Assembly (NCBI RefSeq): GCF_003124125.1
Contig: NZ_QCXQ01000002.1
Coordinates: 583,070 to 647,069, forward strand
Direction: 5' to 3'
DNA length: 64,000 bases
Origin: Levilactobacillus bambusae
Lineage (GTDB): Bacteria > Bacillota > Bacilli > Lactobacillales > Lactobacillaceae
The notes below the pieces were generated by a model. It was not told the DNA's origin. It saw nothing but the letters and a program-made list of their open reading frames with translations, and ran no database searches. Below, in pieces: positions 1 to 64,000 of this stretch. The first letter of the stretch is position 1, and the number at the start of each line of letters is the position of its first letter. The position numbers were made by a program, and so were the translations under genes.

Positions 1-25
1 TCTAATCTTGGTGTGTTTTTTGGAA

Positions 26-844
26 TTAACTTAACAACGAGGCAAATGCCGTGGTGGTCATCCCTGGGGTTACCCGTTGACGCTTCAAGTTATACCATCC
101 CTGATCCTTAACGCTGCCCATCCCGGGAGCGGTCGTTAACCCAATTTGGTAGCCAGCCTGTTTAGCCAGCTTAGCTGTAGCGTCATTTGCTCGGCCCGCT
201 GGGTAGCAAATCATCTGAGTATCCTGGTGCAGTTTCTCATCTAACCACCGTTTTGACTGCACTAACTCCGTCTTTTGCTGGGCATCCGACAGTTCATTGA
301 GGTCTAAATGCTGAACCGTATGGCTTTGAAAATCTACCCACCCCGTTTTTTTCATGCGTTCCATGTCGCGCAACGATAGGTGGTTTTTATGCGTCGTATA
401 ATCCGTGATGACGTTAATGGTGGCGTGCACGTGATTTCGCTGTAGAATTGGCAGCCCCTTCGTTAAATTATCTCGGTAGGCGTCATCTAAGGTCACCCAG
501 ACCACTTTTTTGGCCGGCAGCGAATTCGTTTTAAACGCTCGAATGGCTTCCGCCGTTGTTAACGTATAGTAGTGATGTTTATGTAGGTAGGCCATTTCCT
601 GCTGAAACTGGCTAGCGGGAACGCGTAAATCGTTTCCCGATGAAATACTGTGATACATCAAAATCGGAATTTTAACGGCGTTTTGAACGGGCTGCCATTT
701 CACCTTTGCGGGCGCCCTTTTCTTTTGGCTAACCGCTGATGATTGCGACGATTGCCCCGTCTTAGTCCGTGACTGGCAGCCGCTTAGGCCCCCAATTCCC
801 ATTAGTATTAATAATAACCCCACAATAACTTTTCGTTTTTTCAT
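26..844 (-). CDS. Polysaccharide deacetylase lipoprotein (NodB-like)
   Basis: A 272-residue exported lipoprotein. The N-terminus has a Lys/Arg start, a hydrophobic core and the lipobox LSGC, with Cys23 as the lipidated residue. A Ser/Gln/Lys linker follows, then a polysaccharide deacetylase (PF01522) domain beginning at ILMYHS near residue 61. The metal motif that is usually TFDDG reads TLDDAY (118-123), and SHTVQH (174-179) supplies the two His ligands. Family members remove N- or O-acetyl groups from peptidoglycan or exopolysaccharide at the outer face of the membrane. It stands alone; the divergent gene starts about 135 bases away. The altered TLDDAY motif is seen in many lactobacillar members and keeps both Asp residues. 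The exact substrate cannot be read from sequence. Confidence 0.87.
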   Translation of the reverse strand: MKKRKVIVGLLLILMGIGGLSGCQSRTKTGQSSQSSAVSQKKRAPAKVKWQPVQNAVKIPILMYHSISSGNDLRVPASQFQQEMAYLHKHHYYTLTTAEAIRAFKTNSLPAKKVVWVTLDDAYRDNLTKGLPILQRNHVHATINVITDYTTHKNHLSLRDMERMKKTGWVDFQSHTVQHLDLNELSDAQQKTELVQSKRWLDEKLHQDTQMICYPAGRANDATAKLAKQAGYQIGLTTAPGMGSVKDQGWYNLKRQRVTPGMTTTAFASLLS

Positions 845-978
845 TCGACCATCCCCGATTCTTGCATTGAATTTAAGTATACCAAACTCGACTAAAATCT
901 TGTTTTGTGGTGCTCAAGGTTAAGCGATACGCCTATAATGAAATTAATTAAACCTTCACATTTGGAGATGATGCTACT

Positions 979-1722
979 TTGTTGATTACAACGTTAATTA
1001 TTGTAGGAATCCTAGCCGGACTCTGCCAAACGGTAGCTGGCCTGGCGTCATTAGTTTCCTACCCAGCCTTACTAGCACTGGGATTACCACCCATCACGGC
1101 TAACGTTACGAATACGGTTTCCCTGGTCTTTTCCGGGGTGAGCTCTACCCTCTCCTCACAGCGCGAGCTTCGGACTCCCACTGCCAAACGGGAACTATTT
1201 TCCATCCTTCCCGTGATGTTATTAGGGTGCATCTGCGGAGCACTCCTTTTGTTCGTAATTCCCGCTAAGGCCTTCACCCGGGTGGTGCCGTTCTTTATCC
1301 TGTTCGCGGCCTTTGCTGAACTGTTGCCCCAACCGAGCCGGCCGGATCACGTTTCCTGGCCCCGCCGGTGGCTTGCGTTTACCGGAATCTTTTTTGTCGG
1401 GATGTATTCCGGTTACTTTGGCGCGGCAGCCGGCGTTTTAATGCTGGCCCTATTGGGGATCATAAGCACATCCGATTTTCCCACCTATAATGCCGAAAAA
1501 AACGTTGTCTTTGCCATCACCAACGTCCTATCTTCGATCATTTACGCCGCCCATACTAAACTGCTATGGCGTTGGATTTTACCGTTAGGGTGCGGCTTCT
1601 TAATTGGGGGCTACCTCGGTCCCATTATTGTCCGCCACGCCCCGGTGGCCCTCCTAAAGGTCATCATTTGTTTTGGGGCGGTTGTCTTAGCCGTTACCCT
1701 ATTCATTCAGGCCTACTTTTAA
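979..1722 (+). CDS. TSUP family (TauE/SafE) membrane transporter
   Basis: A 247-residue protein made almost wholly of hydrophobic segments, about eight membrane helices. It has the two-lobe pattern of the TauE/SafE (PF01925) family: a Gly/Ala-rich first half (GILAGLCQTVAGLASLV) and a second half carrying SGYFGAAAGVLML. TSUP proteins move sulfite, organosulfonates or related anions by proton coupling. The start is the TTG at 979, preceded by GGAGATG; the nearby ATGs at 968 and 971 run into a stop at once. It is monocistronic and followed by a strong hairpin at 1843. The substrate is unknown. Confidence 0.85.
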   Translation: MLITTLIIVGILAGLCQTVAGLASLVSYPALLALGLPPITANVTNTVSLVFSGVSSTLSSQRELRTPTAKRELFSILPVMLLGCICGALLLFVIPAKAFTRVVPFFILFAAFAELLPQPSRPDHVSWPRRWLAFTGIFFVGMYSGYFGAAAGVLMLALLGIISTSDFPTYNAEKNVVFAITNVLSSIIYAAHTKLLWRWILPLGCGFLIGGYLGPIIVRHAPVALLKVIICFGAVVLAVTLFIQAYF

Positions 1723-1842
1723 GCGCGCTCCCTTAAAAAGGGATCACGATAGCTTTAAATCGGCGTCAGCGTTCTGGAATGAGCGGCACTTACTCGTTAT
1801 TAATTCGTCACTTCAGTTATAAATGGTCACTGACCAACCTGA

Positions 1843-1903
1843 CAAATAGGCAGCGGATCGACTTCGATAAAAAATTATCGAAATCGATCACGCTGCCTAT
1901 TTG
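1843..1903. repeat. Nested hairpin element, copy A (probable bidirectional terminator)
   Basis: A near-perfect inverted repeat. The outer arms read CAAATAGGCAGCG and CGCTGCCTATTTG, the inner arms GATCGA and TCGATC, and the core TTCGATAA and TTATCGAA around an A-rich loop. It lies between the convergent TSUP and DUF1304 genes. It shares the CAAATAgg...ccTATTTG ends and TTCGAT...ATCGAA core with copies elsewhere in the window (see findings). It probably acts as a terminator in both directions. Confidence 0.75.
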
Positions 1904-1938
1904 TTGTAAACGAGTTTAGTTGCGCATATTCCTTAACG

Positions 1939-2301
1939 TTACAACAATGCTAACAACGCTAAGATGGCTGGAAGCCCCTGCGTCCAAATAATTTGGCGAC
2001 TGACCGTGATCATCCCGAAAACGGCGGCCACAATAATAAAAATCAAAAAGACCCGCTGCATAAGCAACGAAGCAGCCCCAACCAGCGCAAACTCGGCAAC
2101 GAGTAAGCCAACCCCAAGAAAACCGTTGTAGAGCCCCTGATTAGCAAACGCCACCCTTGCCTCAGGCTGGGCTAAGAAGTCAGCCGACAGACCAAACGCC
2201 CGCTGCGCCGCCTTGGTTTGGGAACCAAACATTTCAAATAGCATGATCCCAAGGGCTTCCACGGCGACTAAAGTAACTAAAATCAATCGTAATTGAACCA
2301 T
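1939..2301 (-). CDS. DUF1304 family membrane protein
   Basis: A 120-residue integral membrane protein with four predicted helices and the DUF1304 (PF06993) pattern: an N-terminal VTLVAVEALGIMLFEMF segment, the conserved stretch FANQGLYNGFLGVGLL near residue 53, and a C-terminal hydrophobic pair around QGLPAILALLALL. The family is common in Firmicutes and has no agreed function. The start ATG is preceded by a GGGAGATGAG-type ribosome site. It is convergent with the TSUP gene and shares its terminator region. Confidence 0.87.
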   Translation of the reverse strand: MVQLRLILVTLVAVEALGIMLFEMFGSQTKAAQRAFGLSADFLAQPEARVAFANQGLYNGFLGVGLLVAEFALVGAASLLMQRVFLIFIIVAAVFGMITVSRQIIWTQGLPAILALLALL

Positions 2302-2407
2302 TTTCTCATCTCCCTACCCTCAATTTACTGTATTTTTGTTTTTTCCACCACCATTCGACTTTTATGGCGTTGACTAACAATTGTTTAAACCGTTTTACGT
2401 CTTATGA

Positions 2408-2506
2408 AAATACGAACTTTATTTAAGATAAAATAATTTATATTCCTAACATTTACGAACATTAATCGAAAAAAAGAGTTAAAACAGCATTGACTTACCG
2501 AACAAA
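2408..2506 (+). promoter_or_regulatory. Three PurBox-like sites and promoter of the nucleoside importer operon
   Basis: Three direct copies of a 13-base motif close to the PurR box (AWWWCCGAACWWT) lie at 2408-2420 (AAATACGAACTTT), 2451-2463 (ATTTACGAACATT) and 2494-2506 (CTTACCGAACAAA). They are spaced exactly 43 bases start to start, about four helical turns. The third overlaps a likely promoter: TTGACT at 2490-2495, an 18-base spacer, and TATCTT at 2514-2519. This suggests purine-responsive control of the downstream importer. The motif match is seen; PurR binding is inferred. Confidence 0.55.
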
Positions 2507-2563
2507 CAGATGCTATCTTATAACCAACGCAAACGTCAAAACCACTTTTGGGAGGAATTCAAG

Positions 2564-3610
2564 TTGAAAAAAGCACTTGCAACAAGCGCGACAGCATTAG
2601 CCATTATCGGGTTAGGGATAACACTTACCGGTTGTGGTCATCAGTCAACTGCCAACGGAGAAAAAACTAAGTCCACTACGCATACCGTTGCCTTAGTCAC
2701 CGATGGCGGTGGAATAGACGATAAATCGTTTAACCAATCCGCTTGGGAAGGCATGAAGGCCTGGGGGAAAGAACACGGCCTAAGTAAGGGCGTTCACGGT
2801 TATAACTACGCTCAATCAACTTCAAATTCTGACTTTGCTCCTAACATTAATAAGTTAATTAAGGCCAACTACAAGACCATCTTCGGGATCGGATTTAATC
2901 TCCAACAAACCGTTTCGGATGCCGCTCAGGCGAACCCAAAGACGAACTTTGCCATCGTTGACGCAGTCGTCCCTAACCGAAAGAACGTCGCCTCAGCCAC
3001 CTTCCAGACCGAACAGTCCAGTTACCTAGCTGGGGTAGCAACGGCCCTCTCCACTAAAACGAACCGGGTCGGTTTTATTGGGGGCCAGAAGAGTGCGGTC
3101 ATTAGCACCTTCCAAGCCGGTTTTACGGAGGGAGTCCACGCCGTTAACCCTAAAATCAAGGTTGACGTTAAGTACGCTGGTTCCTTCACCGCACCAGACA
3201 AGGGTCAATCCCTCGCCACCGCAATGTATAACAACCAAGAAGACGTGATTATGACGGCCGCCGGCGGGACCGGAAACGGCGTGTTCACGGCGGCTAAAAA
3301 CCTAGCCAAGGACGGTAAAAAGGTATGGGTCATCGGGGCGGACCGGGACCAAAAGTCCGATGGCGCCTACAAGGGGGGTAACGTCACCCTGACATCGACC
3401 ATCAAAAACGTTGGCAGCGCCGTTGAAGACCTCTCTAACCGGGCCATGAAGGATCAATTCCCCGGGGGAGAAGTTCTCAAATATAACCTCAAAAACCACG
3501 GGGTTGATATTAGTCGTGATGGACTATCAGCCCAGACGTGGCAAAAGGTTCAGGCCGCTAAGGAAGCTATTATTTCGGGTAAAACGAAGGTATCCGACAC
3601 AGTTAAATAA
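2564..3610 (+). CDS. BMP family nucleoside-binding lipoprotein (NupN-like)
   Basis: The substrate-binding lipoprotein of a nucleoside ABC importer. It belongs to the basic membrane protein family (PF02608). The chosen start is the TTG at 2564, because GGAGGA lies eight bases upstream and it opens directly into a signal peptide with lipobox LTGC (Cys24); a longer reading from 2510 adds an unrelated leader. The mature part shows the family's VALVTDGGGIDDKSFNQSAW motif near the N-terminus, and later motifs such as IGADRDQ. It is the first gene of a four-gene operon with the ATPase and two permeases, the order seen for guanosine/inosine importers. Substrate assignment rests on family and operon. 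Confidence 0.9.
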   Translation: MKKALATSATALAIIGLGITLTGCGHQSTANGEKTKSTTHTVALVTDGGGIDDKSFNQSAWEGMKAWGKEHGLSKGVHGYNYAQSTSNSDFAPNINKLIKANYKTIFGIGFNLQQTVSDAAQANPKTNFAIVDAVVPNRKNVASATFQTEQSSYLAGVATALSTKTNRVGFIGGQKSAVISTFQAGFTEGVHAVNPKIKVDVKYAGSFTAPDKGQSLATAMYNNQEDVIMTAAGGTGNGVFTAAKNLAKDGKKVWVIGADRDQKSDGAYKGGNVTLTSTIKNVGSAVEDLSNRAMKDQFPGGEVLKYNLKNHGVDISRDGLSAQTWQKVQAAKEAIISGKTKVSDTVK

Positions 3611-3623
3611 CGAATTTGAGCTA

Positions 3624-3654
3624 GGAATCATGGGTCCCCACCATGATTCCTTTT
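3624..3654 (+). terminator. Intercistronic hairpin terminator after the binding-protein gene
   Basis: GGAATCATGG and CCATGATTCC form a 10-bp stem followed by TTTT, between the binding-protein stop and the ATPase start. A partial terminator here would let the lipoprotein be made in excess over the membrane components, a common arrangement in ABC importer operons. A similar hairpin sits after the binding-protein gene of the phn-like operon (45107-45159). Confidence 0.75.
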
Positions 3655-3674
3655 CAAACCTAGGAGGCAGCTAA

Positions 3675-5243
3675 ATGGCTCAAGTACTCGTTTCCATGCA
3701 GCACATCACTAAACGGTTTGGTGACTTTTACGCCAATCAAGACGTTAATTTATCGGTTCATGCCGGAGAAGTTCTCGCCCTGCTAGGGGAAAACGGTGCT
3801 GGTAAATCAACGCTTATGAGTATCCTGTCCGGTTTGCGGCAGCCCACAAGCGGGACCTTAATGATTAAGGGGCAGCCCGTATCGTTCCGAAGTCCCCGCG
3901 ATGCCACCTTAGCGGGCATTGGCATGGTCCACCAGCACTTCATGCTCGTTCAAGCCTTCACCGGACTCGAAAACGTTCTGCTCGGCGATGAATTAGTTCA
4001 CCACGGCGTCTTAGCCGAAAAACGGGCGCAAACCCGCATACAAGCGTTAGCGGATACCTACCACCTCAACGTTAATCTCAATCAGCGGGTGGCGGAAATG
4101 TCCGTGGGGATGCAACAACGGTTAGAAATCCTGAAAACCCTCTACCGTAACGCCGATATTGTGATTCTCGACGAACCCACGGCCGTTCTAACACCCCAAG
4201 AAATTACGAGTTTAATGGAAATTATTCATCAACTTACCCAGGAGGGCAAAGCGGTTATTTTTATCAGCCATAAGCTGAGTGAGATTAAAGCCATTGCGGA
4301 TCAGTGTGTCGTCATCCGCCACGGTCAGGTGATTCAAACGCTTGCGGTCAATACCACGGATGAATCGACCCTCGCCGATTTAATGGTCGGGCGGCACGTT
4401 TCCCGGTCGCTAGCCAAACCGGCACCTCAATTAGGAACGGTAAGCTTGGCACTACGCCACTTATCCGTCAAGGATCACCGGGGTATCGAGCGCGTACATC
4501 AATTAGATTTAGACGTTAGCGAAGGCGAAATTGTGGGCGTAGCCGGCATTGATGGCAACGGTCAGAGCGAACTGCTGAGTGCACTCACGGGCATGCTGCC
4601 TGCGTCTGCCGATCAATTTACGTTAAACGGCCAGGATATGCGCCATCGTTCGCCGCGGCAATTCACACAACAGGGTCAAGCCTACATCCCCGAAGACCGC
4701 CAAACCGTGGGCTTAATCCTCCCCTTTACGTTAGCCGAAAATCTGATGGGCCAGGGATTCATGGCGGCCCAAAATTACCGTTTCGGTCTACTCAACTACC
4801 CCTTAATTCGGGCTAAGGCCCGGCAGTTAATCCAAAAATTTGATATTCGAACGGTCAGTGAACAGGTCCCAGCAGCCTCCCTATCCGGTGGAAATCAACA
4901 AAAACTCATTATTGCCCGGGAGTTAAGCCGTCATCCGAACCTATTAATTGCGGCAAATCCCACCCGGGGGCTCGACGTCGGTGCCATTGAATACGTCCAT
5001 CAGAGTATTTTGGATCAGCGGAACCAAGGAAAGGCCGTCTTGCTTGTTAGTTTTGAATTAGATGAAATTCTGCAGTTAGCCGATCGCATTGTGGTGATGC
5101 ACGATGGTGAAATTATTGGCGCTGCCAACCCAGCTAAAATTACCCGACAGGAACTCGGCCTCTTGATGGCGGGTTCCCCCGTTGAGCGTCCCGAAGCCCA
5201 AAGTTACGTTACCGTTTCAGAAAGGAGTCCCCGTTCAAAATGA
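3675..5243 (+). CDS. Nucleoside ABC importer ATPase, two nucleotide-binding domains (NupO-like)
   Basis: A 522-residue ATPase with two fused ABC domains, typical of sugar and nucleoside importers. Domain 1 has Walker A GENGAGKST (38-46), signature VGMQQRLEIL and Walker B IVILDEPTAVL. Domain 2 has the usual degenerate P-loop region (GIDGNGQSELLSAL), signature LSGGNQQKLIIARE and the altered Walker B region LLIAANPTRGLDVGA, so it is probably mainly structural or regulatory. It drives the permeases encoded next. Its stop overlaps the first permease start by four bases, indicating translational coupling. Confidence 0.92.
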   Translation: MAQVLVSMQHITKRFGDFYANQDVNLSVHAGEVLALLGENGAGKSTLMSILSGLRQPTSGTLMIKGQPVSFRSPRDATLAGIGMVHQHFMLVQAFTGLENVLLGDELVHHGVLAEKRAQTRIQALADTYHLNVNLNQRVAEMSVGMQQRLEILKTLYRNADIVILDEPTAVLTPQEITSLMEIIHQLTQEGKAVIFISHKLSEIKAIADQCVVIRHGQVIQTLAVNTTDESTLADLMVGRHVSRSLAKPAPQLGTVSLALRHLSVKDHRGIERVHQLDLDVSEGEIVGVAGIDGNGQSELLSALTGMLPASADQFTLNGQDMRHRSPRQFTQQGQAYIPEDRQTVGLILPFTLAENLMGQGFMAAQNYRFGLLNYPLIRAKARQLIQKFDIRTVSEQVPAASLSGGNQQKLIIARELSRHPNLLIAANPTRGLDVGAIEYVHQSILDQRNQGKAVLLVSFELDEILQLADRIVVMHDGEIIGAANPAKITRQELGLLMAGSPVERPEAQSYVTVSERSPRSK

Positions 5244-6349
5244 AAACCGCCCGTTTATGGAACATTTGGATTCCCACGTTTGCCATCCTTGCGGGATTAC
5301 TCATTGGTGCATTCATCATGGTCATTTTTGGCTACAATCCCGTCGACAATTACTTGAGTATGTTTCAGGGAGCCTTTGGCGACATTAATTCATGGGGTGC
5401 CACGCTAAGCGACATGACTCCCCTTATTTTTACGGCCCTCGGGTTCTCCATTGCAGATTCCGCCGGTTTCTTTAACATCGGCAGCCCAGGCCAGGCCTTA
5501 GTTGGTTGGCTAGCCGCAGTGTGGTTTGCCCTTGCTAACAGTTCCCTCCCTGGCTGGCTCCTAATTCCCGGGGCCTTACTAATGGGTGGCGTGGCCGGTG
5601 CCCTCCTATCGGGTCTAGCCGGAGTTCTGCGGGCCTACTTCGGAACGAACGAAGTCATTTCAACGATTATGCTGAACTACGTCGCCTTATACGTCGTCAA
5701 CTACCTCGTTCAAACCCAGTTGGCGATTCACCATAATGATTATTCTAAAACCATCCCGGCGGCGGCCCGGTTAAGAACCCCGTTTTTGGAACAGTTAACC
5801 CGCAACTCGACGTTTAGCTACGGTTTCTTTATGGCTCTTGCAGCAGCCATCATTATTTTTATCGTCATGCGTTTTAGTCGAATCGGGTTTGAAATCCGGG
5901 CCGTTGGTTTAAATCCAACGGGTGCCGCTTACCTAGGGATTAATTCCAAGGCGGTTATTATTCGATCCATGGCCCTCTCCGGCTTTTTGTCTGGGTTAGG
6001 GGGCGCCATTAACGGACTCGGCAATTACGAAAATATTACCGTTAGTTCCGCCCTTCCAACCATTGGCTTCAACGGAATGGCCGTTTCCCTGCTGGCTGGT
6101 GGTAATCCCCTCGGCATTCTTCCGGCCGCCCTTCTCTTCTCGGGGTTAAGCATTGGGGGCCTCAATATGTCCGTGGTCTCAAATACCCCGCCAGAAATCG
6201 TCAACGTGATTATTCCAACCATTATTTTCTTCGTTGGTTGTAACTACGCCATTCGCTACCTATTGAATCACCAGATTTGGCGAAAACGAGCTGCCGACCA
6301 TCCAGCCGAAGCAGCTCAAACCACAACGTTTAAACGGGAGGTCGACTAG
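5240..6349 (+). CDS. Nucleoside ABC importer permease 1 (NupP-like)
   Basis: A 369-residue membrane permease of the BPD_transp_2 (PF02653) type, with about nine or ten helices. Motifs include GFSIADSAGFFNIGSPGQAL near residue 70 and the coupling-loop region IRAVGLNPTGAAYLGIN, which contacts the ATPase. It begins four bases inside the end of the ATPase gene and is followed one base later by the second permease. Together they form the heteromeric channel of the BMP-type importer. Confidence 0.9.
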   Translation: MKTARLWNIWIPTFAILAGLLIGAFIMVIFGYNPVDNYLSMFQGAFGDINSWGATLSDMTPLIFTALGFSIADSAGFFNIGSPGQALVGWLAAVWFALANSSLPGWLLIPGALLMGGVAGALLSGLAGVLRAYFGTNEVISTIMLNYVALYVVNYLVQTQLAIHHNDYSKTIPAAARLRTPFLEQLTRNSTFSYGFFMALAAAIIIFIVMRFSRIGFEIRAVGLNPTGAAYLGINSKAVIIRSMALSGFLSGLGGAINGLGNYENITVSSALPTIGFNGMAVSLLAGGNPLGILPAALLFSGLSIGGLNMSVVSNTPPEIVNVIIPTIIFFVGCNYAIRYLLNHQIWRKRAADHPAEAAQTTTFKREVD

Positions 6350-6350
6350 C

Positions 6351-7307
6351 ATGTCAACGATCATTCTATTAATGACCATTGTTTCAACCACCTTAATTTA
6401 CGCGGCCCCCCTGATGTTTGCGGCCTTGGGCGGGACATTTTCTGAACGCGGTGGCATCGTCAACGTGGGTCTTGAAGGCATTATGGTTGTCGGCGCTTTT
6501 TCCGGGGCCGTCTTCAACCTTAGTTTTGCAAAAGTACTCGGTCCGAATGCCCTTTGGCTGGCCATCTTAGTGGGGGGCCTTGCGGGAGGCGGTTTTTCCC
6601 TCTTGCACGCCGTTGCAACCATTAACTTTCGCTCCGATCACATTATCAGCGGGACCGTTCTAAACATGTTGGCTCCGGCCCTGTGCATCTTTTTAACGCG
6701 GGTGCTTTACAATCAAGGCCAGACCCCTAGCTTATCGGTTTCATTAGGAACGACAACCGTACCCGGGCTCTCCCAGCTGCCTGTTTTGGGCCCCGTTTTC
6801 TTTACAAAAACCTCCCCGAGCGGGTACTTCGCTATCGGAGTTGGCATCCTCTGTTGGCTCTTGCTTTATCGGACCCGTTTCGGTCTGCGCTTACGCTCCG
6901 TGGGGGAAAATCCCGAAGCCGCCGCAACCTTAGGCATTAACGTTGTCGCGCTCCGGTATAGCGGCGTCATCCTCTCCGGTCTGCTCGGCGGGATGGGCGG
7001 TGCCATCATGGCGGAATCCATTACGCTGAATTTTAGTGCGACAACCATTGTCGGCCAGGGCTTTATGGCGCTGGCAGTCATGATTTTCGGGAAGTGGAAT
7101 CCGCTGGGGGCCATTGGTGCCAGCCTCTTTTTCGGCTTAGCCCAAAGCCTTGCCATTGTCGGCGACTACATTCCAGTTTTAAGCCACCTGAACCAAGTCT
7201 GGTTTCAAATTGCCCCCTACCTCATAACGTTAGTGGTCCTCGTTCTCTTCTTTGGTCAATCCACGGCGCCGGCAGCGGATGGCTCAACCTACATTAAGTC
7301 TAAGTAA
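6351..7307 (+). CDS. Nucleoside ABC importer permease 2 (NupQ-like)
   Basis: A 318-residue permease paralogous to its upstream neighbour (PF02653). It shows FAALGGTFSERGGIVNVGLEG near residue 24 and the coupling-loop motif LRSVGENPEAAATLGIN. It closes the four-gene importer operon. Nothing like a strong hairpin is obvious right after its stop; the next gene begins 85 bases on with its own ribosome site. Confidence 0.9.
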   Translation: MSTIILLMTIVSTTLIYAAPLMFAALGGTFSERGGIVNVGLEGIMVVGAFSGAVFNLSFAKVLGPNALWLAILVGGLAGGGFSLLHAVATINFRSDHIISGTVLNMLAPALCIFLTRVLYNQGQTPSLSVSLGTTTVPGLSQLPVLGPVFFTKTSPSGYFAIGVGILCWLLLYRTRFGLRLRSVGENPEAAATLGINVVALRYSGVILSGLLGGMGGAIMAESITLNFSATTIVGQGFMALAVMIFGKWNPLGAIGASLFFGLAQSLAIVGDYIPVLSHLNQVWFQIAPYLITLVVLVLFFGQSTAPAADGSTYIKSK

Positions 7308-7392
7308 TCAGCATCCCTTCGTTTTTCAACTCGGTTCGACCTAAAAAAGAGTAGAATAATAAGGATTGGATTAAAGTATACGGAGGGATCAC

Positions 7393-7989
7393 ATGCTGAC
7401 CAACCTTATTCCAGCGACGTTTGCCTTTTTGGCAACGGACATGGACGATTTATTCTTACTCGTTACCTTCTTAATGGTTGCGGCAAACGAGACCGGTGTC
7501 AAACAGCAGCGCGACCTCATTAAGGTTTTTGCGGGCCAAATTTTAGCTTTTGCGGTCATTCTATTAGTGAGTGACCTCGGTAGTTTAGGAATCCGGCTGC
7601 TTCCCACCCGCTTCATCGCTGGATTAGGTGCCATTCCCTTATTTATGGGCTGCCAGATCTTCTGGAGCGAGCACCGGGCCAAACGGGAGCACCAAAAACA
7701 AGTCATCAACCAACACGTGGTTTCCGTCGGGTTCGTTTTTATCACCATTTTAGCTGACGGTGGCGATAACCTTGGGGTGTATATTCCTTACTTCTCACTC
7801 CTAAATAACACCCGCTTAATCGAAACCAATCTGTATCTGCTCCTGTTGATTTGTATTTGGTGTGGAATTGGCCTTGCCCTCACCCACGTTAAAAGCTTCG
7901 AGACCTTCTTCCACCGGCACGGCGAAAACTTAACCGGGGTGATCTTAATTGTATTGGGATTAATATTGATTTATAAGGGACTCAGCTAG
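7393..7989 (+). CDS. CadD family cadmium resistance/cation transporter, copy 1
   Basis: A 198-residue membrane protein of the CadD (PF03596) family, with an N-terminal ATDMDDLFLLVTFL helix, charged-residue pairs within helices (a family hallmark) and a central ADGGDNLGVYIPYF motif. CadD-type proteins confer cadmium tolerance and are also found near quaternary-ammonium functions. The start ATG follows GGAGGG. Unlike the second copy at 48799-49407, no ArsR-type regulator is adjacent, so its control is unclear. Confidence 0.85.
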   Translation: MLTNLIPATFAFLATDMDDLFLLVTFLMVAANETGVKQQRDLIKVFAGQILAFAVILLVSDLGSLGIRLLPTRFIAGLGAIPLFMGCQIFWSEHRAKREHQKQVINQHVVSVGFVFITILADGGDNLGVYIPYFSLLNNTRLIETNLYLLLLICIWCGIGLALTHVKSFETFFHRHGENLTGVILIVLGLILIYKGLS

Positions 7990-8059
7990 ATATATATCCC
8001 TACCAAGGATTTCATGTGTGTCAATCAAACAAACGCTATTTAAATTAGTGAACGCCTTT

Positions 8060-8075
8060 TGTTTCACGTGAAACA
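8060..8075. other. ParB-binding parS site (perfect 16-bp palindrome)
   Basis: TGTTTCACGTGAAACA matches the bacterial parS consensus TGTTnCACGTGAAACA at every position and is perfectly palindromic. It lies in the gap between the convergent cadD and htpX genes, outside any coding region. ParB/Spo0J loads here to spread and recruit SMC for chromosome segregation. An identical copy is at 52259-52274. parS sites usually cluster near the replication origin. Confidence 0.75.
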
Positions 8076-8104
8076 GCCAAGCCCTTACGTGGAGTTAGAC
8101 TAAC

Positions 8105-8147
8105 GAAAAAAGATCGGATAACCATATCTGGTTATCCGATCTTTTTT
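8105..8147. terminator. Bidirectional terminator between cadD and htpX
   Basis: AAAAAAGATCGGATAACC and GGTTATCCGATCTTTTTT form an 18-bp perfect stem around a six-base loop, with a U tract on either strand. It serves the convergent cadD (plus) and htpX (minus) genes. Confidence 0.9.
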
Positions 8148-8175
8148 GTATTTTTTTGTAAGCAACACCACTGTT

Positions 8176-9156
8176 TTATTGATCGTCGGATGCTCCACTA
8201 TCGCCTAAGACTTGTTTCAGGTTCGCAATCCGTTCGTCCAACGGTGGATGATCATCCATCATCCGGGACCACCAGGAACGTTTATGTTCCTTACCAAATA
8301 GTGGTTCCGTGATATACAAGCCCGCGGCCTGCGGGGATAACGTCGTCGCAGCCGGTTGGGGTTCCTGCAGCTTTTCAAGGGCGCTGATTAATCCCTGCGG
8401 ATCACTTGTCAGCTCCGCCCCAGAAACGTCGGCAAGGGCCTCCCGCCGCCGCGATAAGAACTTCTCCAGTAGGTAACTTAGCGGCAAACCTACTACCAAG
8501 ATGACAACTCCGATTAGCATGAAGGCTAACCCGATGTACTGGGAATTATCCCGACTATCACTATCACGGTAGTAAGTCATTGATTGACCCACCCGCATCA
8601 AGCCGTAGCCCATCAGACTAATAAACCCAACTAGGGCAATCGACAGGGTAGTGACCCGAATATCATAGTTTTTAATGTGGCTCATTTCGTGGGCGATGAC
8701 GCCCTCTAATTCTTCCCGGTTCATAATGTCTAATAAACCCTGAGTCACCGAGATGCTCGCCTTTTCAGGTTTCATTCCCGTCGCAAAAGCGTTTGGTGAT
8801 GGATCAGGAACAATGTAAACCCGCGGCATGGGTAACCCGGCGGCCAAGCTCAGTTCCGTCACAATGTTATAAACCTGTTGGTACTTCGGATTGGATGTGT
8901 TCTCGGTGATTTCCTGACCCTTGTTCATTCGAACAATTTCTTGGCCTCCCTGCCAGTAGCGGTACAAGATATATAAAATCAAGAACCCCTCTAGCCAGAG
9001 CATGGCCTGACCAAACGCCATTAGATTGTCACCCGTAAAGAAATAGGCCAGCACTCCAAAGATAATATTAATTAGGAGCAAAAAACTGGCAACGGCCCAG
9101 ACAGACCGCTTTTTATTCGCATTGACCTGGGCCCCAAGCGTATCCAATTTAGCCAT
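8176..9156 (-). CDS. htpX: HtpX membrane zinc metalloprotease
   Basis: A 326-residue M48-family membrane protease for quality control of membrane proteins. The zinc motif is HEMSH within VIAHEMSHIKN, with a downstream Glu (RREALADVSGAEL) as likely third ligand. Two N-terminal and two central hydrophobic helices place the active site at the cytoplasmic face. The start is the ATG at 9156, because GAGGTGAG sits just upstream; a GTG four codons earlier lies on that site. It follows lemA immediately, the standard lemA-htpX operon. Confidence 0.93.
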   Translation of the reverse strand: MAKLDTLGAQVNANKKRSVWAVASFLLLINIIFGVLAYFFTGDNLMAFGQAMLWLEGFLILYILYRYWQGGQEIVRMNKGQEITENTSNPKYQQVYNIVTELSLAAGLPMPRVYIVPDPSPNAFATGMKPEKASISVTQGLLDIMNREELEGVIAHEMSHIKNYDIRVTTLSIALVGFISLMGYGLMRVGQSMTYYRDSDSRDNSQYIGLAFMLIGVVILVVGLPLSYLLEKFLSRRREALADVSGAELTSDPQGLISALEKLQEPQPAATTLSPQAAGLYITEPLFGKEHKRSWWSRMMDDHPPLDERIANLKQVLGDSGASDDQ

Positions 9157-9166
9157 TGGTCTCACC

Positions 9167-9760
9167 TCAGAACTTGACTTCTGGTACGGTCTCCGTTGCA
9201 GGATCGGTTGGTAACTGATCGCGCTTCGTGAAGTGGAACATTCCGGCTAAAATATTTGCTGGGAACGACTGAATCCGGGTATTGTAGTCCCGCACCACTC
9301 GGTTAAAGTTGGTCCGGCTTGCTGCAACCCGGTTTTCCGTCGTCGTTAGCTCTTCTTGTAACTGACTAAAGTTTTGGGATGCCTGAAGGTTGGGGTAGTC
9401 TTCGGCAATGGCAAATAACCGGCCTAAGCCCGCAGTGGCAGCATCGTTAGCCTGCACCCGCTTAGCTAAATCCGCGTTATTATCGGCCATTGTTGCCGCA
9501 TCGGCTTCCAAGCTATCAAGGGTCGTGCTGCTTTGGCCATCGTTTCTGGCCGCAATCGTATCCATAAACGTATCGTGTTCATGTTTTGCATAACCCTTAA
9601 CTGTATTAACCAAGTTTGGGATTAAATCGGCCCGCCGTTTGAGTTGAACCCCGATTTGGCTTTCGGCTTCATCGACTGAGTTTCTCGCCCCAACCATTCC
9701 GTTGTAAATAAAAATCCCTAAAACAATTAAGATCACAATAACAACAATTGTAATAATCAA
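9167..9760 (-). CDS. lemA: LemA family membrane-anchored protein
   Basis: A 197-residue protein with one N-terminal membrane helix (IITIVVIVILIVLGIFIYNG) and a LemA (PF04011) helical bundle, marked by VDEAESQIGVQLKRRADLIP and NLQASQNFSQLQEEL. The start is a TTG at 9760 preceded by AGAGGGA. Family members sit at the membrane and are usually co-transcribed with HtpX, as here; their molecular role is not settled. Confidence 0.92.
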   Translation of the reverse strand: MIITIVVIVILIVLGIFIYNGMVGARNSVDEAESQIGVQLKRRADLIPNLVNTVKGYAKHEHDTFMDTIAARNDGQSSTTLDSLEADAATMADNNADLAKRVQANDAATAGLGRLFAIAEDYPNLQASQNFSQLQEELTTTENRVAASRTNFNRVVRDYNTRIQSFPANILAGMFHFTKRDQLPTDPATETVPEVKF

Positions 9761-9778
9761 TTAAATCCCTCTTTCTGT

Positions 9779-9792
9779 GAACGATATCGTTC
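9779..9792. promoter_or_regulatory. Palindrome in the lemA leader
   Basis: GAACGATATCGTTC is a perfect 14-base palindrome about 20 bases upstream of the lemA start and just downstream of a TATAAA-like -10 box on the minus strand. It is a plausible operator for a dimeric repressor. The factor is not identifiable. Confidence 0.35.
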
Positions 9793-9922
9793 CATCTCAT
9801 TATTTATACTTACGCAAACCCGGTCCGATCCCACGTCGATTATGGGCTGAACTGTCCCCGTAAGTGTAACAATGGATTGAGCTCGATGCAAGGGGATTAC
9901 AGGCAAACCAACACCCGATGAC

Positions 9923-10576
9923 TTAAAGATTATCAAATAATTTAGAAACGGGTTCGTTACCGCTAAAGAGGTCAAACGCTTGATGATAGGTCCGTTCATC
10001 TGAAATAGCCGCAATAACAACAGCCGCCACATCCGCCCGGGAGATCACCGCATTATGCCCCGTTGCTTCCAGTGATCCCCGACCCGTCCTAGGTCCGTTA
10101 GATAACAGCGGGGGGCGAACAACCGTATACGTTAATCCACTCCGACTTAATTCTCGTTCAGCGTAGTACTTCGCCAAATAGTATTGGGGAATATCATAAA
10201 TATCCCACGTACTGCGATCTGATGCACCCGCTGCTGAAACCATTAAAAAGCGACTCACTCCCGCTAGTTTTGCCGCATCCATTAACTTAACGGCTCCGTC
10301 TAGATCTAACCACTCAGCTAAGTCAGGGCGGCTTTGACTGGCCCCAGCAGCAAACACAATCGTCTCCACCCCGGCCAGTTGATCCCTTAGCTGGGTTATC
10401 CCATCTTGAATTAAATCCACATGACGTACCTGAACCCCAAGTTCCGCTAACTGACGATCCAACTTGTGACTATGCACACCGGCAACCACCGCTTGTGATG
10501 CAGCCACTAACTGCTCAATAATTTCAAATCCCGTTCGGCCGGTAGCACCGATCACTAATACCGCCATTTTTCTCAT
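9923..10576 (-). CDS. NAD(P)-binding atypical SDR (NmrA/YhfK-like)
   Basis: A 217-residue Rossmann-fold protein of the NAD(P)H-binding atypical short-chain dehydrogenase group (PF13460). It has LVIGATGRTGFEIIEQL at the N-terminus with the GxxGxxG nucleotide motif, followed by VETIVFAAGAS and FLMVSAAGASD. Such proteins act as quinone or flavin reductases or as redox-sensing folds. It follows the flavodoxin-like oxidoreductase gene by 14 bases, so they form an operon facing an HxlR regulator. The start could also be the ATG three codons in. Confidence 0.82.
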   Translation of the reverse strand: MRKMAVLVIGATGRTGFEIIEQLVAASQAVVAGVHSHKLDRQLAELGVQVRHVDLIQDGITQLRDQLAGVETIVFAAGASQSRPDLAEWLDLDGAVKLMDAAKLAGVSRFLMVSAAGASDRSTWDIYDIPQYYLAKYYAERELSRSGLTYTVVRPPLLSNGPRTGRGSLEATGHNAVISRADVAAVVIAAISDERTYHQAFDLFSGNEPVSKLFDNL

Positions 10577-10590
10577 TTCCCCTCACAAAT

Positions 10591-11184
10591 TTATTTCTCA
10601 TCGGTTGAATCTTTACCAGCGTACAACTCTGGTAGTTCACGCAAAAACTTATTTCGAACTGCATCGGTAGTGACGTTAGCTTCACCAAGATGAATCCAAC
10701 GGGTGGTTTTTGGATCAATCCCTAAGTCCGCAAAAACCCGGTTAATGAGAACGCCCTGAATGGGATCGCCGGCCTCCGTCGTTAAGTAATCCTTCGTAAC
10801 CGTAGCCGTTGAAATAACCGTGGTCCGTTGAATATTCGCCAATAATCCCCGCCAGGGTTCTTCATACGCAAAGTTTTTGAGCATCACCTTATCCAAGAAC
10901 CCTTTCACAATTGCCGGCAAGTAAAACCACCAAATTGGGAAAATGAAGATTAATTCGTCACTAGCTAAGATCATCTCCTGATACTTTTTAACGAGTGGGT
11001 CCACTGACTCTCCCCGGCTGAATAACCGTAATTCTTCCTTCGTGTAAGCCGGATTAAAGTGGTCGGCGTACAAATCAATGATTTGGTAAGCCTCATTTTG
11101 GCTGTCAAACTGATCCCTCAACCGGTTTAAAATCGCGTGGTTCAAACTCCCATCATAGGGATGAGCGTAAATAAGGGTCTTCAT
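10591..11184 (-). CDS. NAD(P)H dehydrogenase (quinone), flavodoxin-like fold
   Basis: A 197-residue protein of the NQO1/MdaB/YwrO group (PF02525). It opens with LIYAHPYDGSLNHAIL, and carries the FPIWWFYLPAIVKGFLDKVM stretch that forms the flavin and nicotinamide site. These enzymes make two-electron reductions of quinones, azo and nitro compounds. It is first in a two-gene operon with the SDR and diverges from an HxlR regulator, the usual layout for redox-stress-induced reductases. Confidence 0.87.
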   Translation of the reverse strand: MKTLIYAHPYDGSLNHAILNRLRDQFDSQNEAYQIIDLYADHFNPAYTKEELRLFSRGESVDPLVKKYQEMILASDELIFIFPIWWFYLPAIVKGFLDKVMLKNFAYEEPWRGLLANIQRTTVISTATVTKDYLTTEAGDPIQGVLINRVFADLGIDPKTTRWIHLGEANVTTDAVRNKFLRELPELYAGKDSTDEK

Positions 11185-11287
11185 GTGTGGTTCCTCCTTA
11201 GTTAATCTGCCACCAGTTTATGGTATACTAGTCGCTCGAACAAGTACGGTAATTAAAGTGTGATACTATCCTAAAGGAGAGTGTTAA

Positions 11288-11635
11288 ATGGCAGATTCAG
11301 AAGATTTATCCTACGTTCATAATGCCGACCTTAAGACAACGGGCTTTGGCCATACCTTGGCGCTCCTCGGCGGTAAATACAAAATGTTGATTTTATACGC
11401 CCTTACGCTTAACCAAGATCCCATCCGCTATAACGCACTTAAACGGCTGCTGGGAAATATTTCGTTTAAAACGCTCACTAATACGCTGCGTGAACTGGAG
11501 GCCGATGGACTTGTCGCCCGTAAAGAATACCCCCAGATCCCACCAAAGGTAGAGTACAGTCTAACCGATCTCGGTCAATCTCTCATTCCCGTCATTGACG
11601 TGATGTGTGACTGGGGCGAGGCCCACGGTGCTTAA
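11288..11635 (+). CDS. HxlR family transcriptional regulator
   Basis: A 115-residue winged-helix protein of the HxlR (PF01638) type: LLGGKYKMLILYAL, then IRYNALKRLLGNISFKTLTNTLRELEADGLV, then EYSLTDLGQSLIPVI. It has no catalytic domain and acts as a dimer. It is divergent from the quinone-reductase operon across a gap of about 100 bases that holds a TATACT-type -10 box, so it probably controls that operon in response to electrophiles or oxidants. Confidence 0.9.
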   Translation: MADSEDLSYVHNADLKTTGFGHTLALLGGKYKMLILYALTLNQDPIRYNALKRLLGNISFKTLTNTLRELEADGLVARKEYPQIPPKVEYSLTDLGQSLIPVIDVMCDWGEAHGA

Positions 11636-11674
11636 AAAAGGAATCATCCGTCTCACAGCGGATGATTCCTTTTT
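11636..11674. terminator. Terminator between hxlR-type gene and tetR-type gene
   Basis: GGAATCATCCG and CGGATGATTCC form an 11-bp stem flanked by A and T runs, placed between the convergent regulator genes. It can act in both directions. Confidence 0.85.
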
Positions 11675-12227
11675 ATTTCATCAAAGTCTCAAAGCTAGGT
11701 GCAATCAACTGCCAAATGGCCTCAAACTGGTCCCTTGTATGTTCACCCCAATCGGTGGCAAATGCGGGAGTAGTAAAGTAGGTAAACGCCTGCAGTAAGG
11801 CTTGGACATGGATAAGGTCGTCCGTCTTTAACGCCGCTGCCAAGCTACTTGTGAGATCCTGCAGGTGAATGGCGAGGACTTCTGGATTTCCATCAATGTA
11901 GTCCGTATATAATTTGAACATCTGCGGATCATTTTGGTTGGTCTGAATTTTAGCGTTCGCCAGCGCCCACAACCAATCATGGGCAATATCTGCCTGACTC
12001 GAATAACCGGACGTGTCAAACGGAAAAATAACGGCTAACACTTGATCCAACCAATACAACGATAGGGATGTCCACAAATCCTGTTTATTTTTAAAGTGCT
12101 TATATAGCGCAGCCCGGCTTGTCCCCAACGCTTCACCGACATCGGCCAATGTAACGTCAGCGGCCCCGTGCTGTTCGACCAGTTGAGCGGCCGTATCTAA
12201 AATTAGGGTATTTGTTAGTTTTGTCAT
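11673..12227 (-). CDS. TetR/AcrR family regulator
   Basis: A 184-residue TetR-type repressor. The N-terminal helix-turn-helix reads VTLADVGEALGTSRAALYKHFKNK (residues about 24-47), followed by a divergent ligand-binding bundle. It diverges from an SDR gene, and a 15-bp-arm inverted repeat lies exactly between the two. It therefore very probably represses the SDR gene and itself. The inducer is unknown. Confidence 0.88.
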   Translation of the reverse strand: MTKLTNTLILDTAAQLVEQHGAADVTLADVGEALGTSRAALYKHFKNKQDLWTSLSLYWLDQVLAVIFPFDTSGYSSQADIAHDWLWALANAKIQTNQNDPQMFKLYTDYIDGNPEVLAIHLQDLTSSLAAALKTDDLIHVQALLQAFTYFTTPAFATDWGEHTRDQFEAIWQLIAPSFETLMK

Positions 12228-12238
12228 AGCTTCATTAT

Positions 12239-12280
12239 AACACCAAAGTTACTTTATTTGACATTAGTAACTTTGGTGTT
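12239..12280. promoter_or_regulatory. TetR operator overlapping the SDR promoter
   Basis: A perfect inverted repeat with 15-base arms: AACACCAAAGTTACT at 12239-12253 and AGTAACTTTGGTGTT at 12266-12280. The spacer contains TTGACA (12258-12263), a -35 box for the SDR gene, with TAAACT at 12280 as a possible -10. A bound dimer would block RNA polymerase directly. Confidence 0.8.
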
Positions 12281-12346
12281 AAACTGATCAAAAGTTACGT
12301 TTATTTATTTTTGCAACTTTTTCAAAAAACATTGGAGGCTCTTACT

Positions 12347-13132
12347 ATGAAATTAACTCATCAAACCATTTTAATTACCGGTGGAACATCCGGTATCGGT
12401 CTAGGACTAGCCCGTCAGCTGCAGCAAATGACTAATACAGTGATTATTACGGGCCGCTCTCAATCTACGGTAACCGCGCTTGCTGACTCGGATCCCAATC
12501 TGATTGGCCGAACGGTTGATGTCAGCAGCCTTGAGTCCGTAAAGTCACTTAAGACCTGGGTAACGGCTAACTACCCCAACTTAAACGTTGTTATTAATTC
12601 AGCGGGTATTATGCGGCCCTACGATCTACTCGACGATCAACTCGATGCGAACAACTTAACCGCTGAAATCCAAACTAACCTCATTGGGACAATTAACATG
12701 GATAAAACCTTCCTCACCCAACTCATTGCCCAGCCGGAATCCCTTATTGTTAACGTCAGTTCCGGACTAGCAAACTTGAGCGCAGCATCCCATCCCATTT
12801 ACTCCGCCACAAAGGCTGGTGTCCACATGTTTACCGATGCTCTCCGTGAGCAGTTAGACTATGCGGGTGATACCCACGTTCATGTGATGGAATTAGTACC
12901 GCCATTAGTTGCTGAAACTAACTTAGAGTCTAGTATAACGGCCGACGCTCCTAACAACATGAAATTAACGGATCTCGTGGATGAAGCCGTTAAAGGAATC
13001 GAATCTGACAGTATTCGAGTGAACGCTGGGTTTGCCGCACAAATGCGTCAAGCTGGCCAAACTAATCCGGATGAAGCAGAGCACCAAATGGCTCGTCAGA
13101 TGCTATCAACTTACTTTCCCGAGGGACTTTAA
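12347..13132 (+). CDS. SDR family oxidoreductase (DltE-like)
   Basis: A 261-residue classical short-chain dehydrogenase. The N-terminal cofactor motif is GGTSGIGLGLA, NSAGIMRP is the NNAG-equivalent region, Ser of NVSSGLA and YSATK supply the catalytic Ser-Tyr-Lys set. The start is the ATG at 12347, with GGAGG eight to twelve bases upstream; the longer frame from 12311 overlaps the promoter. It is under the adjacent TetR operator. The substrate cannot be assigned. Confidence 0.88.
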   Translation: MKLTHQTILITGGTSGIGLGLARQLQQMTNTVIITGRSQSTVTALADSDPNLIGRTVDVSSLESVKSLKTWVTANYPNLNVVINSAGIMRPYDLLDDQLDANNLTAEIQTNLIGTINMDKTFLTQLIAQPESLIVNVSSGLANLSAASHPIYSATKAGVHMFTDALREQLDYAGDTHVHVMELVPPLVAETNLESSITADAPNNMKLTDLVDEAVKGIESDSIRVNAGFAAQMRQAGQTNPDEAEHQMARQMLSTYFPEGL

Positions 13133-13217
13133 ATTCTCATTTCAATAGTGGCTGAATGGGTGTTAACCCAACCAAAAAAGCATAAAATGACCTTACACTA
13201 AAACTGGAGATGAGTTC

Positions 13218-14180
13218 ATGAAAGCCATTGTTGTGAGTCACGCCGGAAATTCAGACGTTTTAGAGGAACGGGAAGTCCCGACCCCCGCCGTTAAACCAGG
13301 TTGGTCCCTCATTCAAATTAAGGGGTTCGGAATTAACCGGTCCGAAATTTTTACGCGTAACGGTTGGTCACCTAGCGTTCAGTTTCCCCGAATCTTAGGA
13401 ATTGAAGGGGTAGGCGTCATTTCCGAAACAACCGACCCTGATCGATTACCGGTGGGGCAAAAAGTGGTGACCTTAATGGGAGAAATGGGCCGGGCATTTG
13501 ATGGCAGCTACGCCGAGTTCGCCCTCATTCCTAACCGGCAGATTTATCCCGTCACCACCGAGTTGAGTTGGGCGGAACTCGCCGCAATTCCTGAAACGTA
13601 CGCCACCGCTTACGGATCCCTGCTTACCTTACAGTTGCAGGATCACGATCATTTATTGATTCGGGGCGCCTCCAGTGGAGTTGGGGTAGCTGCGGCAAAA
13701 CTGGCTAAGGCTCTGCATCCCGAGATCACGATTACGGGGGCCACCCGTAAAAAGGCCAAGCGGCAAGCCCTCTTAGACGCTGGTTTCGACCACGTTATTT
13801 TTGAACAGGATGGTACCCTGCTAACTGACGCCACCTACGATAAACTCTTAGAATTGGTCGGTCCCGCCACCCTATTAGATTCCGCCTAACACCTTCACCT
13901 GGACAGTCTCCTATGCGTAACCGGTGAATTAGGGGGGATCTGGACGGTTCCAGAATTTAACCCCATTGGCGATTTCCCTTCCGGTTCCTACCTCACTAGC
14001 TTTTCCTCAGATACCGTCAACGAAACCATGGTTAATGATCTGCTTCGCCTCATTGAAACGGCACCCGTTGATGTCACCCCCACAAAGTTTTTCCCTTTGA
14101 ACCAAACCGCGGCCGCCCAAGATTTCTTGGATAGCAGCCAAAGCTTTGGAAAAGTTGTGGTTTTAAATCAAGATGAATAA
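13218..14180 (+). pseudogene. Zinc-binding dehydrogenase/quinone reductase, broken by an in-frame stop
   Basis: The reading frame encodes a medium-chain quinone oxidoreductase (GroES-like N-domain, then RGASSGVGVAAAKLAKAL for NADPH). It stops at TAA 13887-13889 after ELVGPATLLDSA, but the same frame continues without a shift to a second stop at 14178, giving HLHLDSLLCVTGELGGIW and a normal C-terminus. A single CAA-to-TAA change (Gln to stop) would explain this. The 223-residue product would lose the last third of the Rossmann domain and the C-terminal strand. Neighbouring genes are intact. A sequencing error or a strain-specific lesion are both possible. Confidence 0.82.
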
Positions 14181-14198
14181 AGTTCTTAGACAAAGGCT

Positions 14199-14308
14199 GT
14201 GACATTAGCCGTTTGAGCCTTGCAAAATAAAGATCATCCCGTAAGACGAACGTCCGTTGTTCGTGCTTTGGGATGATCTTTATTTTAATTTGACTTGCCT
14301 AATGTCAC
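14199..14308. repeat. Nested hairpin element, copy E
   Basis: Most of the 325-base gap between the broken dehydrogenase and the next gene is this element. The outer arms are GTGACATTAG (14199-14208) and CTAATGTCAC (14299-14308). The inner arms are AAAATAAAGATCATCCC (14224-14240) and GGGATGATCTTTATTTT (14270-14286), and the tip carries ACGAAC...GTTCGT. A tail CACTACTGGCACGAAGGCAT matches that of copy D at 54183 onward. The remaining bases to 14505 hold no gene that I can see. Confidence 0.7.
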
Positions 14309-14505
14309 GTCACTACTGGCACGAAGGCATCCGTACTTTAGATGAGGGGTTTCGGACGAAGAGGACTTATAGCACGGTTCCTTTTGTTTTTAATAACATA
14401 TTGTATCTAAATTAGTATCAACACGTTGATTTATTTCAAAAAAGCGTGTATAGTTCCACCTTGAATTAATTTTTCAGCACTCTCGCACCCTTTAAGGAGA
14501 ACCAT

Positions 14506-15405
14506 ATGCAATCCATTATCCAAACTAACTTTACCGGCATTGACGGGCTAGAACTTGTTTCTATGCCCCAACCCACCCTCACGGACGACGGCGTTCTTAT
14601 CCAGATGCAGACCCTACCCGTTGTTCCCACCGATTGGAAAAGGGAATCTAACAGTCATGCGACTAACGAACAAGCCGCCCAACTTCCGAGGGTCATTGGG
14701 ATTGGCGGAGTGGGTACTATCATCCAAGTTGGCAAAAACCGGGACCAAGCCCTCTTAAATCAGCGCGTTTTAGTCATGAACCCAGCGGGCTCCTACAGTG
14801 AAATCATCTTATCGGAAAATCCCGACTTTATTTTTCCCCTCCCCGATACCGTTGATGATGCCAGTGCGGCAGCCCTCACCGCTGGTCCCGGAACTGCCTT
14901 AGCCCTTAAACATGAAATTGATCAAAGTTCGGCTGACAACATTATCATTACGGGAGCCAATTCCGTGATTGGTCTTTACCTGATTCAACTGTTAGGTGAA
15001 CCCAATCAAACACTTTGGCCCATTGTTTCACCCCAGAGCCAGGCCTATTTTCATCGTCAGCTACCCGGTCAACCGGCCTACCAAGTGGAAGATCTGCCCC
15101 AACTCTCGGGATATAGTTTAATCATTGATATTGCCGGAAGCCGCCCCTTAATTGACCAGCTGCTATCCCGTTGTCCAAACCCAAGCCTTATCTCCATTGT
15201 CCTGATGGCCTATGAAGGACCCGAGCCCTTCAAGTTTGTTCACGAAGAATTTGACGCTGACCAGTACCGCCAGTTTATTACCCAGCTGGCGACGCAAAAA
15301 CTCTGGGCCCCGATCGACCGAACTTTTCCCGTTCAGGACATAAAGCAGGCTCAGCACTACGCTAAAGACTCTCATAGCCGGGGCCGGGTCCTTGTTTCCT
15401 TTTAA
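14506..15405 (+). CDS. Zinc-binding alcohol dehydrogenase-like protein (MDR family)
   Basis: A 299-residue medium-chain dehydrogenase/reductase. It shows the GroES-like region with PRVIGIGGVGTI near residue 64 and a nucleotide-binding region ADNIIITGANSVIGLYLIQLL. No structural-zinc Cys cluster is visible, so it is likely of the zinc-free quinone-reductase type. The start ATG follows AAGGAG. The acyltransferase gene starts 20 bases after its stop, suggesting co-transcription. Confidence 0.82.
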   Translation: MQSIIQTNFTGIDGLELVSMPQPTLTDDGVLIQMQTLPVVPTDWKRESNSHATNEQAAQLPRVIGIGGVGTIIQVGKNRDQALLNQRVLVMNPAGSYSEIILSENPDFIFPLPDTVDDASAAALTAGPGTALALKHEIDQSSADNIIITGANSVIGLYLIQLLGEPNQTLWPIVSPQSQAYFHRQLPGQPAYQVEDLPQLSGYSLIIDIAGSRPLIDQLLSRCPNPSLISIVLMAYEGPEPFKFVHEEFDADQYRQFITQLATQKLWAPIDRTFPVQDIKQAQHYAKDSHSRGRVLVSF

Positions 15406-15425
15406 TTTAAATTTGGAGGTACATT

Positions 15426-15959
15426 ATGACACCATTTACCACATTATTTCAGCTCAACTGTTTTTCATCGGACCCCAATGCCCGCCAGTTGGCCGCTGAT
15501 CAGCTTCAAAGCTTATATAATTGTGAAATCAACTGTCTTCAAATGGATCCTAGCGTTCAGTTTGCCCACAACGGTAAGGGCTGCACCATTGCAGCATCTA
15601 AGATTAGTGCCCACGCCGTCATTTTCCAAAACGTAACCATCGGTGCCAACCAAACGTTTAACCACACTACCCAACAATGGGAAAACCTAGGCAATCCCGT
15701 CATTGGGCGTAACGTTATCATCGCGGACGGTGCAAAAGTTGTTGGCCCCATCATTATTGGCGACAATAGCGTTATCGGCACCGGCGCCATCATAACCAAG
15801 GATGTGCCCGCCAACAGCATTGCGTACGGTGTTAACCAAGTAAAACCCCGGGACCCCAACTACTCCCCGATCTTCTATTCTCAAATGCCGGACCGAGAGG
15901 AAATTACTTCGGCGTGTCAGGAAGTGATTGAGCGATACAAACGGGAACTTGAGGAATAA
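15426..15959 (+). CDS. Hexapeptide-repeat acyltransferase (serine acetyltransferase-like)
   Basis: A 177-residue left-handed beta-helix transferase. Hexapeptide turns are seen from about residue 55: ISAHAVIFQNVTIGAN, NPVIGRNVIIADGAKVVGPI, IGDNSVIGTGAIITKDVPA. The last is the acyl-CoA site typical of serine acetyltransferases. It is shorter than CysE and lacks its full N-terminal helical domain, so the acceptor is uncertain. GGAGGT precedes the ATG. A hairpin terminator follows. Confidence 0.8.
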   Translation: MTPFTTLFQLNCFSSDPNARQLAADQLQSLYNCEINCLQMDPSVQFAHNGKGCTIAASKISAHAVIFQNVTIGANQTFNHTTQQWENLGNPVIGRNVIIADGAKVVGPIIIGDNSVIGTGAIITKDVPANSIAYGVNQVKPRDPNYSPIFYSQMPDREEITSACQEVIERYKRELEE

Positions 15960-15993
15960 AACCCAGTTGTCATTTAAAACCCCATCGTGTATA

Positions 15994-16031
15994 GTGAAGT
16001 TAGTTTCACGTGAAGCTAACTTCACTTTTTT
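15994..16031 (+). terminator. Terminator with a parS-like loop
   Basis: GTGAAGTTAG and CTAACTTCAC form the stem, followed by a T run. The loop and upper stem read AGTTTCACGTGAAGCT (16002-16017), which keeps the central TTTCACGTGAA of parS but not its ends. Confidence 0.8.
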
Positions 16032-16061
16032 ATCCAATTCATTTTAGAAGGATGACCTTTT

Positions 16062-16274
16062 ATGCCGAACCTAGTCAAACAGTTACGGTTAGAACGCCAA
16101 CTAACTCAGAAATCGGTTGCAGAAACCATTGGTGTGACAACGCGAACTATTATTTCTATTGAGAGGGGCCAATATAAGCCCTCAATTTTATTGGCTTATA
16201 AATTAGCCCAATTTTTTAACACAACCATCGAGACCTTATTTTGTCTTAGTAACTACCAGGAGGACGAACAATGA
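16062..16274 (+). CDS. XRE family helix-turn-helix regulator
   Basis: A 70-residue Cro/CI-type protein consisting of a single HTH_3 domain: LRLERQLTQKSVAETIGVTTRTIISIERGQYKPS, ending with the typical FFNTTIETLFCL. It overlaps the next gene by four bases (ATGA), so the two are translationally coupled. Such small XRE proteins coupled to a membrane protein are frequent in lactobacilli; the membrane partner may sense a signal. Confidence 0.88.
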   Translation: MPNLVKQLRLERQLTQKSVAETIGVTTRTIISIERGQYKPSILLAYKLAQFFNTTIETLFCLSNYQEDEQ

Positions 16275-16675
16275 AACGATCTTTGCTACAACTAGTTTTA
16301 GGCGGTTTATTTATTACCTTACTTATTTTGGCACTGCTGGATTGGCCTCATTGGTTCCGTAGCATTAGCGAACTATTATTAGCTGCTCTATGTTTATTCA
16401 CGCTGTTAGGAGTTCATTCAGATCAAGCCAGTGAAAGATCCCAGAAGATTCTAGCTGATGAACGGGACGAATTTTTAACTTATAAAACTGATCATGATGT
16501 AGTGACTATAATGGAGCCCACTTGTCTACTGCTTTTCCTGATTTTTATGTTGCTTTATCACCTTCAAAACAACAATTTATACGTTGGACTCATTGCCATA
16601 TGCTGCTTAATTTTTTGGCTGATGTTGATTTTACTAGGGAAAATTTTTGGCCTAATTGAGAACAAGAGCAACTAG
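16271..16675 (+). CDS. Small membrane protein coupled to XRE regulator
   Basis: A 134-residue protein with four predicted membrane helices: around residues 5-25, 30-45, 80-98 and 104-128. Between helices 2 and 3 lies the charged segment SERSQKILADERDEFLTYKT, with the motif DERDE. I do not recognise a named family. The pattern (XRE partner plus a membrane protein with a DERD-type loop) is recurrent in Firmicutes, and the pair may be a small sensory unit. Confidence 0.75.
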   Translation: MKRSLLQLVLGGLFITLLILALLDWPHWFRSISELLLAALCLFTLLGVHSDQASERSQKILADERDEFLTYKTDHDVVTIMEPTCLLLFLIFMLLYHLQNNNLYVGLIAICCLIFWLMLILLGKIFGLIENKSN

Positions 16676-16754
16676 AAAATGGCTGAATATTATGATAACT
16701 GCGGATGCCCAAGAGCAATCTGATCTCACTCCTCCAGGCTGCCGGTTAATCAAT

Positions 16755-16803
16755 AAAAGCTTCTGGAGAAGGTTAGAATCTGACCTGCTTCGGAAGCTTT
16801 TTT
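16755..16803 (+). terminator. Terminator after the XRE/membrane pair
   Basis: AAAAGCTTC and GAAGCTTTTTT bracket an inner stem (GGAGAAGGT with ACCTGCTTC), followed by a T run. It lies about 80 bases after the membrane-protein stop. Confidence 0.65.
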
Positions 16804-16842
16804 AACTATTTCCCGGGTTATATTTCCAAAGCACACAAAAAA

Positions 16843-16870
16843 AGCCAGCCAAAATCATTTGGCTGGCCCT
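16843..16870 (-). terminator. Terminator of a short minus-strand transcript
   Basis: On the minus strand GCCAGCCAAA, TGAT and TTTGGCTGGC form a 10-bp perfect stem followed by seven T. It ends the short unit that begins at the promoter near 17000. Confidence 0.8.
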
Positions 16871-16884
16871 CTCTTAAGAAGTGA

Positions 16885-16944
16885 TCAGAACTTGTCTCCG
16901 CTAAGGGGCAAGACTGACACTTTAAGATTACGATTCGTACTCAA
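16885..16944 (-). CDS. Candidate 19-residue peptide gene
   Basis: A very short frame starting at a TTG (16944). It is preceded by AAAGGGGGTGAT, an almost complete match to the 16S anti-SD, and by a strong promoter: TTGCAA 17000-17005, a 17-base spacer and TATGAT 16977-16982. A strong terminator follows at 16843-16870. The peptide begins MSTNRNLKVS. The layout resembles the small holin-like or type I toxin units of lactobacilli, whose peptides also begin MST, but this peptide lacks a membrane segment, so it may be a decayed copy or a regulatory RNA. Confidence 0.35.
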   Translation of the reverse strand: MSTNRNLKVSVLPLSGDKF

Positions 16945-17118
16945 AAAGTATCACCCCCTTTCATATTGTTGCCCATATCATAACCGGTTTTAACCGCAAT
17001 TGCAACGAATTTATCAGACTTTTAGCGTGGGTTTAAAACTCGCTAAGTTGCTTGTATTTTAACTGATTTGCGACTACAATACGCTGATCAATTAATCAAT
17101 GAATCGGAGGAATTTGAA

Positions 17119-17394
17119 TTGGCAATTCGCCTAATTTTACGTCGTGCTTGGCACCTTGTAGCATCTCTTTTGATTTTTGCAGTTGTGTTATTTCTCGCAT
17201 GGCATATCCTGCCGTTAGCCCTTGCAGCCACCATTATCGGTGGGATCTTTGCACTCTTCGTTTCCAACCGTCGCACCAAACATAGTAATAAAGAAGAGGA
17301 TCGACCTCACGTTTATCGGTCAAGTTCAGATCCTTACCATTCAAACCCTAACCGCCGGATCCTAACAGATGTGAAGGAAAGCCGACCAAATTAA
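17119..17394 (+). CDS. Small membrane protein of unknown function
   Basis: A 91-residue protein with two membrane helices (LVASLLIFAVVLFLAWHILP and LALAATIIGGIFALFVS) and a charged, Ser/Asn/Pro-rich cytoplasmic tail. The start is chosen as the TTG at 17119, since GGAGG lies eight bases upstream; a longer frame from 17068 has no ribosome site. No family was recognised. A terminator follows at 17405. Confidence 0.65.
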   Translation: MAIRLILRRAWHLVASLLIFAVVLFLAWHILPLALAATIIGGIFALFVSNRRTKHSNKEEDRPHVYRSSSDPYHSNPNRRILTDVKESRPN

Positions 17395-17404
17395 CGATTT
17401 TTAA

Positions 17405-17433
17405 GCCGTGGCGCACTTCGGTCACGGTTTTTT
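17405..17433 (+). terminator. Terminator before the alpha-galactosidase gene
   Basis: CCGTG and CACGG with flanking pairs around a short loop, followed by TTTTTT. It separates the small membrane-protein gene from the alpha-galactosidase transcript. Confidence 0.75.
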
Positions 17434-17496
17434 ATTGTCTCATTACAATTCATAAATTCGGTTGCACTTTTCCCCGTAGTTCACTACCATAATTAA

Positions 17497-17510
17497 TGTA
17501 ACCGATTACA
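17497..17510. promoter_or_regulatory. cre (CcpA) or LacI-type operator upstream of alpha-galactosidase
   Basis: TGTAACCGATTACA matches the catabolite-responsive element consensus TGWAANCGNTNWCA at all positions. It lies 23 bases before the alpha-galactosidase ATG, at the expected transcription start of a promoter made of TTGCAC (17462-17467) and TACCAT (17485-17490). That position would let CcpA or a LacI-family repressor block initiation when preferred sugar is present. Confidence 0.7.
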
Positions 17511-17532
17511 TGATTTATTGGAGGTAAACGCG

Positions 17533-19752
17533 ATGTCAATTGAAATCAATCATCAGACGCAGTTGTTTCATTTACAGACGGATCACCTCAGCGATATTTT
17601 TCAAGTTATGGAAAACGGCGAGCTAGGCCAGCTTTACTTTGGTGCTCGGGTTCATCACCAAAAATCCTACCCCAACTTGACCCACCAAGAACGTCGTGAA
17701 GTCACACCTTACCTAGACCAAAATCACCGGAACTTTCAGCCGGAACTATTAAAACAGGAGTATAGTTCGCTTGGCACGGGCGATTTTCGAAACCCCGCCT
17801 ACCAAGTGGAACAACCAACCGGAAGCCGAATCACCCAGCTTCAGTTTCAAAAGGCCCAGGTGATTACGGGGAAGGCCCGGTTGACGGGACTGCCCTCTAG
17901 CTTTGAGGACGGCCGAGACGACGTGGAGACGTTAGTCGTGACCATGGCTGATGACGCCATCGGACTCATTGTAAAATTGAACTATACCGTATTCCCCCAC
18001 CAAGATGTGATTGTTCGAAGTGCCCGATTTATCAATCATGGTGAGGACACTTTGCGACTGTTAAACGCTCAAAGCAGTCAGCTAGATCTGCCGGACCACG
18101 AGTACGACCTCATTCAATTTTCCGGCGCGTGGGCGCGCGAGCGTCATTTTAACCGCCACCCCTTACATGTGGGGACCCAGCGAATCGAGAGCTTGCGCGC
18201 AGCTTCCAGTCCCCAACAAAATCCGTTCATTTTGCTAGCCCGCCCCCAAACCACCGAACAAGCGGGTGAAGCCATTAGTGTTAACCTCATTTACTCCGGT
18301 AATTTCCAGCAAAGTATCGAGGTCGATCATTACGGGGCGACCCGGATTTTGACGGGAATTAATTCAACTGAGTTTGCCTGGGAGCTAACCCCGCACACCG
18401 AATTCCAAACTCCCGAAGCTGTGATCAGCTACACCCCCAACGGGTTAAACACAATGACCCACCAGCTGACCGAATTTTACGCAAAGCACTTGGTTAACCC
18501 CCACTTTGCCACGCAGGAACGGCCGATCTTGATTAATAACTGGGAGGCAACCTACTTTAACTTTAACGAGGAAAAGCTCCTCCAATTTGCTCGGGAAGCC
18601 AAAGATCTAGGGATTGAACTCTTCGTTTTAGACGACGGCTGGTTCGGTCACAGAAACGATGACACAACGTCACTAGGTGACTGGACCAGTGATCCCCATA
18701 AGTTACCTCAAGGCGTTGGTCACCTGGCGCAACAGATTCATAGTCTGGGGCTCCAATTTGGCCTGTGGTTTGAACCCGAAATGGTTTCCTTAGACAGTGA
18801 GTTATATCGAACCCATCCCGACTGGACCATTCACGTTCCAAACCGTCACATGACGCCAATGCGAAACCAGTATGTCCTGGATATGTCCCGCCAAGAAGTC
18901 GTGGATTACCTCTTTAGCGCCATGAGTACCATTATTTCAGATACCCAGTTGGACTACATCAAATGGGATATGAACCGCAACATCACGGAAATGTTCAGTA
19001 CGGCGCTAACGCCAACCCAGCAAATGGAGCTGCCGCACCGCTACATTTTAGGGGTCTACCAACTGTACCAACGGTTAATTGATGCCTTTCCGAACGTCCT
19101 CTTTGAATCCTGTGCTTCCGGTGGCGGTCGGTTTGACCTCGGTATGATGGCTTACGCGCCACAAGCATGGGCATCGGATGACACTGATGCCTTAGAGCGG
19201 CTGAAAATTCAAACGGGTACTTCCTACGGGTACGCCATTAGTATGATGGGCGCCCACGTTTCCGCCGTGCCAAACTACCAAACGGGACGCGTCACGTCCT
19301 TAACCACCCGTGCTAACGCCGCCTACTTCGGTGATTTTGGTTACGAGCTGGACATTACCCAACTCTCACGTACCGAGCTCGTTCAAATTCGGGATCAGGT
19401 TAAGTTTTATAAACACTACCGGCGTCTCTTTCAATTTGGTCAATTTTACCGGCTCAGCGACCCCACGGATCCCAACGTCACCGCATGGGAGAGTGTCAGT
19501 CCCGACCAACAAACGGCCATTGCCGTGCGGTTTCAAGCGTTGAACCAACCTAATCCAGCATACTTACGGTTGCGCCTCGAAGGATTAGATCCCAACCAAA
19601 CTTATCGGGTCAACCAAAGTTCGGAAACGTTCTACGGTGATGAACTGATGAACGCCGGACTGGTGCTAGATCAGGTACTCGATATTAACGAACCCATTAC
19701 GGAATCAGCAGACTTTAGTTCCCGGTTGTTGGTCGTGGAAGCCGCCCACTAA
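17533..19752 (+). CDS. melA: Alpha-galactosidase, GH36
   Basis: A 739-residue cytoplasmic glycoside hydrolase family 36 enzyme that removes alpha-1,6-galactose from melibiose, raffinose and stachyose. The predicted nucleophile is Asp479 in YIKWDMNR, and the acid/base is Asp549 in WASDDTDALER; both motifs and the CASGGGRFDLGMM stretch are intact. The length fits lactobacillar MelA. The start is the ATG at 17533, eight bases after GGAGG; the upstream TTG overlaps that site. It has no linked transporter in this window, so import must be encoded elsewhere. Confidence 0.95.
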   Translation: MSIEINHQTQLFHLQTDHLSDIFQVMENGELGQLYFGARVHHQKSYPNLTHQERREVTPYLDQNHRNFQPELLKQEYSSLGTGDFRNPAYQVEQPTGSRITQLQFQKAQVITGKARLTGLPSSFEDGRDDVETLVVTMADDAIGLIVKLNYTVFPHQDVIVRSARFINHGEDTLRLLNAQSSQLDLPDHEYDLIQFSGAWARERHFNRHPLHVGTQRIESLRAASSPQQNPFILLARPQTTEQAGEAISVNLIYSGNFQQSIEVDHYGATRILTGINSTEFAWELTPHTEFQTPEAVISYTPNGLNTMTHQLTEFYAKHLVNPHFATQERPILINNWEATYFNFNEEKLLQFAREAKDLGIELFVLDDGWFGHRNDDTTSLGDWTSDPHKLPQGVGHLAQQIHSLGLQFGLWFEPEMVSLDSELYRTHPDWTIHVPNRHMTPMRNQYVLDMSRQEVVDYLFSAMSTIISDTQLDYIKWDMNRNITEMFSTALTPTQQMELPHRYILGVYQLYQRLIDAFPNVLFESCASGGGRFDLGMMAYAPQAWASDDTDALERLKIQTGTSYGYAISMMGAHVSAVPNYQTGRVTSLTTRANAAYFGDFGYELDITQLSRTELVQIRDQVKFYKHYRRLFQFGQFYRLSDPTDPNVTAWESVSPDQQTAIAVRFQALNQPNPAYLRLRLEGLDPNQTYRVNQSSETFYGDELMNAGLVLDQVLDINEPITESADFSSRLLVVEAAH

Positions 19753-19813
19753 GTGACGGTAAACCTGATACAGGATCTCATTCAGATCTCTTTAAGTCAT
19801 AAAACAGCTAGAA

Positions 19814-19857
19814 GTAAAACGATGCCCCTAATCAATTTTGATTAGGGGCATCGTTTT
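19814..19857 (+). terminator. Terminator after alpha-galactosidase
   Basis: AAAACGATGCCCCTAATCAA and its exact complement form a 20-bp stem with a two-base centre, ending in TTTT. It is palindromic and could also stop transcription from the convergent hicB. Confidence 0.9.
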
Positions 19858-19892
19858 ACATTTGGCTATTAATATTTCATCACGAGTCGTCC

Positions 19893-20276
19893 CTAAAGGC
19901 CAAACTTCTCTGACAATGCCTCCGTTAGGACCTGGGAAACATTAACTTTTTGTTGCTTAGCCAATTTGTTGAGGTAGGCAGGAATCGTGACGTTCTTACG
20001 AACTCGTTTAGCATATTTTAGCCGAAACAAATTAAGGTCGGTATTAATGTAAACAACTTTTTCATCGGTGTTTAACTCCCAATTCATGGGGTCGGTGGGG
20101 GTTGGATAATGGATTTCATCCATTAATAAGTTGCCAATTAAATCTTGTGCCATCTTGACCGCATCCAATAGATCATTCCCTTGGGTATAACCCCCCTCCA
20201 AATCTGGGATTTGGACCAAAATATAATCCCCATCCCGGGTAAAAATTGCTGGATAAATGACCGTGTCACTTGCCAT
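19893..20276 (-). CDS. hicB: HicB antitoxin
   Basis: A 127-residue antitoxin. The N-terminal part has the HicB partial RNase H-like fold (YPAIFTRDGDYILVQIPDLEGGYTQG then A..MAQDLIGNLL), and the C-terminal part is a ribbon-helix-helix-like segment (RKNVTIPAYLNKLAKQQKVNVSQVLTEALSEKFGL) for operator binding. It lies 50 bases downstream of the toxin gene hicA, the usual order. Confidence 0.92.
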   Translation of the reverse strand: MASDTVIYPAIFTRDGDYILVQIPDLEGGYTQGNDLLDAVKMAQDLIGNLLMDEIHYPTPTDPMNWELNTDEKVVYINTDLNLFRLKYAKRVRKNVTIPAYLNKLAKQQKVNVSQVLTEALSEKFGL

Positions 20277-20326
20277 CGTATTCCCCCCTTATTTTTAATG
20301 ACCATCACGTCAACTTTTAGTTTTAC

Positions 20327-20518
20327 TTATTTTAGCCCAGCTTCACGCAAAATACGTTGTTCAAGACCCTTTCCTAATTCTTTTGCATGGATTGGGATCG
20401 GGATCATCCAATGAGTTGTGGGATTAACCATGATTAAATGGGAGGACCCATTTTGTCTTTTTTTAACAAACCCATGTCGCTTCAATAATCGGACCATTTC
20501 ACGTGGTTTCATTGTCAT
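20327..20518 (-). CDS. hicA: HicA toxin (mRNA interferase)
   Basis: A 63-residue double-stranded-RNA-binding-fold toxin (PF07927). KPREMVRLLKRHGFVKKRQN is followed by GSSHLIMVNP, which holds the catalytic His, and by IPIHAKELGKGLEQRILREAGL. The start is the ATG at 20518, seven bases after AGGAGG; a longer frame has no such site. It cleaves mRNA in a translation-independent way when HicB is lost. Confidence 0.92.
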   Translation of the reverse strand: MTMKPREMVRLLKRHGFVKKRQNGSSHLIMVNPTTHWMIPIPIHAKELGKGLEQRILREAGLK

Positions 20519-20660
20519 GCCTGGGCCTCCTGAATGATGAGGCAGATTCATTGTACATACTTAATGCGCATAAATCAACGATCTATCTCAGAACTTTATT
20601 TCCTCGCTCCTAAAATAAATCCGGTTTTCCGCCTTAGTCTGACTAAAATTTTAACCATCA

Positions 20661-20713
20661 TAATCAGACCGGTTTTCCCATTCAAATACTGAAATGAGTG
20701 ACCGGTCTGATTA
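20661..20713. repeat. Inverted repeat upstream of hicA
   Basis: AATCAGACCGGT and ACCGGTCTGATT form 12-bp perfect arms about 28 bases apart, in the gap between hicAB and the toxin remnant. It could be an operator, a terminator of the remnant, or a scar of a lost element. Confidence 0.4.
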
Positions 20714-20734
20714 GTGATCATTGAATTTTGAGGC

Positions 20735-20857
20735 TTACTTTCCTAACAGGTTCTTGTGTGATCCAGCCCTAACCAGGGTTAAAATTAAGTTTTTCTGCTC
20801 AATTTTATAACTAAGTAACCATTCACCTAGCAATGACCACGGTTTGGGCAATCCCTT
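20735..20857 (-). pseudogene. C-terminal remnant of a RelE/YafQ-family toxin
   Basis: A 40-codon open stretch on the minus strand reads KGLPKPWSLLGEWLLSYKIE then QKNLILTLVRAGSHKNLLGK and a stop. The pattern W-L-L-x-Y-K-I, L-I-L-T-L-V-R-A-G-S-H is the C-terminal strand pair of YafQ/RelE-type mRNA interferases, including the terminal His. Stops lie just upstream (at about 20858-20866), and no N-terminal half or antitoxin is seen. It is probably the wreck of a second toxin-antitoxin pair next to HicAB. Confidence 0.6.
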
Positions 20858-20863
20858 TTACTT

Positions 20864-21910
20864 CTAACTCTTAGTCACGCTATTGCTAACCATGCCATTT
20901 GCCACCATTGCATCCACCGTATCCAATACAATTTCAGCGTTATCATGTTGCGGCTGCCAGCCTAATAACCGCTTGGCTTTCTGATTGCTAACGTTGCGGT
21001 TCATCCGTAACAGCAGTCTGCCTTCCTTAGCCCGTTCGTTAAACGGAGCCGCTAAACTAATCAGCCAATTTGGAAGGATTTTAGTTGCCACCTGATTGGC
21101 TAATGCGGGCCGCTTTTGCTGCACAAGCCGCCCAATTTCCGGTAGCGAAATTTTACCATCGGCGCTGGCAATAAACCGCTCACCGGCTGCCTTCGGGTTG
21201 GTCATTGCCCGGACGTGAAGATCCGCAACGTCCCGGACATCCACTAAGTTTAATTCTAAATTAACGGTCCGTTTGGATGAACCATCGACGACGCCCTTAA
21301 CCACGCCAAAACTGCCTGAGACGTGGTGATCTAAGGCCGGTCCCAAAATTGCGACCGGGTTGACGGTGGTCAGTTCCATGTTGCTCGGTGACTGCTGAAT
21401 ATAGTGCCAAGCGGCCTGTTCCGCTAAGAGTTTTGATTTTTCATAGGGTGATAATCCCGGTTCATCGGGATTAGTCCAGTCCGCTTCATCGGTTATAGAA
21501 TGGTGGTCAAAGTTGCTAAACCCGACCGCGCCAAAGTTGGCAGTCATCACCACCCGTTTGACATGGGCGTTATCCGCTGCCTTTAAAATCCAGAGAGTCC
21601 CATCTTTAGCAGCCCGTTCCATTTCTGCCGGATGGTCAGCATTCATAAACACTGGTGAAGCCACACTGAGGACATAGGTGATCCCCTGCATCGCTTCATC
21701 CCACCCGGCGTCCTTCGATAAATCCGCCTGCGCAAAGCTTAATCGGTCAAGGTTCGGTACGTGGCTTTGTTGCAAGGTCTCCACGACACCCCCCTGTTTA
21801 TCCAAGTTACGCAAAGTGGACCGGACCTCAAACCCCTGCGTTAATAATTCGGCTAAGATATTTAACCCTAAAAATCCGTTTCCACCCGTTACCAATACTT
21901 TTTCGGTCAT
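20864..21910 (-). CDS. NAD-dependent epimerase/dehydratase-like SDR
   Basis: A 348-residue extended short-chain dehydrogenase of the dihydroflavonol-reductase-like group. It has the cofactor motif GGNGFLGLNI near the N-terminus and YEKSK as the catalytic YxxxK, followed by a long variable C-terminus. These enzymes reduce aldehydes, ketones or methylglyoxal-like compounds. The promoter has a 19-base spacer with a dyad, the mark of MerR control, and the MerR gene is divergent. Confidence 0.85.
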   Translation of the reverse strand: MTEKVLVTGGNGFLGLNILAELLTQGFEVRSTLRNLDKQGGVVETLQQSHVPNLDRLSFAQADLSKDAGWDEAMQGITYVLSVASPVFMNADHPAEMERAAKDGTLWILKAADNAHVKRVVMTANFGAVGFSNFDHHSITDEADWTNPDEPGLSPYEKSKLLAEQAAWHYIQQSPSNMELTTVNPVAILGPALDHHVSGSFGVVKGVVDGSSKRTVNLELNLVDVRDVADLHVRAMTNPKAAGERFIASADGKISLPEIGRLVQQKRPALANQVATKILPNWLISLAAPFNERAKEGRLLLRMNRNVSNQKAKRLLGWQPQHDNAEIVLDTVDAMVANGMVSNSVTKS

Positions 21911-21963
21911 TTCATTACCCCCATGAATGAGTTGCGTTTCAAATCAATTTCATTTATGGTGTT

Positions 21964-21994
21964 AGCATAAACCCTCGACAATACTCTAGGGCAA
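21964..21994 (-). promoter_or_regulatory. MerR-type promoter of the SDR gene
   Basis: On the minus strand TTGCCC (21989-21994) and TATGCT (21964-21969) are separated by 19 bases rather than 17, and the spacer holds a dyad (CCCTAGAG...CGAGGG, 21972-21991). Long spacers with a central dyad are the signature of MerR-activated promoters, in which the regulator twists the DNA to realign the two boxes. Confidence 0.7.
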
Positions 21995-22023
21995 CTCAAA
22001 CACTTAAAAAAGGGTGATTAATT

Positions 22024-22464
22024 TTGACTTATACCATCAAACAGGCGGCCGAGAAGTCTGGCCTATCCATCTATACCCTCCGCTTTTATGATAAGGAGGG
22101 GCTTCTTCCCTTCGTTGCGCGTAACCAGTCCGGTTACCGGGAATTTACCGACGGCGACTTGAACCTCATTCACACCATTTGCTGTTTAAAAAACACCGGG
22201 ATGAAAATCAGCGCCATCCGCACCTACATTGATGACGTCATGGCGGGGCCACAAACGGTCGATCACCGGCGGGAGCTGCTGACTGCCCATCGCGACGCCG
22301 TTTTAGAAAACCAGCGGCAAGTCGCCGAAAACCTTAAGGGCATTGATTTCAAACTGGCGTTGTATGAGGATCCAAACGCCCTGGCCCTCGTTCAAGCGGA
22401 ACGTGACTTAGCGGAACAGGAAAAGCGCGCTAACCACTTAGAGAACCCCTACGCCGTTCACTGA
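22024..22464 (+). CDS. MerR family regulator
   Basis: A 146-residue MerR-type activator. YTIKQAAEKSGLSIYTLRFYDKEGLLPF is the winged-helix DNA-binding part, and NLIHTICCLKNTGMKISAIRTYI plus the coiled coil LLTAHRDAVLENQRQVAENL form the dimer helix. The short C-terminus lacks a large ligand domain and has no clear metal-binding Cys pair, so it fits the NmlR/AdhR-like group sensing aldehydes or electrophiles. The start is a TTG after AAAAGGGTGAT. The last seven bases overlap the convergent oppA gene. Confidence 0.88.
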   Translation: MTYTIKQAAEKSGLSIYTLRFYDKEGLLPFVARNQSGYREFTDGDLNLIHTICCLKNTGMKISAIRTYIDDVMAGPQTVDHRRELLTAHRDAVLENQRQVAENLKGIDFKLALYEDPNALALVQAERDLAEQEKRANHLENPYAVH

Positions 22465-24092
22465 ACGTAGGCCGTTTTATAGTTCCACTGGGTTCCAGCA
22501 GTATTATGCACAATGCCTTTCACGTTATTGGCCTGTAAATAGGAAGTGCCATCTTGAAATAACGGGGTAAAACTTTGATCCCGGTTCAACCGCTGACTAG
22601 ATTGGGCCAAGTCCTGCCACCGCTTCTCTGGATGGTTGGCGTCCTGGCCCTGGGCCCGTTTAATCAAGCTGTCGTACACGGGATCGCTAAATTTGCCGTA
22701 GTTGTACGATGTACCCGTCATCGGTAAGCTCAAGAAGGTCATCGGATCGTTAAAATCGGCGCCCCAACTCGATAGGGAAATATCAAAGTTCCCCTTCATT
22801 TGTTCCTGATCCTGCGTTTTACCCGGTAGGTCCCGTAGATTAATGGTTAATCCCGGCAAGTTCTTTTCTAGCTGGGCCTTCAAGTATTGGCCAACCGTCT
22901 TAGAATTAGTGTCATCGTTCGCTGTGACCAACGTTAAACTGACCTTGCTTTCCCCAATCTGTTTCATCCCCTTAGCAAACTTCTGCTTGGCTAATTGCGG
23001 GTCGAAATCAACCGCGTTTTCCACCCGTTGTGCGTTAGAGAAATCCTCGTGGGTTTTCGGTGCGTAGGCTAACTTATTCGGGACAAATCCGGTTGGCACC
23101 GCCGACTTAATCCCTAGCACCTTCTTAGAAAGCTGGGATCGATTAACCGCAAGCGAAATCGCCTGCCGAACGTTCTGGTTATTGGTTGCTTGATGGGCAG
23201 CTGAATTCGAATTCTTGAAGTTGTACTTCAAGTAGGTCATCATCGCGTACGGATATTCCTTAAAGTCCGGGTTCGTCTGGTAATTGCGGGCCTGTTCAGT
23301 CGAAAGCTGCGCAAGACTGAGCTTCTTTTGTTGGAATAATTCTAGGGCCGTAGTTGGGTTAGCCACCACGGAGTAGTTAATCTTCTGCAGTTTGACCTGG
23401 TTCTTATCCCAGTACTGATTATTTTTAACGTAGCGCCAACTATTATTGGTTCCCGACCAGCCCTCAAGCTTAAACGGACCGTTATAGACGGTGTACTGGG
23501 ACTTAGTGGCGTACTTGTCCCCGTATTTTTCCGCTACCTTCTGATCCTGGGGCGCAAACAGCGGGTAAGCCATCAACAGCTTAAAGTAGGCGATGGGCCG
23601 CTCCAATTGAACGACCACCGTCCGCTTATTCGGGGCACTAATTCCTAAGGTTTCAGGAGCCCGCTTTCCCGCGTTAATGGCGTCCGCGTTTTTAATGCCC
23701 GAAAACAGATAGGCGTACTGAGCCTTAGTTTTGGGCGTCAAAGTTCGCCGCCACGAGTAAACGAAGTCCTGGGCGGTTAACTCGTCCCCGTTACTCCATT
23801 TAAGGTTCGATCGCAGCCTAAACGTATAGGTCTTGCCCCCGTTGGTTGTAGATTCAGATTGAGCCAACCCGGGATCTAAGCGGCCGTTCTTCCCTAGCCG
23901 GTAGAACGCCTCATAGAGGTTTCCCGATTGGCCGTACCCCGTAGACTTTGATAAATCAATCGTACTTAATGGCGTTTGTTCGGCCAAGTTAAGCTCCTGT
24001 TTTTGTCCCCCGTTAGACTGTGATTGGCCACATGCTGCTAGAACCCCCGTTAACACAGCAATAATGGCACCTAACGCAATCTTATTCTTCAT
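22458..24092 (-). CDS. Oligopeptide ABC importer binding lipoprotein (OppA-like), orphan 1
   Basis: A 544-residue SBP_bac_5 (PF00496) lipoprotein, with lipobox LAAC (Cys21). Family motifs include FRLRSNLKWSNGDELTAQDF and FVYSWRRTLTPKTKAQYAYL near the N-terminus and TSYNYGKFSDPVYDSL near the C-terminus. It captures peptides outside the cell for an Opp permease, but no opp permease or ATPase genes are nearby. The 5' leader encodes a Cys-rich peptide and a terminator (24128-24322), suggesting control by cysteine supply. The start follows AAGGAG. Confidence 0.9.
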   Translation of the reverse strand: MKNKIALGAIIAVLTGVLAACGQSQSNGGQKQELNLAEQTPLSTIDLSKSTGYGQSGNLYEAFYRLGKNGRLDPGLAQSESTTNGGKTYTFRLRSNLKWSNGDELTAQDFVYSWRRTLTPKTKAQYAYLFSGIKNADAINAGKRAPETLGISAPNKRTVVVQLERPIAYFKLLMAYPLFAPQDQKVAEKYGDKYATKSQYTVYNGPFKLEGWSGTNNSWRYVKNNQYWDKNQVKLQKINYSVVANPTTALELFQQKKLSLAQLSTEQARNYQTNPDFKEYPYAMMTYLKYNFKNSNSAAHQATNNQNVRQAISLAVNRSQLSKKVLGIKSAVPTGFVPNKLAYAPKTHEDFSNAQRVENAVDFDPQLAKQKFAKGMKQIGESKVSLTLVTANDDTNSKTVGQYLKAQLEKNLPGLTINLRDLPGKTQDQEQMKGNFDISLSSWGADFNDPMTFLSLPMTGTSYNYGKFSDPVYDSLIKRAQGQDANHPEKRWQDLAQSSQRLNRDQSFTPLFQDGTSYLQANNVKGIVHNTAGTQWNYKTAYVQ

Positions 24093-24127
24093 TTGAACCC
24101 GCTCCTTAAAATGGTTTGCTATCCACG

Positions 24128-24175
24128 AAAAAAGACCCTACCCCGCAACTGTTTGGTTGCAGAGATAGGGTCTTT
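24128..24175 (-). terminator. Leader terminator/attenuator before oppA orphan 1
   Basis: On the minus strand AAAGACCCTA...TAGGGTCTTTTTT with an inner GCAAC/GTTGC pair forms a strong intrinsic terminator. It lies between the Cys-rich leader peptide stop and the oppA ribosome site, so transcription must pass it to reach oppA. Confidence 0.85.
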
Positions 24176-24216
24176 CACTAGACTAATTAATTCGGCCGAT
24201 CCTTAATTAGCTTACT

Positions 24217-24321
24217 GAGTTAACCTGATCTGATGCAACGCAAAATAGACATGCTGAACAAAGACAGCATGCCAAGGTGTTCTTCATGTTGTGGTTCATT
24301 TGCGTCATCATGATCAGGTCA
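24217..24321 (-). CDS. Cys-rich leader peptide (putative attenuator peptide)
   Basis: A 34-residue frame on the minus strand, from the ATG pair at 24321 to TAA at 24217-24219, preceded by GAGAGGAG. Its middle reads ACCLCSACLFC: five Cys codons within nine. The Cys codons lie inside a hairpin (GCATGCTG with CAGCATG). A 14-base segment next to the ribosome site (GAGTTGACCTGATC) pairs with GATCAGGTTAACTC at the frame's end. With the downstream terminator this is the layout of ribosome-mediated attenuation, where stalling at Cys codons when charged tRNA-Cys is low would favour read-through. Confidence 0.6.
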
Positions 24322-24393
24322 ACTCCTCTCGTTTTTAGCTTAAACTAAAAATAACGGGTTTGGTTCAGGTTGTCAACCCAAACCCAAAATGGA

Positions 24394-24540
24394 TCACCGG
24401 GCACGCAGAAAATGGTGGGCTAACTGGGACACTAAAATAATGACAACCACGCCGACAATTGCGGACCATACCGAGGTTTGACCCCAAAATAGCCACAGCA
24501 AAATGGCCACGACTTCGATTCCAAAAATTAAGCTTGCCAT
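24394..24540 (-). CDS. 48-residue two-helix membrane protein
   Basis: A short frame with a good ribosome site (GGGGAGG, seven bases before ATG). The peptide begins MASLIFGIEVVAILLWLFW, continues with GQTSVWSAIVGVVVIILVSQ and ends with a basic AHHFLRAR tail, giving two membrane helices. It is divergent from the HelD-like gene. No family was recognised. Confidence 0.6.
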   Translation of the reverse strand: MASLIFGIEVVAILLWLFWGQTSVWSAIVGVVVIILVSQLAHHFLRAR

Positions 24541-24645
24541 TAAATGACCTCCCCATCCTCAACCTCATTATCTCATATCCCCCCAACAATTTATAGTCTA
24601 GAACTTAGGCGAACCCCTGCTATACTTAGCTTCAGAGGTGATCAG

Positions 24646-26520
24646 ATGGAAAATTTGGAACAAACTCACCTAACCAAAGTCGTGGCCTTTTTAAGTTCTG
24701 AACTCGACCGGTTAGACCAGTTAATCAATACCATTGAACAAGAGGGCCGTGAAACAAAGGCCAACTTAGCCCAGGATACCCGACTAAACTTCGATTCCTT
24801 CGCTGATAACGTTGATACCTTTGCCAACATCGAGAGCGGCAACCGGCAGATTGATGCGTTAAACGCTAAAGTTGACCGGGCCAGAAGTCAACAACGCAAA
24901 GCTAACCTGCTGCTTCCACAAGCCTACTTTGCCCGGATCGACCTTGACTTCGGCGATGCCGTTTCTGAACCCTTCTATTTGGGAAAGGTGGGCTACGCCA
25001 AACCCGATGAAGAAAATATCGTTTACGATTGGCGAACGCCCCTGGCTGACGTCTACTACGCCGGCAAGCAGGGCCCCACCTCTTACGTCGCCAACGGCCG
25101 AACAATTTCCGTTAATCTTACCCTGCGGCGCCAGTTTCAAATTCAAAATAATCACCTGCTAGGAGTCATGGATACGACGGCGGCGATCAACGATCCCGTC
25201 TTACTCGAAATTCTGGCCGCCCCGCACTCCGATTCCCTAAAAGACATTACCACCACCATTCAAGCGGAGCAAAACGCCGTCATCCGGAATCTAAGCGCCG
25301 ATGTCTTACTAGTCGATGGGGTCGCCGGAAGTGGCAAAACCTCCGTGTTACTGCAGCGAATTGCTTACTTACGCTACGTTCACCGCGAAGACTGGCAACC
25401 TGATGACTTTTTACTACTAACGCCCAACACCATCTTTGCACAGTACATCAAGGACGTTTTACCTGCATTAGGTGAACAAAATCCCAGCGCATTGACGTTT
25501 AATAATTATTTAGTAAAACTAAGCCATTATTTCGGGGTATCACTTTCAGAAACCGATTTAAGTTATAATCAATACTTATCAAAAATCAACGCGATTCTGG
25601 ACCAACCCGCCCCCAAAAGTCTGGATCGATTCATCCCCGGAATTTCCCAAACGGATGACGCCGAACCCATCATCGCAAGACTGCAGCTGCTTTGGCGCCG
25701 CCAAGTTGCCGGGGACGATATCCCGGATGACTTCAGCTCCTGGTTGCCATGGGATCCTATTTTTCGTTGCCTTGGTTTAGCTGCACCCTCCCCACTTCAA
25801 TTGCTCTACACCGTGCTTTTGATCACCCAGTTTCGTCAAGACAACATCAAAGCCCTCTTCGTTGACGAAGTCCAAGACTATTCCGAGGATCAGATGTTAC
25901 TCATGATGACGGTTTTTAAAGCCAGTCACCTAACCCTCGTGGGCGACCACAACCAAACGCTGGACGGTCACAGTTTTGATCCCCAATCCTTACAGCACCA
26001 ATTTGCGGTCCACAACCGGAAAGTAACCGCCGTTTCCTTATTAACGAGTTACCGGTCAACCGGCGCCATTACCCGTTACTTCGGCCAGTTCAGCGGGCTG
26101 CCAAACGGCTCATTCATTCGCCCGATCCAGCCCGAGGGAAATGCGCCCCTAATCCTAGACCACTATTCAGTCTCCGACCTTGCCAGTCTAATTCGCCAGC
26201 AAGCAACTGAAACTACCGGAACGTTCGCTATTCTCGTATCTGACGCTTCATCCGCCCAAGCGCTTTACGACCTGCTAGGCGATCGATTATCTCTATCCAT
26301 AGCGGTTATTTCTGCGCAAGACCGTGATCGGCCGGAAACCAACGTCCAAATTATTCCCCTAGCAATCGCTAAAGGCCTAGAATTCGATCGCGTCATCATC
26401 GTCAACTTCCAGGATCGTTACTTCTCTGACGCTGAGTTTGGCCCCCACCGCAAGTACGTGGCCGCATCACGCGCCACCCAGACCCTAACCATTATTAATA
26501 AGTTAACCACCGATGAATGA
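24646..26520 (+). CDS. HelD-like UvrD-family ATPase (RNA polymerase recycling)
   Basis: A 624-residue superfamily 1 helicase-like ATPase. A coiled-coil N-terminal region (about 1-80) precedes the ATPase core with VDGVAGSGKTSVLLQRIAYL as Walker A, FVDEVQDYSEDQ as motif II, LVGDHNQTL as motif III, and the C-terminal AKGLEFDRVIIVNF and YVAASRATQ motifs. This is the HelD plan, whose members pry stalled RNA polymerase from DNA. It is shorter than typical HelD of about 750 residues. The start at 24646 follows AGAGGTGAT. Confidence 0.82.
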   Translation: MENLEQTHLTKVVAFLSSELDRLDQLINTIEQEGRETKANLAQDTRLNFDSFADNVDTFANIESGNRQIDALNAKVDRARSQQRKANLLLPQAYFARIDLDFGDAVSEPFYLGKVGYAKPDEENIVYDWRTPLADVYYAGKQGPTSYVANGRTISVNLTLRRQFQIQNNHLLGVMDTTAAINDPVLLEILAAPHSDSLKDITTTIQAEQNAVIRNLSADVLLVDGVAGSGKTSVLLQRIAYLRYVHREDWQPDDFLLLTPNTIFAQYIKDVLPALGEQNPSALTFNNYLVKLSHYFGVSLSETDLSYNQYLSKINAILDQPAPKSLDRFIPGISQTDDAEPIIARLQLLWRRQVAGDDIPDDFSSWLPWDPIFRCLGLAAPSPLQLLYTVLLITQFRQDNIKALFVDEVQDYSEDQMLLMMTVFKASHLTLVGDHNQTLDGHSFDPQSLQHQFAVHNRKVTAVSLLTSYRSTGAITRYFGQFSGLPNGSFIRPIQPEGNAPLILDHYSVSDLASLIRQQATETTGTFAILVSDASSAQALYDLLGDRLSLSIAVISAQDRDRPETNVQIIPLAIAKGLEFDRVIIVNFQDRYFSDAEFGPHRKYVAASRATQTLTIINKLTTDE

Positions 26521-26556
26521 GTTTATTGAGGCTGAGATATAAGAAATTAGACCATG

Positions 26557-26620
26557 CCAAATAGGGGGGTGGCCAGATTCGATTGTTGTTTAATCGGATT
26601 CGGTCATCCCCCCTATTTGG
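26557..26620. repeat. Nested hairpin element, copy B
   Basis: Arms CCAAATAGGGGGG and CCCCCCTATTTGG are extended inward by TGGCC/GGTCA and a TTCGATT...AATCGGA core. It follows the HelD-like gene by 36 bases and abuts a tandem repeat. The flanks AGACCATG and TTGTGGTT match those of copy D. Confidence 0.75.
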
Positions 26621-26630
26621 TTGTGGTTTT

Positions 26631-26995
26631 CTTTAGTTGGGTTACACTTCTCAGATCTCTGCGGTTAACCAAGTCATCGAATAATGCCCAAGACCAGCAT
26701 TTTTCGATAACTCAGTTACTCCTCAAGATCTACCCGAGAAGTTCCACACCCTTTAGTTGGGTTACACTTCTCAGATCTCTGCGGTTAACCAAGTCATCGA
26801 ATAATGCCCAAGACCAGCATTTTTCGATAACTCAGTTACTCCTCAAGATCTACCCGAGAAGTTCCATACCCTTTAGTTGGGTTACACTTCTCAGACCTCT
26901 GTGCGGTTAACCAAGTTATCGAATAATGCCTAAGACCAGCACTTTTCATCTCTTACGTTATTCCTCGAGATCTACCGAGTGCTTTCACACCCTTT
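26631..26995. repeat. Tandem repeat, three units of about 120 bases
   Basis: Unit 1 (26631-26750) and unit 2 (26751-26870) differ by a single base near the end; unit 3 (26871 to about 26995) is diverged with small indels. Each unit holds an inner dyad (ATCGAATAATGC with GCATTTTTCGAT) and begins with CTTTAGTTGGGTTACAC. The last 40 bases of unit 3 recur, inverted, at 55785-55825. The open frame across the block is only a by-product of the repeat. Confidence 0.88.
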
Positions 26996-26998
26996 TTC

Positions 26999-27259
26999 CT
27001 ATCGCCACCGTTTTAATCGTTTCAGCATTGGGCCGTACGTGAGCTTAATCATGAACTTTTTTATACCATTCATCTTAGGGTCTTTATTAATTCCAGCTAG
27101 CCCTTCCCGTTTCATTTCGGCCAAGGTGATTTGAGGTTGAGTAAACGCACCCCGTTGATAACAGAGGTGACAATACTCGCTTGACAAACTCCCATCCGCA
27201 TTCGTTCCCCGGTTAGTCGCCGTCAGCGGCATGCCGCAGCTTTGACAAAACTTTTCCAT
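26999..27259 (-). CDS. Zinc-ribbon protein
   Basis: An 86-residue protein with an N-terminal zinc ribbon: CQSCGMPL then, after about 18 residues, CHLCYQRGAF, a four-Cys site like PF12674 proteins. The remainder is basic (IKKFMIKLTYGPMLKRLKRWR). The start at 27259 (MEKFCQS) is chosen because GGAGG is upstream and the ribbon begins at once. It lies 50 bases after the DJ-1 gene, probably the same transcript. The function is unknown. Confidence 0.78.
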   Translation of the reverse strand: MEKFCQSCGMPLTATNRGTNADGSLSSEYCHLCYQRGAFTQPQITLAEMKREGLAGINKDPKMNGIKKFMIKLTYGPMLKRLKRWR

Positions 27260-27285
27260 AGTTCTAACGACCTCCTTAATAGTCA

Positions 27286-27301
27286 TGTTCCACATGAAAC
27301 A
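27286..27301. other. parS-like palindrome (one mismatch)
   Basis: TGTTCCACATGAAACA differs from the parS consensus TGTTnCACGTGAAACA at one central base. It lies between the DJ-1 and zinc-ribbon genes. Its reverse complement resembles the TGTTTCATGTGAAACA copies at 40074 and 41070. Confidence 0.4.
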
Positions 27302-27309
27302 AAATTTCA

Positions 27310-27897
27310 TTAGTAGCCCATACGTTTACCAATTTCAGCTGCATTTTCTTCGGAGGTTAACCGAGCTAATGCGCGTAACGCCACAGGGACCGCCGTGCTC
27401 GGGTTCCAACTGGTGATCAAGTTATCCGATTCTACAATGGGTTGCTGTAGCAGCTCAGCACCGAAGTTAGCAAGTTGCCGTTGACGAGCACTGATCATCC
27501 CACCATAGGTATATGTAGTCGCCTTTACCCCGTTCAAAATTCCCGCTTTACCTAAGGTCAGCGCACCAACACAGATCGTTGCAATCAGTTTATGGGCCTG
27601 GTTAAACTGCTGAATCACCTCTGAAAATTCTGGTGAAAATGCGTCCTGATAGAAATTCCCTTCCTCAAAGCCACCTGGAATCAGGAGGGCATCGTAGTCA
27701 GCGACATTAACCTCCGCTAAAATGTGATCTACGGTAATCTTATAGTTCCACGTAGCCTTAATTTCAGGCCGCAATCCCACAATGTCTAGCCCAGATGAAC
27801 CATCGCCTTCAATTCGGTTCCAACCAAACACATCGGTAAAGGCACTGGCCTCCAAGGCTTCAAAGCCTTCTGCCAGCAAAAGCATACTCCTCGTCAT
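27310..27897 (-). CDS. DJ-1/PfpI family protein
   Basis: A 195-residue DJ-1/PfpI (PF01965) protein. MLLLAEGFEALEASAFTDVF holds the conserved Glu, ALLIPGGFEEGNF the GG loop, and LIATICVGALTLGKAGIL the nucleophile-elbow Cys. These proteins act as glyoxalases, deglycases or chaperones against carbonyl stress. The start at 27897 lies six bases after AGGAGG; the longer frame runs through that site. Confidence 0.88.
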   Translation of the reverse strand: MTRSMLLLAEGFEALEASAFTDVFGWNRIEGDGSSGLDIVGLRPEIKATWNYKITVDHILAEVNVADYDALLIPGGFEEGNFYQDAFSPEFSEVIQQFNQAHKLIATICVGALTLGKAGILNGVKATTYTYGGMISARQRQLANFGAELLQQPIVESDNLITSWNPSTAVPVALRALARLTSEENAAEIGKRMGY

Positions 27898-28024
27898 ACC
27901 CAACCTCCTAATTGTTTCAACTAGTGTGCCAGAAATCCGAGAATGGGTCAACTCAAGTTTAATAACTCCGATTGATAATCCATATTAACTTACTGGGTCA
28001 TTTTTTATGGAGTAGATTATTTAC

Positions 28025-28085
28025 TTGCATTCTATTTTTTCATGAGTATACTACTTGTATATTAACTGATCGATCAATCAATTAA
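28025..28085 (+). promoter_or_regulatory. Promoter and TetR-type operator of the esterase operon
   Basis: TTGCAT (28025-28030) and TATACT (28047-28052) with a 16-base spacer form a good promoter. Right after the start point lies the dyad TTAACTGATCGATCAATC, with the perfect centre TGATCGATCA (28067-28076). The TetR-type gene at the operon's end is the likely ligand. Confidence 0.6.
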
Positions 28086-28117
28086 ACGCTTTTCAATTCA
28101 ATATGGAGGTCTTAACT

Positions 28118-29059
28118 ATGCCCAAATTAAAAGCTGCTCAGCTCAACACTGTGTCACCCGAAGCTGCTGCCATCCTCAAAACCTTTAAATTCATTGATAT
28201 TCCTAACTTTATTCCCATTACCAACCGCATGATTATCAAGATGCGGGATCAATTCTAGACTGGCGAAGATTCTGTGGAAGAGGCCTTAATTTCGAAGCAC
28301 CACCTCACCACCCAGCCAATTCAGTTTAACGGAGTTGATGGTCTACTCATTGAATCCCCAAACGTACAGAAAGATCGCGGCGCCCTCCTCAACGTACATG
28401 GAGGTGGGTTTACCATGGGAACGGCTCGTGAGCGAACGGCTCTATTAGCCGCTGCTGAAACAAACCTGCCTGTCTACTCCATTAACTATTCCCGCGCACC
28501 CGAAGCGGCCGTACCGGTTGCTTTAAACGAAGTTGTGGCGTTTTACCAAGGATTTCTGGATCAAGTTGGGGATCAACCAACCTTCATGATGGGAAGTTCA
28601 GCGGGATCAAACCTAGTGGTGGCCGCCCAACTTAAACTTCATGCCCTCGGCCTTCCCCTCCCTGCAGCAAATATTATCTTTTGCCCAGCATTAGACATCA
28701 GCGGCAATGGCGACAGTGCCGTCTTCAATAATCGCCGCGATGTCATGTCCGCCCACCTCGCGTTACGAATTGCACAACGTTACATTCAGGGGGCGGATCC
28801 AACCTCACCCGAAGTATCGCCATTGTATGGTGAACTGGGTCCATGGTTTCCACCAACCTTTATGAGTTCCGGTACCCGTGATATTATGCTAAGTAACGTA
28901 GTCAGATTTTCGGCTAAGCTTAAAGATGCTAATATCCCCTTTCAAGCAGTGATAAAAGAGGGGATGTGGCACGGGTTCAACTGGGAAGCAACCCTCCCAG
29001 AAGCCATCGATACCCGTCAACAAGCCTGGCAGTTTATCTTGCCCTACCAAAATTATTAA
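28118..29059 (+). pseudogene. Alpha/beta hydrolase (HSL-type esterase) broken by an in-frame stop
   Basis: The frame starts at ATG 28118 after GGAGG, reads 46 codons to TAG 28256-28258 (IIKMRDQF stop), and continues in the same frame to 29059. The downstream part has all parts of a hormone-sensitive-lipase-type esterase: NVHGGGFTMGT (oxyanion HGGG), MGSSAGSN (nucleophile Ser), TRDIML (Asp) and MWHGFNWE (His). A restart at GTG 28274 could make a 261-residue protein lacking the cap-forming N-terminus. A single CAG-to-TAG change would explain the lesion. Confidence 0.82.
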
Positions 29060-29074
29060 CTCGAGGTCATTGAT

Positions 29075-29641
29075 ATGCGCGGATTAGATAGCGAAAAAGA
29101 ACAGCGAATTTTAGACAGTACCAGTGACATCATCATGACTCAGGGGATAGCGGCGGTTTCCCTGAGTAAAATCGCCCAACAGGCTCATATCGCTTCCGGC
29201 ACGTTATATACGTACTTTAAAGATAAGGATGACATGTTAAGGTCCCTTTATTTGAACCGAAAAACAAAGTTAGCTCAGGCCATCACTCAATTTGACGTTC
29301 ATGGCGACCCAAAAACCGAGTTAGGTCACTTCATGGACCTCGTCTACCAATACGGCCAAACGCATTTTGATGACCTCATGCTCATCCGAGAATTTAATCA
29401 GGCCCCAATTCTTAACCAGTTGCAAATTTCCAAAACGGAGGCTTATTCCGGTTTTGAACGGTTGGCAATCTTCGTTGACCATGGCGTCACAACCGGCGCC
29501 TTTGTTGACATTAACGCTCAAATCCTTATGGCCTACGCATACACGCCGGTCGTCGAATATTTAATCGCCAGCAAAAATCAAACGATTGAAGCCCCCTTCA
29601 GTCAGATCAAGTGGTTATCAGAGCGAGCCGTTCTAAAATAG
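29075..29641 (+). CDS. TetR/AcrR family regulator
   Basis: A 188-residue TetR repressor with the DNA-binding segment AAVSLSKIAQQAHIASGTLYTYFKDKDDML (about residues 26-55). It follows the esterase frame by 15 bases, so it is the second gene of that operon and probably represses it through the dyad at 28062-28085. The ligand is unknown. Confidence 0.88.
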   Translation: MRGLDSEKEQRILDSTSDIIMTQGIAAVSLSKIAQQAHIASGTLYTYFKDKDDMLRSLYLNRKTKLAQAITQFDVHGDPKTELGHFMDLVYQYGQTHFDDLMLIREFNQAPILNQLQISKTEAYSGFERLAIFVDHGVTTGAFVDINAQILMAYAYTPVVEYLIASKNQTIEAPFSQIKWLSERAVLK

Positions 29642-29731
29642 GACTCACTCAACTTCTCCTTTCATCTGTTCCCCAGACCGGTATACTAAGACTACGGGAT
29701 TTATCAGACGAACCGAGGAGGAGAGTTTCAC

Positions 29732-31615
29732 ATGATGTGGATTGAGTTTTTAGAAATCACCCTATTTTTAATGTCAGCATGGATATTATTATTAATAACT
29801 ACCTTATTATTACCAAAGCGAATCATCACCAGCGGGATCAAACGCCGGTTTTCCCAAGCAACCTTGGTAGCCGTGATTTTAGGTTACCTCTTAATCTATT
29901 GGTGGTTGCCGTCACTAGCCCTTCCCAACGTCATCTTCACCATTACAACGATTGGCGTCATTGGCGCGGGAATTTTCTTACTGCTATTCGGGGCCGATAC
30001 CATTACCGATAGCTTAGCCAACGGTCGGTTTAGCCGGTTTTTCAACGAATCATCCACTCAAGGACGCCACGACGTTACCAATCACCAGACTAAGCGGGGC
30101 CGCTCCCTTAAATTAGGGTTATGGTGGATCGTAGCCTGTTTAGTCATTGGAATTGGAACGTGGTTAGGTGCGAGTGCCATGTCGCTAGACGTCCACCAAA
30201 TGGTTAACAGTATTCCAACCACCATTAAATCTAATTCTAAGTCGGCTCCGATGCCCGTTTTAAAGAGCAACGAAGACCTGCCGGTGGTTAACGCTCCCGC
30301 AACCGTTCGGGCAGACATGAACAACTCGCTCAACAGCTTTAAGAATTCCAACGTTTACGACCTCGACCATCTTCGAGTCCAAATGTACCACGGAAAAATG
30401 GTCTACGTTGCGCCAGTGGAATTTGACGGCGGTTTTTTCCGGTACCTGAACTACCGGAAAACTCCCGGGTACTTTATGGTGAGTGCCACGGATAAATCAG
30501 CCACCCCGAAGTTTGTTAATCGCCCGATGACTTACACACCGAGTGCCTACTTTAATTCTGATGCCATTCGGCGGATTTACGCTCAGTCGATCGGGTACTA
30601 TATGAGTAAATCGGCACCCCAATTAGAAATCGACGAGCACGGGACCCCCTACTACGTTAAAACCCTGACGCGCCGGTTTGACTGGAGCTTTAACACGAAC
30701 TTCAGCAAGTACAAAGTCGCCGTTTTAAACGCTGTAACCGGTCAGGTAAAGGTCTATAACCGAAAGGACGTCCCGAGTTTTGTGGACGTCAGCGTTGAAC
30801 CGAACTACGTTGCCAAGGAAGTTGAAGCGTTTGGTCACTACCGTAACGGATTTTGGAACGCCTCTATTATCGGTGGTCACCGACAGGTCATGAAATCAGC
30901 GGGCCACGGAACGGAAGGTACCAATGATTCCCTGACGCCATACGCATACAAGGGGCGCATTTACTACTTTACGGGTATGACCAGCTGGTCGGAAAAACAA
31001 ACGACGTTACTGGGGTACGTCTTCGTGGATGCCCATACCAACGAGTTTAAATACTTCCAAGAAAAGGGTAGTATTATGACGCCGGGACGGGCCATTTCCT
31101 ACGCAGAACAGGATATCAACCCGCAAAATTACAAGGGAACGATTCCCCTGCTGTACCGGGTAAACGGTCAGCCAACCTGGGTCATTTCAATGCTAGACGG
31201 CAAGAACTACTCCTTTATGAAGTACGTCTACCTACTAGCAAACGGCAGCAATCAGGCGGGAACCTTCGCGATCGGAACGAACGCCAAGGATACCTTAACC
31301 AGCCTGACCCAAAACATGCAGTCGGGCGCTGGTACCATCACCGACAGCAGCAAACGGGTGACTAAATCCACCCGTGGAACCATTTTCCGGTTTGCCGCCA
31401 CGAGCGACGGTCAATACTGGTTCATGCTGAAGGGCGACCCGCACGTCTACAACCTAAATCCTAAGGATACCGGCTTTGCGGCCAGTGCCCGCCTCGTCCA
31501 ATCCGGGGACCGGGTCAGTTTCAAGTACCAACAGCCCACAACTAAAACGGGGGTGGCTGCAGTGGATGCCGCTTCGTTTAAGGATGACGAATTAAACCAA
31601 AATCAATCACGGTAA
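29732..31615 (+). CDS. Large membrane protein of unknown function
   Basis: A 627-residue protein. It has three N-terminal helices (about residues 5-27, 44-62 and 66-90), a basic linker, a fourth helix (LGLWWIVACLVIGIGTWLGA, about 128-147), and then some 480 residues that should face outside. The outer part is rich in aromatic and basic residues (for example DGGFFRYLNYRKTPGYFMVS and YIGY-like strands) and looks like a beta-rich domain. I do not recognise the family. GAGGAGGAG precedes the start. It stands alone, with a strong terminator after it. Confidence 0.8.
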   Translation: MMWIEFLEITLFLMSAWILLLITTLLLPKRIITSGIKRRFSQATLVAVILGYLLIYWWLPSLALPNVIFTITTIGVIGAGIFLLLFGADTITDSLANGRFSRFFNESSTQGRHDVTNHQTKRGRSLKLGLWWIVACLVIGIGTWLGASAMSLDVHQMVNSIPTTIKSNSKSAPMPVLKSNEDLPVVNAPATVRADMNNSLNSFKNSNVYDLDHLRVQMYHGKMVYVAPVEFDGGFFRYLNYRKTPGYFMVSATDKSATPKFVNRPMTYTPSAYFNSDAIRRIYAQSIGYYMSKSAPQLEIDEHGTPYYVKTLTRRFDWSFNTNFSKYKVAVLNAVTGQVKVYNRKDVPSFVDVSVEPNYVAKEVEAFGHYRNGFWNASIIGGHRQVMKSAGHGTEGTNDSLTPYAYKGRIYYFTGMTSWSEKQTTLLGYVFVDAHTNEFKYFQEKGSIMTPGRAISYAEQDINPQNYKGTIPLLYRVNGQPTWVISMLDGKNYSFMKYVYLLANGSNQAGTFAIGTNAKDTLTSLTQNMQSGAGTITDSSKRVTKSTRGTIFRFAATSDGQYWFMLKGDPHVYNLNPKDTGFAASARLVQSGDRVSFKYQQPTTKTGVAAVDAASFKDDELNQNQSR

Positions 31616-31668
31616 AAACTGGGTTCCAATCTGAACGTGTCACGTTCGGGTTGGAACCCAGTTTTTTT
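31615..31668 (+). terminator. Terminator after the large membrane-protein gene
   Basis: AAAACTGGGTTCCAA pairs with TTGGAACCCAGTTTT, and GAACGTG/CACGTTC forms the tip. A seven-T run follows. Confidence 0.9.
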
Positions 31669-31700
31669 GATAGTAAAGGGGATGGGGTCAATCAATTCCC

Positions 31701-33656
31701 CTATTTGAATTTCACTGGATATTGGTACGGATAATGGGCCGCTTCCGGGACCTCATTCCACGGGACCGGATATCCGGCGCCGTGCGCACAGAATACGGAC
31801 CCCGTCTGGTTATCATAGTCCGTAATTGGATCATATTGCTGAGTTTCGACTACTTCGGCTTCATCATGACACGGTAAGTATCCCAAAAAGAAGCACTCGA
31901 GTTGGCCCTGACCGTGGGTATACGCATGAACCTCCTGGGCGTAAGTGCGCATTTCAGAAACGGGGGCGGACCCCGTTAAAGTTACTAACCCGTCTACTGC
32001 ACCCTCACCGGCTCCGGCGGGATCAAGGGTGCCGTGCATTCGCTGAACATCAGTCATTGCCCGACCGACCTGATCCAGACCAATTTCTAACCTAAACTGG
32101 TACCAGGGTTCCAGTAATTGGCAATAGCCCTGCTGTCTGAGCACCATTAGGCCCTGCCGCATGGCCCGCCAGGTTGCTTCCCGAAAGTCACCGCCAACGG
32201 TGTGGACGAGACTACCCCGACCCCCAATTAACGTGATTTTAACATCCGTAAGGGGCACCCCGATTAAGACTCCCCGGTGTTCCTTGGCACTTAAATTAGC
32301 CGAGACTTGATGCTGCCAATTTTTATCGAGGACTTCAAGTGAGCAATCCGTTGTAAACGTTAGCCCACTACCCCGGGGTGCCGGCTCCAGCAATAAATGA
32401 ACCTCCGCGTAGTGCCTTAAGGGCTCAAAGTGCCCGACCCCTTCAACGGGGGCCGTGATTGTTTCCCGGTAGAGAATGCCGCCTTCATCAAAGGCCACGG
32501 TTAATCCAAACCGGTCTAGTAATAGTTGTTGAAGCACTTCCAACTGGATTTCACCCATAATTTGGACCCGAATTTCTTGGAGCTGTTCGGACCAGCTAAC
32601 GTGGAGGAGCGGATCTTCATCCTCCAGCTGGCGCAAAGCAGCTAGGCAGACGTGCAGGTCATGATCCAACGGGTCTAACGCATACGTCAAGACCGGCTGC
32701 AAAACGGGCGTTCCAGCTGCCGGTTCACTGCCAAGCCCCATCCCCGCTTGGGTATCCGCCAGGCCCGTCACCGCGCAAACGGTTCCCGCTTCAACTTCGG
32801 AAACCACCTGATACCTTTCCCCGTTGTACAGCCGGATTTGGTTGGCTTTTTGATCGCCAATAAGCTGATCCTTCGTTCTCAAGGTTCCCCCGGTTACCCG
32901 AAGCCAAGTGAGTCGTTCTCCCTTTTCATCGTGGGTAATCTTAAATACCCGGGCGCCAAATTCAGGCTCGGGCTGCATTGGCGTTGCCCATCGCTCTAGA
33001 CCCGTCATCATTGAATCAACTCCAGTTAATTTAAGGGCTGATCCAAAATAACACGGAAAAATCTGCCGGTGCTTGATCATTTGCTGAACCGTTGAACCGG
33101 CCAGCTCACCGGTGGCTAAAAACTGGTCCAGAACGGCCTCATCCTGTAAAGCAATGGTTTCCTGTGCCGCCTCGGATAATTCCGGTTCAAATGCAACACA
33201 TCCCTGTGACAATCCCTGCTGCAGCTGGTCCAGAAGTTCTCCCTGGCTAAGATCCGGGGCATCCATTTTATTAACAAAAATGAACGTAGGAATCCCGTAC
33301 CGGTCTAGTAACCGCCATAGGGTTCGGGTATACCCTTGAATCCCATCGGTTGCCGAGATGACTAAAATTGCGACGTCCAGCACGCTTAACACCTGTTCCG
33401 TTTGACTGGCAAAGTCGGCATGCCCCGGTGTGTCTAATAACGTTAAATCTAAGTTTTGGTAAGTCAAAGTCGCTTCGTGCGAAAAAATGGTAATCCCGCG
33501 CTGCTTTTCGAGTTGGTCGGGATCTAGAAAGGCATCCCCTTTATCCACCCGGCCCAGTTTGCGCAGGGCCCCCGCCTGATAAAGCATGGCTTCAGACAGA
33601 GTCGTTTTACCCGCATCGACGTGCGCAATGATGCCAGCAACGAGGTGCTTCTTCAT
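31701..33656 (-). CDS. TetM/EF-G-like translational GTPase
   Basis: A 651-residue translational GTPase with the domain plan of ribosomal protection proteins. G1 is AHVDAGKTTL, G2 RGIT, G3 DTPGHADF and G4 NKMD. A TetM-like C-terminal end carries HGQGQLECFFLGYLPCHDEA. TetM-type proteins displace tetracycline from the ribosome. Chromosomal homologues of this kind are widespread in lactobacilli and need not confer resistance. It is the only gene of its unit and carries no mobile-element context. Confidence 0.83.
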   Translation of the reverse strand: MKKHLVAGIIAHVDAGKTTLSEAMLYQAGALRKLGRVDKGDAFLDPDQLEKQRGITIFSHEATLTYQNLDLTLLDTPGHADFASQTEQVLSVLDVAILVISATDGIQGYTRTLWRLLDRYGIPTFIFVNKMDAPDLSQGELLDQLQQGLSQGCVAFEPELSEAAQETIALQDEAVLDQFLATGELAGSTVQQMIKHRQIFPCYFGSALKLTGVDSMMTGLERWATPMQPEPEFGARVFKITHDEKGERLTWLRVTGGTLRTKDQLIGDQKANQIRLYNGERYQVVSEVEAGTVCAVTGLADTQAGMGLGSEPAAGTPVLQPVLTYALDPLDHDLHVCLAALRQLEDEDPLLHVSWSEQLQEIRVQIMGEIQLEVLQQLLLDRFGLTVAFDEGGILYRETITAPVEGVGHFEPLRHYAEVHLLLEPAPRGSGLTFTTDCSLEVLDKNWQHQVSANLSAKEHRGVLIGVPLTDVKITLIGGRGSLVHTVGGDFREATWRAMRQGLMVLRQQGYCQLLEPWYQFRLEIGLDQVGRAMTDVQRMHGTLDPAGAGEGAVDGLVTLTGSAPVSEMRTYAQEVHAYTHGQGQLECFFLGYLPCHDEAEVVETQQYDPITDYDNQTGSVFCAHGAGYPVPWNEVPEAAHYPYQYPVKFK

Positions 33657-33780
33657 GGTTCATCGTCCTCTCTAATCACTTTGACTCCAGTGTACCAAAC
33701 AAATTTCAACCGTACCGTTATTTTCGCAAACTGCCGTGCTAAAATGGGCCTAACTATTTTATCCGATTGGAAGATGACCC

Positions 33781-34521
33781 ATGAAAATAATCATTGCCCC
33801 CGCGAAAAAAATGCAGGTAGATGGCGACAGTTTTGCCCCCGAATCAACTCCCGCTTACTTAGCCGAAACGAACCAACTGTTAGCCGCCATGCACCAGCTT
33901 AATTACGCCGAATTAAAGACGTTATGGCACTGCAGCGACAAACTGGCCCAAACCAATTATCAATCCTTACAACAACTAGACCTTGAGCAAGGGATTACCC
34001 CGGCTTTAATGGCCTTTGTCGGGATTCAGTACCAATATATGGCCCCCGACTTATTTACGACTCCCGCCTTAGATTATGTTAAAACCAACTTACGAATTCT
34101 ATCCGGATTTTACGGCATCCTGCGTCCGTTTGACGGAATTGTTCCCTACCGTTTAGAAATGCAGGCCCCCTTGCAGGTTAATCAGCATCGAAATTTATAT
34201 GACTTTTGGTCTGACAAACTATACGCCGCCTTAGCTACCCCAGGCGAGCCGATCATTAACCTCGCATCGCAGGAGTACGCTAAGGCGATTCGGCGGTACC
34301 TAACGCCAACCGACCATTTTGTTGACGTGATCTTCGGTCACCTCGTTGACGGCAAAGTGAAAACCCGGGCAACCCTTGCTAAAATGGCTCGGGGTGAAAT
34401 GGTCCGGTTTATGGCCGAAAACAACGTCCAGACGCTGGCAGAACTAACCCAGTTTAACCACCTTGACTACCATTACGATGCTCAACGGTCCACCGATCAT
34501 CAATTAGTCTTTCTTCACTAG
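33781..34521 (+). CDS. yaaA: Peroxide stress protein YaaA family (UPF0246)
   Basis: A 246-residue YaaA/DUF328 (PF03883) protein: MKIIIAPAKKMQ at the start, GIQYQYMAPDL, RILSGFYGILRPFDGIVPYRLEMQ and NLASQEYAKAI. In E. coli the family limits free iron during hydrogen peroxide stress and binds DNA. A weak ribosome site precedes the ATG. Its 3' end overlaps the convergent GNAT gene by 18 bases. Confidence 0.92.
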   Translation: MKIIIAPAKKMQVDGDSFAPESTPAYLAETNQLLAAMHQLNYAELKTLWHCSDKLAQTNYQSLQQLDLEQGITPALMAFVGIQYQYMAPDLFTTPALDYVKTNLRILSGFYGILRPFDGIVPYRLEMQAPLQVNQHRNLYDFWSDKLYAALATPGEPIINLASQEYAKAIRRYLTPTDHFVDVIFGHLVDGKVKTRATLAKMARGEMVRFMAENNVQTLAELTQFNHLDYHYDAQRSTDHQLVFLH

Positions 34522-34971
34522 CTGCCGCTCTAAAACCATGTCCACGTGGGGGATGCCGTCTTCCAAGTACACGTTCGACACGGGCCGAAATCCAAACGAC
34601 CCGTAAAATCGCTGTAGGTAACTTTGGGCCGCAATCTTCACGGGCTGCGGCCCATATTCCCGCGCAATTTCATCCAGGGTTGCCTGGACCAATTGGGACG
34701 CCAAGTGCTGGCCCCGAAATTGTTGAACCACTAATACCCGGCCAAAACTAATGTAGTCGGGATCCTCATTGGGAACAATCCGGGCATAAGCTACTAATTG
34801 AGCACCCCGGGTGATCAGGACATGTTGGGCCTTAAAGTCTAACTGATCGACTTCTTGATAGGCACATTCCTGTTCCACCACAAAAACTTTAACCCGTTCC
34901 GCCATAATCTTAATCAGTTCTTGGCTGGTTAACTCATCAGTCGTTCTAATTGTCACCGTTGTTTCCATCAC
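34504..34971 (-). CDS. GNAT family N-acetyltransferase (ElaA-like)
   Basis: A 155-residue acetyltransferase. The acetyl-CoA loop is LVVQQFRGQHLASQLVQATL (Q/RxxGxG/A form), and VFVVEQECAYQEVDQLD with a C-terminal SYLQRFYGSFGFRPVSNVYLEDGIPHVDM matches ElaA-type members. The acceptor is unknown. The start is one of two adjacent ATGs (MMETT). It is convergent with yaaA. Confidence 0.85.
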   Translation of the reverse strand: MMETTVTIRTTDELTSQELIKIMAERVKVFVVEQECAYQEVDQLDFKAQHVLITRGAQLVAYARIVPNEDPDYISFGRVLVVQQFRGQHLASQLVQATLDEIAREYGPQPVKIAAQSYLQRFYGSFGFRPVSNVYLEDGIPHVDMVLERQLVKKD

Positions 34972-34988
34972 AAATCCCTCCTAGAAAA

Positions 34989-35053
34989 AATTGGACGTTA
35001 GCTGGATTTCTCACCGTTTCGGTGCCCTAGTGAAATCCAGCCAACGTCCAATT
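34989..35053 (-). terminator. Branched terminator of the Crp/Fnr-type gene
   Basis: Arms AATTGGACGTT.GCTGGATTTC of 22 bases with one mismatch enclose a small second hairpin (CACCGTTTCGGTG at 35012-35024). On the minus strand a six-T run follows. It ends the transcript of the regulator at 35145-35789. Confidence 0.75.
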
Positions 35054-35144
35054 GGGTTCATCCGGGGACGAACCTAACATTAAATTTAATTTAGTAGGGT
35101 CAGTATACCGCTTTCAGCAGCAAAATTCAATCGGCCCCGGCCAC

Positions 35145-35789
35145 TTACCCCACCAGTTGAATCATCCGACCCGTCATTTTAATGTGGTTTTCTTGCACCA
35201 GCTTAGCCAGCTGACGGCTCAACGTTTCCGGTGTAATACTCAACCAATTCGCTAAATCCCGCTTGCTGAGGGGCAGCTTAAAGTACTGGCTGCCAATTTG
35301 CCCGGCAGTGTCTTCTAGGTATTGAAGCAATCGATCATGAGCGGTTAACGTCCCGTAACGGGCGTTATGATTTTCTAAGTCGGTCAAGCGATTACCAAAC
35401 GCGTTCATCATGCTAATTGCCAACGAGGGCGTATTAGCCAGCAACCGTTGAAAATCCGTTTTACGAATGGAGCAAACCAGTGAATCCTCCACCGTTTCCG
35501 CAAAGTTGTGGTGGATGGAATCGGTAAACAACGCAGCTTCACTATCCACGGAATGCCCGCTTAAGAAGTAAAGAATTTGTTCCTGGCCCGCCTCATCCAA
35601 CCGGTAAACTTTAATTCGCCCCTGATCCACAACTAACAACCGGTCCACATCTGATCCCGCTTCATAAAGGGTCGTCCCCGCAGGCAAACGCTCTTGGTGG
35701 GTTGAAATCGTGGTGAGTTTAGTAATGGTCGCTTCGTCCAGCCCGATAAAAATGGGGGCGGAACGAACACATTCAAAGGCTGAGTGCAT
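35145..35789 (-). CDS. Crp/Fnr family regulator
   Basis: A 214-residue regulator with a cyclic-nucleotide-binding fold (LPAGTTLYEAGSDVDRLLVVDQGRIKVYRLDEAGQEQIL) and a C-terminal Crp helix-turn-helix (LPLSKRDLANWLSITPETLSRQLAKL). There are only two Cys, so no FNR-type iron-sulfur cluster is expected. It resembles the ArcR/FLP-like regulators of lactic bacteria. A box TTGACATATATCAA (35806-35819) lies in the divergent promoter region. Confidence 0.88.
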   Translation of the reverse strand: MHSAFECVRSAPIFIGLDEATITKLTTISTHQERLPAGTTLYEAGSDVDRLLVVDQGRIKVYRLDEAGQEQILYFLSGHSVDSEAALFTDSIHHNFAETVEDSLVCSIRKTDFQRLLANTPSLAISMMNAFGNRLTDLENHNARYGTLTAHDRLLQYLEDTAGQIGSQYFKLPLSKRDLANWLSITPETLSRQLAKLVQENHIKMTGRMIQLVG

Positions 35790-35805
35790 CGGTTTTCTCC
35801 TTCAA

Positions 35806-35819
35806 TTGACATATATCAA
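35806..35819. promoter_or_regulatory. FNR/FLP-type box in the divergent promoter
   Basis: TTGACATATATCAA fits the TTGAY-N4-ATCAA pattern of Crp/Fnr-family operators. It sits between the regulator and the divergent EF-hand-loop protein gene and so may control both. Confidence 0.65.
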
Positions 35820-35877
35820 ATTTATTTTATGCCGCTTATTATACACTAATTCTTGTCAAAACAAGGAGGATCATGAC

Positions 35878-36435
35878 ATGATTAAATATGAAGCAGCCTT
35901 AACTCCGCTAAACGCGGCTAAATTAGGAACGAACGCCCACGGAACAGCCACCCTCGTTGAGGAAGGGGACCAGTTAACGATTACCATCGAAATGTTTGAT
36001 ACCCCGGCAAACACAGAACACTGGGAACATTTCCATGGCTTTCCAGACGGTCAAGCAGCCCTAGCTGCGACCAGCGAACAAGATGTCAACCACGACGGTT
36101 TTGTCGATTTAATGGAGACGGAAACCGTCTCTGGGACCACCATGGTTCCTTTTGACGACGCACCCGAAAAAATGGACGTCCCACACGACCGCTATCCGGT
36201 TGCCGATGACCAGGGGCACTTTGCTTACACTAAGGTGGTTCCCCTAACTGAATTACGGGCCAACTTTGCGGCGGCCTTTGGCAGTTCAGATTTACAACTT
36301 GAAAAACGGGTCATTTATATCCATGGGGTTCCCGCCAACCTTGATCTCCCAGATACGGTAGCTGGAATGGTCGGCCACTTTGACGCCCACGTTACGCTGC
36401 CCATTGCCGTGGGTGAAATTCACCGGGTAAACTAG
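35878..36435 (+). CDS. Unknown protein with an EF-hand-type loop
   Basis: A 185-residue protein without a signal peptide. It contains DVNHDGFVDLME near residue 65, which has Asp, Asn, Asp, Gly, Asp and Glu at the calcium-ligating positions of an EF-hand/dockerin loop. It is rich in His (HWEHFHGFPDG and VGHFDAHVTLPIAVGEIHRV), suggesting a beta-sandwich metal-binding fold like CHRD proteins. ACAAGGAGG precedes the ATG at 35878. The divergent Crp/Fnr-type regulator and its box imply control by redox or metal state. I do not know the function. Confidence 0.75.
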   Translation: MIKYEAALTPLNAAKLGTNAHGTATLVEEGDQLTITIEMFDTPANTEHWEHFHGFPDGQAALAATSEQDVNHDGFVDLMETETVSGTTMVPFDDAPEKMDVPHDRYPVADDQGHFAYTKVVPLTELRANFAAAFGSSDLQLEKRVIYIHGVPANLDLPDTVAGMVGHFDAHVTLPIAVGEIHRVN

Positions 36436-36438
36436 CCG

Positions 36439-36588
36439 ATGCTTATGCGGATGATCCACATCGTTGAGCTGCTGTGTTACTTAATTAGCGGAGTGGGATT
36501 ATTGTGGATGAATATGGATTTCGCTATGACCATGATGCTGGCTGGAATGATCATCAGCTGTTCGGCTAACCTACTGCTTAACGCCTAA
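36439..36588 (+). CDS. 49-residue small membrane protein
   Basis: A short frame starting four bases after the EF-hand-loop gene's stop, probably translationally coupled to it. The peptide has two hydrophobic segments: IHIVELLCYLISGVGLLW and FAMTMMLAGMIISCSANLLL. It is unusually rich in Met. It is directly followed by a terminator. The function is unknown; a partner role for the upstream protein is inferred from context only. Confidence 0.55.
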   Translation: MLMRMIHIVELLCYLISGVGLLWMNMDFAMTMMLAGMIISCSANLLLNA

Positions 36589-36596
36589 AATGGGCA

Positions 36597-36635
36597 TAAA
36601 AAAACGGCCGCCCATAAGGACGGTCGTTTTCTTGG
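36597..36635. terminator. Bidirectional terminator
   Basis: AAAACGGCCGCCC and GGACGGTCGTTTT form a G-U-containing stem. The minus strand ends in seven T and the plus strand in TTTT. It serves the plus-strand genes above and the candidate minus-strand RNA. Confidence 0.8.
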
Positions 36636-36775
36636 TAAATTGCAAAATATCCGATTGCAGGATTTACCTCTTTAGCCAGACTGCTTATAGTAGTCGAAAG
36701 CAGCTGGCAGCGCTGATTGGCGCAGCATGACCGAAATCATGCAGGTTTGGCACCATATGCGTATTTTACCATGAA
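36597..36775 (-). ncRNA. Candidate structured small RNA
   Basis: The 495-base gap between 36588 and 37084 has no coding frame but holds ordered hairpins best read on the minus strand: GCATGA...TCATGC, GCCAGCTGCTT...AAGCAGTCTGGC, and GGTAAAT...ATTTACC with an inner TGCAA/TTGCA, then a strong terminator with seven T. A TAAAAT box just upstream (near 36765-36772) could be its -10. It matches no RNA family that I know. The rest of the gap has a small AAAACGG/CCGTTTT hairpin (36939-36965) and the promoter region of the next gene. Confidence 0.45.
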
Positions 36776-36963
36776 ATGTCCTCATCTTAAAGTAAAAGAT
36801 ATCCAATAGTTCTCACTGTTAGATTTTTCATAAATTCCGAAGTCAAAAGTTAACCAATGATTAGGTTTTTGATTTAAAATGGGGATTGAGCGTTGTTGGA
36901 ACCGATCAGCAGTAACGTTAATTACTGATGTTCACTGAGAAAACGGGATAGAGTTTCCGTTTT

Positions 36964-36980
36964 GTCATGTAAATGTCACA
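36964..36980 (+). promoter_or_regulatory. WalR-box-like direct repeat upstream of the NlpC/P60 gene
   Basis: TGTCAT and TGTCAC are spaced 11 bases start to start, as in the WalR (YycF) box TGTWAH-N5-TGTWAH, but each has C at a W position. Cell-wall hydrolases are typical WalR targets. The match is weak. Confidence 0.3.
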
Positions 36981-37083
36981 TTTGACTCAATGTTGTAAAT
37001 TCACCAACAACCTCTCGTAACATTGTCGCTCTACAATGGAATCATCAAATAAAATAAATTATATATGAAATGAGGAACTAACC

Positions 37084-37896
37084 TTGAAACTTCCAGTACA
37101 TACTGTTTTATTAGCCTCACTTAGCCTTATCGGTGCAAGTTTATCATCAACTACTATTGCCAGTGCCAATGCTAACGGTGCCCCACGTCCCCACTACACG
37201 GCATCCCAGAAGGCACAAAACACGAACACTATTAACCAAATGAAGTCTAGCAGCCACTCAACTAGCACGAACACTTCATACACTACTAGTACTTCAAACA
37301 ACAATGTATCAAACAACAACGTTAATGTTTCGAACAACATTAACAATGATAACAATGACTACTCTTCAGCTGATGAAGCCACTGGCAACTCTTCTAGTGT
37401 CTCATCAAATAACGAGAATGTCAGTTCAGACAATGGTTCTAGTGATACAACTTACAACCACACTAGTGATAACTCAACTGCTGACACTTCGAACTCATCT
37501 TCGACTAACAGCAGCTCATCAACTACTTCAACTTCAAACAGTTCCGTTGTTAACGCAGCCCTAGCCTTGACTTCACAAAATATTCCTTACGTCTGGGGCG
37601 GTTCTAGCTTAAGCGGGATGGACTGTTCTGGTATGGTGGCTTACGTCTACCAACAAGCAGCTGGCGTTAGCTTAGCTCACTACACTGTAGCCCAAGAAAG
37701 CCAAGTTTCATACGAAAGTGTCAGCGACGCACAACCTGGCGATATTCTTTTCTGGGGTGACAAGGGTTCTACTTATCACGAAGGAATCTACATTGGTAAC
37801 GGTCAATACGTTGCTGCTGCTACTCCTGGTACTAACGTTGCCGTTTACAGCATTAGCTCATACTTCATGCCTAGCTTTGCTGGTCACGTTAACTAA
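37084..37896 (+). CDS. Secreted NlpC/P60 peptidoglycan endopeptidase
   Basis: A 270-residue secreted hydrolase. A signal peptide (LPVHTVLLASLSLIGASLSS) is followed by a long Asn/Ser/Thr-rich linker (about 45-155) and a C-terminal NlpC/P60 domain (PF00877): YVWGGSSLSGMDCSGMVAYV with catalytic Cys181, and TYHEGIYIG with His232. Such enzymes cut gamma-D-Glu-diamino-acid bonds in the cell wall. There is no LysM domain, so targeting is unclear. The start is a TTG after GAGGAAC. It is monocistronic. Confidence 0.9.
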   Translation: MKLPVHTVLLASLSLIGASLSSTTIASANANGAPRPHYTASQKAQNTNTINQMKSSSHSTSTNTSYTTSTSNNNVSNNNVNVSNNINNDNNDYSSADEATGNSSSVSSNNENVSSDNGSSDTTYNHTSDNSTADTSNSSSTNSSSSTTSTSNSSVVNAALALTSQNIPYVWGGSSLSGMDCSGMVAYVYQQAAGVSLAHYTVAQESQVSYESVSDAQPGDILFWGDKGSTYHEGIYIGNGQYVAAATPGTNVAVYSISSYFMPSFAGHVN

Positions 37897-37907
37897 ATTT
37901 AACTTTG

Positions 37908-37934
37908 AAAAAGCCGTTAATAACGGCTTTTTTT
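37908..37934 (+). terminator. Terminator of the NlpC/P60 gene
   Basis: AAAAAGCCGTTA and TAACGGCTTTTTTT form a compact perfect hairpin with a long U tract, 12 bases after the stop. Confidence 0.92.
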
Positions 37935-37951
37935 GTGTCCTCTTTTGTGAG

Positions 37952-38289
37952 TTGACAGGTCCTGCTCCCCTGCTGTATGATAATGCCAACTTAAAAATCG
38001 TCCTTAAAACCGATGAAGTGGAGATCAAGATTATTGTGCCCGCACAGAGAGCCATCGTTGCTGAGAATATGGCCGAACGCAGATAGTTAAATGGACCACT
38101 GAGGGCTCTTCCGAAATGATGAAAGTACGAAGAGACGTGTGACATACGTCAGTTGTCAGGGGAATGTTGGTTCCCTGTGGAGTTGGAGGACGCCTAGAGT
38201 TCTTTTTAGTGGACTTAGGCGCCTCAATTAAGGTGGCACCGCGGTAAAAAACCGTCCTTAACGCATTGGCTGTTAAGGACGGTTTTTTT
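37952..38289 (+). ncRNA. T-box riboswitch leader, specifier read as TGG (Trp)
   Basis: A promoter TTGACA (37952-37957), an 18-base spacer and TATGAT (37976-37981) start a leader of about 300 bases. Stem I carries the AGAGA motif (38046-38050). The specifier context AAATGGACCACTGAGG (38089-38104) has the usual GAA-NNN-AYC form with codon TGG at 38092-38094. The T-box AAGGTGGCACCGCGG (38230-38244) is canonical. The terminator ACCGTCCTTAA...TTAAGGACGGTTTTTTT is at 38251-38289. Uncharged tRNA-Trp would stabilise the antiterminator. The T-box itself is certain; the specifier assignment is less so. Confidence 0.92.
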
Positions 38290-38386
38290 GATTTCTCTAA
38301 CGGGAGGTAACGCGGCATGAAGCAACTACGATGGCAAAACTCAATGATTTTTTAAACCCAACCTTAAATCAACTGGAGGAAAAATC

Positions 38387-40027
38387 ATGAGTTTACTAAC
38401 AAACAAAAAGGTCTTATTACTAGGTGGATTAACCTTGGCAATCGGGATTGGCGTCGCTATTCACGCCACCAGCGCTCCCGCTCGAACATCGCAGGCTCAA
38501 ACCCTTAACCTATATGAAAGCACTAATTTAATTAGTCTGGATGCATCAAAAATTACGGATAGCGTTTCTAGCGCCCAACTTAGCCAGGTTGGCGAAGGAT
38601 TATACCGTTTGAATGCGGATAGTCAGCCCCAAAATGCCCTCGCAACTCATACAGCTGTCACCAATCAAGGGACAACCTATACCATTAATTTGCGGCACGA
38701 TGGCAAATGGAGTAACGGTCAGCCCGTCACTGCTTCCGACTTTGTTTATTCGTGGGAACGAACGTTAGACCCCAAAACCAAATCCGAATTCACCTATTTG
38801 TTTGCGAATATCCAAAACGCTAAAGCTATCGTTGCCGGTCAAAAACAGCCCCGGACCCTCGGCGTCCAAGCCACCGGAAAATTTCAATTACAAATTAATT
38901 TAACCAAACCGGTGCCCTACTTCAAAAAATTATTAGCCGGAACCACTTTTTACCCGCTGAATGAAACGGCGGTCAAGGAGTACGGTAAACGATATGGTAC
39001 TTCCGCTCAAACGACGGTGTATAATGGGCCCTTCAAATTAGTCGGCTGGAACGGGACCAACAATAATTGGCAGTTAACAAAGAACCCCGCTTACTGGGGT
39101 AAAAAAGCCGTTAAACTTCACCAAATTAACTACCAGGTCATCAAATCAGAATCGACAGCCTACAACCTCTACCAGTCTAACCAACTTGATATGGTAACCC
39201 TATCCGGGCAAGCCAACCTGCAAAATCAACATAATCCCAACCTAAAAACGTTACCGACGGGTCGCATTGGGTTTATTCAGTACAACCAAAAGGATAAACT
39301 AGCCGCCAATCAAAATTTAAGAACCGCGATTTCGCTAGCGATTAATCGGCAGCAGCTGGTTCATAATGTCTTGCAAGACGGATCCGTTGCTGCTTCCACT
39401 TTTGGCGTCCATCAAATGCTAAAGAACCCAAAATCCGGGCAAGATTTTGTGGCGGATACTAAGATCAGTCAAACAGCCAGCTATAACCTATCAGCTGCTC
39501 AAGCTCGGTTCAAACAGGCTCAAAGGGAATTGGGACATCACCAGCTAACCCTCACCATAACGTGCGGCGATGATGAAACCAGCCAAAAATTAGCAACGTT
39601 CATTCAGGGCCAACTGACTAGTCACCTCAGCGGTCTGCGAGTGACCATCCGCCCGATGCCGTTTACCGCCATGCTAACCAAAGTTTCTCAAGGCAACTTT
39701 CAGCTTAACCTAACAAGCTGGGGAATGGACTTTGCCGATCCCAGCCAGGCCCTTACTATCCTAACCTCTGATAGCAACTCAAATATGGGCCACTATTCCA
39801 GTCAGACCTATGATGCTGATATGGCTAAAGCCGATGGAAGCGACGCTAACAACGCCCCCGCTCGTTACCAAGACCTAATAACGGCCGAGAAGACCGCGTT
39901 AAAGGATCAAGCCGTTACCCCACTTTATGAGGGAGGATCCCATATTTTAGTTAAGCCAACCGTTCACGGTGTTGTATCCAATAAATTTAACGGAAATCTC
40001 GATTTCCGAACGGCCTATATGAAGTAG
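38387..40027 (+). CDS. Peptide ABC importer binding protein (OppA-like), orphan 2, without lipobox
   Basis: A 546-residue SBP_bac_5 protein. Motifs match the first OppA (INLRHDGKWSNGQPVTASDF, VYSWERTLDPKTKSEFTYLF, GMDFADPSQAL). The N-terminus has a hydrophobic helix (KKVLLLGGLTLAIGIGVAIH), but no Cys follows, so it is probably anchored by an uncleaved signal or released rather than lipidated. No permease or ATPase genes are adjacent. The upstream T-box ties expression to tRNA charging, likely Trp, so it may deliver Trp or Trp peptides to a shared Opp permease. Confidence 0.88.
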   Translation: MSLLTNKKVLLLGGLTLAIGIGVAIHATSAPARTSQAQTLNLYESTNLISLDASKITDSVSSAQLSQVGEGLYRLNADSQPQNALATHTAVTNQGTTYTINLRHDGKWSNGQPVTASDFVYSWERTLDPKTKSEFTYLFANIQNAKAIVAGQKQPRTLGVQATGKFQLQINLTKPVPYFKKLLAGTTFYPLNETAVKEYGKRYGTSAQTTVYNGPFKLVGWNGTNNNWQLTKNPAYWGKKAVKLHQINYQVIKSESTAYNLYQSNQLDMVTLSGQANLQNQHNPNLKTLPTGRIGFIQYNQKDKLAANQNLRTAISLAINRQQLVHNVLQDGSVAASTFGVHQMLKNPKSGQDFVADTKISQTASYNLSAAQARFKQAQRELGHHQLTLTITCGDDETSQKLATFIQGQLTSHLSGLRVTIRPMPFTAMLTKVSQGNFQLNLTSWGMDFADPSQALTILTSDSNSNMGHYSSQTYDADMAKADGSDANNAPARYQDLITAEKTALKDQAVTPLYEGGSHILVKPTVHGVVSNKFNGNLDFRTAYMK

Positions 40028-40031
40028 ATTA

Positions 40032-40073
40032 AACCCGATTCCTCAAATTACTCATTGAGGAGTTGGGTTTTCA
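40032..40073 (+). terminator. Terminator of oppA orphan 2
   Basis: AAACCC..TTCCTCAA pairs with TTGAGGAG..GGGTTTT, just after the stop. It is directly followed by the parS-like palindrome at 40074. Confidence 0.8.
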
Positions 40074-40089
40074 TGTTTCATGTGAAACA
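40074..40089. other. parS-like palindrome
   Basis: TGTTTCATGTGAAACA differs from the perfect parS-type sequence only by T for C in the central CACGTG. It lies between convergent genes. The same 16-mer recurs at 41070-41085. Confidence 0.45.
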
Positions 40090-40103
40090 TGCGCTTAGCG
40101 AAG

Positions 40104-40655
40104 TTAAATCCCCAAATGGAATTGTTTCAACTTCATTTCCATTGTATCCTGCGTAATCCCAATGTATCGTCGGGTGGTTTTTTCGGATGCCTGGTTAAAA
40201 AGGGTCATCAGCGTTGTCAGATCCTGATTTTGGAGGTAGTAATGGTAGCCAAACGTTTTTCTTAGCGTTTGGATGCCAATATCGTTACGATGCAGAATCA
40301 CCGCAGTCCGCTGAAAAAGATTAGAAACCCCTTTGACGGTCAACCGGTTGCCCCGAATGCCCATAAATATTGGTTCATCCGGTTCCATCGTCTGAGTATA
40401 GTCCCAAATATCTGATCGGATATTTTTAAGGTAGAGCCAGCGTTTTCTGCCGGTCTTTTGCTCTGTAACTAGTGTTTGGTCCTTATTCCGAACGTCTTTA
40501 ACGTTTAGCGCTAAGAGATCGCTCATATTTAATCCAGTATTAATTCCCATTAAGACAATTAAACGATTTCGTTTTCCAAACTTCAACTGTGACACCGCGG
40601 AAATGAAATCCCTAATTTCTCTCTGGGTTCGTAGCGGTTCCACGTTATTATGCAT
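40104..40655 (-). CDS. Short tyrosine recombinase-like protein with altered catalytic residues
   Basis: A 183-residue protein equal to the catalytic domain of phage-type integrases, without an arm or core-binding domain. The usual TGLRxSEL reads TGLNMSDLL, so the first catalytic Arg is Asn. The Lys of QKTGRKRWL is present. The HxLRHTFA box reads IQTLRKTFGYH, and the nucleophile Tyr is present in TRRYIGI. It may be catalytically weak or act as a DNA-binding relic. No attachment repeats or cargo genes flank it. Confidence 0.75.
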   Translation of the reverse strand: MHNNVEPLRTQREIRDFISAVSQLKFGKRNRLIVLMGINTGLNMSDLLALNVKDVRNKDQTLVTEQKTGRKRWLYLKNIRSDIWDYTQTMEPDEPIFMGIRGNRLTVKGVSNLFQRTAVILHRNDIGIQTLRKTFGYHYYLQNQDLTTLMTLFNQASEKTTRRYIGITQDTMEMKLKQFHLGI

Positions 40656-40782
40656 TTTTTAGCCTTCAATTCTATTCATAATCATTACTGCAAGCAAAAC
40701 ACTTTACATTTGTATTATAGCGGTTCCACCCCAAGAATCACAATTTTTTCGTTTCCGGTCCGGAACAGCAAACTGTTTAGTA

Positions 40783-40814
40783 AAAAAGGAGGGCTGCTAG
40801 CCCTCCTTTTTCCG
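40783..40814 (-). terminator. Terminator overlapping the end of a small gene
   Basis: AAAAAGGAGGGCT and AGCCCTCCTTTTTT form a strong hairpin. The stop codon of the 41-residue minus-strand gene lies inside it. Confidence 0.85.
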
Positions 40815-40922
40815 TTTAACCCGGAATCGATTATAAACATGAATCCCCGCTAAAATAAATTCCGATAAAAACCATAGACTGACTGCACTGACCGTCAACA
40901 CATCCACTAACTTCGTCATCAT
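40797..40922 (-). CDS. 41-residue single-helix membrane protein
   Basis: A short frame with GGGGAG six bases before two ATGs and a TATAAT-type -10 upstream. The peptide has one membrane helix (VLTVSAVSLWFLSEFILAGI) and ends in the strongly basic FRVKRKKEG. A terminator overlaps its stop, so it forms its own transcript. No family was recognised. The rest of the gap, from 40923 to 41158, holds its promoter and the next terminator. Confidence 0.6.
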   Translation of the reverse strand: MMTKLVDVLTVSAVSLWFLSEFILAGIHVYNRFRVKRKKEG

Positions 40923-41058
40923 AATAAACTCCCCATCCCCGTAGCTGGTCTATAATCATTCATTATAATTATCTAGATTTATCATTATAACAGTAACCTT
41001 ACTTGAATAGAATCCTTTTTTTATGTTTATTATTAAGAATTCCGTGATCAATTCAAGC

Positions 41059-41099
41059 ACAATCAGCTATGTTTCATGTGAAACATAGCTGATTGTGTC
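41059..41099. terminator. Terminator of the phn-like operon, with a parS-like centre
   Basis: A 40-base perfect palindrome whose outer arms are CACAATCAGCTA and TAGCTGATTGTG and whose centre is the 16-mer TGTTTCATGTGAAACA (41070-41085). It lies between the small gene and the nucleotidase stop. Confidence 0.7.
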
Positions 41100-41158
41100 T
41101 TTTGATCGTAGGTGGCCACTTTATCTAACGGACCTTAGCAGTCAGTTATGCTACCTTT

Positions 41159-42721
41159 TTATTTTCCCGTAATAACATGAAAATTAGTGGGCTGCTTAGC
41201 TATAACTGGGTCGTGGGTGGTGAAGTAGTCCGTAATCAGTTCACTCATATCCAGGTTAACTTCCCGGACTACTTTATCCACGCCAAACATGGGGTACTCG
41301 CCACCGCCATTGCCCCGGTATTGATTCATCGCTACCTGTAGGAGCTGATCTTCTTCCACGGGTTGACCGTGATAATCCAGTTGGTCGACTCGTGATCCCA
41401 CCGGGAGACGTAAGTCAAAGGTATAATCAATTCCCGAATAAAAGTCGTAGTTATAGTGCTGTACCTTGGGGTGAATAAAAGCATCGCCAACCGTCACTTG
41501 GCCATCCCGGCGTTCAAAATAACTTGCGCACCGTTCCAGGGCCGCCCGCAGCTCAGTTCCACTGATCTCCTCAACCACTAATGTATTCGGGTACACGTAG
41601 CTATTCAAAACTTGCCGGATGGTAACCGTTGATTGGTACCCCCTCACTTCATCATTAAAGAGTGCCGTTGCTGCAATATCCGTACCCGTTGCAGCCATTT
41701 GAACCCGATTAATAAAGTCCAGGTAGGGGTGTCCGGATAAACGCGCCAAAAACGGATTTTCCACCGTCATTTCGACACCGTTTACCCGGCCAAGCGGCTG
41801 ATCCAACCATTCCTGTACCCTGGCTTGCAGGTGGCCCGTTAACGAAATCAGGTTAACGGCTGGCGCCGCCGTCGCCGTTGACAGTAAGCTAGCAGTCGCC
41901 GTGACAACCGTTTTATCCTCTGCCAGTTCCAGGTCAATACATCCCACAAAACGTCCCCGATCCCCGGGTTGGGTAACGGGAACCCCGTGAACCACCGAAG
42001 CAAGCTGCTGGTGCTGATGACCGGTCACCAACGCATCAATACCTGGCACCTGATTCAAAATTCGCAGCCCCTCATTTTCTATGGTCAGCGGTTCGGCTAG
42101 TTCATCCGCTGCCAGATCACCTTCAAACCCACCGTGGTAAGCAACAACCACGACATCCGCAAGTTCCCTTAATTTTGGGACCCAACGTTTAGCCGTCGTC
42201 AGCGCCGATTCAAATGTTAAGCCAGTTAAATGATCCGCGCGTTCCCAGACTGGCACATACGCAGTTGTCAGACCTAAAATCGCAATTTTAACGCCCTGCT
42301 GGTCAATGATTTGGTAGGGGGCATCCACAATATGCTGATCTTTCCCACCTAAAATATTAGCCCCTAAAATTGGATAATTTCGGCCGCTTTCCCCCGCCCG
42401 CAAGTAATCTAACCCATAGTTAAACTCATGGTTACCAAGGATCCCAGCATCCATTGCCATGCGAGCGGTAATTTCCGTCATGATCCTCTGATCAGCAGGC
42501 GGCATTTTTTTTGCAACGTAGCTGGTTAGGGGCGAGCCCTGCAACCAATCGCCGTTTTCAATTGCAATGACCACCTCGTCATCAGCGGCCGTTGTTTTAA
42601 GCCGGTTAATAATCGTTGCCGCCTTTAACATCCCGTAATCCGTCACGTTATCGGGAGTACTGTAATTGGTAGGGTACAAGTATCCATGAACGTCACTCGT
42701 TGATAAAATTTTAATTTTCAT
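41159..42721 (-). CDS. Metallophosphoesterase/5'-nucleotidase (UshA-like)
   Basis: A 520-residue two-domain enzyme. The N-terminal calcineurin-like domain has STSDVHGYLYP, GDWLQGSP, GNHEFNYG, VVAYHGG and TGHQHQ, all metal ligands present. The C-terminal 5'-nucleotidase domain has GGGEYPMFG near the end. There is no signal peptide, so it acts in the cytoplasm, unlike periplasmic UshA. It would release phosphate and nucleosides from nucleotides or related phosphoesters. It is the last gene of the phn-like importer operon, two bases after the permease gene. Confidence 0.9.
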   Translation of the reverse strand: MKIKILSTSDVHGYLYPTNYSTPDNVTDYGMLKAATIINRLKTTAADDEVVIAIENGDWLQGSPLTSYVAKKMPPADQRIMTEITARMAMDAGILGNHEFNYGLDYLRAGESGRNYPILGANILGGKDQHIVDAPYQIIDQQGVKIAILGLTTAYVPVWERADHLTGLTFESALTTAKRWVPKLRELADVVVVAYHGGFEGDLAADELAEPLTIENEGLRILNQVPGIDALVTGHQHQQLASVVHGVPVTQPGDRGRFVGCIDLELAEDKTVVTATASLLSTATAAPAVNLISLTGHLQARVQEWLDQPLGRVNGVEMTVENPFLARLSGHPYLDFINRVQMAATGTDIAATALFNDEVRGYQSTVTIRQVLNSYVYPNTLVVEEISGTELRAALERCASYFERRDGQVTVGDAFIHPKVQHYNYDFYSGIDYTFDLRLPVGSRVDQLDYHGQPVEEDQLLQVAMNQYRGNGGGEYPMFGVDKVVREVNLDMSELITDYFTTHDPVIAKQPTNFHVITGK

Positions 42722-42723
42722 GG

Positions 42724-43533
42724 CTATACCAGCTTCTTTCGCAACTGACCAGAAAGACTGTCAATCATCAAAACCATAATGACAATCCCGAGTAGAATAA
42801 TTCCGACCCGCGGCCAGTTTCTGGTTTGGATGGCAAACAACATGGGGGTTCCTATTCCTCCGGCTCCTACCATCCCTAGAATCGTCGCTGAACGAACCGC
42901 TATCTCAAACCGGTATAGGGTATAGGAAATGAACTCAGGCATAATCGTTGGCAGCGTAGCCAGCATAAAAACCTGACTGGCGTTGCCACCCACACTCACG
43001 ATGGCCTCTTCGGCACCGTTATCCATGTTCTCGATGGCCTCGCTGAATAGCTTGCCCAGCATCCCGACAGAGTGAACACTGACTGCTAACACTCCCGCAT
43101 AGGATCCGGGACCAACCGCTTTAATGAACATAATAGCGAGCACAATCTCGGGAAACGTCCGAATCAGCGTCAGCACTAACTTGCCGCTACCAGAACGCAA
43201 GCGCCACTTCTCGTGACCGCCACGTGCCGCCCAGAAGGCAAACGGCACGCTAATAAACGCAGAGATAATGGTGCCTAAAAAGGCAATTGCGAGCGTTTGA
43301 AGAATTAAAGAAACTAAATCTTCACCACTACCGTTATACACGTAAGCCCAGTCCGGGTGAAAAATTCCCGCTAGAATCGACTTTGAAACGGATCCGGCGG
43401 AGGCTTGAATTCCGCTTAGTTTGAGGCCCTTTAGTGCCCAACCATAGACAACTAAAATGATTAGCGCCCAAACTAACCAGCCGTACCGGTCGTAATAACC
43501 CTTTTTAATTTCTAATTCAGGTGATTTTTCCAT
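42724..43533 (-). CDS. phnE: PhnE-type ABC permease 2
   Basis: A 269-residue permease of the PhnE family (BPD_transp_1). It has about six helices and the EAA-like coupling loop EAIENMDNGAEEAIVSVGGNASQVFMLATLP. It overlaps the preceding permease by one base, a tightly coupled arrangement. The two permeases are paralogues and likely form a heterodimer. Confidence 0.88.
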   Translation of the reverse strand: MEKSPELEIKKGYYDRYGWLVWALIILVVYGWALKGLKLSGIQASAGSVSKSILAGIFHPDWAYVYNGSGEDLVSLILQTLAIAFLGTIISAFISVPFAFWAARGGHEKWRLRSGSGKLVLTLIRTFPEIVLAIMFIKAVGPGSYAGVLAVSVHSVGMLGKLFSEAIENMDNGAEEAIVSVGGNASQVFMLATLPTIMPEFISYTLYRFEIAVRSATILGMVGAGGIGTPMLFAIQTRNWPRVGIILLGIVIMVLMIDSLSGQLRKKLV

Positions 43534-44330
43534 TAAACTAACCGCTCCCTCAAGTAATCGCTCAGAACATTAATAACTAGGACGACCACTAACGTCATGA
43601 TAATAATGGCGGCGGTCTGGCTATAATCAAATTCATTTAGCGACCGCTGGAGGTAAACCCCAATTCCGCCGGCCCCTAAATACCCTAACACCGTCGATGC
43701 CCGGACGTTAATTTCGAGCGTGTACAAAAAATAACTAATGAAGGGATTTAAAACCTGTGGCAGAACCGCCATGTGGACAACTTGCAGTTTATTCGCCCCG
43801 ACGGATTCCATGGCTTCAATGGGCCCATCATCAATGGTCTCAATCACTTCATAAAACAGCTTCGAAATCATCCCGAAGGAAAAGATAGCTAAGGTTACCA
43901 CCCCCGCCGTGGAACCAATCCCAAAAACAGCCACAAAGATTGCGGCTAATAGCAGATCCGGTAGCGTCCGAACTAAATCTAGAAAGAACCGCACCAATCC
44001 ATGCAGCCAGGAATTTTTAACGATATTACTTGCAGCTAGGAAGGCAAACGGAACCGCAAATAATGTTCCAATGGTGGTCCCAATAATCGCCATCTGGAGG
44101 GTTTCCAAAATCGGCTGCCAGATGATCGTAACGTAGGCCCAATCGGGGTGGGACATTCGTACCAGTAAATTAGTAAATTGATCAATATTGGTAAAGAACA
44201 TCGCCAGGTCCACCCCGGAGACTTGTGCGGATAAAAGGACCAAACCCACGGTTAGTAAAACTAGGCTGAGGGTTTTGATATGGTATTTCTGCCCCCACGA
44301 TTGGTGGGGCATCTTTGTCGTTATGTCCAT
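43533..44330 (-). CDS. phnE: PhnE-type ABC permease 1
   Basis: A 265-residue permease, paralogue of the next gene, with six helices and the coupling loop EVIETIDDGPIEAMESVGANKLQVVHMAVLP. GGAGG lies before the start. It sits nine bases after the ATPase gene. The family name comes from phosphonate import, but the transported molecule here may differ (see the PyrR attenuator). Confidence 0.88.
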   Translation of the reverse strand: MDITTKMPHQSWGQKYHIKTLSLVLLTVGLVLLSAQVSGVDLAMFFTNIDQFTNLLVRMSHPDWAYVTIIWQPILETLQMAIIGTTIGTLFAVPFAFLAASNIVKNSWLHGLVRFFLDLVRTLPDLLLAAIFVAVFGIGSTAGVVTLAIFSFGMISKLFYEVIETIDDGPIEAMESVGANKLQVVHMAVLPQVLNPFISYFLYTLEINVRASTVLGYLGAGGIGVYLQRSLNEFDYSQTAAIIIMTLVVVLVINVLSDYLRERLV

Positions 44331-44339
44331 AGTTTCCTC

Positions 44340-45092
44340 CTATACGGATTGATAAATCGCGTTCAAGTCCGACTCGGTTACCCGGTTAATGGGTTCATCG
44401 TAGACCAGCTGACCGGCTCGCATCCCCACAATTCGATCCGCATATTCTAAAGCCAATGGAACTGAATGCAGGTTTACCACCACCGTTATCCCATCCTCCT
44501 GGTTCAACTTTTTCAGGTCATTCATAACGGCCCGGGTCGTCAGCGGGTCTAACGAGGCAATGGGTTCATCGGCCAAAATAATCTTTGGGTCCTGCATTAA
44601 CGTGCGGGCAATCGCCACCCGTTGTTGCTGTCCGCCTGACAATTGATCCGCACGCATGTACAATTTTTCAAGCAGGTTCACCCGATCTAATGCTTCGGCC
44701 GCCTGCAGCTTATCCGCCTTGGTATAGAGGTTTAAAAGGCTTTTCCAGGTAGGGTAATAACTAATCTTGCCCGATAAGACGTTATGCTCAACGGTGGTTC
44801 GTTTGACCAAGTTAAAATTTTGAAAGATCATCCCAACCTTTCGTCGTAGTTCACGCAGCGCCCGGCCCTTTAAGTCGGTAACTTCAACGCCGTCTACGAG
44901 CACACTGCCAGAACTCGGGCGGTGCATTTGGTTAATGGTTCGCATCAGCGTACTTTTACCGGCACCTGATAAACCCACCACGACTAAAAACTCTCCGGGT
45001 TGGACGGTGAGATTAATATCTTTTAACCCAACTGTCCCATTGTCATAAATTTTATTAACGTCCTTAAACTCAATGATTGATTTGGCTTCCAT
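44340..45092 (-). CDS. phnC: PhnC-type ABC ATPase
   Basis: A 250-residue ATPase with Walker [10 protein letters not shown], signature [15 protein letters not shown] and Walker [13 protein letters not shown]. The start is the ATG at 45092, nine bases after GGAGGG; a longer frame has no site. A terminator-like hairpin separates it from the binding-protein gene. Confidence 0.92.
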
Positions 45093-45106
45093 TCGGGTTA
45101 TCCCTC

Positions 45107-45159
45107 CAAAAAAATGGCTGGAAATAATCAGAAACAGACTATTTCGACAGCCATTTTTA
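45107..45159 (-). terminator. Intercistronic terminator between phnD-type and phnC-type genes
   Basis: On the minus strand AAAAATGGCTG pairs with CAGCCATTTTTTT, extended by GAAATA/TTATTTC. The T run abuts the ribosome site of the ATPase gene. It would lower expression of the ATPase and permeases relative to the binding protein. Confidence 0.8.
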
Positions 45160-45179
45160 TTCATTTATACTTCCAAAAA

Positions 45180-46127
45180 TTATTTATCTAATTGTGCCGC
45201 TTCCTTATCGTACTTCCGAATGATATCGAAATTACTATCCTTGGAGTCGACGTAACCTTCATGACTGTAAACGCTAGAAATAATTTGGTGACCCTTCTTC
45301 GTCTTCGCGATGTCCTTAAAGGCCTTCGAGATCTTCTTTTGCCACTTCGAACTCATATCACCACGAACGGTAATTGTGTCATTAGGGATCTTAGCCGTGG
45401 TATAAATTGGGACCACCTTTTGCATAATGTCCGGTTCATCCTTCAGAACTAACTTCCGGGCTCCCTGGAAGACAAAGGCGGCATCGGTATTCTTGTTGTA
45501 AACCGACAGAACCCCTTGGTCATGCCCCTTAACCTGAACGGTCTTAATTCCATCCTTATTGATATTGACACCATGGTTCAACATTTCGACTGCGGGATAA
45601 ATCCAGCCAGCGGTTGACGTCGTATCCTGTGTAGCAATGGTCTTATTCTTAAGATCCTGGATGTTCTTAATCCCACTGTCCTTGCGCACTAAAATTTGTG
45701 ATCGGTAGTAGTCCACTAACTTCTTAGTCGATTGATCATTCGGTTCCTTGACACCATAACGTTCGGCTTGGAGGAGCACCTTCGCGTTATATTGCTTGTG
45801 CGCCAACACGTAAGCATCAGGTGGTAAATAACCAACGTCAACCTTCTTAGAACCCATCGCTTCAACGATCGTGTTGTAGTCTGTAGACACCGCAACCTTA
45901 ACCGGGATCCCCAGTTCCTTCTTTAACAGACCTTCTAACGGCTTCGCCTTCGCTTCAATCGTTCCGGCATTTGACGACGGAACAAATTCAACCGTTAACT
46001 GCTTAGGCGTGTAATCGTGACTCTTCTTGCTTGAACTAGCGGTTTTCCCACATCCCGCTAAACCAACGGCCAGTAACATGATCGAAGCAGCCGCAATTTT
46101 GTACTTCCCATGGTGTTCGAATTTCAT
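45180..46127 (-). CDS. phnD: PhnD-type phosphate/phosphonate-binding lipoprotein
   Basis: A 315-residue binding lipoprotein (PF12974) with lipobox LAGC (Cys26). Family motifs: LTVEFVPSSNAGTIEAKAKP, VGYLPPDAYVLAHKQYNAKV and DTTSTAGWIYPAVEML, where the Ser/Thr pair usually binds the phosphate-like group. It is the first gene of a phnDCEE-nucleotidase operon whose leader carries a PyrR-type attenuator, so a pyrimidine nucleotide or phosphorylated nucleoside is a possible ligand. Confidence 0.9.
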   Translation of the reverse strand: MKFEHHGKYKIAAASIMLLAVGLAGCGKTASSSKKSHDYTPKQLTVEFVPSSNAGTIEAKAKPLEGLLKKELGIPVKVAVSTDYNTIVEAMGSKKVDVGYLPPDAYVLAHKQYNAKVLLQAERYGVKEPNDQSTKKLVDYYRSQILVRKDSGIKNIQDLKNKTIATQDTTSTAGWIYPAVEMLNHGVNINKDGIKTVQVKGHDQGVLSVYNKNTDAAFVFQGARKLVLKDEPDIMQKVVPIYTTAKIPNDTITVRGDMSSKWQKKISKAFKDIAKTKKGHQIISSVYSHEGYVDSKDSNFDIIRKYDKEAAQLDK

Positions 46128-46183
46128 CAGTTGGTTCCTCCCAAAATAATAGTCGTTCGTGATTCACCATCATCTTATCGCAT

Positions 46184-46288
46184 AAACACGAACTTAGTCA
46201 ACTTTGTTTTTTATAATGTTTGTTATATATAAAAATATTGATATTTTTACCTTATTTTTACACGTTTAATACATTAAATACGAACTAT
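46184..46288. promoter_or_regulatory. PurBox-like motifs upstream of the phnD-type gene
   Basis: AAACACGAACTTA (46184-46196) and AAATACGAACTAT (46276-46288) resemble the PurBox-like sites at 2408-2506; an inverted ACGAAC core also lies at 46155-46160. They are in the AT-rich stretch between the attenuator terminator and the phnD start. The similarity may point to a shared regulator, but the matches are short. Confidence 0.35.
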
Positions 46289-46304
46289 ATGTAAAATGAT
46301 AAAT

Positions 46305-46420
46305 AAAAAAGCCTCCCGGTAAATTGACCGGAAGGCTAGCTTTTAGGTGGTTTAAAATCTACGGCCCAGTGAAAAAGGGCGTAGTCATTAAAACATCCGA
46401 CTTGCTAGCCTCACGGGACT
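46305..46420 (-). promoter_or_regulatory. PyrR-type RNA attenuator
   Basis: Reading the minus strand: AGTCCCGTGAGGCTAGCAAG (46401-46420) matches the PyrR-binding loop consensus ARUCCNGNGAGGYUNGMAAG throughout. Its AGGCTAGC pairs exactly with GCTAGCCT (46333-46340), which overlaps the 5' arm of a terminator (46305-46337, AGCCT.CCGGT/ACCGG.AGGCT then six T). This is the classic switch: PyrR plus UMP would hold the loop and allow termination; without it the antiterminator forms. The next gene downstream is the phnD-type lipoprotein. Confidence 0.75.
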
Positions 46421-46512
46421 AATTTAAAGTGACGTTCTTCGATTTAATTGTTAACTCATCCTAACATGGATGGCTGATTCTGACTAGGTCTAATTTCTTA
46501 TTGTTCATTAAC

Positions 46513-47775
46513 TTACACCTTTACCGGCCAAATTTTGATCACGAGGTTGCCAAACGCTAGGGCCAAGCAAACCCCTAAACCGAGCGGCAATAGGGCAGAA
46601 TAGTTCAAGTGACAAATTTCAAATAGCATAAACAGGGCCATTAACGGCGCTTGCTGGGAGGTTGCGAGCAACGCACTTGCCCCAATGACAGCGTACTGCC
46701 AAATTTGAATTCCCGGGAAGAACAGACTGGCGACAAAACCAATGACGCCCCCAATAACGGCCCCAATGGAAATCGATGGCGTCAAGGTTCCCCCCGCTGC
46801 TCCTGACTTTAACGTCAGTACCGTTACCGTTCCCTTCGCTAACGCCCCAATCAATAGCGCCGTGGCAGTAGTCGACAGATGCATATGAATAGCGGCCTCA
46901 GCTAACGAGCGCCCGTTACCCATGACTTCTGGAAACGACATGGCAATCAGCCCGGTAACCAGACTAATTAACGGTAACTGCCACAAAATGGTCGCTTTTT
47001 GGGCTTTATGCCGGCCGGCCCACTGAAATGATCGCCGAAACAACGCCCCAACAATCCCGCAAACCGGGGCAATAACCAAAACTAGCAGGAGCGAATCAAC
47101 CGAGAATTTGCCGCTTCCCACTAGGTAGTACGGGTTGAAGCCCCGGAGAATGGACCCCACTAACATGGCAATAATTGACATCGTCAAACTAACGGCAACG
47201 GTCCGCTTAGTGGCCTTTTTCAACAGAATTTCAACGCAGAACATCATCCCCGTAATGGGAGCTAAGTAGATTCCCGCAAAGCCGGCACCCGCAGCCGAGG
47301 CAATCAATAATTTCCGGTCGTCTTCGGTTATTTTAATACTGCGGACCCGGTTCAATAAATCCACCCACGACTGAGCAATGAGCGCCCCTAATTGCCGGGG
47401 AGCAACCTCACGACCAACGGGGCCCCCAGTCCCAACGTAGAATATCTGGGTGATCACATCCACTAAGGTCGACCCCACTGGCATTCGTTTGCCTGCTACC
47501 GCACTGTTAACGCTGCCGGACGGTTTTAAACGGGCACTAATCCACCACCATAGGACGGCCGCAATGAGCCCCCCCACCACTAGCGAAAGTAACCGATGAA
47601 CCGGAGAAATCATGCTGGGAGCCGGTCGAAATGCACTTTCCTCAAAATTCAGAAAAAGCTGTTCAATTAAATCTAAAAATGATCCCAGTACCAAGGCTCC
47701 CGCTCCAACGAAGACCCCCAGCACCACCGTGGAGAGAATCAACGTCAGATTGCTCCGCCGGTTTAACATACTCAT
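46513..47775 (-). CDS. ClC family chloride channel/transporter
   Basis: A 420-residue ClC (PF00654) membrane protein with about ten helices. The selectivity regions are recognisable: GTGGPVGREVAPRQ in place of GREGP, and GGTLTPSISIGA for the GxFxP motif. There is no C-terminal CBS pair. These proteins exchange chloride (or fluoride) for protons and help in acid tolerance. The start at 47775 follows AAGGAAG. The phn-like leader lies downstream. Confidence 0.88.
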   Translation of the reverse strand: MSMLNRRSNLTLILSTVVLGVFVGAGALVLGSFLDLIEQLFLNFEESAFRPAPSMISPVHRLLSLVVGGLIAAVLWWWISARLKPSGSVNSAVAGKRMPVGSTLVDVITQIFYVGTGGPVGREVAPRQLGALIAQSWVDLLNRVRSIKITEDDRKLLIASAAGAGFAGIYLAPITGMMFCVEILLKKATKRTVAVSLTMSIIAMLVGSILRGFNPYYLVGSGKFSVDSLLLVLVIAPVCGIVGALFRRSFQWAGRHKAQKATILWQLPLISLVTGLIAMSFPEVMGNGRSLAEAAIHMHLSTTATALLIGALAKGTVTVLTLKSGAAGGTLTPSISIGAVIGGVIGFVASLFFPGIQIWQYAVIGASALLATSQQAPLMALFMLFEICHLNYSALLPLGLGVCLALAFGNLVIKIWPVKV

Positions 47776-47911
47776 CACTACTTCCTTTATCTAACTTATG
47801 TCAACACATTAAAATAGCCACTCAGCAAGCCAAGTCGCCTGTCCGCTTCTATCTTATCATGCGAGGAGCAATTCAAACCTTAAAAAACACCAGGGATTAA
47901 CCTGGGCACAA

Positions 47912-47978
47912 CCAAAATAGGCAGCACAACTAATTTCGATCAACGAATAATCGAAGCCAGTCGAGCTACCTAATTTAT
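47912..47978. repeat. Nested hairpin element, copy C (degenerate)
   Basis: CCAAAATAGGCAGC and GCTACCTAATTTATT form the outer arms, and TTTCGAT/ATCGAA the core. Several mismatches make this the most decayed copy. A small CCAGG/CCTGG hairpin precedes it at 47890-47905. Confidence 0.5.
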
Positions 47979-47987
47979 TAATAATAA

Positions 47988-48341
47988 CTAAATGTAATAC
48001 AGCATTGTCACTAACCAATCCGGAACCAACCTGAACGGAATAATTTCGAAGGTTAGCACAGCTAAACTAATTAGTACCAGTAACCAAAAGCCATAAAAAA
48101 TGGTTAATCCCTTCACTAGGCTGGATGTTTCCCGGCCCTCTTGTAACCACTGGTGAAGGTACGTTGGAAAGGCTACAAGGCTCATTAACCCGTACAGACA
48201 GTTGCCAATTAAGATTAAACCATCTGGTTGATTGAACGGATTCGTTTTTAATCCAATCCACCCCGAAATAATTAAAAGCCACGGAATGATTGAGATTCCT
48301 AAGTTAATCAGTAACGTTTTGCGCGTGGTGCTGGTTGACAT
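47988..48341 (-). CDS. Small four-helix membrane protein
   Basis: A 117-residue membrane protein with about four helices: around residues 10-28, 38-60, 77-97 and 100-116. Between helices 2 and 3 is a short polar loop (QWLQEGRETSSL). I recognise no family. It stands between a CadD-regulator pair and the ClC gene and has its own start region. Confidence 0.65.
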   Translation of the reverse strand: MSTSTTRKTLLINLGISIIPWLLIISGWIGLKTNPFNQPDGLILIGNCLYGLMSLVAFPTYLHQWLQEGRETSSLVKGLTIFYGFWLLVLISLAVLTFEIIPFRLVPDWLVTMLYYI

Positions 48342-48437
48342 ATTTTTCCCCTTATCCCCTTTAAAGTTAAATGATACTTAACCACCCTAACATCTTTCAG
48401 CGCTAAAGACTAGGGGAATTAAAATAAAATTAAACCA

Positions 48438-48788
48438 TTAAATTTCCTGGTCCACGTCCACCGGCTGGCCATCGTGCGCCCGGCCCTGTAAAACATGGTC
48501 GGTATGCGCTAAAATGGCATCCATTGTCGCTAGAATGTGTGGATCGGTCAGCTGATAATAGACGGATTTACCAACTCGCTGCTGACTAATGAGTTGGTAG
48601 TCCCGAAGTTCCTTTAATTGGTGGGAAAGTGACGATTGTTCAACGTGCAGAATTTCTTGGAGTTCTGTCACGTTGAACTGCTGCTGTTCCAATAAGTACA
48701 AAATTTGAATTCGGGTTTTGTTTCCCAATAGTTTGGCAATTTTCACCGCCTCATCCAGTTTTGCCGGATGAATTAAACGAGTGGTCAT
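48438..48788 (-). CDS. ArsR-family metal sensor, CzrA-type
   Basis: A 116-residue ArsR/SmtB repressor with helix-turn-helix FNVTELQEILHVEQSSLSHQLKEL. The last helix has DPHILATMDAILAHTDH, which is the alpha-5 motif D-x-H-x10-H-x2-H of zinc/cobalt sensors such as CzrA. The Cys motif of CadC is absent. The start at 48788 follows AGGAGG. It is the second gene after cadD (ten-base gap), and an operator-like palindrome precedes that gene. Confidence 0.9.
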   Translation of the reverse strand: MTTRLIHPAKLDEAVKIAKLLGNKTRIQILYLLEQQQFNVTELQEILHVEQSSLSHQLKELRDYQLISQQRVGKSVYYQLTDPHILATMDAILAHTDHVLQGRAHDGQPVDVDQEI

Positions 48789-48798
48789 GTTGTCCCTC

Positions 48799-49407
48799 CT
48801 ATAGCAAGGATACCAAGTGTGAAATCGTCCCCGAGTCAATCAAAACGTACAGCCCTAAAACAATGTAGATGAGGGACGTGGCCGTCTGCCCAAACTTTTC
48901 AAAGAAGGCGTGCACGAGCGGCATGAGCGTCAAATAGTAGGCCGCAAAGATAATGACGGTCAGGACTAGTACGAATAAGAGTAAAATAGCGGGAACGTAC
49001 GCGGTCTTCGTGGTAGCAAAAAACGGAATGTACATCGCCATATTATCCGCTCCGCAGGTGGCAACGGTAATCAAGATGACGTTAGAAATAATTCGGTTGG
49101 GGTTCGCCTTAGCTAAAGTCTCGGCCGCCTTTTCCTCCTCATCATCGGTGGAAAAGAACCCGGTAATTCCCATGTAGATGGGAATCACTCCCAACAACCC
49201 TAATAACCATTCCTCAGGTACCAACTTTAACACATCCGCAATAATTAATGATACGGCCACTAAAATAAAGTTCCCCAGGTAGGCGCCTACGAACACCGGC
49301 CGAGCCAACCGCCCCCGGTAAAGTCCAAACACCAGAAGCAAAATGACAAAGTAATCCGAAGTGGTACCTAGGTACGATAATAATGCCGTTCCTAACGCCG
49401 TTAACAT
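48799..49407 (-). CDS. cadD: CadD family cation transporter, copy 2
   Basis: A 202-residue CadD-type membrane protein, paralogue of the copy at 7393. GTTSDYFVILLLVFGLYRGR, VFVGAYLGNFILVAVSLIIA and ATCGADNMAMYIPFFATT are present. It heads an operon with the CzrA-type sensor. Unlike cadmium-type CadD/CadX pairs, the sensor suggests induction by zinc or cobalt. Confidence 0.88.
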   Translation of the reverse strand: MLTALGTALLSYLGTTSDYFVILLLVFGLYRGRLARPVFVGAYLGNFILVAVSLIIADVLKLVPEEWLLGLLGVIPIYMGITGFFSTDDEEEKAAETLAKANPNRIISNVILITVATCGADNMAMYIPFFATTKTAYVPAILLLFVLVLTVIIFAAYYLTLMPLVHAFFEKFGQTATSLIYIVLGLYVLIDSGTISHLVSLL

Positions 49408-49424
49408 CAGGACCCCTCCTTTTT

Positions 49425-49444
49425 ATATGAAATTAAATTCATAT
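49425..49444. promoter_or_regulatory. ArsR-type operator upstream of cadD
   Basis: ATATGAA, six bases, TTCATAT is a perfect dyad of the type bound by CzrA/SmtB repressors. It lies 18 bases before the cadD start. A further half-site, TTCATAT, is near 49455. Confidence 0.75.
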
Positions 49445-49559
49445 GATTTCTTTTTCATATTACCATATCGCCCGCTAAATAAACACCCCCCTGCGCCCAA
49501 ACTGGTAAATGTATGCTACTGTAACAGTAACTAATCCAAATAACTTGGGGATGATCACT

Positions 49560-51554
49560 ATGTCACTTGCTTTTTCACTGCTTCTCTTAATCTTTGCCGT
49601 CGTTATCGGCAATCTCCTAGCCGCCAAAATCCGGCTAATTCCCGCCGCCTTTTGGGATATTGCGGTGGGACTATTATTTTCCTTGCTCCCCTGGTTTCAT
49701 AACTTTGAAATGGTACCTGAAGTGTTCTTATTCGTCATCATTTCCATGCTCATGTTTAACGAAGGGCAGCACACCAACGTTCGAAAGCTCGTTCAAAACC
49801 TGGGGGCCACACTTTCAATGTCCGTGTGGCTCTCACTCGCAACGATCGTGGTTGTGGGTCTGATCACCCACCTCTTTTTGCCGGCCCTATCCTGGCCGCT
49901 TGCCTTTGTACTGGGAGCGATCATTACGCCAACTGATTCCGTTGCCGTGACCTCCATTACGTCAGATTTAAAGGTTCCCGCTCCCGTCATGGAAACGTTA
50001 GAGACCGAATCCCTGTTTAACGACGCATCCGGGCTTGTAGTTTTTAATCTCTGCATTGCCGCCATCACCACCGGTTATTTTTCGGTCACCCATGCCGTGG
50101 CCAACTTTATTTATGTTTTTGGGGGCGGCATTTTACTAGGGGGTATTTTAGGCTGGTTCCTCATCATGATTCGGCTCTGGATGATCCGGCAGCGGTTAAA
50201 CGGACCTCAAATTATCATTCCCTATAAGCTGCTCATTCCCTTTATCATCTATGTCACTGCTGAATTAATTGGCGTTTCTGGTATCTTAGCCGTTGTGGCA
50301 GCCGGAATCGTTCACGGTTGGCAGCAGAACTTGCTTAAGCTATCATCGTCCCGGCTCCAAATTACAACCAACTCAGCTTGGGAATTAGTCACAAGTATCC
50401 TCAACGGCATTGTTTTTGTCCTCCTAGGAATCAGTTTTCCCGAGGTCTGGCACCAACTTCAAGAACACAGCGTCCATAACCTTGCCCTCCTGGTGGGGCT
50501 CGGCCTCGTTCTATATGTCGTCATGTTAGTCGTGCGCTTCCTCTGGGTCCGGCTGCGATTCGTCAAAATCCCCCATCAGCGAAAGAAAAACCGGTTCACG
50601 GATAGTGCCCTCATTGCGGTTAACGGGGTTCATGGAACCATTACCCTCGCCATGGCCTTTTCTCTGCCCCTAACCTTAAATCACCGGCCCTTTTCAGACC
50701 GGACCGACCTGATTTTCGTCTCAGCCGTTGTGATTGTCCTGAGTTTGCTGGTTCCCACCATCGTGTTAAAACTGACTCTCCCGGCTAAGGAAGAGCCGGT
50801 GACGTTAGCGGAACTGGATCAGGCTAAGAGTGAGACCATTAATTCAGCCATTACCCTGGTTCAACAGCAGCCCACCACCAACACGACCATTGCCGTCATC
50901 GAAACTTTGAATTCACAGCGGGCCGAACCCGTTCGGTCAGACCCAAAAAAGGTGAACGCCCTTATGGACCAAACCCGGCAGATTGATCACGACACCATTC
51001 AGCAAATGTTAGCGGACGGAGAAATTTCCGTTCAAGATGCAGATACGTACAACCAAATGGCCGCTATGATGTACCGCCGGCAGGACCAATCCTTCTGGCA
51101 GGTCACAAAAGACTGGTGGGACCGGTTAATTCCCTTTACTAAGATTCACCGCGAACATCGCCGCCGGAAGAAGGCCTACTTAAACCAGCCGGCCAGCGCC
51201 CGTAAGACGGATCGCAAGGAATGGATTACCAACATGCGCCGGATCGAAGCGAAGCCTTACGCCGTCATTAGTGACTTTCTGACTAACCTACCGGACGCCT
51301 TCAACCACCCAGAAATTATGGCCGTTCGGTCCTTCTATGATCAACGACACCGGGCCTGGAACCGGACCCGCGACGAACAATCCGCCCAAAATCAATTGCT
51401 GACCAGTGCCTTTCAGGAAGAGTACTCTTACATTCAGAACCGGGTTCAGGACGGCGGCTTCTCAAAGGCCCTCGGGACAAAACTGTTTGATGAAATTGCT
51501 AACGACCAAATGTTATATATTCAACAGAGTTCCGCAATGGCGGATGCGCAATAA
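49560..51554 (+). CDS. CPA1 family Na+(K+)/H+ antiporter
   Basis: A 664-residue antiporter. About twelve N-terminal helices (to residue about 420) carry the family motif GAIITPTDSVAVTSI and ESLFNDASGLVVFN, with the ion-binding Asp residues. A cytoplasmic C-terminal domain of some 240 residues follows, with coiled-coil and basic stretches, fitting NhaP/YvgP-like members. It expels sodium or potassium for protons. The ATG at 49560 is chosen by spacing from GGGGATGA. Confidence 0.9.
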   Translation: MSLAFSLLLLIFAVVIGNLLAAKIRLIPAAFWDIAVGLLFSLLPWFHNFEMVPEVFLFVIISMLMFNEGQHTNVRKLVQNLGATLSMSVWLSLATIVVVGLITHLFLPALSWPLAFVLGAIITPTDSVAVTSITSDLKVPAPVMETLETESLFNDASGLVVFNLCIAAITTGYFSVTHAVANFIYVFGGGILLGGILGWFLIMIRLWMIRQRLNGPQIIIPYKLLIPFIIYVTAELIGVSGILAVVAAGIVHGWQQNLLKLSSSRLQITTNSAWELVTSILNGIVFVLLGISFPEVWHQLQEHSVHNLALLVGLGLVLYVVMLVVRFLWVRLRFVKIPHQRKKNRFTDSALIAVNGVHGTITLAMAFSLPLTLNHRPFSDRTDLIFVSAVVIVLSLLVPTIVLKLTLPAKEEPVTLAELDQAKSETINSAITLVQQQPTTNTTIAVIETLNSQRAEPVRSDPKKVNALMDQTRQIDHDTIQQMLADGEISVQDADTYNQMAAMMYRRQDQSFWQVTKDWWDRLIPFTKIHREHRRRKKAYLNQPASARKTDRKEWITNMRRIEAKPYAVISDFLTNLPDAFNHPEIMAVRSFYDQRHRAWNRTRDEQSAQNQLLTSAFQEEYSYIQNRVQDGGFSKALGTKLFDEIANDQMLYIQQSSAMADAQ

Positions 51555-51596
51555 ACGCTCCACTAACTTAAGCAATCCATTATAACGATGAATCAC

Positions 51597-51645
51597 AAAA
51601 ACCGGTTCACCCGACCAAGTTTTTAGTCGGGTGAACCGGTTTTTG
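51597..51645. terminator. Terminator between the antiporter and yoeB
   Basis: AAAAACCGGTTCACCCGAC and GTCGGGTGAACCGGTTTTT form a 19-bp perfect stem, acting for both convergent transcripts. Confidence 0.9.
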
Positions 51646-51687
51646 GAGTGAACTCAGCGGTCAAGAAATTCAATAGTCAAGAAGGGG

Positions 51688-51945
51688 CTAATCATGATCC
51701 CGAGCCGAGTAAATATAAATTTTTTGATCATCAACCCGGTAAATCAACCGGTGTTCTGCATTTATCCGCCGCGACCACTTACCAGACAGTTCATGCTTTA
51801 ACGGTTCCGGTTTGCCAATTCCATCGTAGGGGGTTCGTTCAATATTTTTAATTAGCCGGTTAATTTTCTTCACCATGGCTTTGTCATTTTGATCATGCCA
51901 ATACATATAATCAGACCAGGCTGCATCAGACCAAGCCTTAATCAT
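51688..51945 (-). CDS. yoeB: YoeB toxin (Txe/YoeB mRNA interferase)
   Basis: An 85-residue ribosome-dependent mRNA interferase. MIKAWSDAAWSDYMYW, NIERTPYDGIGKPEPLKHEL and WSRRINAEHRLIYRV with the terminal ARDHD are standard YoeB features, including the C-terminal catalytic His. The start at 51945 overlaps the antitoxin's end by eight bases. The full length implies a working toxin. Confidence 0.93.
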   Translation of the reverse strand: MIKAWSDAAWSDYMYWHDQNDKAMVKKINRLIKNIERTPYDGIGKPEPLKHELSGKWSRRINAEHRLIYRVDDQKIYIYSARDHD

Positions 51946-52207
51946 TAGTGGCATCCTCAATGAGATCATGCGCTTTAAATTGACCTTGTTCTAACTCTCG
52001 ATCACCTAACCGAATCTTCTCCATCAAATAGTCATTAGATAATATTCGCATTGTTTCTTGCATGGCATCATAATCACGTTTACTCATGACCACAATTTCC
52101 TCATCAGGCTCCTTGCTCGTCACAATCAAAGCGTCCGAATTATCATTGACTTGCCGCATATAACTCTTTAGTTTTTGCCGGAAATTAGAGTATGCAACTG
52201 CATCCAT
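51938..52207 (-). CDS. yefM: YefM antitoxin (Phd/YefM family)
   Basis: An 89-residue antitoxin: DAVAYSNFRQKLKSYMRQVN is the DNA-binding dimer part, and the C-terminus that wraps YoeB follows VVMSKRDYDAMQETMRILS. It is first in the operon. Its ribosome site lies within a perfect 36-base palindrome. Confidence 0.93.
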   Translation of the reverse strand: MDAVAYSNFRQKLKSYMRQVNDNSDALIVTSKEPDEEIVVMSKRDYDAMQETMRILSNDYLMEKIRLGDRELEQGQFKAHDLIEDATND

Positions 52208-52209
52208 CC

Positions 52210-52245
52210 GATCAGCTCCTTTATTTTAAAATAAAGGAGCTGATC
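52210..52245. promoter_or_regulatory. 36-base perfect palindrome over the yefM ribosome site
   Basis: GATCAGCTCCTTTATTTT and its exact complement meet without a loop. On the minus strand it contains AAAGGAG, the ribosome site of yefM, eight bases before the ATG. It could be the YefM-YoeB operator, an RNA hairpin that hides the ribosome site, or both. Confidence 0.65.
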
Positions 52246-52258
52246 AATAATTTTACTT

Positions 52259-52274
52259 TGTTTCACGTGAAACA
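52259..52274. other. ParB-binding parS site, second perfect copy
   Basis: TGTTTCACGTGAAACA, identical to 8060-8075. It lies between the convergent-leaving ends around yefM and the MFS gene, outside coding sequence. Confidence 0.75.
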
Positions 52275-52317
52275 TATCTCCCATCACTAGCTTACCAAAT
52301 ACTCCGTTTACCGTTTG

Positions 52318-53535
52318 CTAACGTTTTAAACCTGGTAACGACATCATCGTCATAAAACTAATGAGGTATAGGACTGATAAAGCGGCCATAACAATCGTCA
52401 ATGAATAATGGTCCATTAAGATCCCGATGGCCACGGACGAAAAACCCCCAATGGCCCGACCCACGTTAACAATAATATTATTCGCCGTGGACCGGATTTC
52501 CGTGGGGTACAACCGCGAAATAACGGCCCCGTAGCCTCCGAACATCCCGTTAGAGAAGAAACCGACAACCGCGCCAATAATAATCAGCATGACCAAGCTG
52601 TTAGCTAACGTAATCGTGTAGACCATTAGCGCAGACGCTAAGAGGAACACGCCAAACGCCCGCCGGGGGCCAAAGTAATCCAGGACGGTCCCGAAGGTTA
52701 GCATTCCCAGACTCATCCCGATGATGGTCGCAATCATCCACAGAGATGAACCGGAGACATTTAACCCCAGCTGCTTTTGCACGATGATGGGCAACCAATT
52801 CATTAGACCGAAGTAGCCCGCAATTTGAACGGTCGTCATGACCATTAAGCCCCCACTTTGGTAGGCCGCCCGGGGTGAACTGAACATCTCTCGAAATACC
52901 GTCCTAACCGTTGACCCCTGCCGCGTCCGTTTGGCGACTAAAAATTCGTCAGTTTCATTGAGGTGCCGCCGAATGAAAAAGGTTAGACCAACGGGAATAA
53001 TTCCGAGTAAAAACAGCCCGTGCCACCCCATGCGGGGAATAATAAAGGCGGCGGCCACAGCAGCTAGAATGGCCCCCACCTGACCCCCGATTGCGGCTAA
53101 GGACGTCATTTTACCAATTTGATTTTGATCAAAGGTCTCTGCGATGAGGGAAATCCCCACCCCGTATTCTCCTCCGGCGCCAATCCCCGCCAAAAACCGC
53201 AAGCAATAGATTTCGGTAATATTATTGGCGAAGGCCATCATTGCGGTTGCGAAGGCAAAGATAAAAATGGTATAGGTAAAGGTTCTGACCCGCCCAAATT
53301 TATCACCCACCAGCCCAAACAGAACGCCGCCAAACAGCATTCCAAGGTTGGTAACGGAGCCAATCAATCCTGCTGCGCCTCCACTTAAATGAAGTTGGCT
53401 AATCATTGAACTCATCGCAAACGATAAAAAAAGCACATCCATGTTTTCTAAGGCAAATCCAGAACTGGTTGACGCAATTGTCCATTTCTGATTTGTCGAG
53501 AGACCATGGGTGTGTGAGATTGTTGTTGTTTTCAT
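52318..53535 (-). CDS. MFS transporter (aromatic acid/sialate-type proton symporter)
   Basis: A 405-residue major facilitator with twelve helices. LVGDKFGRVRTF is the MFS loop 2-3 motif, GEYGVGISLIAE (helix 5) and GMFGGYGAVISRLYPTEIRSTA (loop 10-11) are typical of the metabolite:H+ symporter subfamily. The start at 53535 follows GGAGG; the longer frame is unsupported. The substrate is unknown and no catabolic genes are linked. Confidence 0.85.
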   Translation of the reverse strand: MKTTTISHTHGLSTNQKWTIASTSSGFALENMDVLFLSFAMSSMISQLHLSGGAAGLIGSVTNLGMLFGGVLFGLVGDKFGRVRTFTYTIFIFAFATAMMAFANNITEIYCLRFLAGIGAGGEYGVGISLIAETFDQNQIGKMTSLAAIGGQVGAILAAVAAAFIIPRMGWHGLFLLGIIPVGLTFFIRRHLNETDEFLVAKRTRQGSTVRTVFREMFSSPRAAYQSGGLMVMTTVQIAGYFGLMNWLPIIVQKQLGLNVSGSSLWMIATIIGMSLGMLTFGTVLDYFGPRRAFGVFLLASALMVYTITLANSLVMLIIIGAVVGFFSNGMFGGYGAVISRLYPTEIRSTANNIIVNVGRAIGGFSSVAIGILMDHYSLTIVMAALSVLYLISFMTMMSLPGLKR

Positions 53536-53772
53536 ATTCAATTCCTCCAAATGAATGCTCACGGACATTCGTTATTTTTAGTTGTTTTGATTATTCCACG
53601 AATAAAGATTGAAATCAAGGAGAAATTGTTTGTCCTTTTAACTGTTGCATTAGGCCGCAAATGATTAGTTTCTAATAAATTTTCTGCGGTGAAGCCCTTC
53701 GGTTAACAAAGTCAGCTAAACTATGCTAATCTGCAGGTAACAGACTGCATTGCATAGAAAGGGAGTCTCCGC

Positions 53773-54036
53773 ATGATATCATTGGCAATTGCAGCCGCAA
53801 TGAGCAACAACGCTCAAATTGGCATTGCGGTTGGGGTTATTATCTTTATCATCTTGTTTTTCAAACTCATCATTGCGTTTATCAAGTTCTGCTTTCGGCA
53901 CCCGATCCTTTTCATTATCCTCCTGCTCTGTGGGGGGCTCGGGTTTGCCTTTAACTTTCTCCTCGGTGGCGCGGTTATCCTGGCCGCATTAGTGGGCGGT
54001 GTCGTGTTCATGCTGTTGAATGGATTTGATAATTAA
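53773..54036 (+). CDS. Small hydrophobic protein
   Basis: An 87-residue protein with two to three hydrophobic segments: IGIAVGVIIFIILFFKLIIA, HPILFIILLLCGGLGFAFNF and GAVILAALVGGVVFMLL. GGGAG precedes the ATG. The family is not recognised. Nested hairpin copy D follows it. Confidence 0.65.
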   Translation: MISLAIAAAMSNNAQIGIAVGVIIFIILFFKLIIAFIKFCFRHPILFIILLLCGGLGFAFNFLLGGAVILAALVGGVVFMLLNGFDN

Positions 54037-54072
54037 CGGGCATTGGAAACTAAATAACCAAAAAAGGAGGCA

Positions 54073-54182
54073 GGGACATAAGACGTTCAGGCCATGCCAA
54101 ATAGGGCAAAGGACCAGGTTCGATTGTTTTTTGATCGGATTTGGTCCTTTGCCCTATTTGGTTGTGGTCTGTCTTATGTCCC
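54073..54182. repeat. Nested hairpin element, copy D (best preserved)
   Basis: Outer arms GGGACATAAGAC (54073-54084) and GTCTTATGTCCC (54171-54182); inner arms are the 20-base CCAAATAGGGCAAAGGACCA and its complement; core TTCGATT...GATCGGA. A second hairpin (GGTCCGAAAGC/GCTTTCGGACC, about 54191-54233) follows, as after copy E. The element fills the gap between two genes facing each other. Confidence 0.85.
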
Positions 54183-54302
54183 GTAACTACTGGTCCGAAA
54201 GCATCCTGTTAAGGATAAAAGGCTTTCGGACCAAGCTGCAAGAGTCGAATTTCTAAGCGAAGCGGGCCTAATGTCCCAATCTCCTTTTAGGTCTTGGTTC
54301 CC

Positions 54303-54815
54303 TTACTGGGCATTACGGTCCAAGAAGCGGGCCAACGCCTCAGGACTTTCCGGTTGATCGTGACTGATCCAGTCAATGATCACGTTCATTAATCCGGCCG
54401 TATGATACTCAACGTAATACTTAACCTCCCGTTCGCTGAGGCCCGTTAGAATCGGTTTGCCATGGGATAATTCGTTCATCACTTGATAAATATTAACCCG
54501 CAGCAGATCCAGTTGGTTCGCCCGAATCAAAACCTTAATAAACGGACTGTGTCGCTGAAAAAACATCACCATTTGTAAAATATAATGATAATTATCTTGA
54601 TACTCAATCGTTTGCTGAAACTCAACTAAGAGACGCTTAACCTCGACCTCAAGGACTTCCACAAGGTTGCGGTAAGACCTATAAAACGTCATCCGTGAAA
54701 TTCCGGCAACCCGGGTCAATTCACTAACCGTAATATCATCGAGCGACTTTTCTTGTAATAGCCGTTCAATTGCTCCCAGCAGGGATTCCTGCGTTAATTC
54801 CGTTCGCTTCGTCAT
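54303..54815 (-). CDS. TetR family regulator
   Basis: A 170-residue TetR-type protein: KSLDDITVSELTRVAGISRMTFYRSYRN is the DNA-binding segment, and the C-terminal bundle resembles the TetR_C DhaS-like group. It diverges from an SDR gene across a gap with a dyad. It likely represses that gene. Confidence 0.87.
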   Translation of the reverse strand: MTKRTELTQESLLGAIERLLQEKSLDDITVSELTRVAGISRMTFYRSYRNLVEVLEVEVKRLLVEFQQTIEYQDNYHYILQMVMFFQRHSPFIKVLIRANQLDLLRVNIYQVMNELSHGKPILTGLSEREVKYYVEYHTAGLMNVIIDWISHDQPESPEALARFLDRNAQ

Positions 54816-54878
54816 TTGACAACTTTCCCCCTTTTGTCACAGTTTGCGTTCGTTTGATTGTCTTTTTGGTTTCTACCG

Positions 54879-54919
54879 GTTACACTTGTCACATTCATTG
54901 AGATTGATACAACTGTAAC
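54879..54919. promoter_or_regulatory. Operator-like dyad between TetR and SDR genes
   Basis: GTTACACTTGTC (54879-54890) and GATACAACTGTAAC (54906-54919) form an imperfect inverted repeat of the pattern GTTACAnTTGT. It lies just before the SDR ribosome site. Confidence 0.5.
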
Positions 54920-54941
54920 ACTAACAGGGAGGAAATTAAAC

Positions 54942-55775
54942 ATGTCAAACTTAAAGGTTGTTGCCATTACCGGAGCCAGCAGTGGAATGGGCAAAGCCAC
55001 CGCAGAGTTATTCGCCGCTAAGAACTGGGTCGTTTACGGGGGCGCACGTCATCTTGAAAACATCCCTACCGCCGCCAATATTCATCCCGTCCAGTTGGAC
55101 GTTACGGACTCCGAATCAAACCACCACTTCATCCAAACCGTTCTGGCCGAGCAGCACCACATCGACGTTTTAATTAACGATGCCGGTTACGGTGAAAACG
55201 GTCCGGTAGAAGATATTTCCATGGAAAAGGCCCACAAACAGTTTGACACCAACTTTTTCGGTGCCGCTGAATTAGCAAAACTGGTTCTGCCAACCATGCG
55301 GCAACAGGGTTTCGGCCGAATCGTCAACGTCTCCTCAATTGGCGGTGACATCTACTCCCCGTTGGCCGCCTACTACCACGCTTCAAAGGCTGCGCTGCAA
55401 CAATGGAGTGACACCTTGGACCTAGAAGTTCGCCAATTTGGAATTCGATCGGTTATCGTTCAGCCCGGCGGCACACAGTCGGCTTGGGGTGCTACCGCCA
55501 TGGCTAACGTCCGTCAGAATTTAAAGTCGGATTCAGCCTACGCCAAGTTCGCTGATTTATTGGGTAACGCCTTAGATAGCGGATCACGGGGAATGACGGC
55601 CACTTCAGGCGACCTCGCCCAAGTCATCTACGCCGCTGCCACCGATCCCACTCCGAAACGGCGCTACTTTAATTCAATGAGTGACCACCTGACCGTGATT
55701 GTTGCCCGGGCCTTCCCAAACGTTTTTCGGGCAACCCTCCTCAGATCGTTAAAACGACTGGGCAAGAGGGCCTAA
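54942..55775 (+). CDS. SDR family oxidoreductase
   Basis: A 277-residue classical SDR: TGASSGMGKATAELFA for NAD(P), NDAGYGENGPV in the NNAG position, NVSSIGGD with the Ser and YHASK for Tyr-Lys. The start at 54942 follows GGGAGGA; the longer frame begins in the promoter. It pairs with the divergent TetR. The substrate is unknown. Confidence 0.88.
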   Translation: MSNLKVVAITGASSGMGKATAELFAAKNWVVYGGARHLENIPTAANIHPVQLDVTDSESNHHFIQTVLAEQHHIDVLINDAGYGENGPVEDISMEKAHKQFDTNFFGAAELAKLVLPTMRQQGFGRIVNVSSIGGDIYSPLAAYYHASKAALQQWSDTLDLEVRQFGIRSVIVQPGGTQSAWGATAMANVRQNLKSDSAYAKFADLLGNALDSGSRGMTATSGDLAQVIYAAATDPTPKRRYFNSMSDHLTVIVARAFPNVFRATLLRSLKRLGKRA

Positions 55776-55828
55776 GGGGGCAAGGGTGTGAAAGCACTCG
55801 GTAGGTCTCAAGGAGTAACGTAAGAAAC

Positions 55829-55888
55829 AAAATAAAAAGGGTGACCATGTTCGATCGAAAAATCGAACCCGGTCACCCTTTTTATTTG
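55829..55888. repeat. Nested hairpin element, copy F
   Basis: AAATAAAAAGGGTGACC and GGTCACCCTTTTTATTT form the arms, TTCGAT and ATCGAA the core. Upstream (about 55785-55825) is an inverted copy of the end of the 120-base tandem unit, and downstream lies GTCTTATGTCC, as in the outer arm of copy D. Confidence 0.75.
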
Positions 55889-55928
55889 ACATGGTCTGGA
55901 CGTCTTATGTCCATTCTAATTTTGATTA

Positions 55929-56870
55929 TTATAAGTTATCATTAATAAAATCTAAAGCTACCGTGTGCAAGTCGTCCAAAGCGGTTGCTTCAATTGGGTA
56001 GTGGCCCCCGTTGCGTAATGTTGTCTTCGTAACTTTAACCTGAGTCAGTTTATCCAAGAAGGGGTCACTCAGACGTTCCGGCGTCCAACGGTCAGTATCC
56101 GGCTGCGTTAACAGAACGGGACAAACCGTGAAGTTTTCGGGTTCAACGTCTGGAGCGTAGGTCATGTAGGTATTCATGAACTTCATGGTCACCTTGTTCC
56201 CGCCGGAAGTTGGATCGTTTAACATCACCTTCAAGCATTGAGGATCATTAACGAGCGCCCGCATCTTTGACGGAATACTCATTTTCATCTTAAATCCTGA
56301 TAAACCAATGTGAGTGGCAATTCCCGTCAAAGGCACCCCAAATTCACCCCAGAACCAGTTGTTCGTGGTTGTCATTTGAACGTCCTTGCTCCGTTGGTCG
56401 AGGAAGGTCATTCCAATGATTCCCTTCACCTTCTTATTTCGGGCAGCGACGTGGTAGGTTTCCATCCCACCGGCTGATAACCCGTACAGGAAGATTGGCC
56501 GGTCATCCTTAGTTAGTTCAACGTCAATCAAGTCGCTGCCGCATTGAACCCAGTCATCGTAACTGATCAAAGCGTGGGGATCAACATCCGTAACCCCATA
56601 GGTTGGCATATCCACACAGATCGTTTCAAAGTTTTCTAGGGCCATGGGGCCGCCCATGATCATTGAGATTTGCCGGCCGTTCGTCCCAACACCGTGGAAC
56701 ATAATGATTTTAGCCTTAGCGTCAGGATTACGGAACGTATCCAAGTGAACGGTATTATTGTGCCAGTCCCAATCCTCTTCCGTTGGGTGGTAGTGAGTCG
56801 TGTAATGGTATTTTTCTGGTAAGAATGATTCGACTTCGCGCCATGCGCGTTGGTTTTGGTAAGTTGTCAT
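55929..56870 (-). CDS. Alpha/beta hydrolase
   Basis: A 313-residue hydrolase: the strand-loop IIMFHGVGTNGRQISM carries the oxyanion HG, YGLSAGGMETYHV the nucleophile Ser, TQPDTDRWTPE the likely Asp region and NGGHYPIE the His. The start at 56870 follows CAGGAGG. It lies downstream of a Crp-type regulator on the same strand. Esterase, lipase or dienelactone-hydrolase-like roles are possible. Confidence 0.85.
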   Translation of the reverse strand: MTTYQNQRAWREVESFLPEKYHYTTHYHPTEEDWDWHNNTVHLDTFRNPDAKAKIIMFHGVGTNGRQISMIMGGPMALENFETICVDMPTYGVTDVDPHALISYDDWVQCGSDLIDVELTKDDRPIFLYGLSAGGMETYHVAARNKKVKGIIGMTFLDQRSKDVQMTTTNNWFWGEFGVPLTGIATHIGLSGFKMKMSIPSKMRALVNDPQCLKVMLNDPTSGGNKVTMKFMNTYMTYAPDVEPENFTVCPVLLTQPDTDRWTPERLSDPFLDKLTQVKVTKTTLRNGGHYPIEATALDDLHTVALDFINDNL

Positions 56871-56933
56871 TATAAAATGCCTCCTGATTAATGCTAGTTT
56901 ATCAGCAGACAATCATGTGGGCATTGATCTATG

Positions 56934-57524
56934 TTAACAGCTCATCATCTTTTTTCGAATTCGGCTCAAACTTTCCTTGGTAATCCCAATGTAAGATGCA
57001 ATTTGATTTTGGGGAATCCGTTTTTCCACGGCCCCAAATTGTTTCTGAAATTCTTCGTAGCGCTGCTGGGCACTCAAACTCTGAAACGCATATTCACGCT
57101 GCATTTTGTAGCGTAAGGTGGCCTCCAGCTGCCCAATGTAGAACTGGGTCAGGGGAGCACTACCTAAAATAATGGCCTTCATTTTAGCGGCATTAAACCG
57201 GAGACACTGACAGTCCTCGACGGCATCGAAGGCCTCTGTGCTCGTATCCGCAAACAAACTTTCCCCAATTAAAAACTCGCCCGCCACCATAAAATTCTTA
57301 GTCACGTTTCGCCCATTTTGATCAATGTAGAAGCTGCGCGCAATTCCATCGATAATCAAGTACACAGATTGCTGGGGTTGATGGGTATTTAACACCAAAC
57401 TCCCGTGCGGAAAGTACGCTTGCTCAGCAATCACGGCCAGACGATGGACGTCTAAATCGGATATGGTAACGTGGTACTGATCCATGGCGGTACTGATCAA
57501 GTCTTCCTTAGTTGCAATGTCCAT
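56934..57524 (-). CDS. Crp/Fnr-type regulator, CNB-domain with short HTH
   Basis: A 196-residue regulator with a cyclic-nucleotide-binding fold (FPHGSLVLNTHQPQQSVYLI, GEFLIGESLFAD) and a C-terminal helix-turn-helix (IPQNQIASYIGITKESLSRIRKK). This is the short Yeast-Crp-like group common in Bacteroidetes and lactobacilli. It is upstream of the hydrolase gene, possibly its regulator. Confidence 0.85.
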   Translation of the reverse strand: MDIATKEDLISTAMDQYHVTISDLDVHRLAVIAEQAYFPHGSLVLNTHQPQQSVYLIIDGIARSFYIDQNGRNVTKNFMVAGEFLIGESLFADTSTEAFDAVEDCQCLRFNAAKMKAIILGSAPLTQFYIGQLEATLRYKMQREYAFQSLSAQQRYEEFQKQFGAVEKRIPQNQIASYIGITKESLSRIRKKMMSC

Positions 57525-57612
57525 TTGGGCACCCCCCTACGTTTTACTCCCTTTTATTATAAGAAATTCCAGCGTCATTTACAAAAATAGCATAAGCTAA
57601 CTTTGTGCCATG

Positions 57613-57663
57613 CCAAATAAGGAACGCTCAGCCAATGGGTCTGGTTGAGCGTTCCTTATTTGG
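57613..57663. repeat. Nested hairpin element, copy G
   Basis: CCAAATAAGGAACGCTCA and TGAGCGTTCCTTATTTGG form an 18-bp perfect stem. The loop (about 57631-57645) lacks the TTCGAT core. The leading GCCATG matches copy D. Confidence 0.75.
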
Positions 57664-57699
57664 ATCACAGGGACTAATCGACGGATTATTCCCCGAAAA

Positions 57700-58347
57700 C
57701 TAGTTTTTAATTTGTAAAATTTGATCTAAATCGGTTCGTGTCGTCCGCAGATCGTTTAATTTATCGTCTTTGGCATAGCCTAACGCAATTCCCATAAAGA
57801 TTGCTTCATCCTCCGGAATATCAAATTCTTCCCGAATTTCTGCTGGGTATCGGATTAATTCGTAGGCGGGTAAACTACCAACCCCATGATCTGCAGCCGC
57901 TAGCAAAATCCCGTACCCAAATGCTCCAACGTCGTAGGCCGAATATGCCGATGATCCCTTAGGCATGGTTAGGTAAAGGATCGCCGGGGCATTAAACAGG
58001 TCATTTTCCGATGCCATCATTTGGTCGCTTTCATCAGGCGAGTAAAATTCTGCCATATTTGACATCCAACGGTTCAAATTGGCCTGTGGCATTGGGGCCC
58101 ACGTTCTAGGTGGTGTGACCTCCGTATGACTCCTGGTGCGCTGCACAGCCAGTTTTTTATGGTGACCCCGGATTTGCTTAGCAGTTTTTCCAACGGCCAA
58201 GTAGGCCTTCCATGGCTGCGTATTTTCCCAGGAGGGAGCTAGCTGAGCCTCCGAAACAATTGCTTTTAATGTATCTAAGTCGACTTCCCGGTCACTAAAC
58301 TCATGGGCTGAATGGCGCATGGCTTGAATACTTTGGTTTGTCATCAT
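57700..58347 (-). CDS. Nitroreductase family protein
   Basis: A 215-residue FMN nitroreductase (PF00881): RHSAHEFSDREVDLDTLKAIV with the Arg-His FMN motif, SEAQLAPSWENTQPWKAYL, and the C-terminal GIALGYAKDDK. It reduces nitroaromatics or quinones. It diverges from an HxlR gene and a dyad lies between them. Confidence 0.9.
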   Translation of the reverse strand: MMTNQSIQAMRHSAHEFSDREVDLDTLKAIVSEAQLAPSWENTQPWKAYLAVGKTAKQIRGHHKKLAVQRTRSHTEVTPPRTWAPMPQANLNRWMSNMAEFYSPDESDQMMASENDLFNAPAILYLTMPKGSSAYSAYDVGAFGYGILLAAADHGVGSLPAYELIRYPAEIREEFDIPEDEAIFMGIALGYAKDDKLNDLRTTRTDLDQILQIKN

Positions 58348-58363
58348 GGTAACTTCCCATCTA

Positions 58364-58406
58364 ATTTTACTAACTATTTGTAACTATATTGTATAGTCAG
58401 TAAAAT
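58364..58406. promoter_or_regulatory. HxlR-type operator between nitroreductase and its regulator
   Basis: ATTTTACTAACTAT (58364-58377) and ATAGTCAGTAAAAT (58393-58406) are an inverted repeat with a single mismatch. It covers both promoters in the divergent gap. Confidence 0.75.
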
Positions 58407-58455
58407 AGAAAACAAGGACGCAGTTTTTTCTTACCTACTCAAGGAGGTCCCGCCC

Positions 58456-58791
58456 ATGGATTATTTAAACCCTAACGTTCCACTCGACTACTACCACGAT
58501 AATTGCCCCACCCTCATGGCGTTGAAACTGGTTAACCAAAAGTGGAAACTCCCCATTCTATGGCAGATTGGCCTTCACCAGGAGCTACATTATAACCAGC
58601 TCAAACGACAATTAATCGGAATTACTAATACGATGCTCGCCAAAAGCTTAAGGGAATTAGACGGTGACGGCCTAGTTTTACGCCACCAATTCGATACAAC
58701 TCCGCCAACGGTCACCTATGCACTAACGGACCAAGGGAAGCAGCTTCTGATCACGTTAGAAGGTTTACGTGAGTTTGGGGAAATCGGTTAG
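58456..58791 (+). CDS. HxlR family regulator
   Basis: A 111-residue HxlR winged-helix protein: KLVNQKWKLPILWQIGLH, LHYNQLKRQLIGITNTMLAKSL and VTYALTDQGKQLLITLE. It keeps one Cys (DNCPTLMALKL) before the first helix, in the position of redox-sensing Cys in YodB/HypR-like relatives. It is divergent from the nitroreductase. Confidence 0.9.
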   Translation: MDYLNPNVPLDYYHDNCPTLMALKLVNQKWKLPILWQIGLHQELHYNQLKRQLIGITNTMLAKSLRELDGDGLVLRHQFDTTPPTVTYALTDQGKQLLITLEGLREFGEIG

Positions 58792-58801
58792 ATAACACAC
58801 A

Positions 58802-61800
58802 CTAATCGTTTGATGCCTCATCATCTCGTTTCCGATCAACACCCAATCCTAACAAACCGACAAATACTAGCCCAAGTACTGCTAAACCAATTGGTTCAAC
58901 CGCACGATTAAATCGTTCACCCGTTTGTGGGAGAGTTTGTTGATTCACCTTCTGATGGGTAGTTGTAGACCGTTCATGACGTGCAGTTACACGTGGACTC
59001 GTCCGGTTAACTGAAGATTTAGTAACCTCATGGGCCATCGGCTGACTCGCATTTGAGTGAGCATCGTGACTAGTTTGCCCCGACTGACTCGGATCCATTG
59101 ATGATCCGGTTGGATGATCCCCATGATTATTAGGTTGACTTGGTTGCGTGGGGATTGTTGGTTCCACGTTATTGCCATTGCCAGACTGTCCCGGTGTATG
59201 CGACTTTTCCTTTACCATAACCGTCACAATATCCTCAACAACGTTTCCTTGACTATCGGTATAACGATAAACGATATCGTAATGTCCAGGTACATTGGAA
59301 TTAACCGTCCCTGACACTGATACTTGATCAAATGAAACTGGCTTTCCGTTCGCATCCGTGGCCCCCACAAAATTATCCTTAGGGTTCCAAGCCGATCCAG
59401 AGTTAATCGTTGAGTTTTTCCCCGTCACTGAGGCCTGAGAAGCGATCACATGTACCGTAATTGTCTTTGAAACCGTCTTACCAAAAGCATCCATGTAACT
59501 GTACGTTATTTGATAATCACCTGGGCGACCAGTATTCACAACTCCGCTCACTTTAACCTTGGAAAAATCAATTGGGTTCCCGTTAGCATCCGTGGCATTA
59601 GTAAAGTTGTCACTAGCCTTCCAGTTGGTATCCGGTCCCGCAATTAAGGTCGAATCATGGGCTGAAATAGTGGTTTGATCATCCGTTGGTGGTGTGACCA
59701 CCGGTTTTTTGACGGTAACCGTTACCGTTTTGGTCACAACGTTTCCGGCCGCATCCGTATAAGTGTACGTCACGTCATAGTTCCCCGCCTTAGCGGTGTT
59801 CACGTCCCCGCTAACTTTAACCTTGGAAAAATCAACAGAATTCCCGTTCTCATCAATAGCGCCATCGAAGTTATCTTGAGCGTTCCATGTGGAACCAGCA
59901 TCAATAGTACTATCATGATCAAAAATATTAGCCTTAGAATTGATGACTTGTACGATAATCGTAGCAGAATGAGTTTCTCCCCGCGAATCGGTATAAGTAT
60001 AGGTTACCTGATAGCTGCCAGATTTGGTTGTATCTACTGATCCACTAACCTTAACCTTCGCAAAATCAACCGGGTTACCATTTTCATCAGTTGCGCCATT
60101 AAAGTTATCTTTGGCATTCCATACAGTATCTGGACCCGCAACCAGCGTTGAATCATGGGCCGTCACACTGCCCTTATCCGCAGACTGACCGACAGTTACC
60201 GTCACTGTCTTTGTGATCGTCTTGCCGGTGGCATCTTGATAACTATAGGTGACTTGGTACTGACCTGCCTTGGACGTATTAACCGACCCGCTGACCGTTA
60301 CATCATCAAACGAAATAGGATTTCCCTCTGCATCAATGGCGCCATCAAAGTTATCCTGTGCGTTCCACGTGGAACCATTCGCAATCTGGCTATCGTGACC
60401 ATAGATGTTGGCTTTAGAAGCTAAGACGGTAACGGTAAAGGTCTTAGTCACAGTATTTCCAGCTGAATCAACGTAGGTATACGTAATCTCATAGTTACCG
60501 GGAACATTAGTGTTGACCGAACCCGAAACTGACGTTAAATTGCTCAAACTAATTTGATTACCGTTAGCATCCGTTGCACCATCAAAGTTATCCGCTATGT
60601 TCCACGTGGAACCAGCTGATACGGTACTATCATGCCCATAAATGTTCGCTAGTGATCCCTTCACGATAACGGTAACTGTTGTCGTATGCTGAATTCCTCG
60701 TCCGTCGGTATACGTGTAAGTTACGTTATACGTTCCTGGTGTGGACGGGTCAACCGTCCCCGATACCGTAATATCACTAGAACTTAGATCAACGGGGTTG
60801 CCGTTTTCATCATAGACAGCCGTTAAGTTATCCTCTGGGTTCCATGTTCCGTTAGGACCAGCAACAATGGTTGAATCATGCCCGGTAATCCTCCCTTTAT
60901 CAACCGTTTCATCGACCGTTACTTGAACGGTTTTTGAAACGGTCTCACCCGTACTATCCGTATAGGAATAGGTAACGTAATATGTTCCAGCCTGAGTGGT
61001 ATCAATGGTAGACAGGATCGTTCCATTCGCATCCTTAATGGTTGTTGACGTTAAATTACCGTAAGAAACGTTATTACCGTTTTCATCAACGGCACCATCG
61101 AAGTTATCCTGCGGATTCCACGTAGAACCATTTGCAATTTCACTATTATGCGCATAAATGTTACTCCGAGAATCAAGGATCGTGACCGTAATCGTCTTAG
61201 TTACAGTCTTCCCGCTAGCATCCACAAAACTATACGTAATATTGTAAGTTCCCGCCTTGGATGAATCCACATCTCCAGTGACCGTTACATCCGAAAAATC
61301 AACGGGATTACCATTGGCGTCCACAGCACCATCAAAATTATCTTCACTGCTCCACTCTGATCCAATCCCTAGCGTACTATTATGAGCATAAATATTTGAC
61401 CGTGAATTAGCCACGGTAACCGTAATCTGCTTAGACACTGAATTACCATTAGCGTCCGTGTAAGTATACGTCACTGTATAGGTCCCTGCAGTTTTAGGAT
61501 CAACAGAACCATTTACCGTGATTTGGCTAAAATCAACGGGATCTCCGTCCACATCAGTTGCACCGTCAAAGTTATCCTCTGGCGACCACGTTGAACCAAC
61601 TGGGATTTGACTATTATGAGCATAAATATTGATTTGTGATTCACCCACGGTTACCGTTATGGTCTTTGAAACGGGGTTGCCAGAGACATCGGTAAAACTG
61701 TAAGTAATCTGATATTCCCCCGCTTTTGATGTATCCACCGATCCCGAAACGGTAACGTTACTAAACGATACCGCATTGCCGTTAGCATCTGTTGCGCCGT

Positions 61801-64000
61801 CAAAGTTATCTTCCGGCGACCACGTTGAACCGCTCTCGATCTCGCTATTATGAGCATAAATATTCGCCTGAGAATTCGAAACGGTAACGGTGTAGGACTT
61901 AGTAATCACGTTGCCGACTCCATCCGTATAGGTATAGGTAACCGTATAATTACCCGCTACCTTCGGATTAACGTTATTCGTAGATGAGATTAAGGAAGGG
62001 TTAATGGCGTTCCCATTCATATCGGTTGCACCATCCAAGTTATCTTGGGGTGACCATGCGGATCCGTTAGCAATCGTTGAATTATGGCCGTAAATGTTTG
62101 CCTTAGACTGAACAACGTGAACAGTAACCGTCTTGGTAATGGTATTACCAGCAGGATCCTTATAGCTATAAGTAACCTTATAATCTCCCGCAACTTTAAC
62201 GTTCGGGGTTCCCGTAGTATAGGTAACCTTAATGTTTGATAGTGGAATTGAATTCCCGTATTGATCGGTAGCACCATCAAAATTATCCTGAGCATTCCAC
62301 GCGGGGGTATTCGGTCCCATAATAACGGTTGAGTCGTGCCCGTTAATAACCGTATTATCAACCGCTAAGACGTAAGTATCAGCCATTGAACTATTATACA
62401 AACTCATTAGTTGCCCCGATGTATACGTGGCATTTCCTTGTGGTGCCGTTTCTGTTCCACCTGCAACTGCGCGCCACTGATTCAATGTTCCAGGGACATG
62501 AGGCTCCGGCAAGCCCGCATCAGAAATCCGGGTGTTCGCTCCCAGTTTTAAAACTCGTAGGCCGCTACATTCAACCAGCATCCCCGTTCCAATTGGTACG
62601 TTGCCCATATTGAAGTTTGAAATATCTAGCCGGGTCAAACTATTGTCCCCATTAAACATAAACGTCATATCAGTAACTTTGCTGGTGTTGAAACTGGAAA
62701 CGTTCACCGTCTTTAAATTATGCGCCGTGTAGAACATCCAGTGCATGTTGGTCACGTTGCTTGTATCAAAATTGGATAGATCTAGCGACGTTACACCAGT
62801 CCCACTAAACATTTGGCCCATATTAGTTACTTTACTGGTGTTGAAGTTCGAAACGTTAAGGCTTTTTAGTGACGTTGTATTTTCAAACATGTGCTGCATC
62901 GTTGTTACGTTACTCGTATCAAAGCTGGAAACATCCAGGTTAGTGTAACTTGAAGTTTGCGGGTTAAAAAACATGTACGACATATCCGTTACTTTGCTGG
63001 TGTTAAAGTTGGAAATATTTAACGTTTTTAACGATGAGTTACCGTAAAACATGCTTTGCATGGTCGTAACATTACTCGTATCAAAACTGGATAGATCCAA
63101 ACTAGTAAGTGAACTATCCGACAAAAACATGTTGGACATATTCGTAACGTTATTGGAGTTCAACTGGGTCGACCCATTGATTGCCGTTAACTGCGTCATC
63201 CCACTAAATAAGTAGGAAGAGTTCGGTGGCAAAGTAACGGCCCCCTCAATACTAATTTGGGTAATTGTGGTCTTATATTTCTGCCACTGCGAATGATCCC
63301 CATTTAGCGTCCCAGCCTGAAAGTGAAGAACATTATTACTGTCAATGTTCCAAATGACTGAACCGTCCTGCCCGCTAGCCACGTCAGCTGCCTTGGGCCG
63401 ATTTGTGACCGTTTTTTTCACAATTTCCTTATCCGCAGCTGTGGTAGATCCCTTGCTACTAGCAGAATTGACCCCATTCACCTGAGAGACAGGTTGGGGA
63501 GCCACTGAGGATCCAGCTGAACTAGCGGAAATCGACTTGGTGTTGGATACCGAGTTTGTCTCACTATTCGAAGCCGAACTAGAATTACCCGCTGACTTAG
63601 TCGGACTAGTTACAGCCTGCGAACTCGGTGCCTCACTAGCAGAGGATGGCGTTGTTAATGCCGGGTTAAAGGCTCCAGACGTCGTAGAATTACTATTGGT
63701 CGAATGGTTAGTAGTTGCGGTCCCTTTTACTTGAGCAGAGGATCCTGCCGAACTAGCCGATTTAGTTTGACTAGATGCCGACTCTGACTGAGGGACCGAG
63801 CTGGCTGACTTAACTGCTGCTGACGAGGAAGCCACCGTACTCTTCTTGGTTGACGATGAAGAAACCGCTGATGAACTGGCCGAGCTCGTCGGGGTGGTAG
63901 CTGATTGTGAGGATGTACTGCTGGCTGTAGCACTTGTTGAGCTAGCCGGCTTTAACGTCACGGTTTTTTCTGCCGATGATGCGGGGGTGGTTGCTCCCGA
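58802..64000 (-). CDS. Giant LPQTG-anchored adhesin: BspA-type repeats plus 13 Ig-like repeats (5' end beyond window)
   Basis: The frame is open to the window edge, so the signal peptide is not seen. From the N-terminal side: a Ser/Thr/Ala-rich stalk of about 200 residues, about nine BspA/DUF285 leucine-rich repeats (pattern LDLSNFDTSNVTNMHWMF), then 13 repeats of about 80 residues starting (N/H)IYxHxS and holding W(N/S)PxDNFDGATDxNGN and VTYTYTDxxGNxxTKTxTVTV, each a bacterial Ig-like fold. A Pro/His linker, LPQTG, a hydrophobic helix and RKRDDEASND complete the sortase signal. It probably binds host or plant surfaces. Confidence 0.93.
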   Translation of the reverse strand, partial: SGATTPASSAEKTVTLKPASSTSATASSTSSQSATTPTSSASSSAVSSSSTKKSTVASSSAAVKSASSVPQSESASSQTKSASSAGSSAQVKGTATTNHSTNSNSTTSGAFNPALTTPSSASEAPSSQAVTSPTKSAGNSSSASNSETNSVSNTKSISASSAGSSVAPQPVSQVNGVNSASSKGSTTAADKEIVKKTVTNRPKAADVASGQDGSVIWNIDSNNVLHFQAGTLNGDHSQWQKYKTTITQISIEGAVTLPPNSSYLFSGMTQLTAINGSTQLNSNNVTNMSNMFLSDSSLTSLDLSSFDTSNVTTMQSMFYGNSSLKTLNISNFNTSKVTDMSYMFFNPQTSSYTNLDVSSFDTSNVTTMQHMFENTTSLKSLNVSNFNTSKVTNMGQMFSGTGVTSLDLSNFDTSNVTNMHWMFYTAHNLKTVNVSSFNTSKVTDMTFMFNGDNSLTRLDISNFNMGNVPIGTGMLVECSGLRVLKLGANTRISDAGLPEPHVPGTLNQWRAVAGGTETAPQGNATYTSGQLMSLYNSSMADTYVLAVDNTVINGHDSTVIMGPNTPAWNAQDNFDGATDQYGNSIPLSNIKVTYTTGTPNVKVAGDYKVTYSYKDPAGNTITKTVTVHVVQSKANIYGHNSTIANGSAWSPQDNLDGATDMNGNAINPSLISSTNNVNPKVAGNYTVTYTYTDGVGNVITKSYTVTVSNSQANIYAHNSEIESGSTWSPEDNFDGATDANGNAVSFSNVTVSGSVDTSKAGEYQITYSFTDVSGNPVSKTITVTVGESQINIYAHNSQIPVGSTWSPEDNFDGATDVDGDPVDFSQITVNGSVDPKTAGTYTVTYTYTDANGNSVSKQITVTVANSRSNIYAHNSTLGIGSEWSSEDNFDGAVDANGNPVDFSDVTVTGDVDSSKAGTYNITYSFVDASGKTVTKTITVTILDSRSNIYAHNSEIANGSTWNPQDNFDGAVDENGNNVSYGNLTSTTIKDANGTILSTIDTTQAGTYYVTYSYTDSTGETVSKTVQVTVDETVDKGRITGHDSTIVAGPNGTWNPEDNLTAVYDENGNPVDLSSSDITVSGTVDPSTPGTYNVTYTYTDGRGIQHTTTVTVIVKGSLANIYGHDSTVSAGSTWNIADNFDGATDANGNQISLSNLTSVSGSVNTNVPGNYEITYTYVDSAGNTVTKTFTVTVLASKANIYGHDSQIANGSTWNAQDNFDGAIDAEGNPISFDDVTVSGSVNTSKAGQYQVTYSYQDATGKTITKTVTVTVGQSADKGSVTAHDSTLVAGPDTVWNAKDNFNGATDENGNPVDFAKVKVSGSVDTTKSGSYQVTYTYTDSRGETHSATIIVQVINSKANIFDHDSTIDAGSTWNAQDNFDGAIDENGNSVDFSKVKVSGDVNTAKAGNYDVTYTYTDAAGNVVTKTVTVTVKKPVVTPPTDDQTTISAHDSTLIAGPDTNWKASDNFTNATDANGNPIDFSKVKVSGVVNTGRPGDYQITYSYMDAFGKTVSKTITVHVIASQASVTGKNSTINSGSAWNPKDNFVGATDANGKPVSFDQVSVSGTVNSNVPGHYDIVYRYTDSQGNVVEDIVTVMVKEKSHTPGQSGNGNNVEPTIPTQPSQPNNHGDHPTGSSMDPSQSGQTSHDAHSNASQPMAHEVTKSSVNRTSPRVTARHERSTTTHQKVNQQTLPQTGERFNRAVEPIGLAVLGLVFVGLLGLGVDRKRDDEASND

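What the first reader, a model, noticed from the sequence alone, without database searches (positions are those of the whole stretch)
46305..46420. PyrR-type attenuator ahead of a 'phosphonate' importer and nucleotidase
Seen: a PyrR-loop consensus (AGTCCCGTGAGGCTAGCAAG), a terminator, and exact pairing between AGGCTAGC in the loop and GCTAGCCT over the terminator's 5' arm. The genes controlled are phnD-, phnC- and two phnE-type genes plus a cytoplasmic 5'-nucleotidase. Known: PyrR attenuators control pyrimidine synthesis and uptake by UMP level. Inference: this importer takes up pyrimidine nucleotides or phosphorylated nucleosides, which the nucleotidase then dephosphorylates. The annotation 'phosphonate' would be misleading.
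Basis: partly seen in the sequence, partly recalled or inferred. Interest (0 to 1): 0.88.

Follow-up and report, generated by a model that had tools for sequence, protein, structure and literature searches.

The report
Nucleotide-scavenging importer under dual nucleotide control
A bacterial gene cluster labelled as a phosphonate importer carries an RNA switch normally used to sense pyrimidines and a likely purine-controlled promoter behind it, and most probably scavenges nucleotides rather than phosphonates.

Summary
Confirmed: a PyrR attenuator (RF00515, 54.2 bits, cut-off 54) lies at 46302-46434, minus strand. The genome has pyrR and three other RF00515 matches (one over, two under the cut-off), all ahead of nucleobase or pyrimidine genes. 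Such pairs (at most 1 mismatch) occur ahead of phnD in 21 of 80 loci, against 0 of 80 control stretches; a promoter containing GTTCG stands there in 25 of 80, against 0.1 in shuffles. The genome has purR and no purE match. The PyrR leader is a rare addition: 0 of 24 named Levilactobacillus loci, but three Lentilactobacillus genomes, with whose operons this one groups. phnD-C-E-E-nucleotidase order holds in 54 of 80 named loci; in Furfurilactobacillus a nucleoside hydrolase stands instead. PhnJ is absent from 301 of 301 family genomes. A Lactococcus study links a phn-cpdC operon with purine genes. Best reading: a nucleotide or phosphorylated-nucleoside importer with stacked PyrR and PurR control. 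The ligand is untested; phosphonate-pocket residues are largely kept.

The parts
46458..46486 (-). Likely promoter P1 of the attenuator transcript: TAGTCA-17-TAGGAT with extended -10 TG
   Evidence: Read; same spacing and TGnTAGGWT in L105, L106, L107 (the -35 is TAGTCA in L107, TACCCA in L105/L106). Not found by the consensus scan, so inferred from conservation.
46302..46434 (-). PyrR attenuator leader (RF00515)
   Evidence: 54.2 bits, cut-off 54
46401..46420 (-). PyrR-binding loop consensus AGTCCCGTGAGGCTAGCAAG in the anti-antiterminator
   Evidence: alignment
46404..46411 (-). 5' strand of the antiterminator (AGGCTAGC)
46333..46340 (-). 3' strand of the antiterminator (GCTAGCCT), overlapping the terminator 5' arm
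46310..46337 (-). Intrinsic terminator stem-loop
   Evidence: about -19.5 kcal/mol
46188..46223 (-). PurBox-like pair ACAAAC-N24-GTTCGT
   Evidence: (G000:C10:629257-629292)
46172..46201 (-). Promoter P2 directly ahead of phnD: TTGACT-18-TAAGAT
   Evidence: a promoter at this place with GTTCG inside in 25 of 80 loci, shuffles 0.1
45180..46127 (-). phnD-type substrate-binding lipoprotein
   Evidence: PF12974 2.8e-56; lipobox LAGC read; AF2 pLDDT 87.9
44340..45092 (-). phnC-type ATPase (start inferred from relatives)
   Evidence: TIGR02315 344.1 bits, cut-off 266.1
43533..44330 (-). phnE-type permease 1
   Evidence: TIGR01097 295.7 bits, cut-off 216.7
42724..43533 (-). phnE-type permease 2
   Evidence: TIGR01097 250.7 bits, cut-off 216.7
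41159..42721 (-). Probably cytoplasmic metallophosphatase/5'-nucleotidase-family enzyme
   Evidence: PF02872 4.1e-24 and PF00149 8e-9; begins MKIKILSTSDVHG, no signal peptide by eye; nearest solved 3qfk/4q7f

Best explanation
The operon encodes a binding-protein-dependent ABC importer for nucleotides or other phosphorylated nucleosides, plus a cytoplasmic phosphatase that removes the phosphate so that nucleoside and base can be salvaged. It has two tandem promoters. P1 makes a transcript that runs through a PyrR attenuator: with UMP high, PyrR holds the anti-antiterminator, the terminator forms, and transcription stops about 100 bases before P2; with UMP low, the antiterminator forms and transcription runs into phnD. 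P2, directly ahead of phnD, carries a PurBox-like pair whose downstream half lies between its -35 and -10, and is probably controlled by PurR, the PRPP-sensing purine regulator. Expression is thus raised when either pyrimidines or purines run short. Shown by sequence: attenuator, mutually exclusive helices, P2 and the box pair, pyrR and purR genes, gene order. Inferred: binding by PyrR and PurR, direction of PurR control, strength of both promoters, and substrate.
For: PyrR leader. The other three RF00515 matches of the genome (59, 44.4, 41.1 bits) precede a uracil-permease-like NCS2 gene, an NCS1-type permease and pyrR-pyrB. Box pair with at most 1 mismatch ahead of phnD in 21 of 80 loci (20 of the 21 at 88-120 bases before the start) against 0 of 80 far-upstream stretches and 0.2 of 80 in shuffles. 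Promoter at -110 to -50 in 52 of 80 (shuffles 10.05), with GTTCG inside in 25 of 80 (shuffles 0.1). Spacing N24-25 puts the CGAA/TTCG centres 30-31 bases apart, the B. subtilis PurBox geometry (14-bp boxes, 16-17 bp spacer; PMC8789054 passages). PurR gene present; no purE match. phnD-C-E1-E2-N order in 54 of 80 named loci. Nucleoside hydrolase directly after phnE2 in four Furfurilactobacillus loci and one MAG. PhnJ in 0 of 301 family genomes. L. lactis: a phnB-phnC-llmg_0315-cpdC operon linked with pur genes and pbuO in a regulatory network built from expression data (PMC3547956 passages). The binding-protein family includes a glycerol-phosphate binder (PMC12718374 passages) and, by entry title only, XAC2383 bound to ATP (5ub7).
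Against: No ligand, binding or expression test. Pocket residues of E. coli PhnD are kept: the Ser of the S-T-S/A motif in 27 of 27, the His157 equivalent in 24 of 27, and the Asp205 equivalent, which holds the amine of 2AEP, in 27 of 27. The Rfam score barely clears its cut-off; the two L. senioris leaders fall below it (49.8 and 41.8 bits), and one has a weakened terminator (-6.2 kcal/mol). The window's upstream half-box has one mismatch. The 80 loci are related species, so counts are not independent. In the whole genome the box pattern alone is not clearly enriched: 8 sites against 1 (N24) but 3 against 6 (N25) in the reversed control. Ahead of purE in eight Levilactobacillus genomes the pair has 2-4 mismatches. 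24 of 80 loci show the transporter without the nucleotidase (L179 has only 127 bases after phnE2).
Confidence: 0.6

Rival explanations
1. The importer carries a related but different compound of nucleic-acid breakdown (2',3'-cyclic or 3'-nucleotide, plain nucleoside, or a sugar phosphate) and the enzyme is a CpdB-type phosphodiesterase/3'-nucleotidase rather than a 5'-nucleotidase.
For: The best NCBIfam profiles of the enzyme are 2',3'-cyclic-nucleotide 2'-phosphodiesterase/3'-nucleotidases (E 2.5e-63); the Lactococcus operon contains cpdC; a cyclic-nucleotide phosphodiesterase-type gene lies 172 bases after phnE2 in Lacticaseibacillus suilingensis.
Against: All those NCBIfam scores are far below their cut-offs (best 214.5 against 486), and the closest solved relatives are named 'uncharacterized protein' and '5' nucleotidase family protein', so specificity is open.
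Confidence: 0.2
2. It is a phosphonate, phosphite or phosphate-ester importer for phosphorus supply, as annotated; the nucleotide regulators were recruited for another reason.
For: PhnC and both PhnE score above the equivalog cut-offs; the nearest folds are PtxB with phosphite and phosphonate, ArrX and PhnD; pocket residues are largely kept.
Against: PhnD itself is far below the PhnD equivalog cut-off (155.4 against 261.1); no PhnJ in 301 genomes (PhnX and other phosphonate enzymes were not searched); nucleotide enzymes and nucleotide-type regulation at the locus.
Confidence: 0.15
3. The PyrR leader is a transferred or decaying relic with little effect: P2 drives the operon, and P1 read-through is minor.
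For: The leader lies wholly upstream of P2; among the loci scanned only this one and three relatives carry it; one L. senioris copy has a weakened terminator.
Against: P1 extended -10, loop, antiterminator and terminator are all kept in the window, L. kribbianus and L. senioris DSM 24302 while many bases between have diverged.
Confidence: 0.15

Closest known systems
PyrR attenuators of pyr operons and uracil permeases (RF00515)
   Same: Loop consensus, anti-antiterminator, antiterminator and terminator; PyrR gene in the genome
   Different: Ahead of an ABC importer plus phosphatase of the phosphonate type, and followed by a separate promoter for the same genes
PurR regulon with paired PurBoxes (B. 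subtilis, Lactococcus)
   Same: CGAA/TTCG half-sites 30-31 bases apart beside a promoter; PurR present
   Different: Target is a Phn-type importer; one half-site has a mismatch in the window; the downstream half lies inside the promoter, whereas at the B. subtilis pur operon the boxes lie just upstream of -35 (PMC8789054 passages)
Lactococcus lactis phnB-phnC-llmg_0315-cpdC operon
   Same: Phn-type transporter genes with a gene named cpdC, linked to pur genes (PMC3547956 passages)
   Different: No PyrR attenuator was mentioned for it in the passages read; its sequences were not compared here
PhnT-family binding proteins PtxB, PhnD, HtxB, GpxB
   Same: Fold, and most phosphorus head-binding residues
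   Different: About 18-25% identity; operon partners and regulators concern nucleotides

Membership tests
PyrR attenuator | Score over the Rfam RF00515 gathering cut-off | tested here: met
   54.2 against 54; narrow margin
PyrR attenuator | Conserved loop in an anti-antiterminator, with an antiterminator exclusive of the terminator | tested here: met
PyrR attenuator | PyrR protein encoded in the genome | tested here: met
   NF003548 267.9 bits, cut-off 218
PyrR attenuator | Terminator controls the only transcript into the gene | tested here: not met
   P2 lies between terminator and phnD; this limits how far PyrR controls the genes, not what the leader is
PyrR attenuator | UMP-dependent termination | not testable with these tools
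   needs a transcription assay
PurR regulon | PurR encoded in the genome | tested here: met
   PF09182 105.2 bits, cut-off 24.6
PurR regulon | Paired inverted half-sites with central CGAA at the known spacing | tested here: met
   1 mismatch in 12 at N24 in the window; 21 of 80 loci at most 1 mismatch
PurR regulon | The same pair at known pur genes of the group | tested here: inconclusive
   8 purE loci of the genus: 2 mismatches in 4, 3 in 2, 4 in 2; own genome has no purE match
PurR regulon | PurR binding and PRPP response | not testable with these tools
   needs EMSA and reporter
Phosphonate importer PhnCDE | PhnC and PhnE equivalog profiles | tested here: met
Phosphonate importer PhnCDE | PhnD equivalog profile TIGR03431 over cut-off | tested here: not met
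   155.4 against 261.1; the broader subfamily TIGR01098 is met (238.8 against 112.05)
Phosphonate importer PhnCDE | C-P lyase PhnJ in the genome | tested here: not met
   0 of 301 family genomes, own included
Phosphonate importer PhnCDE | Phosphonate binding | not testable with these tools
   pocket residues largely kept
Cytoplasmic 5'-nucleotidase | Metallophos plus 5_nucleotid_C domains, no signal peptide | tested here: met
   signal peptide judged by eye
Cytoplasmic 5'-nucleotidase | Specificity for 5'-nucleotides | not testable with these tools
   no NCBIfam model listed reached its cut-off

The most novel reading that the evidence does not exclude
The PhnD-C-E-E-nucleotidase operon found across Lactobacillaceae is a binding-protein-dependent importer of intact nucleotides (5'-, 3'- or 2',3'-cyclic), a transport ability for which I recall no defined system in these bacteria. 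In this species and three Lentilactobacillus genomes it reads both nucleotide pools through stacked PyrR and PurR control.
Probability: 0.42. Interest if true: 0.75.

Novelty: new variant of a known kind. Interest (0 to 1): 0.55.

Why it matters
Importers of this type bear the name phosphonate transporter in the profile libraries used for annotation. Relatives of this PhnD occur in 120 of 301 family genomes sampled. If the family moves nucleotides or their breakdown products, that name is wrong for many lactic acid bacteria, and how such purine-dependent food bacteria obtain nucleotides becomes directly testable. Stacked PyrR and PurR control would show one salvage system reading both nucleotide pools.

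Tried and rejected
Chance match: rejected by the genome-level E-value, four related leaders with kept parts, and a pyrR gene. A leader shared by the whole importer family: rejected; of 30 phnD loci of family genomes scanned with Rfam (L020-L048 and L208) 3 show RF00515 (L020, L021, L022) and 27 do not, and 3 of 80 named loci carry the loop motif (L169 has almost no upstream sequence). Eight other named loci gave no nucleotide-type element over the Rfam cut-offs (two tRNAs, one L21 leader). A plain CGAAC-N22-26-GTTCG genome scan gave 16 sites against 7 in the reversed control; the stricter N24 and N25 scans together give 11 against 7. I looked at genes only at four chosen sites (L099, L198, L203, L207), so the two that support the reading (L099, L207) are selected; L198 and L203 showed no link to nucleotides. 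Literature: ten searches ran in the open-licence library; none of the titles and abstract openings listed names PyrR control of a Phn importer, and searches returned no paper. Of PMC3616900 I saw term passages and section 16, of PMC3766115 term passages; a term count gave 0 for 'phosphonate' and 'phn' in both main texts. Of PMC6377658 and PMC13328217 I saw term passages, which did not bear on the importer. Supplements were not open to me and RegPrecise was not consulted. Purine auxotrophy: of the 30 Levilactobacillus genomes common, phnD is missing in 3 of 8 with a strong purE match (E below 1e-60) and in 2 of 22 without; too few to conclude.

Full report
What is there. The window lies in a Levilactobacillus genome: genomes returned as the same genus have contigs of the same number and length as named Levilactobacillus records (for example 354750 and 40820 bases); the species itself is not named. 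On the minus strand stand phnD (45180-46127), phnC (44340-45092), two phnE (43533-44330, 42724-43533) and a metallophosphatase with Metallophos and 5_nucleotid_C domains (41159-42721). The enzyme starts MKIKILSTSDVHG with no signal peptide by eye, so it is probably cytoplasmic; PhnD has a lipobox (LAGC). Ahead of phnD, 46302-46434 matches the Rfam PyrR family at 54.2 bits against a cut-off of 54. The leader folds better than all 200 shuffles (z -3.72).

PyrR context. The genome holds four RF00515 matches, two over the curated cut-off (59 and 54.2 bits) and two under it (44.4 and 41.1). The other three stand ahead of an NCS2 permease (59 bits; NCBIfam uracil permease 458.7 bits, just under its cut-off of 477), an NCS1-type permease (44.4) and pyrR followed by pyrB (41.1). 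pyrR is confirmed by an NCBIfam equivalog (267.9 bits, cut-off 218), and pyrB, pyrC, pyrD and pyrF follow it, each over its cut-off. PyrR leaders are common in the family: 270 of 301 genomes have a match at E 0.01 or better, 164 of 301 over the cut-off (its list of places is capped).

The second promoter. Between the terminator and phnD lies TTGACT-18-TAAGAT at 46201-46172, one of two promoter-like matches in 800 bases (the other, 46323-46296, runs from the terminator); shuffles give 2.0, so in this one sequence it proves nothing. Comparison does: a promoter by the same rule stands 50-110 bases before phnD in 52 of 80 loci, against 10.05 in dinucleotide shuffles, and it encloses GTTCG in 25 of 80, against 0.1. 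The window's P2 overlaps ACAAAC-N24-GTTCGT (46223-46188). In the same 80 upstream stretches (79 named loci plus the window; L169 was dropped for lack of upstream sequence), the best pair ACGAAC-N22-26-GTTCGT has at most 1 mismatch of 12 in 21, against 0 of 80 in stretches 400-650 bases upstream and a mean of 0.2 of 80 in shuffles; at most 2 mismatches in 42, against 5 and about 3. Of the 21, 20 lie 88-120 bases before phnD. These loci are related species, so the counts are not independent.

Why PurR. The half-site centres are 30-31 bases apart, which is the spacing of B. subtilis PurBoxes (central CGAA, 14-bp boxes, 16-17 bp spacer; passages of PMC8789054). The PurBox consensus AWWWCCGAACWWT is quoted in PMC3547956 (passages). 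The genome has PurR, no purE match at 99.72% completeness, and AAATCCGAACATT, a full match to that consensus, ahead of its purR. Similar pairs lie between an NCS2 permease gene and a divergent gene (L099, CGAAC-N24-GTTCG) and about 20 bases ahead of a nucleoside hydrolase gene (L207). These two are selected examples: in the whole genome the N24 and N25 patterns give 11 sites against 7 in the reversed control. Ahead of purE in eight Levilactobacillus genomes the pair is degenerate, with 2 to 4 mismatches. PurR control is therefore likely but not settled.

Consequence for the mechanism. The terminator ends about 100 bases before the -35 of P2, and P2 should start its transcript about 40 bases before phnD (inferred from the -10). 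A PyrR-UMP stop would end P1 transcripts only. The attenuator transcript has its own likely promoter, TAGTCA-17-TAGGAT with an extended -10 TG; spacing and TGnTAGGWT are kept in the three Lentilactobacillus loci although the surrounding bases have changed. The logic is most simply additive: P1 opens when UMP is low, P2 when PurR lets go. Whether bound PurR blocks P1 transcripts is unknown.

Distribution. phnD relatives (E 1e-20 or better) occur in 120 of 301 family genomes, and in 31 of 36 Levilactobacillus genomes at E 1e-50 (own included). Of 80 named loci the PyrR loop motif stands ahead of phnD in 3: Lentilactobacillus senioris (two genomes) and L. kribbianus. None of the 24 loci named Levilactobacillus has it. 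Rfam agrees, lenient threshold included. In a tree of the five concatenated proteins (52 of the 63 loci L105-L167, those with all five, plus the window) the window groups with those three (support 1.0), nearest L. kribbianus (0.956), at 82% identity, against at most 72.1% to Levilactobacillus. The leader thus arose once or moved with the operon. Transfer between the genera is likely: none of seven flanking proteins of the window matches the three Lentilactobacillus loci, and a phage-integrase-family gene follows the operon. The direction is open. The L. senioris YQ005 copy has a weakened terminator (-6.2 against -13.8 kcal/mol in the other strain).

Substrate, for nucleotides. phnD-C-E1-E2-nucleotidase order holds in 54 of 80 named loci; 24 show the four transporter genes without it and 2 are truncated. 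Of the 24, L179 has only 127 bases after phnE2 and so tests nothing. In four Furfurilactobacillus loci (L160-L163) and one MAG (L159) a nucleoside hydrolase, 54-56% identical to the window genome's own one, follows phnE2 directly (Pfam was run on L160 and L163). In Lacticaseibacillus suilingensis the next gene, 172 bases on, is a cyclic-nucleotide phosphodiesterase-type protein; other loci without the nucleotidase that I looked at (13 of 24) mostly show genes with no evident link. PhnJ of C-P lyase is absent from 301 of 301 family genomes, with E. coli as positive control; other phosphonate-degrading enzymes were not searched. [quoted passage not shown] This is independent published support for the purine link, and it lowers the novelty.

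Substrate, against. The predicted PhnD structure (pLDDT 87.9) is nearest PtxB, ArrX and E. coli PhnD. The Ser of the S-T-S/A motif is kept in 27 of 27 aligned proteins, the next position is Thr or Ser in 21 of 27, the equivalent of His157 is His in 24 of 27, and of Asp205 Asp in 27 of 27; the equivalent of Glu177 is Gly in 14 of 27, the window included, and Asp in 11 (roles of Glu177/Asp205 and of a conserved His and Ser from PMC12718374 passages; that this Ser is residue 127 is recalled). So a small phosphonate is not excluded. That the family can change substrate is shown by GpxB, which binds glycerol phosphates (PMC12718374), and by an entry title stating ATP bound to XAC2383 (5ub7; paper not seen). 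The enzyme's specificity is open: its best NCBIfam profiles are 2',3'-cyclic phosphodiesterase/3'-nucleotidases, below cut-off, and its nearest solved relatives are 3qfk/4q7f.

Verdict. The PyrR leader is a new member of a known kind; the stacked arrangement on this importer is a new variant. I saw no description of it in the searches listed under Tried and rejected, which cover open-licence papers only.

Noticed in passing
window 38004-38262 (+): T-box leader (94.8 bits, cut-off 93) ahead of an oligopeptide-type binding protein (38387-40027, PF00496).
   Followed up: no
window 40104-40655 (-): Phage-integrase-family gene (PF00589, 183 aa) next after the nucleotidase; possible trace of mobility.
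   Followed up: partly
L108, L109, L110, L118, L125, about 160 bases before phnD: Inverted repeat AGGTTTTACGKTTTACCT in 5 of 80 named loci (all Levilactobacillus), a possible further operator.
   Followed up: no
L078 1398-5822; L150 3159-6451: Tandem arrays of four and three phnD genes ahead of one phnC-E-E set, suggesting several ligands for one importer.
   Followed up: no
L087 1152-2764: A phnD-like gene (37% identical) followed by a nucleotidase-like stretch (30%) with no phnC/E detected.
   Followed up: no
L207 1501-1537: PurBox-like pair (1 mismatch, N25) about 20 bases ahead of a nucleoside hydrolase gene in the window's own genome.
   Followed up: partly
L106 7705-7825: Natural copy of the phn PyrR leader with a shortened, weaker terminator in L. 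senioris YQ005.
   Followed up: partly
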